From Strigops habroptila (lineage: Eukaryota > Chordata > Aves > Psittaciformes > Psittacidae): 64,000 nt of DNA. A program made the position numbers and the translations under genes. Below, piece after piece: positions 1 to 64,000 of the stretch. Every line of letters starts with the position of its first letter. Position 1 is the first letter of the stretch. The notes under the pieces are model-generated. The model searched no databases and was not told the DNA's origin. It saw only the letters and a list, made by a program, of their open reading frames with translations. The stretch spans positions 5,817,719 through 5,881,718 of the forward strand of contig NC_044288.2 of NCBI RefSeq assembly GCF_004027225.2, read 5' to 3'.

Positions 1-3000
1 GTGACTTTTCTCCGTTTTCTCAGTTGATCTTTCCCTTGAGTGACTTGAATCTCTCGAGTCCACCGATTCTCTGGATTTATCCCGTTTAAGATCTCTTTCC
101 TTATGTTTTTTACGGCGCTCAATATCAAGGCGCAGGTCAACAGGGTCATCCTTATACTTCCCTTCAGCCTACAAATGCAGGGAAGAGGGGAGAGTTTAAT
201 ACAAAGGTTTACAGTGCACTAGTTAAGCACCATTACTTTGCTATTGACTGCACAGACTTCTGGAGAACAGGAGTTTATCTAAGTACTAATCAATACTCCA
301 GTTTAAAATGTAAAATAATGCACTATTAGCTTCTCGTTTGTCAGACTGCAATTTTCCTACTGCTTTCTAAGACTTTTAACTTCTATTCTCCTCTTTTAAA
401 CAGCATTACAACAAATAGCCTGACAACAGGGGAGGGAGAACGACAAAGCTGACACTTACTGTACACCACAGCCAGTGAGAGATGAGAACAACTTGGAAAT
501 TCAACTGATTATGGATCAGAACTACAGCATGTGCAAAATGCCTAACAGCCTGTGGGTGTTTGTTACTGAACAGCAGCATGTGCCCTGTCCTGCTGACAGA
601 CATCACCTAGCGGGGTGCCAGGGACTTTAATCACTAGGCCTGGAAGCAACCCTTAAGGAGAAGAAGCTGTTCGCTGCTTGGAGATAGCCAAGATCATGAT
701 TACTGATCAAAGTGTAAGAGATGGAGGCCACTGAAATGCAGCAGCCAGGTTCATGTGGGAGAATGCCAACATCCCACTGCTATGCAGCCTTTAATATGTC
801 TATGAAGATTTAGTGTGTGGCAGATGTCACCTGGAGCCTTTCTTGCCCCTGGACTGGCAGGCACCATGTGAAAGATGCTGAGAAGTCACTGCAGATGGAG
901 GTGTGCATTCCTCCACACAGTCCCAGCAAGTCTGCTAATGTGAGCTGACCCTGGTGTTTCACAAAGCAAAACCCAACCAGGTGTGTGAAACACTCCACAA
1001 ATAGCTTTGTTTTTTCTTTACAGTGGTAATTTAAAAAAGATCTGGTAACAGTTGCTTTGAGTTCTGTTTAAATTGCTACTTAAACAATGGGTTAAGATAG
1101 TTTCTTTGCAAAATGAAAAGTGGTGTTACCTGCATATACTTAAGACCAGCGGCACCTGGATGAGATTCTGCTGACTGCACACACAGGAGCAGCAAACTGA
1201 CAGTGGCTGTGGTTCTGACAAACATTTAGCAGTATGGCTGCAGGAAGCCTGTACACGACGTTGCTATCAACAACATACAGCCTCCAGGGGTGGCTACCTC
1301 ATTTACACAATGCTAATCTTGGGAACTGTAGGACTTTCTATGCAACATACATCATATTAATTGTCTTGAATTAAATACAAAAGGATTAGTAATTCTCTAG
1401 CTATGAAATTTTTTTACTTACATGAGTTTCTAAACACTTTTTTGTTTAAATAAATATGTCAAATAACGCAGGAGTGAGAGCAGGCGTTTTGTTTTGGTAT
1501 TTTGCTCTTCTACTTTCCCCAGGCAAAGAGCTTTTATTTCTACTCTGAGAATAAAACTGCTCCCAACACGATGGATGACAGATAAGTGACAAAATCAGCA
1601 GCAGCTCCCTTATGTGGTACAGCAAACACCTATTTGGGTTTGCGAGGGCACGTCTGTTTCACGGAAGGCTGGCGAGCTGTTTGGAAACCACGTTTATAAC
1701 ACACTCTGCCAAGCTGATGCTCAAGAGTTCAGGCCCATCAAATCCATCTCACCATCGTCCATGTCAAGCCACAAGTGTGTTTGGAAAAAATCGAAAACAA
1801 ATATGAAACAAGTAAGGTTTCAGCAGGACTGTTTAAAATCTCTTCAATGTAAATATGTATGAAGGTGAATAAACAAAGGTTAAAATCCCAAACATTTCAT
1901 GTGAAGCCATTTTTATGATTGTTTACAGCGAGTGCAATGGCTTAACATTCATCTACTCAGAAAAGCTAACACACTAAATTCCAAATGGTCTGGCTCTACT
2001 CAAACAAGTGCTGAATGTTAAAGTAACAGCAATCAACAGCAACGGTACAGTAAGTTGTTAGAACAACATCTATCATCTGCTTAATAGTGTACTCGGTTTA
2101 GATAAGTATTTAGTTTTACTTTCCTCTCTTTGACATGCATGTCTGTTTGAAAACATGGTTGGAAATAGCGCATGTATACAATTGATTTAATCATACTTAC
2201 AAGCAGAAAAATATCACAAAAAGTTTCTTCTCTCATCATGGGCACTTGTTCCAAAAATCCTCTCTTTTTTTCTCTCAAGCTCACCTCAATTGACTTTGGG
2301 GTCATTTACCATAGTCTAACCACTTCACAAAGGTTGTTGATACATTTTTATTAAAAATTAACCCTTTGTAGTTCATTTTTAGAATTATGCCCATCCTTAA
2401 AAGAAAAACACAAACTTAAGTAGAGAGTAATTTAAACAAAAACATCACTGTTAAGTTCATGCCCAATGCACTCATTTTGTTGAATTAAACTAGTCAGAGT
2501 AACAGTTCACCTTGAAGCCAGGCTCTCGGGAGCTTTTCGATTCCTCTTGAGAGAATCCATGTTTTCTAAAAGTACTGGGAGATATATCTATCCTCCTAAA
2601 AAGCAAAGAAGGTACACAGATAGAATCTTGGTCATAGGAAGAATCTGAAGCTTTCAGAGCAAATGGCATTTCAAGCAGACCAACATTTCCAGAGGTACAT
2701 GAAACTGCCCATGTTTCTTCCCCCTTTTTCTCCCCCCTGAAGGTAGTTATAGACTTGAATTATTCTGGAATTACTCCAGAGTTTAAGAGAACAAAATCTG
2801 AAACTCCCCTGAAATGTTAAGGCAGCACCAACCTGTGGATTTCAGGGCTCTTCTTGTTTTTAGCTGCATCTTGTTCCATTCCTTTCTTTAGATATTTGGT
2901 AAAGCGTTCATTCAGTGTCATTCCTGAAGAGCCAAAGTGATGCTCTGTTGGGGGGTAGAGTGAACAACGCCAAAATATTACTACCATTTTGGTAAAAAGA

Positions 3001-6000
3001 CAAAGCACATCAGTCCTACAGCTTGGTCAAGGTCAGAGGCAGGAAACACGAAGCACTGGTGAGGAGCTCTAACTAATGTTGCTGGCAAATCTCTATCTTG
3101 AAATTAGAATTTCCTCGAGTCACAAATCCACTAGAATCCACAAATTTTAAGTCACGGACTCCCTGAACACTGCTCAGGTAAAACTAAGAACCCCTCTTCT
3201 GCCTTTCCAGAAGAAAAGTTGTATGATCAGGCTGCTATTCTCATCTATGGCATATCTGCTGGAAAACAACTCTGTGAGCATTAACAAGAGCGCATAAACC
3301 CCATTTATCTGAACAAGGGAGGAGCAAACCTTCAGCTGAGGACACAGGGACTTCCCACCTACCTCTTACATGATGGACGATAGTCACTATATGCTGAGCA
3401 AACAGTTCAGAAGGGCTCCTCTGAGACTGAGCAGACTGAATATGATGGAAAATGGAACGGAATTCCTGCTCCTTTTTGTTGCTGTGCACCAGGTCACGAC
3501 ACAGCTTGCGTTCCTGAGCCAATATGCCACTTGGACTAGAAAAAGAACAGACCACATGAAATACAAGAACAGGGGGAAGGGAAGCACAGTTTAAGGTGAT
3601 TAATGTTTCCCAAGTTGGAAGCTGACTGCGTTATTTTATGTTGTCTTATGAAGACACCTCAGAAGACTCAATAGCACGAGCAGGACACATTTAAACATCT
3701 CTAAAACACACTGATCTGGGTTACTGGGATAATTTAGGTCACTTGTTATTCTGTATTGAGTGCAGGTATTAAACGCTGACATCCTGGGAAACACTTCCGA
3801 AATGTTAGATTTACCTCTAACATCCCAGTGTGTAACACTGGCTACTGCTGTACAGTTTATTTGCTGAAATAACTTTTTCCTGTCTTAAGATTTCTTCAAG
3901 CAACGCTGAAGCGTCTCTCAGAGTTTCAGTACTACTATGGTGAGAATAAGAGTAGTTAAACACACCTCAGAGAATCAACTGTCAGTGAAGCAGCACTGTA
4001 ACTTTACTGTACCACTAAGCTTCTAGCAGCAAGAAGCCACTGAGTAACTAACTCTTACCTGAACCCGATGCAGAAGCATTGACACTCTGAAACAATCTTA
4101 CACCGAGTTGTAGAAGACGTTAGGAAAAGTTCTTTAACCCTCATGCTATACTTTCACCATCTGCAAACTGGTAACCCCTCTAACCTCCCACCACGGGAGA
4201 AAAAGGGTCACACAAGTATTATAATGCCAGAAAAAAATTCATCTCTATCTCCAAAACATGCAAATGGTGACGCAATATTATTCGGCCTTCCTCACACTTG
4301 GCAAGTCTAGGAGGATCTCAGGAAGAGAAACAGGAAAACACCACAACTTGGACTTCCACTTACCGTGCAAGATCTTCATCGAAGGAATCCATTCGGATAT
4401 TGACCTGGGCCTCACGTGTAATAGAAAAGGAGGATTTGCCAGGAGTTAGCCCTTCTACTTTGGTGCCTGGTTTCTCCTTCACCTCAGAAGTCTTCCTTGG
4501 TGGGGGGGAAGAACTTTTCTCCTGGCTTGATTTGTAAGTGGTCACTCTGAAATTCTTCTCAGGAACAAAGCCCCTGTGACCTGGTTCAGCTCTCTTGGAT
4601 GCTGGTCTCTCCTCTTTCTTTGATCGTTCTGAATAGCTTTCCTCCTCCATTTCCTCAGGTTTCCTTTGCTTCTCTTTTCCGGGTGGCAAGAACACCACGC
4701 CTTCCCATTTTCCTGGTCTCTCCTCCTCTTGACTTTTACTTGAAGTTGCTACAACTTTAGACATAAATTTGGGCTCTTCCTCAAATTCCGAATCTTTTCG
4801 GCCCTTTGCCTTGTCTTTCTTTTCCTGGTCATCTGTTTCCTCTTTGCCATAATGGCCTTCCTTGTGGAACTCCGGGGCCTTGAGCTTGTCAAATTCATCC
4901 CGGAACTTGTAGCGCTTGGGCGACTGGCTGCCGCGGTATCCCTTCTCCGAGTCCGCTTTGGAGGCATAGGACTCGGATTTTGCCTTTCCATCTGCTGATC
5001 CCACCTCCGAGAAATTCCCTTTCTCTTTACTTTTCTCTTTTTCAACATTTGTTACTTTCTGTTCTTTGTCTTTCCCATTCTCAGTCTTCTGCTCTTCCAG
5101 ATACCTGGTCACAGAACAGACATTACAGTAGTTCTCTTATTACAAAAAAAAACAAAGAGGTTCATTCTTCAGTTGAAAACAGGCAAATTTTAGAGAACAC
5201 CAAGCTATGCATGGACAGAAAGCTGTGTCTAGGCCCTAAAATACTTAAAAGGTAAAGCAGATTTACTCAGCCTGGATTTAGACTTCTAGTTCTCAACAAA
5301 TTCAGCAAATGTAGAAGACAATGGATATGCAGAACTGGTGAGATGAGGCTTAAGAACAAATAAAAACCAGCTTACCCACAGATTCATTTGAAGGAAAATA
5401 GTAACATCTTACCCAATCGCTTTATTTACTTACAAACCTGCTTCAGGAGAACAACACATCAAAACTTTCAAACTGGGCTGTTCTGCTTTAAACAACACAC
5501 TGGAAATAAAAGCCTCAAAAGCTACTTCAAATTTTGGATGCAAGTTTCATGGGTAAGCTAAATATTTCCTGACAGACTGTAAATACAAATAAAAGCAAAA
5601 AGGTTAACAGAGGAGAATATTGATTCTGCTGGGAGAAGACAAAACACTTGTAGTGAGAACAACAGTTTAAAGCATCAGAACTGTGGTTTAAAGCATTCAT
5701 GAGGAAACAGCAGTAAAGGCCTCACACATTAGTTCAGTGCTTTGGAAAGCCCAAACACGAGTTACGGCTTCCCCCCCTCCCCTTTCTTTTTAAGTTTCAG
5801 ACATCCTTGATATAGAATCAGTTCAAAATAACTTTGAGAATAAGAAAAGATTTAACAGCACTTGTGAATGTTACCTTGTTAATGAATCTTTTAAAGCAAA
5901 GTGTCACACATGAACCTGCAGTGGGCTAACCAGGCAAACCACCATGGGAAGCTTCCCTATGGAAGGATGTCTTAGATTTAGGAATGAGCTTAGTGCTTTA

Positions 6001-9000
6001 GTTTCTCATACTACCCACAACCACAGGCACAAGCACTGCAACTAAACCTGCCTTAGCTTGCTTTGCAGCAGGGCATGCAGTAAGATTTCATTACATTTAT
6101 CTAATTTATAGCATCTAATGCAATTCAAGAATGCAATACTATAAAATGACTTTAAGTGGAAAGTAACACAGAAATGCAAGCTTCCCGTGGGCACTGTTAG
6201 GTTGCCAGAAAACCTCATCCAGCACATCTTCACTTCAAGTGTTCCCAAGCTATGAACACTTCAGCAACTATCCAGGACAGAAAACTAACTCCAGCTTCCC
6301 ACAACACAGGGCAAGGTCTGTGTTTCATTCTGCAATTCAGACAATACCAGGTCATAAGAGCTGGCACCCTGCTGGGATGGCACCCTGCTGGGATGGCACC
6401 CTGCACACCCTGGGGGCTCGTTCCAGCTGGAGCCTGCACAGTGAGAACCCTTGCAGGGCTCCTGGAGTGTGTCTACACAAAACCACCGCAGCACAACGAA
6501 CACATCACTTGCCTTTTGGAGAAGGCTCCTCCTCCAGGAGCTGTGGTTTCCTCCTTCTGAGATGTACTGTAAATGGAACTCACTGGTGTTGGACTTTTAC
6601 ACACAGGGCTCTTCCTGGTCGGGCTCAAACCTGCCGAGCCGTGGTCAAAGGGACTCTGATGAGAACCTGCCTGAAAGGAGGTGCCGCTGCTGCTGCTGCT
6701 TTGTAAAGCAGAGCTCATCTGGGATGGGTTGGAGAGTGGAGGGCTCGACTTTTGCAATGGACTTGGCCGAGGAGAACGACGCCTCACCACAACCGACTGG
6801 AGAGGGCTTTTTAGTGCAGGACTGCGTTCCCTCGGGCTAAGCTCAGACACAGAAGCTCTTGAGGTTGAACTTGTACCATAGGTGCTCATCTCCTGCCACG
6901 GTTTTGATCCCTCAGACGCCTTGACATCTTGAGCCACTGCTCCTGAAAACGGCTGCTCCTTAGACTCATCACCTTGGTTATCTCCTGCAGGCTGAGATGC
7001 CCGGTTATCCTTGGAAGAGGACTTCTTCTCCTTTCCAGATTTCCGCTTAGAAGACTCCACTCGGCTGTGATTCGAGGAGGAGCGGGAGGAGGAAGACCTC
7101 CTCGACCGATCAGAAGATGACTTATCGGAATTCCTAGAATGACTTCTAGACCTGGGCGAAGGAGACCTTCTCTTGGGGGAACGAGAGCGCGACCTCCCTC
7201 TACGCGGGCTGTACGCTTGGCGGTAGTTTTGCCAGTTTGACCTGTAATTGCCATATCCTCCTCGGTTGTACTGGCCCCAGGGATAAAACCCTCGATTTCG
7301 GCCTCGAAAATAATATGGTCTCCTGTAGCCTCTGTTATGCCCTCGGAAATCCCGGTTTTGATAGACTCTCGGATGGTTCCTTTCCCTGTTGTGAGATGGA
7401 GAATACGATCGGGAACGGGACCTAGAACTGAGGAAAAGAAAAAAAAAAAATCACACAAATGTTTTAAAGTCACAACTTTTTACCTGAAGTTTTATAGAAA
7501 AGTAGCCGAAAACTGCATTTCTCAAGTTTTATAAGTAATTTCTTTGGTTTACCCTCGTCCAGTTGAGGTATTACACTTTGCCCTCAATAAATTGCAGTGG
7601 AAATAACTAGTATCTGTGATACCACCAAACAAATGTTGGAGTTCAGGATCGCTGCAGAGACCATGATAACTACACGTTGCTTAGTTTTCCTAGGATGAAC
7701 ATGGCTGTTACCCAGCTTCAGAAAAAGAAGTGACATCTTCCAAACTTCCAGCCCTTTACAGCTCAAAGCCATGGTTACACCTCACCATAGAGCTCTCTTG
7801 TTCTTTTCTGTTACTGGAACAGACCCAAGATCATCTTCTTGTGTCCCAAGTTCTCGTGTGCTTTTGAAATTCTGATTATCGAGATGAAATCCCGCTTCTT
7901 TGCCAGGTGAGTTATATGAATTACCACATCTCCACACAGGAGGAGCAGCACCGGGGCAAACGGCACACTGCTCTATAGGTTTAAGGTTCCACAGGTGCAC
8001 CTCTTGCCCCAGTTTGGAAGCTGGAACTCCAAGCGAGTGGGACAGCAGAGGGATGCACCCGTTTCCAGGCTGAGGCCACAAGGTGGCACTGCTCGGTGTC
8101 CCTGTGCTCACCACCACCCCAAACACGAACACTCACAGGGCACAACTGAGCCCAAAACCTGTCAGAATACAGCGAAGGGGCAAAACGCCATCGTTCCAAC
8201 AGTCCCTCCCATGGAAGTTGTGCAGCTGCAGCTGTGTGACTGTTCAAAAGCCGCACTGTAGCTCAGGATTAAATGCCAGCTTTGCAGGATTTCACAGCTG
8301 TTGGAAAAACAAACCTCTGCTCAAAGCCTGAGATTTGAGCAAGTTTGCCTTGGTAAAACAGAGGAGGTGTCCAAGCTAGTACAGTTAAATAGAGAAAGCG
8401 ATTTTTCCAAATGGAATTTGAGTAAATAATGTTCACTGAAACCATTCCCACTTTCCATTTTCACTTCTTGGTCTCCTTGGTCACGCTCCAGCACACATGT
8501 ACTGACTCTTTCAGACTGGCAAAGCACAACTCACTGCTGCCCCCTCTCCGCTCACACCCCAAACCCCCATAACGGGAGGGAACACAACGCTGCTGCTGGA
8601 ATTCCTACCAGACGAGCATAAATACATGCAGAGATGGACTTTAGTTCTGTGTTTATTTCTTCCACCTATCAAATACACATTATAGTTTAGCAGGAAACTG
8701 TCTGTTCCTACTGTAGCCAAACAACTTCTCTGAGACACTTCCTCATTTGAGCAACAATAGGAAGGAAAAGCAGAGAGGCAGATGGGAAAACACAACTGTA
8801 AGGAGCCCCAGTCGAAGGCACTACCACCAAACATGCTCCTGTTTTCAGACAACTGCTGCATTTGTGATCAATTACCAGCAAGGGACCTGTTGAACACAGC
8901 TTCCAAAATCTGCTCCATCGTTTTAGAGAGGCTGCAGCAGGGAGATTTCACCCTGCCAGCCCCAGCTGATACACACGGCTCCAGTTACGAAGCACCCACA

Positions 9001-10840
9001 ATCTTACAACAGGTAAAACCAAAAAATCAAGCCAGAAAGAAAACAAGGAAAAGCAGGCAGACTCCGGCATGGCAAAATGACTTAGAACAAAGAGCAAACC
9101 TGCCAAAAGAAGAGTAAAACATTTTGTGGTGTCTGCTGAAGTACATAATAATGGACGTTCATGCCAAAATACCACGAGACCTACCTCAGAAAACATCCTA
9201 ACGCCATACAAGGTGACTTGTCTGTACTAACCCCTTCCATTTGGATTCTCATTGACAAAGCACAAGTGGATTCAGCAGCAGCACAGAGGAAACGATCATG
9301 CTTGCACAGGGTGCCTTTGTTTTCAACTGTCAAAGTTCCTGCACAGCTAGGCAGATATTCCCAAATGACTCTTCCAGCATTCCAGCTTCTTTCGGCAAAG
9401 AACTCGGTTTGACTCAAGTCTCCGCCTCTATTCAGTTTTGTCATGTCCTTCTCTCTCCAACTGTACATTTATTAGAGCCTCTGTGTTTCAAACATCTCTT
9501 TAACTGTTAACAGTTACGTGTGTTCGCAGTCTAATGATGTGTGTTATTAATTTAAGATCAGTGAGAAAGCAGCTGAACACCACTATACCCAGTCCAACTG
9601 GAACGCCTTTGCCAGCTACATAATGCTCAGCCAAAAGAAAAGGAAAACACAGATATCCTGATATCCAGGGAAGACATGAGCCTGTTCAGAAGCAATGCTG
9701 GGACGCAAGAACAACTATTACAAACATTAATGAGTTCTCCAAGTTAACTGCAGTGACATTTATCTACTTTATCCATCCAGAACAATCACTGCTGTAAGAC
9801 ATAGCAGTATATTAAATGGACAATAAAACTCATTTCAATTAAGTTTTAGAAAGAGGGAGAAAACATGTAATAGCTGCAAAGTCTGGGCTCAATTACATTA
9901 AAAGCTTAAAAAAACCAGCCAAAGATGTTCAACACCACAAAGGAGCATATTTTGCTATGGACCTTCCCAACTCTTCTTGCCCACTTTGGCTATGAAACAC
10001 ATACTTAAAACTCTCTCACAGCAAAGTTAAATGTGTGAACAGAAGCAACATCTCAAAGTGATCCCAAGCCAGGATTAAAAACAAGCATTTTTTGCACTAT
10101 GTCCTGTCTTGGCAGTTTCAAACATCACCATCAGCCACGAATACTTTGAACACAGGCAAGCGGAGCTCAGAGACTGTGTGTACTTCACTCTAGGGAAAGC
10201 CCAACAGGCTATCCTGTTACAGACAGCAGCAGCAGAACATGGGAAGAAACCCACATGCGTTTTGACACAGGCTTCTATTAATACCTTTGAGGAAAAACCA
10301 AGTACAGAAGTCTTCTGTAAGGGACCAGCCTAAAAAGGCCATTAACAACACCCCCCTGTTAAATGTACCCCTCACAACATGAACTATATTAACCAAAACA
10401 CCTTCTGATTGAACTGTACATTGGAGCATCTGTATTCACATCAGGGAAAAAGGAAAGTTATTGTTCACCAAAAACATGCCAGAGAGACCAGATTAAGAGC
10501 TCAAAAGAAATATCTTGACAATTCATTCTCCCAGCTCATTGAAAACACTTCAAAACAGTCCAGGTTGGCAGGAAACAGGATGCTATCTGGCCTAGAATCT
10601 AATTAGAGTCGTTCCCTGGAAAAGAATTAAGTGACAAACCATCTGAACAGGACAGAAAGGAGGAGGAGTTACACCCCTTGGCTCCGGAGCTGCAGGCACT
10701 TACCTGAGTCTGCGCTTTCTTGACCGTGAGACAGAACGGGAACGGGAGCGGGACTTGGAGAAGGAGCGGGAGCGGGATCTCGATCCAGACCTCGAACGGG
10801 AAGAGCGGGACCCAGACTTTGACTTGTTAGTTTTAGACAT
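1..10840 (-). CDS. THRAP3: THRAP3 (TRAP150), 3' part beyond the window
   Basis: Thyroid hormone receptor-associated protein 3, a nuclear SR-like protein acting in pre-mRNA splicing, mRNA decay and transcriptional coactivation. Coding exons in transcript order: 10840-10704, 7427-6513, 5104-4364, 3535-3363, 2944-2833, 2595-2511, and 168-1 (cut by the window edge). They join in frame to 777 codons; human has about 955. Residues 1-46 are the RS domain starting [18 protein letters not shown]. Residues 46-350 hold the tract [20 protein letters not shown] and then phospho-SP motifs. Around residue 510 is [18 protein letters not shown], matching the annotated nucleotide-binding stretch of the human protein. 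The THRAP3/BCLAF1 homology region starts near residue 575 with [20 protein letters not shown]. The start is supported by an in-frame TGA 24-22 nt upstream, and the 5' UTR exon begins at 10865. The intron 6512-5105 is GC-AG. BCLAF1 was excluded because every block matches THRAP3 more closely. Confidence 0.97.
6363..6406. repeat. 16-bp tandem repeat, about 2.7 copies
   Basis: The unit GGCACCCTGCTGGGAT is repeated exactly at 6363 and 6379 and partly at 6395. It lies in the GC-AG intron of THRAP3, about 110 bp downstream of the donor in transcript direction, and has no coding role. Confidence 0.9.
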
Positions 10841-13800
10841 CTTTGCAAGCACCCGTCAGCTGTACCTGAATGAAACAGGGGAAAGCATGTGGAAAATGAA
10901 GTCAGGTTTGAGAGAGCAGACATGGGCAGCCTGACCAGCTCCAGAGGGACACGAAGCTGGGTAAGGCTGGAAATGGGAATGTTGGAAGCGGCTGCCTAAG
11001 GAACAGATCAATGGTGTTGGGCTCAGAATAAAGGTGTATTTCAGGAGGAAATCTGCAAAGAGACAAAAGGCTTTCACCCCGGAGTAATGACAAATATGAG
11101 TGCTAGAGCTGAAAGCAGCAAGTTAGTGCAAAGGCCAGGAGCAGGCAGAGGCCACGCTGCTGGCTCAAGCAGGAACACCTTTAGAGCCAACCCACTGCAT
11201 TTCAGTCACATCACTGACAATACAGCCAAGCTGCCACTGCTTTAAAGAACAGTGAAGAAACCCAAAGGCTTACCGTCAAAGAACTAAAAACCCAACCCCA
11301 AAGTCTTCTCTGAATTGGGAGAGGGAATCATGAACACAAATGATAATCCAAGATCCAGGAATATAACCCTGTTTGCAGAGCTCTGCCTCGCACTGAGCAC
11401 TCAGGTTAAACCCTGGACGGACGTGTCCTGTCTGCTTGTGGAGTTTATGCAGTTGCTATCATCAGTTACCAGCGTGTATCATCCAGGGAGGAGTTCTGTT
11501 GCAGCCAAAATAATTCAGACGTCCTTCCAAATATTCACAGACCCAGAAGAGACTATGGTGTAGCATTAAATGACTCTGAATAGCTATAGTTATGAACTCA
11601 GGCATGTATGCAGGTAAAGAGTCCCTTAAAAGACGGTTCAGGGAATAGTTTGACCATGTAATTGTTTCAGTTACACCTTACCTGATCTGTTTGCTTGTAA
11701 ACATCGACTCTGCACCAACAAGCAAGACTTTCTAATGGATTTTCATTATCTTAACTCCAGGGAAAGAAAAATATTGAAGACTACTAAGAGAGAGTTGTGT
11801 GTGTCACACAGTTTACATCTGAAGGTTGCTACAAATATTGATGAGATCCAAGGTGCTTTATTTCCTCCAGCCAGGCAGATTTGCCTGTCGGTATCCAAAA
11901 GACTCAAATTCATAACACAGTTTGGCAGCTTCTGACAGAGACCTTCCCAAACCTTCCCCTTCCTGCTACCAATAACCTCCTTCTGCAACCCCCCCATCCA
12001 CCAGCAGCGGCTGTGGAAGCAAACCCAGCATGCTGGAGGTGGGTCGGAAGAGCTGTAGTGCCCCTTCCACCAGCCATCACAGTGCTCCTCAGCTGTAGTT
12101 AATAGCTGACCTACTTCAGCACTGGATCCAGCCACAAACAAAATTCCTTACAATTTAAAAGTCGATCATGCTGCAAAATGTGCTCCAGCTTTGGAATCCC
12201 TGTTGGTTCCAGGATAATTCTTCAGCTTAAATGGAAAATGCTTCTGGGCCCTGACTTGGCAAGGAGGCAGGGGACTCCACTCCTGAGATTAAGTTGCCAG
12301 ATTCCTTCCTATTTCCATTCCTAGAAATGGGACGTTTCAGCCGTGGGCTGGGAAAGGGACTAAGTGGTAGCTTGAGTCGTGCTTGGACTGCCGAGTATTC
12401 CACATGAGCAGTTGATAATCAAGATCTCTGCAATTCCAGAGGTAGCTGATGAGGCTGGGAAGAAAATGTGCTCTCTTTAAACAATACCTAAGTTTCGTTC
12501 ACAGTATCAGAAGCAATTTATTTAGCACTGAACAGAATTCCTTAGGAATTTCTACAAGAAATTACATTTTCTCCCCCTTAATTAGTAAACTATTGCATAG
12601 CTGGAAATAATTTGGGCAGAGAAAGAAAACTATCAGTGTCCTGGTAGATTTACAGTTCTGCTTCTATTGTGCATGTTCAACAGCAAAATTATAGATACTG
12701 AAAGAGTTTCTTACCTTGGTGACTTAGCACCCACAGTGGATCTGTGTACAGTGTCCTGATTTGTGGAATTTTACACAGAATGAGTGAAAGATGACATTAT
12801 AAGCAGAGGAAAAGCCAGACACAGAGCTTCCAGGTTACAACTGAGTGTACTTTCTGTCAGGACACATCCCCAGCTTTAGCAAACCAGAACACTGAAGTGA
12901 TGCTCCTAGTTCTGCAGAGCTTGGTTCACAGCTGGACACATTCTCATGCATACGTGAGCACTGATTTCTCTGCAGGTCTGTCCATCTGCACTCCACACAA
13001 ACACAACTCACATCTGAAGCTTTAGGCTGCAACACCCACATGAGCAAAACGAAGGCCACCACCAATGGCACTGTGAGGAAATCTGACCTCGGTTTTAATC
13101 AGCTCACTGAAAAGGCAACTTGCTGTTACACTCTTCTATCCTCTTGCTTGGGATTGCTGAGCTAGCCTCATCCTTTCAAAAGCATCACTGGCAGGTCACG
13201 GACACCTCCTGTAACATGAATCATCGGGGGGGTTTTGCCTCAACTTGTACTTTCCAAAGAGCTGTTCCAGAATCATTCCCCACTAAGTTGTTCCGGCTCC
13301 AGGTAGAGGTGGCATGCCCGGAAAGGCTTAAAACTTGCCTTTGCATTTCCAGGATACATCCAAGGGCTGTTTAATAAATCCAGGAGGAGAATTTTAGGTG
13401 CTGCTGATTTAGGTGCAGACACTTCAGCTGCAGTGGTGTTAATAAAAGGCTCATATAGGAAAAATCTAATTGATGTTTTTACCACACACAGCAGCCCCCC
13501 ACTGCCTGTGGCTTGGAGATCCCTTAATCCACTGTTAAAGCAAGAATTCCTTGGCTTCTGCTGCCTTAGGAGAGAATAAAACACTGCACAAGTGCACGAG
13601 ATCATGGAGTCCCCAAGAAAAATGAGCCTCAGTAGCTGCTGTGATGGTGCAGAGATCAGGCACTGGAAGTTATTTTAATTACTTATTTCAATGACTAAAA
13701 AAGCATCTCAAATGATGAAATGAACAAAGAGGCACTGCGACAGCAAACTGCCAAAACCTGAGCATCTGTGACACAAATGCTCTGCAATGCTCATCGCCCA

Positions 13801-16191
13801 CACTCCAAAAGAGGGAAAAACCTGAGCTTGCTCTGGCAATGAGGGAAGGTTTGTAAAGACAAGATTTGCATGAACTGAGTGTTGCATAAAGGTTATCGAC
13901 AAACTCCTCAGCAGAAGTGAGTAATGAGTAAGAGTCAGAAAGAAAAAAGGAACTATATTAGAACAATTTTATCCTCTTTTTTCAACTGCTGATTAAAAAT
14001 AGAGACACTGAGGTACAGAAACCCATCAAGTACTTTTGCTGCTGCATCCATTTGAAGCACATTCCAGTGGCCTGACCTGCAACGTCTTCACTTGGAGTCA
14101 CTCTCCAAAGCCAAGTTACATACATGGTGAGCAGATATTCCAGCTACTGCCAGGGCACTTCCAGGAACAGAAATGGGAAGTTGGCTTGAATTTTAAAAAC
14201 CATGTTACATGTTCCTGTTCTTCCCTTTCACCGTCCTAAAGGTGCTGGATCAATCCAACTGAAGTAGTTTAATATATTCCACACTAGAAAGTATGCAGGG
14301 AAAAAAATATGTGTCCTGTTCTATGAGGAAAAACTGAATTGTACCAGGGATGGAAATCAAATGCATGGTCCTTTTACAGGGAAAGAATGGATGGGAGGCT
14401 CTGAATTGCCTCTCTAAATCAATTTTATTGATACATGAAACCAGGGTGGAAAAAAAAGAGCTATATTCCATGAAGATACCAAGAATATATCCCACAAACT
14501 GTGTAACGTCAGGACAGCTCTCAACTAAATGAGAACCCTGCAGTTCAAGAATAAATTACACTTTAACATATTATCATCTCTAAGTTTATTGACACTGAAC
14601 TCTGTACTGCTTGAAATACTTTACTAATGTGATTAAACCAGAGATTTCCCCACAGCTCTGTTGCATCTCCTCTGAAATCAATCATTTCTCCAAGGAAAAG
14701 CACATTCTTAGAGCTGACTGACCAAGCAGTGTACAAGTGGCAACAACTCTTTATAAAACCTGAGAAAGCCCCAAGAAAGATTTTAAAGTATCACTCGCTT
14801 TGGGCTGTTGAAGAGTCTTTGTGTTTTACTTTGATCCACAGCCCTTTCCAGCCAAACACGAGTTTGGAATGTGTGACGTGTGCCAAAAGCTCCCTTGTCA
14901 TGGAAGGGGTTTTATCTTTGTCAATATTTTTAAAGTTGATTCATTCCTACCAGCTGAGGTAACTCCTACTGGAATAGAAACTGAGTTGCTATGCTCTGTC
15001 AGCACTCAAAAGGTTAAACAAGCTCAAGGTTGGACTCATTTCAGCTCCCCTGTGTCAACACTGCAGTTGTAAACGTATTGTGGCACACATCTAGTTGTGC
15101 TAAGAATTAATGACTGACCCGGATAAAACGTGTTCAGCTGCTGAGCAGAAAAAGCCCAACTGTGCTGAAAGAATCTGTTCTTATAAAACACCCCAAAGAT
15201 TACTCTGCTTTTAAAGAGCTGCCTGTAAATGAAGCAAACTGTGAAAGTAATGGCAGCTGTGATTACCTCCCCGTTTAGATCTTTCCACCCACCACGATGC
15301 TGTGCCCCCAGATCACAAGTGCATCCAGCCCCACAGGGGAGGATGCTGCTTTTTGAAACCCTAGAAGGTAAAACGTGTGTGTTCCTGAGTGGGGACTGCA
15401 GTTGGAAGCATTCACAGTGCTACGGAGACTTGTGGTTAGCAATCTGCTCTGCCAGTGGTCCTGTTTCCTTCCTGCTTACAGCTACACAACCGCCTTCCCA
15501 CGACACCAGCTCCAGCTCTGCCTTGAAAGGGACACTGGTGATCGCTGCTGCCTGATCCGGGTCTCCTGAAACACTGCCACGAGTTGTCAGAATTGGGGGG
15601 TTTATGATCTGTCTTTTCCAAAGAGCCACTTCCAAGCTGTCCAGTAGATCTTCCCAAGCAACGCGGTCTCACATCCCAAAATACCAGCACTCATCCTAAG
15701 TGTGCCAAGTTTAAAAGTGCTGGTAAAGTACCACCCTACTGGAAAGCAGACACTTGACAGCTTGTTTATCTGCCATAAAACTAGACTGGGTAACATAGCT
15801 CGTAATTCAACACACACCAAGTCTGAAGAAACAATTTGTATTCCAAATCAGTTTGCTAAATGCACTCCTATGACACAGATTTAAAACCAGTTGCATTTAC
15901 TACAAGCCAGACCTGAAATCGTTGAAGCTGGTCAGTGGAACAAAGCATCAGTCTAACAGCTAGTTGGTTAGTCTGCTCAAAGTGCACTGCCAGTGCAAAT
16001 TGTTAAGCATTATAATATTTTAGATTCTTATTGTAAGAAACATGGACATTTCTGCAGAAAACACCGAAATCTGCAGATTCCCACATATTGTGAGTGCCAC
16101 CAACTCAAAGGTGTAAGTTCGGTGTTGTCTGAAAATGAGCAACAGCCAAAGCTTCACTTTGAACAGCAAGACTCAAACGGGCAAACATTTC

Positions 16192-16237
16192 TAGATGATG
16201 TTAAGGTCCTTTCCAACCCTAACTACTCTATGATTCA
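16192..16237 (+). mobile_element. CR1 3'-end fragment
   Basis: About 46 bp match the extreme 3' end of avian CR1 (GATGATNTTAAGGTCCTTTC, then a CTATGATTC end). It is strongly 5'-truncated and diverged from the two long copies in the window, which suggests an older insertion. It lies inside THRAP3 intron 1. Confidence 0.8.
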
Positions 16238-19200
16238 ACTGTTTGGAATCCTTCCTCCACAGATTATGGAAAGTAAAGGCAGAGGGTTTGCTTGAGCTGT
16301 GGAAGTCTTTGACAGCAATCAGTAACTGGAGTGAATTTGATTTCTCACAGGAGAACATTGCCACATTGCTTCTATCCCCTTTCTGGCAGCAAAGACTTCC
16401 CACCCTGACCCCAAAGGCATACACGCGGAGCTCTTCAAACCTGTTTCTTGTGAAGTAAAGCAGGCAACACAAGCTGAGCATTTCTGCATGGTGTTTTACC
16501 AGTATTTATACAAGCTACTTCATTCTGGAAGTTCTTGAGCTGCTTTAAAAGAACTTTCTTTGCCATGCTACAAATGGTGCCATTCAGAGAGGGAAGACTC
16601 TTACAGAGGTGGCAATACAGTAGAGAACAAGTTCTAGTCATGAACTAATAAGACTCTTGTCATCACAAAACTGTTGTGAAGCTTTAACATCTACAAAGAA
16701 AAAGCAATAAAGTCATGGTTTCTAAGGATCTTACCCAAACAGGACCCATCCTGCTGATGGTAAGCAACAGAAGTCATCTACCAACTGAAGACAAAGGCCA
16801 AAGTCAACCCTCTTTGATGTTCAACAGTAACCTTTGTGGATGGATTTCTGCAGATCCACTTCTATTCCTTAAAGAACTAGAATGACAATTAACCCAGATG
16901 TCTCTGAGGATATTTCTGTCAATGTGCAGTTTGACTAATTACTACCTTAGCAACCAGGCCCGTGTAGAAAGTTCCCATCCTGCCAATACAATGAATTATT
17001 CATCTACAACCTAAACTTGATCCATGCCATAACAGAGTTTACTAATGTCCTGCTTTACAAGAGTACTTTTAATCCAGGCTGATCCTGTGACCCCATTCAT
17101 ACAAGCCCTACTGACGAATAAGGGGGGGTTGAGATGGAGAACCAGCAGCCTGGAAGCCTCTCACTCTCACAATAAGGGTTTCCTAAAACTTGGAGGTGAT
17201 TTCAAGCAGCCAAGTTTGCCTTCTCCATTTCTAAATCCTCATGGCAATTCACCACCCCACTCAAAGAGGTGAAAACAATGGAAGAGCAAATGCTCCTACA
17301 AAGCCACCAGAAGGGACTTTGCCCAGAAGACAAACTTTTCTCATGAAACACTGTCAGGAAAGTTAATGTTTCACCTGTTTTAAGTCTCCTGACAGAACTC
17401 AAAAGAACAGCTCAACTTTGCTCCACAGCAATGAAAAGAATCACTGTCAAGAGTCTCTTACTGCTGGACACTTCCACAGCTTCGGAACTGCATTATTCAG
17501 AACAGTTAAGGAGAACTTTTATGGCCACTTCTTCCAGGACATCCCAGATTATTTCACAAAATTGATCTATTTTACCCTTATATTTACCAGCTATTTGGAA
17601 AGAGAAGCCAAAGTCATTCCACAACGTGAGGATGAGTTTCTTCTTCAGAACCTGTTTAAGTCCTTTTTGCACAGCAACATTAACCATGACAAAAGAATTC
17701 AACTGATACAGCTCAACTTGCAGCATGCCCAGGATAGACAGGATATAAGAAGGTATATTCCAAATCCCAAGACAGGCAGTTTTAGCAGTTTTGAAGGTGT
17801 TATTTTCTGTTGTGTTCCTACCTGCTTGAGCAGGTTCACACCTTGCACCCTGCAACAATCAGGTTTCACTGCCTCAGCTCCGTCAGTTATGAAATCAGGA
17901 AGCAAACCTGAAATGAGAAGAAAATGCATTGAAACATCTTTGCACATACAATGCTGTACCTGCTGCCACCCCTGATCAACAGGAGCCGAGCTTCCTTAAG
18001 CTGTCATCCAGTGCTGCACCCAAAATGTCCATCAGATTTGAAGTACTTCAACAGAGCACATAGGTTCATAGGTTCACAGAGCAAAGGTCCATCACCCACT
18101 TCACCATGAATATTGATGTGCTTTTATGAAGAACAGAGGTTTTAAAATGGTTATTCAAGCTTTCACAATTTTAAGTCTACTTTTTCCCTCCTCCTCCTCC
18201 TCCCCTGCTCCCATCCCCTCTCCTGTTACATACATACTAATTGCTGTCATTACACCTGTACAGCCAAATGGAAGTAACTTCTCTCAGCTCATTTGTACAA
18301 TCTTACTGGATTCGGGACTAAGGGTTTTCCCATATTGCTAAAGACAATCCACAAGCCAAGAGAAACAATTGTTTTCCTGACAAATTCATCCAGCAGCATA
18401 TCTCCATCTTCCAAGGGTGCCACCAGCCCGCTGCGAGCTGTTTTGACAGGTCTACAATTACATTTTATTGTGCACTGCGAGAGGGGGGGAAGTTTTGAAA
18501 GAGAAAACAACAGTAAACACTCAGAAACGACTTCATGATAGTAAACCTCTGCTCTAACAGCAAGGATGTCATTTACTCTGGGTTCAACCACAAAATAAAC
18601 TTCTTTAAAGCTACTGATTTCTTCATTTACTTCACAGAAAAAGGTTTCAAGGCTACCTGAAGATTAGACCACCTCTGGAATGGTGCTTTAGTCCTATTCT
18701 CACCCCAGAGGTTTAGTGTGTTCTAAATCATGCTTACCAATCTCTGAAAATAGCCAAATAAAGACCACCACACCACAGACCTGGTTTTACTGCTGTCCAT
18801 CCATCTAACCTCCACGGAAGAGGGAAATCTTGTCTTTTACCTTAAAGACCTTTGACATTCAGCCTTTCACAGTGGCTACCAGGAAAATGAAACTGCCAGA
18901 ACCATTCTTTCCCACTTTGTGGTAAAACACTTGAGGTTTATTTGGGGTTTTTTTGCCTGTTCCCCACACACCACCATTCCCACTGCACAGAGGTGACATC
19001 CAGATAAACAGCTGAGTTCTCTTTTGTAGAAGAATCCTGTTCCCACAATTAGAGCACCCCTACAAAAGAAATAATGAGCCAAGCCAACAGCCAACAAGCA
19101 AGAAGAGCTAACCTTTCTTCCACATATGGAAAGGAAAGCAGGAAACGTGCTCAACGCTCTCTGCTGAAGCAGAAATCAAAGTCCAGGAGTTTGTTAGTCC

Positions 19201-22200
19201 AGAACACTGTAAAGAACATTTCTATATGCCAAGACTTGGGTCAAATGCAGAACATTTCTAGTTTTCACAATGCCTTTTTCCAGGAATTTGGTTCCCATTT
19301 CCAGCTGGCCTCTGTTACTTTATGACTGTCTCTTTCCATCTTCCCCTCCTTTTCTTGAAGTCCTTCAAGCAGTACTCATCACTATTTCAGACCTTTCACA
19401 GATGTTAGGGCAGAACAGAGCCACCACAGCCATGTACAGAAAAGCCTCCTCACAGCATGTTCCAGCTGAAACCCCTCCATCTCCAGCACGTCACCGAGGA
19501 TCACTACACCACGTAGCACCACAGCGTGCCAGCTCAGAGGCAAACACAGCAGAGGTGGCCCTACACAAGCAGCAGCTGATTTGTCTTATCTGCCTATAAT
19601 ACCCTGAGCATCAACACTAAGAACATTTGGAAACGAGTTAAATGGTTTATGTACGCCCCTCGGAAGCGTGCCCAGCGCTGTGTAATATGTTACAGTAGTT
19701 TCACTTTATCAAAGGGTGTTTACAAAACAGTCCCTTGCAAACATTAAATGTTTTTGTAAAAACATCTGTAGAAAGCTCTGTGTAACTGTGGTGGGAAAAC
19801 AACAATGTACTTGTTTCTTTCTGGCCAGCATTTAATGAAACTGCTACGGTTTGTTTTGCTGTAAGACCCAAAGCAAACAAGATAGCACCTCAGTAAAGAA
19901 AACATTCCTGCCTGGGCACCCTGGCACCCATTTAGTGCTCACCAGCACAAACATGCACTTTGGGAGAAGCAGCTGAAGTGCTGCTGGGTTTGCTCCTGAC
20001 AGCTTTCATTATCAGGGAAGAAACCCACTAATTCTCCTTCAGCCAGCCCTACACTTCCTCATCCTGAGCTCCAAAACCCAAACAAGATCAGTTCATTCTA
20101 AAGAAGAGGAGAAAAAATCCCACAAAACGTCTTACGCTGCGCAATAAGGCACCAGCAACCACTCCAAAAACACACTTAGAAAACAGACACAGAACTACAT
20201 AGTAAAAACTGTTTATTTCCCACAAACCAAGCTCTTTAATGCTTGGATAAGATACCTGAAAGACTTACATCAATTTAAACAGTGGCAGCCTTTGTCCTAC
20301 CCAAGAAACTGCCTCTTTAAAACTTCAACCCTCAGAAGATAAAAATTATTTATTGCTGATTGACCCTATATCCCACTTCATATTTCACAAAGATATCAAA
20401 GATATTGCAAAATGCTGGCTCAAACAGAAATGTCAGCACTGTGTGCTTTTAGAAAGCATTCATTAGCTGTTTATAAACTTAAACAGTAGAAACCAGGCCC
20501 AGCAGAGGCAGGAAATCTGATGAAGCAATTCAAAATCCAGTCCTAGATGTGACCTTGTAACTCACAACCCTGCAGAAGTCACCACTTGTGTGCATTTCGA
20601 TTCTCCTGCCTCCCAGAGCAGCAGAGGAGGTAAGTGGCACCTGTAGGATTATCTAGTTAAGATACAATGACAAACTATAGGAACTAAAAAGTGTCAATAA
20701 AACATAACAGTATCTGTCAGCATCTTCTAAAGCTAACTTCAGCAGGATCTGGGTTCAGTTTAACTCCCTACAGCACAGGAGTTGCCCTGTGTCCAGGACC
20801 AAACTGCTACCTGAACACCAAATAACACCAATATGGAAAAAGTGGTTAAAAAAGCCAAAAGTGAGCTACTGGGCTCATGTAAAAAATACGTGCAATAGAT
20901 CTGGCCTAACATAGTACTTCCTCTTGCACTTGGGCTTAATAACCCATCTAGCAAGAGCAGCCGGACACCAGTGTCAAATCAGAGCGAGCTTTGTTTTCTA
21001 GGCATGGATCTGGCAAAGAATAGAGGAGCTATTCTTTTCCTTCCTGCAGCAAGTGCCCCAGAAGGATATTCTTCATAGCACACATGAACTCCCTGGAAGG
21101 ATTTGCAGCCCAAGCAGCACTTGCACCTGTTGAGGCTCATGCAGAGCATCCCCCAAAACCCGCCTCGCTCCAACCCACCCATGGTGAGCACAAAGACACA
21201 CGACATCTGCTCTCCCCTTGCAGCTCCCAGACCTATCAGCTTTATCAAAGAGCAAATCAAACCACCACAGACTCCTACATTAGCTTCCAAGTTTAAAAGA
21301 CTGTTCCTACAGCAGTTAAGTTTGACAACCACCGATACACTGCAGCGAACTAAAGCTCCTGCTCTAAAAGAGCAGCCCAGAAGCATGACAAATGAACCTT
21401 GCCATGCATGACTGCTATGTAAAATCTGCTTCCCAGCAAGCTCTGGACTGCAGCTGCACAAGGTTTTGCTGGGAACTTACTTGAAGTGGAAAAAGAGTTG
21501 CTGCTATCCACATGTCAGAGCACACCGGGAGCGGCAGCAGTAACGTACAGAGCACAAAAAACACACGGTGCCTTTGCTAGTTTAGAAATCAAAGTCTAAT
21601 CAAAGTCTCACTTGCTACTGAATTCTTCCTTTTCAAGCTATTTTTTGGGGCAAGATCAAACCTGAATGGTCTTGATAGCAACAGAACACTTGAGAGGAAG
21701 AAAAAAGAGCCACCTGCATAGCTCCCACTGCCAGCCCCTTGGCCTGCAAATTAAAATGCTGTTTCTACATCATCCCATTCAAATTTCATTCGGGTAACAA
21801 AAAGCAGAGCAATTCCTCTTTCCACATCAAGTATCCAGTGTATGTTTTCAGGAGATTAAGGACATGAGTTACACTAAAGCCTACAACTACACCTACCACC
21901 CTCCTCAACAAAACTTTTCCTGGACAACACTGCTAAAACCAAAGAAACAATTCATAAACCCCAAACCAGTGTGTTCTATTTTAACACATTGTGGGGAAAC
22001 AACGTTCTGATTAATCTGCCCCAGCAAGAGAAGCACTAGTTTGTCAACAGCAGTTCCAATTTCTCTCTAGTCTGTATGCTTTGAAAATGAAGATTCTTTC
22101 CCTCCAAGCACGTTTGGGTTTTCAGACAACTAAACTAATCCCTAAAGAAGTTTAATAGTGAGCTCCAGCGCTGGGTTCTGATGATTAGAAGCAGATTCTA

Positions 22201-23142
22201 TGGAAGGGTTGGAAGACTAGTTACAGGATCTTCCCAAAAGGACTGATTGTACAGAATGCAGTGCTCAACAGTCCTTCCCAAGGAATTTGGCCAGCTCTAA
22301 CCACCAACTGATGACTTGAATTCTGATACTAGTTACTTGATAAAAAAAATATTATCTGTATCTTTGAGCTTAAAACATCCTGTGTTGTCATTCAGTTCAG
22401 TGACAGGGAGCTCAGAGAATACAAATATAAGAAAAAGCTGACTAGAAGCCTGGATGGTTTTGTTACAAGTTGGGCACTTGGATCTTCTGTTAAATATAGA
22501 AGAAAAACATCCATAATAACGAGAGAAAAAAAAGGGAAAGCTATTTCATCAGCTTTTTGCTTCCAAACCTGCCCAACCTGGGAACAGGCAGGCAGAGAAA
22601 TCGGATCCTTCTCCAAAGAAACCAGCAGGTTGTGCACACCAACATCTCCTTTATTACAGTGACCACAAAGCACTTCCAAAAACGTGGAAATAATGTAAAA
22701 AGCAATTGAAGCTGGGGCTCTTTGGAATGTCTTCTGAAATACACAGTGTGATTGCAGCCAAAACTGAATCTGTCCTACAGGATTGCTGCTCCTCACACAT
22801 TTAACCTATGAACAGACAAACTCCAGCAACTTTCGGTTATAAGCTGCAAAAAGCAGAATCATTCCCATGCTTATTCTCAAGGCAGTGCTTGATTTATCTC
22901 TACTTTAACTTGAATCTTGTGACCTCAGGGGAAAATAAGGAAAATTATTTCCATGACTTGGTATAACATTCAAAGATCTCTAAAATATTTAAAAGCCATG
23001 GAGTTACTGTAAGCACAAGCCATCAGAACAGGCTGCCCTACACTGTGCCAGGCTGTGAAGCAGAGGTAAATGCTTGTCCATGGAAATCTTGTATATATGG
23101 AATAATCTTATTCAAACAGTTTTCAGTGCCGTGTTTACATAC

Positions 23143-23207
23143 CTTGAATGAGTCTCCCATCAATTTTGCTTCTGAATCTGCTTTATTAGAAGTGACTGAA
23201 CTCTCAC
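23143..23207 (-). other. Candidate alternative THRAP3 leader exon (65 nt)
   Basis: On the minus strand a pyrimidine-rich acceptor (cttttttacttag) precedes 65 nt that end at a good donor (TTCAAG|gtatgt). The segment lies in THRAP3 intron 1 on the gene's own strand. If spliced to 10865 it adds untranslated leader, because an in-frame TGA still precedes the main start codon. It contains its own ATG, discussed in the findings. The evidence is splice signals only; no transcript is known to me. Confidence 0.4.
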
Positions 23208-26200
23208 CTAAGTAAAAAAGAGAAAAACAAGTTTAAGACAACCAAGATGCTGACAAATCCCCCCATTTTACAAGCACAGGGAAGCATTCTGGTTTTAGCC
23301 ATTCATCCCAGCACCACTTCCCAGTAAACTAAGGCTGACAAAATTACTTAATCTAATCAGATAGTGCACACACAGATCCTTAGCTCAGGAAACCGATCCC
23401 ATCCACAGCCCTATAGGAGCAATTAACTGTGATAATGCACACGGATACACAGGGCCTGAAATAATCAGGTACACAATGCCCACAAGATATCATGTGGGCA
23501 GCCTTCTGTAAAGTTAACATCATTAATAGTGAGCCTAATTCAAGTGAAAACAGGATTTCAGCTGAACACCCTCCACACCCCCCAAACCATCACCTTTTGT
23601 GCTCTCAGAGCAGAGAAACCCCTGGGGTTCCTTGCCAAGCTTTCCCTTCTTCCTTTCACCCAAGCACAGGTAAAAGCGAAACGCAGGCAGCAGCAGGGAG
23701 GACTGTGCAAAGCCCTAGTGCTACAGCGGGGGCTTTTGGGGGGTTTGCACAGCCACCTCGCACTGTAAATCATGACAGGCTAAAAATGGCCGGGTGACAA
23801 ATTTGGAGATGAAATTAGGAGCAGTCCGTTCGCTCTTGTGTTAAAGGAGAAGTAGGTGCGAGCAGGGCTTTGCAAAGAGGCCTTGCTCTCCTACAGCAGG
23901 GGACAGGGGAGAGACGTACGAAGTATTTTCACAGGGGACAGGAAAAAAGGACACTGAAAACTTCCTTAGGACAGGACACACGCCACCACCCCCCGGCAGG
24001 CCCCCCGCAGCGGGGCTGGCTGTCGGCTCCGTGTGCCAGCACGAGTCCTTCTTTTAATGGACACCGGAGCTTCCGGTTACCATGGAGTGCGACAGCGCAA
24101 ACACCATTCCCAGCTGGCATGAAATGGAATCCCATGATTTTCCTATTCATAGCCCTGACACGATAAAGCTAAATTAAGCAGGACCTCTTCACTTTCTCAA
24201 ACCTACCAGCAGTGACTACCTCCACTGGTCAGCCCCTGCCAACAGTCTCATTTCACTGGGAAGAGGGGCAGGATATTTTCCTTCATGGCGAGAGAGGCTC
24301 CAGACCTACAACCCAGCCTGTCACCTGGAAAAAAAATGGCACCTACTTGTTCCCAGGCACCGCTTTGGCTCCAGCAGGAACAGAGGAGACAAGAGGAGCT
24401 CTTGTGCTCAGTCTAACACCTTCTCCTCATCCTGGGACCCATTACAGAAACCCAACAAAGCCGGTTTCAGCCACGCTCCGGGGCTTGCCCAGCAGTGAAT
24501 GTTTGCTGGGACAGGCCAGGAAGAGGGGTCAGCTCAAAGCACAGATAAGAGCTGTTCTGCACAAGGTTAGACCTTGGTGCCTACCCTCAGCTGTTTACAC
24601 AGCCTTGCAAGGATTACCTTGCACAAGCTCCCCAGGGAGCCAGAACAGCTTTTGCTCTCTTTCAACGCCTGCAGCCTAACCTATATGGCTAAATACACAG
24701 CAGGAATCCTGCCACCAGAACTCCCTGTACCACTGAAATCCAGAGGAAGCCATGCGACCCAAACCCCACGTTATTGTACTGGCACAGGCAGCTCAGTGCA
24801 TCGTAAACTTTTCCAGATATGGAAAAAAGTTCAAGGGCAACAGAGCTGCTTAAACTATTAAGTTCTGAATTGTCATTTTGCAAAGACAAAAGCAAAGGAG
24901 CTAAAAAAATACAAATACTCAAGCTTCTGGCAAAAGTGCACTATTCTTTAGTGAGACAGTGATACAACTACAAAGAGAACACCACGGTTTCACAATGAAA
25001 AGCATCCTCAGGCTTAACCAAGCCCAGCTCAGTACATGTTGGGCCTCTCAAAACAAGATTCCTTTGACAGTAGAGAAAGGGGGAACAGGTAAAAACATTA
25101 AACCTGCTGACTGCTGGACTGTCACCTATTTTACACCCTGGTGTTTTATACACCTGATGTTTTGTTTTCGAATAGCAACAACCTAATAGTAACTTTCTAA
25201 CAGTAACAATAGTAAAACAGAAGGTGTTCAGCAGCATTTCTGCAGCATGTCAGTGTCCAACACCTCCCCTGTGAGCCCACAAGGCCTGGCCTGACCCAAA
25301 TGTCTATCTTCTTAAATAGTTTACAAAACTTCCTGGCTTAAATAAGCTGGAGAAACCAGCAAACAGCTGAATTGTATTATCATGACCCTAAGTGCAGAAC
25401 ACGCACTTAATTCATGATACCCATGGCAAAGCCTTAATTCCACCAGAATCAGAAGTTAAGGTGAGGGGCACATGGCTGCTCTGAAATCCCAGCACACAGG
25501 GGCACCTCTTTGAGGCTGAAGCACCAAGAGCAGAACTATGTTTTCCAGAGATACAGAGCTTGCAGACAGATGTGGAATTAGCAAGGAAGAGGGAAAAAAA
25601 GAGGCAGGAAGACACCAGAGCATAACTCAGCAGAAACACAGGCACAACTCCTGCAGACAAAGAACCACACACAGACCATGGGCTCAGATTCATCACCACA
25701 TGAACCTGCCACCGCCAAGCTAGAGCCGTAGGGACACGTGCAGGGCAGTGAGCCCCTGCCACCGCCCTCATGCTTCTCCAGCAAGCCCCTTGGAAAGGCA
25801 CCGGGTGGACTGTGCTGCAGATGCCTCCTGACACAGCCAAGGTGTTTCTCTACAGTAAACTGGCAGGTAAAAGGTTTCACGTTTTGATCCTTGGATAAAA
25901 AAGGATGTAAAAACGTGGGTATTTGCAGCAAGGGAAGAGTGCCCTGCACGTCCTGCTGAAGGGGAACGGCGCAACGCTGCAGCCACCCGTTCAGAGCAAG
26001 AGCTCCGCAGCCCCCTGTGCTGAGCTCATTTAGGGATCACACGTGGGTGCACACCTCGGACACTGAGGCCTGTCTGCAGGAGCACTGCCTCGGGAGCAGC
26101 ATTTTTACGCAGCTTCTGAAAGGCTTGAGAGAGAACTCTTAAGATTGACTTGCCATGTGTGTCCCTCCCTGTGCCCGCTACAGTAAGAACAAGTCATTCA

Positions 26201-27951
26201 CAGTACAGAGGATGCAAAACAAATCCATACAACAGGACCTAAAGAGAATGTAGACATCACCATACGGTGCCAGGCTCTACAGAGGATCCCATGTCACAAA
26301 TCCGTGTATTTGAGACAGCTCTCTGCAATAACTGCATCAGTTTACCCTCTTATCTGCTGTTTGATTGTGTCACAAGGTCAGCCATTTCCTGAGCACCTGC
26401 AAAGTGCCACAGCAAGAGGATGAAGGGCTCCAGGAGAAAGCACTGTTGTGTTTAAACACTCCTTTTTTCCCCTGTCTCTACAACACGCTCCCTTAAAGGC
26501 AACCTTTGAGGCTCAGCTTCGGAACGTCTCCTTTCAAACGGACGCAGGTTATGCAAGAGAACCCCAAAGAACAGATCTCTTCAGCCACAGCACCCCAGGG
26601 CAGCGGCCACACAAAAGGCACATTAAACCCACACCCCAAACGTCACGTTGGCCATGCCACAACCACTGACATAACCACCTGCCTGTGCTCCTAGCGGGAA
26701 GGAATACTGCAAGAGCCCTTTACTGGGAGTAATTGCATGATTTAATTGCCTGAGTTCTTAGGAAAGAGCATCCTGAAAGCGTCCATTTGCTGATGCGACC
26801 CTGCAGCCTCTTACAGGAGCTCTGCGCTGCCACTGCTGCAGAAGCAGCAGGTAAAGGCTCCGCTCCAAGACGACTTCCAAGGTATTCCAAAGGGTTTAAC
26901 AGATTATTTCAATGAACAAATCTGCTCTTACACCCACATCGCTGTATACTTTAAGAAACGAGTATCCCACCTCTGCCCAGCCCCGAGGAAACGCTGTTGC
27001 ACACACACACCACCCACTCCGCGGCTCGGGCGTCCTCACTCACTCACACACAAGCAAACAGAAGTTAAGCTGCGCCTCCCAAAGCTGCTACACGGCTTAT
27101 TCCAAACTTATCGCGTCACCTTCCGGCTCAGAAACGCACTCAGAAAGCCACTCAGGAGGCAATTACAGTGACCATTGCCTTGTGGAGACTTTGGGTTATA
27201 CTTATAGAGGCTTCAAGCAGATTAAATCTCCCCCAAACAACAAGAGTGAAGGAAACGAATCCTCCCGAGCCCGGTGAAAGGACTCAGGGCTCACGCGTGC
27301 CTCTGTGCCACTGCAGAGCCCATCCCGCCGCCTCACCCCAGGTCCTGCCAAACTCCACTTCCACACAAGACGCACAGTGGGAACCCCGAGTGGATAAACC
27401 CGTCCCGCGGCACCGAGACGCGCGCGGTGCCGAGCGCCGGGGCGAGAGCCACACACCGCCGGGGGCTCGGGGAGGACGCCGGCAGCGCCCGTGACCCCGG
27501 CGGAGGGAGGACAACCCCCGGGGGTGGCCCGAAGCGAGGGAAGAACTTCCAGGAACGGGTCCCAGAGGCCTGGGCGGGGAGTGGGGGATGAGTCCCCGGG
27601 ACAGGCCGCGGTGCGAGGCCCGGCCCGGCCACAAGGCCCCGCCGAGGCCAGGCCCAGGGCGGCGCCGGGAGCGCCGCGATCGCGCCTCGCCCCGGGGGGC
27701 CGGGGAGAGGGGGACAGGGGGGGCGTGGAACCGCGCCCGGCACGTGGCGGCCGCCGGGGGCCGGGGGAGGCGGGAGCGCCGCGCTGAGGCCCGGGAGGGG
27801 ACCGGGGGGGGGCAGAGCGCGGCCGGGGCGAGCAGCGCGGCCACGGAGGGCGCTCGGTGCAAGGCGGAAGAGGGAGAGAGGGAGCGAGGAGCCCGGCGGC
27901 GGAGAGCCGAGCCGGGCAAGGCCGCGCCGGGCCGGGCCTACCCGTACTCAC

Positions 27952-28230
27952 CGGACCCCGCTCCGCCCGCGGCCTCCTCAACAGCCAGGCGCCTACCACC
28001 TCCCCCTCACGCACTTCCGCTTCGCGCCCGCCCGCTGCCCGCGCGCGGGGGCTGCCGGGAGCTGTAGTCCAACCCCTGCAGTATGCCCTTTGGCATGTAG
28101 CGCGGGCTGGACTACAACTCCCAGCGGGCACCGCGCGGGGATGCTGGGCAGGGCGGGTAAGTCACTGCTGGCTCCGCCCCTCACGCCACGCCGAGGGAGC
28201 GGCGTCCGGCGGGGCGGAAAATGGCGGCGG
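27952..28230 (-). promoter_or_regulatory. THRAP3: THRAP3 CpG-island promoter and noncoding first exon
   Basis: A strong minus-strand donor (CCG|gtgagtacg) ends a GC-rich exon at 27952; its 5' end is probably near 28000-28040. An ETS/GABP-type site (GCGGAAGTG on the minus strand) lies at 28012-28020. Two ZNF143/SBS-like motifs in opposite orientation flank the likely start: GGACTACAGCTCCCGGCA on the minus strand at 28053-28070, and ACTACAACTCCCAGCGGG on the plus strand at 28111-28128. The exon would splice over about 17 kb to the exon carrying the start codon (5' end at 10865). The exact transcription start is inferred. Confidence 0.7.
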
Positions 28231-28373
28231 CGGAGGCCCGTCGTGTCCGTCCGCCGGGCCCCGCTCCCCGGTGCCCGGCCCCGGGGCTTCCGCAGCCCCT
28301 CGGAGCCCGCAGCCCGCCCGCCCGCCCGGTCCCCCCCACCCCAGGACGCGGCGCGGCAAGCCGAGTTGTCCAC

Positions 28374-28379
28374 TTTATT
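28374..28379 (-). terminator. MAP7D1: MAP7D1 poly(A) signal AATAAA
   Basis: The minus strand reads AACAATAAAGTGG, followed some 30 nt downstream by a G/T-rich run (GTCCTGGGGTGGGGGG) fitting a downstream element. It is the first canonical hexamer after the MAP7D1 stop. Cleavage is expected near 28350-28360. Confidence 0.8.
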
Positions 28380-28561
28380 GTTCGCAGAGGTTGCGTGGAT
28401 GCATAACACTGTCACAACGGCACAGGAGAGCAGCGGGCGCCGGGGGCACGCGTGGGGACATGGGGAGGGGGAACGATCCACCCCGTTCCCCGGGGCGGGC
28501 TGAGCTCTCCCGCACCCCCAAACCCCTCCTTGCCCCCCCGCGGGGCCGCCCGGCCGAGCTC

Positions 28562-28573
28562 TATTTACAGTAT
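28562..28573 (-). promoter_or_regulatory. Pumilio element overlapping a miR-144-type seed site
   Basis: The MAP7D1 transcript sequence here reads ATACTGTAAATA. It contains a perfect Pumilio element (UGUAAAUA) and an 8-mer complementary to the miR-144-3p seed (AUACUGUA), overlapping by four bases. It lies in the AT-rich island of an otherwise GC-rich 3' UTR. Function is inferred from motif match only. Confidence 0.4.
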
Positions 28574-28893
28574 TCACATACATTGTACCCAGCAAGTTAA
28601 ATAACTCCATGATTACAGCACACGGCCGGGGCGGCTCTGGCGGGGTGCGGGGTGCGGGGGGGGTGGGTGTTGTCAGTCTGATAAGGTGCATATTAAAAAA
28701 CGAAACAAAAAGGAAATAAACCCAAAGAACAAAGAGAGAAAAGGGGGCGCCCCCACAGCGGCACCCGCGCCCCCCGCAGCACGGCAACGGGGAAGGAGCG
28801 AGGTGTTCTCTTCTGCCAGCGGCTGCGCGCGGGTCCGGACGTGTCAGGACGTGTTGCGGTGGCCCGGCGGGGACATGTGGCAGGGCCTGGCGC

Positions 28894-43120
<14,227 letters not shown>

Positions 43121-43350
43121 GGCGTGGCGGGGAGGCGCAGAGGGCTGGCCGAGCCGTGCCGAGCCGCGCCGCGCCGCCCCGCTCCCCCCGACCCGGCGGG
43201 GGAGGACGCTCAGCGCTCCCCGCCCCGGCCCCGGCCGCGCATCCCGCCCGGCCCCGCGGCCCCGGGCTGGGGGGAGCGGGCGGGCAGAGGATGCTCTGCC
43301 TCTCCCCTACGCAAAACACGGCCCCAATCCGGCCCTCAGCCACCCTCCCG

Positions 43351-46300
43351 CAGCCAGGGCTGGGACCCCCCCCTCGTCACCCCAGCCTCAGGCCTGCCCC
43401 CAGCATCCCCCCCGCTTTTCTCAGGCACTCTCCCATCTCCAACCCCTCCTCTCCCAAATGTTGGGGCTTGCACCCACGCTTCCCGCCCCCCCCCACATTT
43501 CACGATGCTCCCTCCAGTCACCTGCAAAGCGCTGGCCCTGCAGCAGACACCCCCTGTACCCCCTGCATCCCCGACCACTGCCAGCACCACGATGCACAGC
43601 CACTGCCACTCGGATCACCCCGATTTCCAGGCACCCCAAAGAAGCATTGATTCCCCATCCCCGATCCCCACCTTGGCTGCTTGTGAGGCCTCGAAGCTTC
43701 TTCCCCCACCACCCACCCGCCACACGTGAGCTTTAGTCACCGCCAGCAGCCGCCCCCTGCTCCCAGGGCGAGGGTTTCACCCCACACATCCCACCCTGCC
43801 TCGATAACAGGCTGATAACGAGAGGCCTCCCGGGACAGGAGCAGAGGGCTTGGCTCAGCCCCGCTCCGGGGTGAAACTCCTCTTGGCCTTGCAAGAAGAG
43901 GAGCACGGCACCAATCCCTGCCCCTGCAGCATCCTGGAGCAAATGCACCCCGGGCACGGGGGCTGCCCGCTGCAGCAGCACGTCCAAGGGCAAGGGACAC
44001 ATGGGTGGCAGCAGCAGGAACAGCCATGGGAAACACCACTTCGGGCTTTGCAGGGGCAGCAGGAGCCAAGGACATGTCCCCATTCACCGTGCAGCCAGCC
44101 TGGTCCAGGCATCCCACAAAGTGCCCATCTCTGGGTTCATGGGAACGTGTTGATGAACAGGCTCAGTTTTCTGCAGGCAGCGCCCATCAGGAATGCCTGT
44201 TTTGGGGATGATGTCACCGCAGGGCCAGGAGATCCCCTGCCACCCATCCTCCCTCGCCTACCAGGCAAACAGGTTTCCTGAAATCCCAGCCCTCTTCTCC
44301 GGAAGCGCGTTGCTCTGACTCAGGGGATGGGGAGCGGGCAGGAGGGCTCCTCGGCAGATGGGGCGGCCGTCTGCAGGGGTGACCCTACACCCCAAACACC
44401 CCAAACACCCCAGAGGCCCAAGCCGTGGCCGAGCCGTCACCTTCCTGCAGCCCCCGGCCCTGCCGGCTGCTCACCCGGCTCAGCCAAAGCAGAGGCTTCC
44501 CAAAAACTCCCAGTGGCCTCACCCACCGGCTGACTCCCAGCCAGGGAATGCTGCACGGCTGAGCCACCATGACTATGGGAGCTGTGCAGCCCCGGGGATG
44601 GCGGGGGACAGGAGCGCACGTGGCACAGGAGTGTGTCCCAGTGGACTCACAAACACAGGGGACACAGGGAAGGGGAACAGCCCTGCTCATGTGCCTGTGT
44701 GGCTGAGCCTCCAAGTGGGCTGCGGGACCCCTACGGCTCCTTATTTCCATGGCACATATGGGACTGGGCAGAGCAGAACTGGGGACAAGGGTGTTGGTAG
44801 GTGGCTTCGAAAGCCTTTTGCCATGGCCCTGTGGGTCCCAGCGGGGTGGGCAGGGGGTCTGGCGCAGCATCACCCAAAATGGACAAGCCTTCTGAGGCTC
44901 CGGGGCAGCTTGGCATCAGGTCCAGCCATGCCTATGGTCCTTCTTCCCATGACAGGGCCAGCCTGGAGCAGGGGGCACGGTGAGGAAGGGGCACCCATGG
45001 GTGTACAGGGCCCGCGGCTGTGCTCTGCCAATGCTCCCGGTGCGGGCAGTGATGCGGATGGCTCCTGGCTGCCAATGCCAGCCCAAGTCAATGGGCTTAT
45101 ACAACACTGATCGATCGCTCTGCTGCACACCCTGCTGCATCGGGGTTCCTGGGGCCAGCCCCCCCGGCCCTGCAGTGCTGGGAACAGCCGCCCTCCCAGC
45201 ACTGATGGAAAATCCGATGAGCTCATGACGAGCACATTGCCCGGCCCCAGCAGCTGCATGCCCGGAGCTCCCCGTGCTCCTCAGCCCCCCGGCGTGGGGT
45301 GTAACACTGCCACAGCTCCATCAGGCTGGCCTGTGGAGGGGGATGCACACAGGGGGCAAGGGACCAGCCATGGCTCTAGCCCCACAGCATGCTCATAGCC
45401 TTGACTTGATGCTGCTTACAGGGAGCCAACGGGGTGCCAAGCACCCCAAAATCAAAGGACAATTACAGTTATGGCTTGGCCAGTGTGAGCAGACGCTGCG
45501 GGAGGCCGGGTGCAAACAGGGATGAGGATGGCAAACAAACCCCACTGGCATCACCGGGCAAAGTACTGCGTGGACACCCCAATCCCACCCACTCCCCACA
45601 CCTCTGCCCCCACCCTGCTGCTGTGTGGGGTGGTTTTGGGACCCACGCAGGACAGTGGTACCATGGCCACAAGGGCTGATGTGAACTCCAGCAGACCCCC
45701 ACTAGCCATGGGGCAGTGGCGCAGCAGGAACCCAGGGGTGATGCTCTGTCCCTGCATCCTGCCCTGGAGCAGACTGGTGCGGTACCAGCCTGTCCCTGGC
45801 AGTGTGCTGGGGCAGCCACCAGCCCGGAGCATCTTGCCACGGGGCCAGCATTGCAGCCAGCCACAAAGCCCCAGTGCTGCAGGACAATCCCCTGCGGGTG
45901 CAGGTGACAAATGGGCCAGCGATGGGCTGAGCCCTGCCCTGCCTTGCCACAGCCTTTGCCAGCTCTGTAATTATCCCGGGCTGCAACTGTAATTAGTGTC
46001 CTGATGTCATGGTATCAGGCCTGGGCAGTCCCACCAGCTCCCCGCCAGCCCCACCTTGGCCTCTGGCCCCAGGCTTGAAGGAGATCCCAGCCCTCCAAAA
46101 CCATCCCAAGGAGCTCCAGCCCGGCTCCGGCTACCAGTGCTCCCCGCCAGCATTGCTGCTGGACCCCCATCCCATCCCTGTCCCGCAGCACTGGAGGGCT
46201 GGATCTGGCCCTGTGGGAGCTCCCACTGCTGCATCTCTGCTCCCTGCCTGCTGCCAGCGTCCTGCCTGCTCCTCCTGGGGACAGATCCTGCCTGGGGTCA

Positions 46301-46639
46301 GTCCTGAGCGAGCCCCCAAGGTGGGGGATGAAGGCAGCGCTGCCAGTCCCCCCCCTCGGCACAGGGAATGTGCTGGAGCAGCCCCGGCAGCTATAAATAG
46401 AGCGGGAAGCGCAGGCGTGTGCTGGATGGAGCACACGTGGGGCGGGCGGCTGCTGCCCTATGGCCAGTGTGGGGCACAGGCAGGGTGTGAGAAACGGGGA
46501 GGAGGGTGAAAGAGTGTAAGATCCCTGTTGTCCTGCTGCAAGGAGGCACCCAGCCCTGCGCCGGGGTGTCTGCAAGGCAGACAGTGGTGCTCCCCACAGC
46601 ACATGGGGCACCAGCACCCCGGGCTGCCCGTCCCCATGG
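43351..46639. other. Intergenic region upstream of MAP7D1
   Basis: GC-rich spacer between the MAP7D1 promoter and the CR1 at the 3' end of the GH3 gene. No gene recognised. Small items: a short CACCCCAAA tandem near 44390-44412, a pair of TAATTA homeodomain cores at 45968 and 45990, and a TATA-like site at 46392. Confidence 0.7.
46365..46400 (+). promoter_or_regulatory. Candidate TATA promoter with TEAD-like site
   Basis: CTATAAATAG (46391-46400) lies about 20 bp downstream of GGAATGTG (from 46365), a TEAD/M-CAT-like element. Both suit a tissue-restricted plus-strand promoter, but no coding exon is recognisable downstream before the CR1 at 46640. It may be chance or a noncoding transcript start. 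Confidence 0.2.
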
Positions 46640-47067
46640 ATGATCAGGGGCTGGAGCACCTCCTGTATGAATCCAGGCTGAGAACATTGGGGCTGTTCAG
46701 CCTGGAGAAGAGAAGCTGTGTGGAGACCTCAGAGCAGCTTCCAGTGTCTGAAGGGGGCTACAAGGATGCTGGAGAGGAACCTTCATCAGGGACTGGAGCG
46801 ATAGGACAAGGGGCGATGGGTTCAAACTGAAACAGGGAAATTCAGGTTAGACATAAGGAAGAAGTTCTTTACTGTGTGGGTGCTGAGGCGCTGGGACAGG
46901 GTGCTCAGAGAAGTGGTGAATGCTCCATCCCTGGCAGTGCTCAAGGCCAGGGTGGACAGAGCCTTGGGTGATATAGTCTAGTGTGAGGTGTCCCTGCCCA
47001 TGGCAGGGGATTGGACCTGGATGATCTTAAGGTCCTTTCCAACGCAAACCATTCCATGGTTCTATGG
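46640..47067 (+). mobile_element. CR1 retroposon, 5'-truncated, next to the GH3 stop codon
   Basis: About 430 bp of CR1 3' region, plus orientation, from GATCAGGGGCTGGAGCACC to a terminal TCCATGGTTCTATGG. It starts at nearly the same CR1 position as the copy at 30162-30593 but differs at many sites, so the two are separate insertions. Its 3' end is 12 bp from the stop codon of the GH3 gene, so the GH3 3' UTR should consist of antisense CR1. Confidence 0.95.
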
Positions 47068-47079
47068 CTGTCCCCACCT

Positions 47080-50000
47080 CTAGCACCCGCTCAGGGGCCG
47101 GGCTGCGCCGGTGACGGTGAACCGCGCGCTCAGCACCTCCGAGGGCACCCGCGTCTGCTGCTCCGGCTGCTGCCCACCAGCAAAGAGGGTGAAGGTGCCG
47201 GGCTCGAGGCGCCAGCCCTGCGCCCAGACAGCGCGCTGCTCCGCCAGCACCCGCAAGGACAGCTTGGTGTCCCGGCCCGCCGGCACGGCCACGCGCTGGA
47301 AAGCCACCAGCTGCCAGCGCGGCACGGGCACGGATGGCTGCTCCCACCGCAGGTACAGCTGCACCACCTAACCGGAGCGATGGAGTCAGCGCCAACGAGA
47401 CCCCCTACATCCGTACCCCCCAGAGCCGCGTCTGTGCGGAGCGGCTGTGCTCACCTCCTCGCCATCCCGCTGCCCTGTGTTCTCAAGCACCACAGACACG
47501 GAGAGGTTGGCGCAGATGGGCAGCACTGGAGGGATCAGCACCAGGTCCCGGTAGCGGAACGTGGTGTAGGACAACCCGTAACCAAAGGGGTAAAGAGGGG
47601 GCTCCTGCCCGTAGTACCGGTACGTCCATCCCTCCATGGTGTAGTTCTCCATCGGTGGCACCTGCGGGACGTGGGGATGGTGGAGCAGGACACGGTCAAG
47701 CATCAGCCCTTCATCCCATGGTCCCCCAGCCACCAGCGACAGGGAAGGGCTATGGGTGCTGCCCTGGCCTTACCTGGTGCATGCCCGCGGGCCACGTGGC
47801 CGGCAGCCTGGCAGCCGGGCTGGCCCCGGCCTCCCCCAGCAGCACCCTGGTGATGGCGAGGCCGGTGGCCTGGGCAGGGAAGAAGCACGCCAGGATGGCC
47901 CCCACACCCTCGTGTGCCTGTGCCCAGCTCACGTCCAGGGGCCCCGCGTTGAACAGCAGCAGGATGACAGGGCGCCCAGCGGCTGCAGGGAGATGGTTGT
48001 CACCAAAAGCCCCACATGAGTGCTACTTGCATGGATCTGGGGTGCCCCATGGATGGGGAGGTTGTGGTCCCCCTCCCTGCACCACATCCCATCACCACCC
48101 GCCAGTCCCCCGTCACCAAGCAGAGCCCCACTGAGCCCCTACCTGCCTGCACAGCATCCTGCAGCAGCTCCAGCTGGTGCCCTGGCAGGGACAGGTCACT
48201 CCGGTCCCTTCCCTCTGTCTCCACATCCGTCCCTGTGTGAGGACAGCCAAGGGACAGCCCCTTACACCCACCCGGGGCACTGCGGATGGGCAGGGCAGAG
48301 GGGCACTGCCTTGGGGGTCCCTGCTCCCACCTACCTGTCCCCAGGCAGACCACCACCACATCGGCTGCCCCTACGGCACCCACCACCTCTGCCTGTGAGT
48401 AGCGCCGGCACCGCGGCTCGAGGCAGCCCGCCGCAAAGCTGACATTAACCGGCAGCGTCTCCAGCCCCCTCCTGTGCCAGGGAAGAGCACAGGATGGTGG
48501 CACCTTGGGGACACCCCCCTTGCCCCGTCCCCCAGTGCAGGGTTGAGCAGCTCCGGCAGCAGTGCCCAGGACCGGAGGATGCTTGGCAGCACCGCGCTGT
48601 CTCACCGCGGAGTGTAGATGTACTGTGGCTCTGGCACCGGCGCATAGTCCCCGAACAGCACCTGGGGGTTGTCGGCGAAGGGCCCCACAACCTGCGGAAG
48701 GCAGAGGGGTGAGGGTGGGCACTGGCAGCCCGTGCAGCCCTCCATACCTGCGTGCCTGGGGTATGGAGCCGGCAGCCCCATGGTCACCATGTCCCCCTGC
48801 CCACCTCTGTGCTCAGTGCTCACCGCGAGGCGCTTGCCGGGCAGGTCCTGGGCCCGGAGGGGCAGCGTCCCCCGTGAGTTCTTCAGCAGCACAAAGCTCT
48901 TGACAGCAGCTTCCAGCGAGAGGTTTCGGTGCTCAGGGCTCTGCACGACGCTCAGGTTCAGGGTGCTGTAGGGGTTCATGGCCGGCGGGTCGAACTCCCC
49001 CAGCCGCATCCGGGTGTAAAAGAGGGGCCGGACCCGGTCACGCAGCATCTGCGAAGACCCCGACACCAAAACCATGGTTGTGCTCAGTGGGGACGGCCCT
49101 GGCTCCTTTGCCCCCAGCCCCGCTCCCCCCAGCTCACCTGCAGCGTGATGTTACCCATGGCCAGAGCCTGAGGGATGTGCATGAAGACGTTGTTCCTCAC
49201 ACCATAGGACAGCTCCAGGTTGCAGCCGGCGTTCACTGATGCTGCCGTGCCAGTGAGAAGGGAAACCACCCGTCACGGCTGCGCGGTGTCCAGGGACCCT
49301 GTGCCCGCCCCGGGAGCTCACCGACTGCCGTCTCCAGGAAGGTGCGTGTGTAGTGGTGCCCCAGCATGATGAGCTCCAGAGCCCCCGCGTCGCTCACCAC
49401 GTAGCCGTCGAAGCCCCACTCACCGCGCAGGATGTCCGTCAGCAGCTTCTTGTTGGCGCAGGCAGGAACGCCGTTGATCCTGTTGGAGATGGGATGTGGC
49501 AGCACGGACAGCCAGGCACCACCACCCCTTGGGCTGTGCAGCCTCCACCATTTGTACCTGTTGTAGCTGCACATGAAGCTGTAGGAGCCGGCACGCGCAC
49601 ACGCCTGGAACTGGGGCAGGAAGGTGGTGCGCAAGTCCCGCTCCAGCACCTGCAAGCGCCACGGTGGAGAGGGGTCAGTGCCAGGGGGAGCCGCTCACCA
49701 CCCCATGGCTCCACTGCCCTCACCTTGGCATCGAAGCTGAGCCTGGAGACGGGGATGTTCTCGGGGCCCCCGTGCACACTGAAGTGCTTGCAGCCAGCGC
49801 TGGCCTTGATGTAACGGGGGTGCGGGCCCTGCAGCCCCTGCACGAAGCTGCGGGCCAGCTCCCCGCTCAGGAACGGGTCCTCCCCATAGGTCTCCTGGAT
49901 GAGGTGCAGACAGGTCATGGTCAGGACGCCCAGCCCCACACCCCGCCACCAGCACCCCGGGGAGCTGCTGTCACCCTCTGGCTGGACAGACATGGTCCAG

Positions 50001-50685
50001 CGTGGCCTGATCCCTGGGGTCCCCCCACCCTGCCATGCTGGCACCTGGTTCCTGCCCCACAGCGGGTGCCTCATGATGTTCAGGACGGGGCTGAAGCAGC
50101 TGAGCCCTGTGTGGTCACTGTAGCGGCCGGCGGCAGCGAAGGCATTGTGCTTGGCTCTCACCTCGGTGGCCGTGGCATTGGCCACCCGGTAGATGAGCTC
50201 AGGGCTGCAGGGAGAGCACGGGGGCACCTCATGGGGCCATGTCCCAGTGTGGATCTCCGGGTGCCCCATCCCACGGGGGTCCCGGTGCCCCGATGCCGGC
50301 ACCTGAAGGCAGCAGCGAGTCCCAGCGCCTGGGGGAAGGCCGTGGCCCATCCGGGTGCCTCCACATCGCCCCGCAGACACTCAGTGTTCCAGTTGTAGGG
50401 CGCGATGCCCAGCCTTGGGATGGGGGGCGCAGGGCCGTTCCCCAGCGCACCCCCCCTCGCTACCTGCAGCACCAGCTCGCTGGGGCTCAGCCGGCCCAGG
50501 AGGTCGTCGAGGCGGCGGTGCCAGGGCAGCGCCGGGTCCTGGAAGGGAAAGGGGAATGGGGAAGGCTCCGCTCGGCCCGGCCCGGCGCACAGCACTGCGC
50601 ACAGCACTGCGCACAGCAGCACGGCGCCGGCCCGGAGCCCCGCCACAGCCGCTGCCGGGGCCGGCGCTGCGGCTCGGCGCGCCAT
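47080..50685 (-). CDS. Secreted glycoside hydrolase family 3, beta-D-xylosidase-like
   Basis: Exons in transcript order: 50685-50303, 50204-50045, 49894-49724, 49649-49558, 49479-49322, 49241-49138, 49048-48824, 48691-48606, 48471-48335, 48232-48143, 47982-47774, 47661-47455, 47367-47080. They sum to 2310 nt, 769 codons plus stop, phases agreeing. Residues 1 to about 38 are a signal peptide. The barrel domain (about 45-360) has WNTECLRGDVEAPG, ETYGEDPFLSG, AGCKHFSVHGGPEN, FMCSYNRINGVPACANKKLL and GEWGFDGYVVSDAGALELI. The aspartate of VVSD (about D299) fits the GH3 nucleophile. The second domain has LLKNSRGTLPL, GPFADN and GTDVETEGRDRSDLSLPG, the usual acid/base region. YYGQEPPLYPFGYGLSYTTF opens the fibronectin-III-like C-terminal domain. 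Several N-glycosylation sequons and no KDEL suggest secretion or lysosomal delivery. The layout and motifs match plant/fungal beta-xylosidases; substrate unproven. The 5' end of exon 49241-49138 could instead lie 6 nt downstream. Confidence 0.93.
50585..50622 (-). repeat. 12-bp tandem repeat coding the signal-peptide core
   Basis: GCGCACAGCACT is repeated about three times. In the GH3 gene it encodes the run AVLCAVLCAVLCA, the hydrophobic core of the signal peptide. Copy-number change would lengthen or shorten that core by four residues without a frameshift. Confidence 0.85.
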
Positions 50686-52249
50686 GGCACGGCTCGGTTC
50701 CCGAGATCAGCCCGGCCCAGGCCACGGGCGGCGGGCGGAGCGCGGCGCACTGCAGCTCGGTCCTGTCCCCGCCGGACGGGGCGGAGCGCGGTGGGACGGG
50801 ATGGGGGCGGTTCCGGGGCGCTGCTCCGCTCCGGCCGCTTCCCCCCGAACGAAGGCACCGGAGCACGGGGCACCGTGCAGCCAGGCCGCGGCTCCCGTCC
50901 CTGGCTCCGCCGCTGTGGCAGGTCGAGGTGTTTTGGTGTCCGCGCTCCCCCGAGCACCTCCCGACGCGGGCACGTCGGTGAGCGGGAACCGGGAGAGCTG
51001 CCCGGTGCTGCCAAACCGGCTCCTGGGGTCAGCGGGGCTGGGGGGCAGTTGTCCCACCGCTGCTCCAGTCCCAGACCCAAAGCAATGATGGGAAGGGCTT
51101 TTGTTAGCACACTGCGCTTTAATGAGAGCCATGGAGGGTGATGCTGGTGCAGGTCCCCGAGTTCCCAGCCAGCCCAGCCCCAGTGCCAGGGACCCACATG
51201 GTGACCAGGGACATGGTACCTCCAGCAGCCACAGTGGCCGTGGTCACGCGCTCGGTGCCTGGAGGCCAAAGCTTCTGGTCCTCCTGGCCATGCCACCAAG
51301 TCCCACACTTGCAGCCTGGGGGGACAGCGCAGGGCTGGGTGGTGGCTCCGGCACGAGCACGCCGGCAGGGATGTGGCCGGGCCTGGCACATGTCCCAGGG
51401 CCCAGCCAGGTGACTTCCCAGCCAGCAAGGGCCAGCACGGCATCACCGGGAGCAGCACATGCGGCTCGGGCAGCCTGGGCACACGGCGGTGTTTGCTCTG
51501 TGGCTTTCCCACACAGCTGTTCCCACACAGCAGGGTTTGGCTTGGCGCTGGGCAGCCCTGTGTCTCCATGTGGGTGAGTTTGGTGACCACCCAGCTCAAG
51601 AGGCTCATGCCCACCTCCAGCATCACATCCATGTTTCACCGTGTAGCTCCCCAGCTGGGAGGTGCACAACAGGCAAAAGAAGAGCACAAAACGTCCCTCT
51701 GCCTGCCAGCACAGTGATGGGACTGGGAGCAGAGCAGCACTTCCAGGCTGCTCCTTGCGCTTTAGGGCTGGGAGATGGGGAAGCACAGAGACCTCATCAT
51801 CTTGCTGGCACCGTGTCCCACTCCTGCAACGCTGGCAGCCCCTCAGTGTGGGTCAGGCTGGTATCAGGCCTGGGGGCTCGCAGCCCAGCGAGCACAGGCT
51901 GCGCCGTCCCGGGGATGCAGCCATGTAAGGCAATGGCAGCAGGTCGGCTGTGTCCGTCGGGAGCCCAGCCGGCACCGCTGCTCGGTGGTCACGGGGGGGA
52001 TCTCCCAGCTGCTGGATTCCTGAGCAGGGTCTGGCTACCGGCTCCCCCTGCGCCTGGAGCAGAGCCCCCATCACACTGCCCCAGCCAGAGCCACCCTGGG
52101 GCACGGGGCAGCGAGTGTCAGCGCTAGAGACGTACCCAAATAAGTACCTAAGTGCCAGGCAGCACTGGGAGCAGCGGCCAGTGCTCGGGTGGCTGGGAAG
52201 GGTGAGGACGAGCTCGGTTGTCCCGGCAGCCACTGCAGCCAGCCCAGAG
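50686..52249. other. Intergenic region between the GH3 gene and TRAPPC3
   Basis: The first ~300 bp are CpG-rich and presumably the GH3 promoter. The rest is GC-rich without a recognised gene. On the minus strand a pyrimidine-rich acceptor (about 51316) is followed by a stretch ending in ATTAAA (51117-51122), which looks like a possible last exon (about 51095-51315). Its frames match nothing I know. Confidence 0.5.
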
Positions 52250-52768
52250 CCCGCTCCACCCGCCCCGGGGGACACCGGTTTGTGCTGGGCAGGGGGGGAC
52301 GAGCAGCGCCAGGACCGGGGGAACCTTCCCCACGGACTGGCCCTTGCTTCGGCAACGGCCCTTTCAGCGAGAGGCGGCTCATCCAGCGGAAACCCCCCAT
52401 AGGAGAGCCGCCACCGGGGCCGGGGCACCTCGGCAGCCGCCGTCCCGGGATCGGCCACAGCACCGAAGCCACCACACACAGCCCGGCCGGTGGCACCCGG
52501 GGACGAGAGGCCCGGGGGGAGCGCCCGCAGCGGCCCCGGCCTGGAGCGACCGGAGGGTCCCGGTCCCAGTCCCGGAGGGACCGGCCCGGCGTGCGGAGTC
52601 GCCCCCTGGCGGCACACGCCCCGCCCTGCACGCCGGGATTCGCGGGCGCCCGCGGATCACGGCGCGGCCGCGGTGCACTCCGGGGGTTGTAGTTCGGCGG
52701 CGGAAGCAGGAGCGTCGGCGAGCCCCGCGGAGCGCAGCGGCAGGCGGCGGCGCTGCGGACAGGGCAGG
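52250..52768 (+). promoter_or_regulatory. TRAPPC3: TRAPPC3 CpG-island promoter with ZNF143 site
   Basis: CpG-dense sequence leads to the TRAPPC3 start codon. At 52674-52693 the minus strand reads ACTACAACCCCCGGAGTGCA, close to the ZNF143/SBS consensus (ACTACAATTCCCAGCATGC). It is followed by GGCGGAAGC, an ETS-like core, which places the likely transcription start around 52700-52750. No TATA box. Confidence 0.65.
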
Positions 52769-56177
<3,409 letters not shown>

Positions 56178-57671
56178 ATGTGAGCCCAGTCTCCCTTGGG
56201 GACTGGAGGGGACCAGCTGGTTTTAGCCATTAGCTTTCATCGCAGATCTGTAGGGATCTAGTGCCCCTGTCCATTCAGACTGACTCACTGACTGTTTAAG
56301 ATGTTGTTATATTCTTCTACTGTTACTTCCATTTCCTGTAGAAGACGATTGTCTGGTGGCTGTTGATTTCACAGGTTCATTCGGAAGCTTTTTTCATAAG
56401 GTGATGTCTTTCGTATTCCCCCGGGGACTCTTTCTACACTCAGTTTCTAATTGTGACATTTGGTTGTGCAAAAACTACTGCTCAAACTCCACAAAAGCTC
56501 CACTCTGTTCAAATCTGAATCTGTGTTTTATTGCCAGAGTTGGAGATCAAGCTATGAGAACCCACTGATTTACTGGTAAAATGCTGTCCTTAAGAAGAGG
56601 TGTTTAAAATTCAGTCTAAGTGCATAGTATTGCTGTAGAATTAACTGGCTTCCTGCATTTGATTCTGAAGTTACTAGTAAAACGCAAGCTTAATACAAAG
56701 GGGTGATTTAGGAGAGCTGTTTGAGTGCTGGCACCAGGTTGGGGAGGCTCCTTTGGTCAGAGAGCAGTGGCATCATGCAGCACTGGCAGATTCAGGAGGT
56801 CCATGTGGCCTTTCTGCAGTTTCTCTTCCTCCAGCAGACTCATGACTCCCCTCTTGGAAGGGGATGACCATTAAATTGCAATGGAGTTAAGCTTTTAAAA
56901 GGAGAAGAGGAAGCGAGAAATGCCATCGGTGTTCACAGCCCAGGGGCAAGGCCACAGAATGAAAACCAAAACTCAGGCTAAAAGCTTTGAGGTCGTTCAT
57001 CAGCAAGTGGAGTCTGTTCTGCTGGTAGGGTGCACAAACACTGCAGTGTGGAGGTGGTGCTGGGGTGTATTCTCACAGATATTTAGGCTACAACAGAATT
57101 TCCCCTGTTCCTTGAATTGGCAAGCAAGGACAGCTTGTAGCACCCACTGTTCTGTCAGATACACACGCTAAGTGGTGGTAGATGTTGGAAAATCAACTTC
57201 TTCCACCAGAAGATGCAGTCAGCCATTCCATCCTCAAAGCACTTTACATAGCATGAAGGCACAGATCCACAGAGGAGCTTGAAGTTGATAGCTCTTACCC
57301 ATGTCCACAGGAACTGGCAGCTCCAATACCTTTGTAGGTTTATGCCTGAGTGTAAGGTGAGAGAGAGAACGCTGCTGCTGTTTGTGCAGGTTCTTCGAAC
57401 GAGCATTGGATCATCTGGATGCTGCATAGCTTGCCTGGTCCCTTATTTTGTCCAGAGTCATCCCTTTGGTGTCAGGGTTTGGATGTGCCGAGTGATGGGT
57501 CCTGTGAAGGGGCAGCACGTTGCTGTAAGAGCAGTTGGAGAACATCAGGAGCAGCAGTGGCAGGCGAGTTTTGGAGGCTGCACAGTCGCGTTGCAGAGAT
57601 CAAAAAGACCTGTTGTTCCTCATCATTGACCATTCTAAGTCATGTTAAGGCTGCATTTTAAAAGCAATTGC

Positions 57672-57677
57672 ATTAAA
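57672..57677 (+). terminator. Possible TRAPPC3 poly(A) signal ATTAAA
   Basis: ATTAAA about 1.5 kb past the TRAPPC3 stop, followed within 25 nt by TG-containing sequence. It is one of several candidates, with another ATTAAA near 56872 and a canonical AATAAA at 58833. The sequence does not decide between them. Confidence 0.25.
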
Positions 57678-58832
57678 CAGAACCCCACTGTCAGCTCGTT
57701 GCTTTCCTCTTGCCCTTTCTTTGGGTGCTGGTGTGGAGCAGCAGGGAGCGGTGTGACGGGCTGGCAGGGCGACGGCACTGCAGCACCAGGAATGTCCGGC
57801 TGCCAGCGCCTGTGAAAGCTGCTCCCTGAAGGGAACCTGCCCAATATTCAGCACACGGAGGGGTTGTGTCTGGGGGTGGGATTTGGGGAGCTGATGGGCA
57901 GTGCAGGGAAACCAGTGCTGTTTGGGGGCTGGCCTTTTCCTGCCCCATGAATACCCGCACGTGTACAGTAGCAGGGACTCACTGCCACCAGCCCAAGGCA
58001 GCCTGCTGCAGAGAAAAAGCCAAGATACGCTATTTCTGGTCATTGATAGTGGCAAAAAGTCACCTCAGGAGGCATCTGTGCCAGCTCAGCACAGGGGCTG
58101 CTCCACAGCTGCCGTTAGCCACACATTGCTGGGAGCGTGCAGGCAAGGAATGGCAACTGCAGGCTCTCCAGGAGCAGGAATTCGTGCTGCCCTTGGCTGT
58201 ATAAACAGTGCAAATGCTCCCCAAGAGCCTGCAGCGTGAGGAGAGCATCCCCCTGCGCTGCACTGAGCACCCACTGCTTCACCCTGGCTGCTGCCAGCCC
58301 CGGGGGTGGGGAAAGAGCAGCTCTTACAATGAAGTGGCTTCTCTCTGGCTGGAGATGGCGAGTACCATGTGTGGCCTGCCCAAGAGCCAGCCAGAACATC
58401 CCCAAACAGCCCCAGCAGCACCCAGCTCCTCACACAGCCTGGGGACAGTGTCCCAGAGGGTCTTGGGGGGATGGAGGCCCCATGTCCTCATTGACATCGC
58501 ATCTAGAAGGGGGTTATTTTGCAACAGCAAAGCTCACACCAGGTCCTTTTCCCTCCTTTGGTGAGCAAGGGACCGTGCTTATGTCCCATGGGGGGGTCCC
58601 AGGCTCCCACTCCCAGGAATTCTGGAGCTGCACAGGGATTTGCTGGGCGACGGGGTCAAGAGCAGCCCAGACCCTCTGGAAGAACAAGAATCCCATTAAG
58701 TAAATTAAGACTGTCTACTACCGAGGAGCTCATTGTAGACAAGGGAGAATATGCAAAAAGCTCTGTATGAAACCTACTAAATATTACCATGTGCTGTTTA
58801 TAGGAAACAAATGGGGAAAGGCATGCTGCATC

Positions 58833-58838
58833 AATAAA
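58833..58838 (+). terminator. Canonical AATAAA with GT-rich downstream element
   Basis: ATCAATAAAACCC is followed about 15 nt later by GGGTTGGAGTTGG, a good downstream element. It is the first canonical hexamer I noticed on the plus strand after TRAPPC3, about 2.7 kb past its stop. It could be a distal TRAPPC3 end or belong to an unrecognised transcript. Confidence 0.3.
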
Positions 58839-61800
58839 ACCCTCAACAGGGTTGGAGTTGGACTAAAGCCTTTCCACGGCTCTAGGTTATTGAATACCCT
58901 CCACTTTCATGTAGTGCCAGGCCTGACCCCTGGACACATACCGCGAAGGGGAAAGTTGACTTGTGGGAATAATAGACATTCCTGGTGAACGATTTAACCT
59001 GGCAGGAAAAGAGGCAACTTTCAGCCTTTCATATCTCTGTGTGATATTAGAGATGACAATAGCAACAAGTCAAGGGGGAGGACGTGGGATATGGGGTGGG
59101 AATGCCGCTGCAGGACCCTGGTGAATGGCAGTGCATGGGGAGACCCCCCTGCTGCACCCAGCACCGGCCTGCCCATGGTGGGCCCTCACCAGCCAGGCCA
59201 CCCCGTGATAGCAGCAGATGGACTCTGCACCACCCAGACCCCATGTCCCAGCCCCATCCCAGAGCGATGGATTAGTTGTGGAGGGTGGAAGGAGCTTTTC
59301 CAGCCCTTGCCCTCCTCCAGCACCGTGGCTGGTGTCCTGACCATGCACACTTGTGGGAGCTGGAGTCCCGTGTGTAACTTACCAGGGTCTGACTTGAGGT
59401 TTTAAACCAGTGTCCCCAGCGTGAGGACAACCTGGCTGCTGCTCCCAGCTTGCCCAGGGCTTGTGGCAAGGGCTGTTTGCTGCCAGCCTGCTCTGACCGC
59501 ACAGCACAAGGCAGTGGAACTGGCACAGTCAGCCATGCTCCGCACCACCTCCCACCAACAGCATCCCTCATCCCACCCTGCAGCCAGGCAGCCCCTTCTC
59601 CCCTCACTGGTGGGAAGCAGAGCTCCCAGCCCCATTCCTGCCACTTAAACCAGACCCCATGGCCCAGCACCCACCGAAGGGGCAGGGATGGTGCTGGGAG
59701 AGGAGCCGGGATGAGGGAATCTCTCTGGGAGGGAAGCGTTTCCGGACTGGTGTCCTCATTGCCGGGGCAGCTCCCACAGCTTTCAGCCAGATGTGCTTGG
59801 CGAGGGTGCCGGGTGAAAGATGTTTCACCCACGAGGGCTTGTGCATGGGGACAGCAGCTCCTCGTCATGGTGCCGGTGGCCCTGAGCAGCCAAGGTGCAG
59901 GCAGTGCTGGCACCGTCCACCCGCAGCTTGGCACCCCTCGAGGGATGCTCAGCCCCAGCTCCTCAGGGTGCTCCAGCCCCATGTTCCCAAGCACACACTG
60001 CAGCCATGCATTGAAAAGCTGTTGGGTGCTGTTAGCACCCAGGCCAGGTGAGAGGATGCTCAGGGTGTAGATTCCAACCATGGATCCATCCCTGCCCCAA
60101 GACTCCCAGCTCTGGCCAAGCATCTCCCTGTCCTGGCCCCACATGGGTACCAAATGAATGTGTTCTCTGCCTCACAAGCCTGGCAAGTTTGGGTACGTGG
60201 ATAAACCATCCTGGGCCCCTGGACCAGCTACAAAGCACATTCAGCTGACCTGGGAAGCCCAGGCAGGTTGCAAAATCCCTCCCCAAGCCACAGCCGTGCT
60301 GCAAAACCACTGTCCTGGCCCAAACATGGTTTCCAATGCTGGGAATGCCCACTGGCAGTGGTGCCGGGCCAGGGCAGCCTCTTTGGCAATGCTCCTTCGC
60401 ACCCGCCCTCTGGCAGCATCCCCTGCCAGGGCTGAGGAAGAGGAGGGGAACTGCAGATCCTTGGCCTGAGGAGGAGGCGACACAAGCTCTGCTCCAGCAG
60501 CGCTGTTGGGAGCTCTGCTGCATTCTGGTGGTGTTTGGTATTTTGGGTGAGGGGAAGGAGGCTCCATTGTTCCTCTTTCATTGTTTCGTGTTTCCTAAGC
60601 AGGACAGGCACTTCCCTCCCACCCTCGGCCTGGCTGCAGAGCTCATCCAGCCCTTTGAAAGGCAGCGAAGGCGCCTGCTCAAGCGCTGGGTGAGCTGAAA
60701 CACAGCGAGAAACATCCCTGCTCCCAGGCACAGACTGGCTCCGGCAGCACGTGCAGGGACAAGGGGTGTCTGAGGCAGGGATCCTGCATGGGACACAGCT
60801 CACACCAGTGTCCCCCTGCCCCTGGTCAGGTCCATGTTCCAAAGTGACCACATGGTGCTTTGCATCTGTATGTGGCTGTTCAGGCAGAAGAACCTTGTGC
60901 CAAGCTGTGATGGGAAGGGACAGCAACGATGCAACAGACATCAGCCGGGCCACACCACCATTCCCAGCCCCGTGCAGTCACTCAGCGGGGGCACCAAGTG
61001 CTGTCCCAGCCACGGGTTGGTCCCCACCGCTCCTCCCATCAGGCAGTGAGCCAAAGACCGTCCTTTCTCCCTGCGGTTTCGCTGCTCTCGGTTTCTCGTT
61101 CTGCTCCACACAACTAAACCCCAATAATTAAAACCACAGATGCTATTGTCCTGCCGGCAGCAGCGCTGCTCCCCTCCAGAAGCCATCCTCTGCTGCCTGG
61201 TGGACACCGCATTCAGCTCCATCCACAGTGGTGCAGGATGGGGTACAGCCCATGCAGCCGTTCTGCACAACAAGCACTAAAGCCATAAGCTTTAGACCCC
61301 AGGGAGAGCAGGGTAGGACCAGCCCAACCTTTCTACAAGAGGTGCCGGATTGCCAAGGGCTGACTATCAAACTGAACACCCAGAGTCCAGCTCAGGTGGA
61401 TTTGGCCAGAGGCAGCTCTGGGAAGCTGCTTGGCCTGGACAAGACCTTCAGCTGCAGGCCAGGAACAGGCAGGCATTTTGATGAGAAGTGTTTGTTTTCT
61501 TTTAAAATAGATTAAATTGTGGCTTCCAAGGAAGGGAGCTGCTGAAACGGTCCATGTTTCCCTGTGCCGCAGCAAGGAAATGGGTTGTTGAAGGACATCC
61601 AACCTGTTTGCTGTCCCAGGGCAGGAGCTCACAGTCCATCCCCGCTGTGCTTGGGCTGATGTGGGCTTATGAACCCGGCGATAGAGCTCCAGGTAACCCA
61701 GCTCCTGCTCAGCTGCCACATTCAGGATTAACTCTTTCCTGCAGCAGTTCAAACCTGCAATGTCCTGTCCTGCTGTGGCTCGTTCCTCCTTTCCCAGTTG

Positions 61801-64000
61801 TCACTAACCTGTTCATCCAGTGACCAGCCAGCCCCAGCCTTGCCCAGCTGCAGGAGCCACCTCTGGGTCCTGCACATCTGGGCAGCAGCATAGTGCAGCC
61901 CTCAAGGTGTCCCCTTGGCTGCTCCACGGGATGCAGCCCATCCCCAATCCCATTCCCACCATGGCAAGTGGCTCACCATGAGCAGGACCAAAGCGGATAC
62001 CCAGGAACAAGCTGCGGTCAAGGATCCCAAGCAGTTAATAGAGAGAGGAGCAGTGACTTGAACGTTTAAACCCAATCCCCTCCCCAGTTGAAGCAAAGCC
62101 CCAGACTTTTATCTCAGCCCCGGAATCCCATTGGCTTCTTCCTGCCCTTCACATGCAGCTGAGACACGGGAGCTCACTTGGGGAAAGCGCTCGCCAGAAC
62201 AATGTCTCTCTTTTCAGCAAAAAAACTACTGGTTTTGTGTAATTATTGCTGGCTCTGCCATCCAAGAGCTCAGGGGGAAGTGGCCAGGCATGGGGACAGC
62301 TCTGCCCCAGGCTGTGCCTCCCTGTCCCCATCCCACTGCTCACCCACGTGCCCTGGCTGGAGCCACCAGCACAGCCTCTTGCCCAAGCCCCCCGGCCGGG
62401 GCTGTTACTGCTCCCCCAGGTCCCGCAGCAGCGAGACATTGCTGGGAAAGTGCTTGAGCAAGATCCCACCGAGGAGCTGGAGGGGCATCCCCTGCAGAGG
62501 GGAGGAATCAGCGGCTTCCTCGAGCACAGAACATCAAAATGACCTGGTGGGACCTTTGCTTGCCTGATGCAGAGGAGCCTGGAGGGAGCAAAGGGGCAAT
62601 GCCTTGAGGTCCTGCATCCCCCAGGCTCCAGCATCCCCTGCTGCACCCCTCAGGGTCCAGCATCCCCCAAGCTCCTGTATCGCAGCCAGGCAGGGCACAG
62701 GGAGCTGTGCTGGGGGTACCAGCTGGCCAGCAGTTGGGAAGCAGAGCGTTAACCGGGACAGCCGGGCCAGGAAGCGGAGCCCAAGGAATGAGGAAGCTGA
62801 GGAGTGGGTACCGTAGTGGAAATGGCTTGGCACAGGCTGTGGAAAATGGAGACCTAGAGAAATGTGACAGCAGGCTGGACTGGCTGGGAGTACCACACAG
62901 GCGTATTTAAGCCTTCAAGCCTGCCATTGTTCTCCCCTAATTATTCCCACTCCCTGAGTATTACACCCCATAATTCAGGAAAGCTGAGTAATGGAAGAAA
63001 CAACAGCAATTTTAATCTCTCAGTACCGGTGGTCTCCACCAAAAAAATGCTTTCAAGAGCTCTGCGGTTGCGACTTCCTCGGTTTGGTGGGCAGTGCAGG
63101 GGAGGGAGAGGACGGCCACCGGCCCATGGGGGCTCAGCTGGGACCGGGGTGAGGATGGGAGCGGGGACAGGAGTGAGACCTTCCTCTGGGTGATGGAGAG
63201 GAGCAACAGGAACACACCAGGAGCATCCCCACCAGGTACCACATGAGCCCCACACCACCAGCCAGGCTGGCTTTGGGGTGATGCTCACCCCACTGCACTG
63301 GGGCAGCCTGGTCAGCTGAGGAGGAGGACCAGAGCCAGGCAAGGCACCCACCTCACACCACTGGCACTTTATCTTCTAGCTCTTAGCTACACCACAGAGA
63401 ACTGGGCATCAGTTTTTGGTCAAAGCATGTTTTGCTTAATGGGAGCTGGCTTTTGGAAGAGGAAAATCTGATCTCCCTAGAAATGCTCTTGGTTTTTGAC
63501 AAGAGCCAACTGTGGGTTTGCTCCCTGAGGAGCAAGCTTTGAGTAAACATGTTCCTCACAGGAGCAGGATCAAGACCAGGAACCAGAACTAGCAGCACCC
63601 GGGTGCTCTGGAGAAGCACATGCAGGCAGGATGGACACCCCCCAGCCCTGCCCTTGCCCCTCTGCCTGCTCCAGCACCCCTGTATGGATCCAGTCACCTT
63701 CCCACCAGCCCTAATCCCTCCCACCGTGGTTCTAAGCACGAGTAAAGCGAGCGGTGGGTTAAAACAAGCTTCCCAGCTAATTCAGCATCACTTGTCCACC
63801 AGTTCCCAGGGAGCAGGGAAGGGAGGACGGGCAGCAGCACCCCCAGAGGGGCCAGAACATGTGCACCAAGCACAGCTCTGCTGTGTCACACCATGGGAAG
63901 CAAAGCACCATGCGCAGGGGCATCCCTTGGGAGCACCCATCACCTCCCTCCCTCCTCAGCTTGGAGCCGCAGTGAGACAAGCCCGGGTCTGCCCTGCCCC

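What the first reader, a model, noticed from the sequence alone, without database searches (positions are those of the whole stretch)
47080..50685. Plant/fungal-type GH3 beta-xylosidase-like gene in a vertebrate, between MAP7D1 and TRAPPC3
Thirteen exons join in frame to a full-length secreted GH3 enzyme with signal peptide, the VSD nucleophile motif, the acid/base-region motif and a fibronectin-III-like tail. GH3 is typical of bacteria, fungi and plants, and I recall no GH3 gene in mammals. Its place inside a conserved mammalian gene neighbourhood suggests an old vertebrate gene lost in mammals rather than recent transfer: intact introns and host-like GC content fit this. What such an enzyme cleaves in a bird (dietary plant xylan, O-xylose on glycosaminoglycan linkers, or something else) is open.
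Basis: partly seen in the sequence, partly recalled or inferred. Interest (0 to 1): 0.75.

Follow-up and report, generated by a model that had tools for sequence, protein, structure and literature searches.

The report
Bird GH3 beta-xylosidase-like enzyme gene
A bird chromosome carries an intact gene for a sugar-cutting enzyme best known from plants, fungi and bacteria; it is an old animal gene shared with reptiles, amphibians, lungfish and many marine invertebrates, seemingly lost in mammals, and its job in animals is unknown.

Summary
The gene is not new to databases: orthologs (62-91% identity) are listed in birds, turtles, squamates, alligator, amphibians and lungfish, and relatives (43-60%) in amphioxus, hemichordates, echinoderms, molluscs and a nemertean, often named 'probable beta-D-xylosidase'. 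No named mammal or ray-finned fish stands in the visible best 120 of either animal search, which fits an old animal gene lost in mammals. 'Plant/fungal-type' is not supported: animals form one clade (100/100) apart from plants and fungi. Catalytic Asp299 and Glu512 and most xylose-contacting residues are kept, including the Glu typical of GH3 xylosidases. But the tryptophan that packs against C5 of xylose in fungal enzymes is never Trp in 116 readable animal rows (Asn/Asp in 106), and the Cys after the nucleophile is mostly Glu/Gln. Best reading: a secretory-pathway, retaining exo-beta-glycosidase, xylosidase-like with an opened C5/C6 pocket. Snakes and a hawk keep it, which speaks against plant-fibre digestion as its only role. 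Substrate and tissue are untested. This bird has two odd substitutions (E300A, R617W).

The parts
50303..50685 (-). GH3 gene exon 1 (residues 1-128): start codon, signal-peptide-like region, WNTECLRG motif (N100, E102)
50045..50204 (-). GH3 gene exon 2 (128-181), GRNQ motif (R179)
49724..49894 (-). GH3 gene exon 3 (182-238), CKHF motif (K217, H218)
49558..49649 (-). GH3 gene exon 4 (239-269), MCSYN motif (M264, C265, Y267)
49322..49479 (-). GH3 gene exon 5 (269-322), C276 and VVSD with the predicted nucleophile D299; the one PF00933 match in the assembly (49362-49496) overlaps it
49138..49241 (-). GH3 gene exon 6 (322-356)
48824..49048 (-). GH3 gene exon 7 (357-431)
48606..48691 (-). GH3 gene exon 8 (432-460), Y447
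48335..48471 (-). GH3 gene exon 9 (460-506)
48143..48232 (-). GH3 gene exon 10 (506-536), predicted acid/base E512
47774..47982 (-). GH3 gene exon 11 (536-605); the one PF01915 match in the assembly (47765-47986) overlaps it
47455..47661 (-). GH3 gene exon 12 (606-674); carries the unusual W617 and the PFGYG motif
47080..47367 (-). GH3 gene exon 13 (675-769 and stop): Fn3-like tail, conserved last Cys769
28987..36516 (-). MAP7D1 pieces found by tblastn (neighbour, downstream on the same strand); its first exons were not located
52769..56174 (+). TRAPPC3, five exon pieces (neighbour, divergent)
4360..7450 (-). THRAP3, two exon pieces (further neighbour)

Best explanation
This is a vertically inherited animal GH3 gene, one copy found in this genome. 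It encodes an enzyme that enters the secretory pathway and works as a retaining exo-beta-glycosidase: D299 attacks the anomeric carbon, E512 acts as acid/base, and a pocket holds the non-reducing-end sugar. The donor is most likely beta-D-xylose, with relaxed selectivity at C5/C6 because the tryptophan that fills that place in fungal xylosidases (and is Trp in plants) is Asn/Asp here, so beta-glucosides or another C6-bearing sugar may also be cut. In vertebrates I think it most likely clears small beta-xylosides in lysosomes or secretions, from the body's own glycans (such as xylose left on serine after proteoglycan breakdown) and from food. Shown: gene structure, domains, conserved catalytic residues, predicted fold of an ortholog, distribution in the visible lists, gene order. 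Inferred: activity, sugar preference, location, substrate.
For: Gene and domains. Closest solved structures by sequence are xylan 1,4-beta-xylosidases (7vc7, 5.6e-89); the predicted model of the Buteo ortholog (91% identical; pLDDT 86.2, pTM 0.89) ranks PcBxl3 first (TM 0.82 by query length), then TrXyl3A and T. maritima beta-xylosidase. The best NCBIfam profile is xylan 1,4-beta-xylosidase Xyl3A in all 5 proteins scanned (4 animals, 1 plant), each below its cut-off. Residues matched to PcBxl3 by the alignments, roles from PMC8913315 (sections 6 and 11 read): D299, E512, R179, K217, H218, E102, Y447, M264 and C265/C276 are kept in nearly all readable animal rows. The Glu at the E102 place marks GH3 xylosidases against Asp in glucosidases (PMC6987092, passages). 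Constraint: the window differs from Buteo at 69 of 765 residues, but at 271 columns that are at least 90% conserved in non-bird animals it departs at 3, one of them in the signal region. Distribution. Four unnamed contigs of 2.5-2.6 kb that hold a whole frame without introns, nearest to caecilian, lungfish, frog and salamander orthologs, look like spliced transcripts. Four snake rows (P0032, P0037, P0038, P0076), a hawk (P0001) and Alligator (P0051) keep all the pocket residues checked.
Against: No activity, expression or localisation data for an animal member came up in the 10 paper searches. The C5 tryptophan is absent in all 116 readable animal rows, and the Cys after the nucleophile is Glu/Gln in 112 of 119, so xylose preference is uncertain; the fifth-ranked structure is a beta-glucosidase (EmGH1), at nearly the same score. 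The window itself has A300 and W617 where the 16 bird rows have E and R, so this species' enzyme may differ or the assembly may carry base errors. No bird transcript was identified. The proposed endogenous substrate rests on reasoning from diet and from human GBA data only.
Confidence: 0.7

Rival explanations
1. A digestive enzyme for plant xylan or other plant beta-xylosides in the gut.
For: Closest characterised relatives are xylan 1,4-beta-xylosidases. Several rows share one contig length in marine invertebrates (eight Haliotis asinina rows; four Glandiceps and three Saccoglossus rows), as expected of an expanded digestive gene, though some rows may be isoforms.
Against: It is kept with its pocket residues in four snake rows, a hawk and Alligator, animals that by general knowledge eat little or no plant matter; one copy is found here. 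Whether this bird has an endoxylanase of its own was asked (GH10) and never answered.
Confidence: 0.2
2. The true donor sugar is not xylose but a C6-bearing sugar (beta-glucoside, beta-glucuronide or beta-galactoside), the animal clade having changed specificity when the C5 tryptophan was replaced by Asn/Asp.
For: PMC8913315 (section 11) states that GH3 glucosidases lack this Trp and so have room for C6; animals lack it in 116 of 116 readable rows while plants have it in 119 of 119 and fungi in 3 of 3.
Against: Glu102, the xylosidase-type residue, is kept in 116 of 116 readable rows. T. maritima beta-xylosidase has His at this place as I read the printed alignment and is still a xylosidase; four of seven bacterial relatives (activity unknown) have Gly or Gln there, so the Trp is not needed for every xylosidase.
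Confidence: 0.25
3. In this bird the gene is losing its function: A300 next to the nucleophile and W617 in a motif that is Arg from plants to animals mark a weakened enzyme (or are base errors of the assembly).
For:: W617 against R in 16 of 16 bird rows, 117 of 117 readable plant rows and 96 of 103 readable non-bird animal rows; A300 against E in 16 of 16 bird rows.
Against: No stop, frameshift or broken splice site; the other conserved columns hold; A at the place of residue 300 also occurs in P0098, P0100 and P0102.
Confidence: 0.12
4. Recent horizontal transfer or contamination from a plant, fungus or bacterium.
For: GH3 xylosidase-like proteins are best known outside animals.
Against: Thirteen exons with host-like GC, conserved neighbours here and in Alligator, animals monophyletic with 100/100.
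Confidence: 0.01

Closest known systems
GH3 xylan 1,4-beta-xylosidase PcBxl3 of Phanerochaete chrysosporium (PDB 7VC6/7VC7) and TrXyl3A of Trichoderma reesei (5A7M/5AE6)
   Same: Domain order, fold, nucleophile, acid/base, Arg, Lys, His and Glu that hold O2-O4, alpha-face Tyr, Met and the two Cys
   Different: C5 tryptophan replaced by Asn/Asp; Cys after the nucleophile replaced by Glu/Gln (Ala here); 28-30% identity in the structural alignments
Plant beta-D-xylosidase (BXL) family, e.g. Arabidopsis BXL1
   Same: Length, three domains, catalytic residues, Glu at O4; the vertebrate record names 'probable beta-D-xylosidase' look borrowed from it
   Different: 35-36% identity of 8 plant rows to the Buteo ortholog; plants have Trp at the C5 place and Cys after the nucleophile in 119 of 119 readable rows each; separate clade
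Bacterial GH3 beta-xylosidases and xylosidase/glucosidases (RmXyl3A/B of Rhodothermus marinus, PMC6987092; Thermotoga maritima 7ZB3)
   Same: Glu at the O4 place; the T. maritima enzyme also lacks the Trp
   Different: Prokaryotic; different residue after the nucleophile (Tyr in T. maritima)
Vertebrate database entries 'probable beta-D-xylosidase 2/5/7' (e.g. Lepidothrix, Anolis, Xenopus)
   Same: They are orthologs of this gene
   Different: Predicted by annotation; I found no paper on their function in the searches made
Human lysosomal glucocerebrosidase GBA (PMC7903134)
   Same: Cleaves beta-xylosides; [quoted passage not shown]
   Different: Another GH family (recalled: GH30); about 50-fold lower activity on 4-MU-xyloside than on the glucoside (passage)

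Membership tests
Glycoside hydrolase family 3 | Glyco_hydro_3 and Glyco_hydro_3_C domains above curated cut-offs | tested here: met
   143.4 bits (cut-off 27) and 143 bits (cut-off 31)
Glycoside hydrolase family 3 | Asp nucleophile and Glu acid/base in the known places | tested here: met
   D299 and E512, matched to Asp267 and Glu470 of PcBxl3; conserved in 119/119 and 116/117 readable animal rows
Glycoside hydrolase family 3 | Measured glycosidase activity with retention | not testable with these tools
   needs a purified protein
GH3 beta-xylosidase group | Glu rather than Asp at the residue that holds O4 (PMC6987092, passages) | tested here: met
   E102; 116/116 readable animal rows
GH3 beta-xylosidase group | Trp packing against C5 (PMC8913315) | tested here: not met
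   N100 in the window; no Trp in 116 readable animal rows, Trp in 119/119 readable plant rows and 3/3 fungi
GH3 beta-xylosidase group | alpha-face Tyr, beta-face disulfide and Met (PMC8913315) | tested here: met
   Y447, M264, C265 and C276 present; that these two Cys form the disulfide is inferred from sequence, not seen
GH3 beta-xylosidase group | Measured release of beta-D-xylose | not testable with these tools
   needs a purified protein
NCBIfam NF041776 xylosidase_Xyl3A equivalog | score above curated cut-off 1250 bits | tested here: not met
   Buteo ortholog 492.9 bits, best of 8 families; the Arabidopsis row also fails (476.9); the window protein itself was not scanned
Plant or fungal GH3 xylosidase lineage | groups inside plants or fungi in a tree | tested here: not met
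   animals one clade, 100/100, on the other side of a 100/100 branch from plants + fungi; 24 animals, 5 plants, 3 fungi, 7 bacteria

The most novel reading that the evidence does not exclude
Land vertebrates other than mammals possess a dedicated beta-xyloside-cleaving enzyme for the turnover of their own glycans, with an active site that animals changed in a set way (Trp to Asn/Asp at C5, Cys to Glu next to the nucleophile) before molluscs and vertebrates parted; mammals lost it and are left with the weak side activity of glucocerebrosidase.
Probability: 0.22. Interest if true: 0.75.

Novelty: new variant of a known kind. Interest (0 to 1): 0.5.

Why it matters
The family is known and the gene already sits, uncharacterised or with a borrowed plant name, in public annotation. 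What I did not find described (10 paper searches: of openly licensed papers only) is an animal GH3 clade with a consistent change in the sugar pocket, kept in carnivores and absent from the visible hits of mammals and ray-finned fishes. If active, it would mean that human and mouse are poor guides to beta-xyloside metabolism in other vertebrates, and that a loss in mammals can be tied to a concrete enzyme. The questions of substrate and of the role of the C5 residue are directly testable with one purified protein.

Tried and rejected
Recent transfer and contamination: rejected (introns, synteny, tree). 'Plant/fungal-type': rejected by the tree. An endo-acting enzyme that releases whole glycosaminoglycan chains: considered and set aside, because the pocket residues that hold O4 of the end sugar are kept, which fits exo-cleavage; this is inference. 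NagZ-like N-acetylglucosaminidase: set aside, the Buteo ortholog scores 37.4 bits against a cut-off of 207, and the Glu acid/base is present. A literature trail for vertebrate GH3: none in the listings. Papers searched for terms only, without finding an animal GH3 xylosidase: PMC9151784, PMC10416458, PMC6887791, PMC10295696 on a land snail (its 'GH3' counts are GH31, GH35 and the like, and the table passage seen lists no GH3) and PMC5111886 on a crustacean. Rfam found nothing in the window at gathering scores. A repeat search next to the stop codon gave nothing of note. GH10 in the own genome was asked six times and GH1 once; the machine was busy each time, so nothing is known.

Limits: only the best 120 of 5322, 7990 and 7837 hits are visible, so a strongly diverged ortholog in fishes, sharks or mammals could be hidden below 885 bits or 1183 bits. 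The seven bacterial rows of the tree were found by words of the query, which biases them towards animals; L008 and L009, which match only part of the protein, were left out. In one search the program warned that long branches meet and that four bird rows, the window among them, and one bacterial row differ in composition; the order inside amphibians (caecilian with frogs, salamander outside) and the grouping of amphioxus with hemichordates and echinoderms are not the usual species order. Two stork rows and other shortened models have gaps at some pocket columns (one search shows P0011 and P0014) and were set aside column by column. Diets are general knowledge, not from a call.
Full report
What is there. 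On the minus strand of the window, 13 exons between 50685 and 47080 join in frame to a 769-residue protein; all 12 introns are GT-AG. Pfam finds the two GH3 domains and the Fn3-like domain above their cut-offs. The N-terminus has a hydrophobic stretch that fits a signal peptide, and the protein has seven N-glycosylation sequons; no signal-peptide program was run.

Surroundings. MAP7D1 lies on the same strand downstream (pieces between 36516 and 28987; MAP7 domain in one of two ORFs scanned), TRAPPC3 on the other strand upstream (52769-56174), THRAP3 beyond MAP7D1 (4360-7450). In Alligator a gene model runs GH3 and MAP7D1 together (P0051; both domain sets), so the neighbour is the same there. 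That MAP7D1 and TRAPPC3 are neighbours in human is recalled, not from a call. In the window's own assembly (1.149 Gb, 89 contigs) the PF00933 search and the PF01915 search each find one place, both in this gene (the search is exon by exon and only two candidates were scored each time).

Relatives. One search lists the best 120 of 5322 hits: birds (P0001-P0015, 79-91% identical, and a partial P0045), turtles, squamates, Alligator, caecilians, salamanders, frogs, lungfish (vertebrate rows down to 62%), then amphioxus, hemichordates, echinoderms, molluscs and a nemertean (43-60%). A second search with a profile of 13 invertebrate rows (best 120 of 7837) adds bivalves and a chiton. Neither list names a mammal, a ray-finned fish, a shark, a coelacanth, a cyclostome, an arthropod, a nematode or a cnidarian. 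The five rows without a name were placed by their nearest named relative (caecilian, lungfish, frog, salamander, mollusc); P0254 and P0274 were not placed. So the gene is at least as old as the split of molluscs and vertebrates, and is apparently missing in mammals and ray-finned fishes. Because lower hits are not shown, a strongly diverged copy cannot be excluded.

Tree. A maximum-likelihood tree of 39 rows (24 animals, 5 plants, 3 fungi, 7 bacteria) holds animals together with 100/100 support and parts {plants + fungi} from {animals + bacteria} with 100/100. It is unrooted and the bacteria were chosen by likeness to the query. It shows that the animal proteins are not a branch of the plant or fungal rows; it does not tell where the animal clade came from. 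Lungfish and tetrapods form one group, with birds, turtle and squamates in the expected order; but the caecilian joins the frogs with the salamander outside, and amphioxus joins hemichordates and echinoderms (83/88), so the tree follows the species only broadly. The program warned of long branches meeting and of unusual composition in four bird rows and one bacterial row.

Constraint and transcripts. The window differs from the Buteo ortholog at 69 of 765 residues, yet at the 271 columns that are at least 90% conserved in the 104 non-bird animal rows (columns with at least 85 readable rows) it departs at three (position 14, in the signal region; A593; W617); an even spread would give about 24. 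Four unnamed contigs of 2.5-2.6 kb carry a complete frame without introns and are 88-90% identical to caecilian, lungfish, frog and salamander orthologs; since the gene has 13 exons in this bird these look like assembled mRNA, which is an inference, as the tool does not explain the source. No bird transcript was identified. One Cygnus row (P0045) departs at 31 of 270 columns, the 12 shown lying at 607 and beyond, which looks like a faulty gene model.

Active site. The paper on PcBxl3 and TrXyl3A (PMC8913315; sections 6 and 11 read, other passages) names the residues of subsite -1. The chain numbering of 7VC7 in the alignment agrees with the paper, so they can be carried over: nucleophile Asp267 is D299, acid/base Glu470 is E512, Arg143 is R179, Lys183 and His184 are K217 and H218, Glu62 is E102, Tyr407 is Y447; for the Met and disulfide beside the ring, which the paper names without numbers in the parts read, I take M264, C265 and C276. 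In animals these are kept: D299 119/119, E512 116/117, R179 118/119, K217 114/114, H218 113/114, E102 116/116, Y447 115/118, M264 119/120, C265 120/120, C276 119/119 of readable rows out of 120. The exception is Trp60 of PcBxl3, which packs against C5 and according to that paper keeps out C6: it is Asn in the window and Asn 97, Asp 9, Ser 5, Ala 2, Ile, Gly, Val one each in 116 readable animal rows, against Trp in 119/119 readable plant rows and 3/3 fungi. Of seven bacterial relatives three have Trp, three Gly and one Gln. The residue after the nucleophile is Cys in plants (119/119), the three fungi and the seven bacteria, but Glu 101, Gln 11, Ala 3, Leu 2, Gly 1, Lys 1 in 119 readable animal rows; the window has Ala.

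What this means. Glu at the O4 place is the mark by which GH3 xylosidases were told from glucosidases in PMC6987092 (passages), where the two Rhodothermus enzymes with that Glu had both xylosidase and glucosidase activity. T. maritima beta-xylosidase, among the nearest structures to the model, has His at the Trp place as I read the printed alignment. So loss of the Trp does not exclude a xylosidase, but makes a wider donor range likely. The predicted structure of the Buteo ortholog (pLDDT 86.2, pTM 0.89) ranks GH3 xylosidases first, with a beta-glucosidase (EmGH1) fifth at nearly the same score. NCBIfam's best profile for it is Xyl3A xylan 1,4-beta-xylosidase, below the cut-off. I therefore commit to a retaining exo-beta-glycosidase, xylosidase-like with an opened C5/C6 pocket.

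Role. Four snake rows, a hawk and Alligator keep the gene with every pocket residue checked, which by general knowledge of their diets speaks against plant fibre as the only reason to keep it. Marine invertebrates often list several rows from contigs of one length (eight for Haliotis asinina, four for Glandiceps and three for Saccoglossus), which fits local copies and perhaps a digestive use there. For vertebrates I favour clearance of small beta-xylosides, from their own glycans and from food. [quoted passage not shown] All of this is inference; nothing here tests a substrate.

Novelty. The gene is in public databases under names such as 'probable beta-D-xylosidase 2', so its existence is not new. 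In 10 paper searches the listings showed no paper on a vertebrate or animal GH3 clade; two animal genome papers that the listings suggested were searched for terms and gave none. The library holds only openly licensed papers. The consistent change of the sugar pocket in animals is what sets it apart from the characterised enzymes.

Noticed in passing
residues 244, 300, 593 and 617 of the window's GH3 protein (exons 4, 5, 11, 12): Four residues are unlike all 16 other bird rows (W244L, E300A, G593A, R617W); Arg617 is Arg in all 117 readable plant rows too. Weakening in this species or base errors.
   Followed up: partly
P0051 (Alligator mississippiensis): A public gene model fuses the GH3 protein with MAP7D1 (1346 residues); probably a read-through or annotation error, but it shows the shared gene order.
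   Followed up: yes
P0045 (Cygnus olor): The public model departs from conserved columns from residue 607 on, likely a faulty model.
   Followed up: no
   Followed up: no
window 46650-47060 and about 30400-30620: Two stretches that read like CR1 retrotransposon tails (recalled likeness, not searched), one just beyond the GH3 stop codon, one in a MAP7D1 intron.
   Followed up: no
window 42001-44000: GC peak of 0.737, perhaps the MAP7D1 promoter or first exon region.
   Followed up: no
L001 and L007: Two planctomycete contigs under different names carry almost the same GH3 protein, with Gly at the C5 tryptophan place.
   Followed up: no
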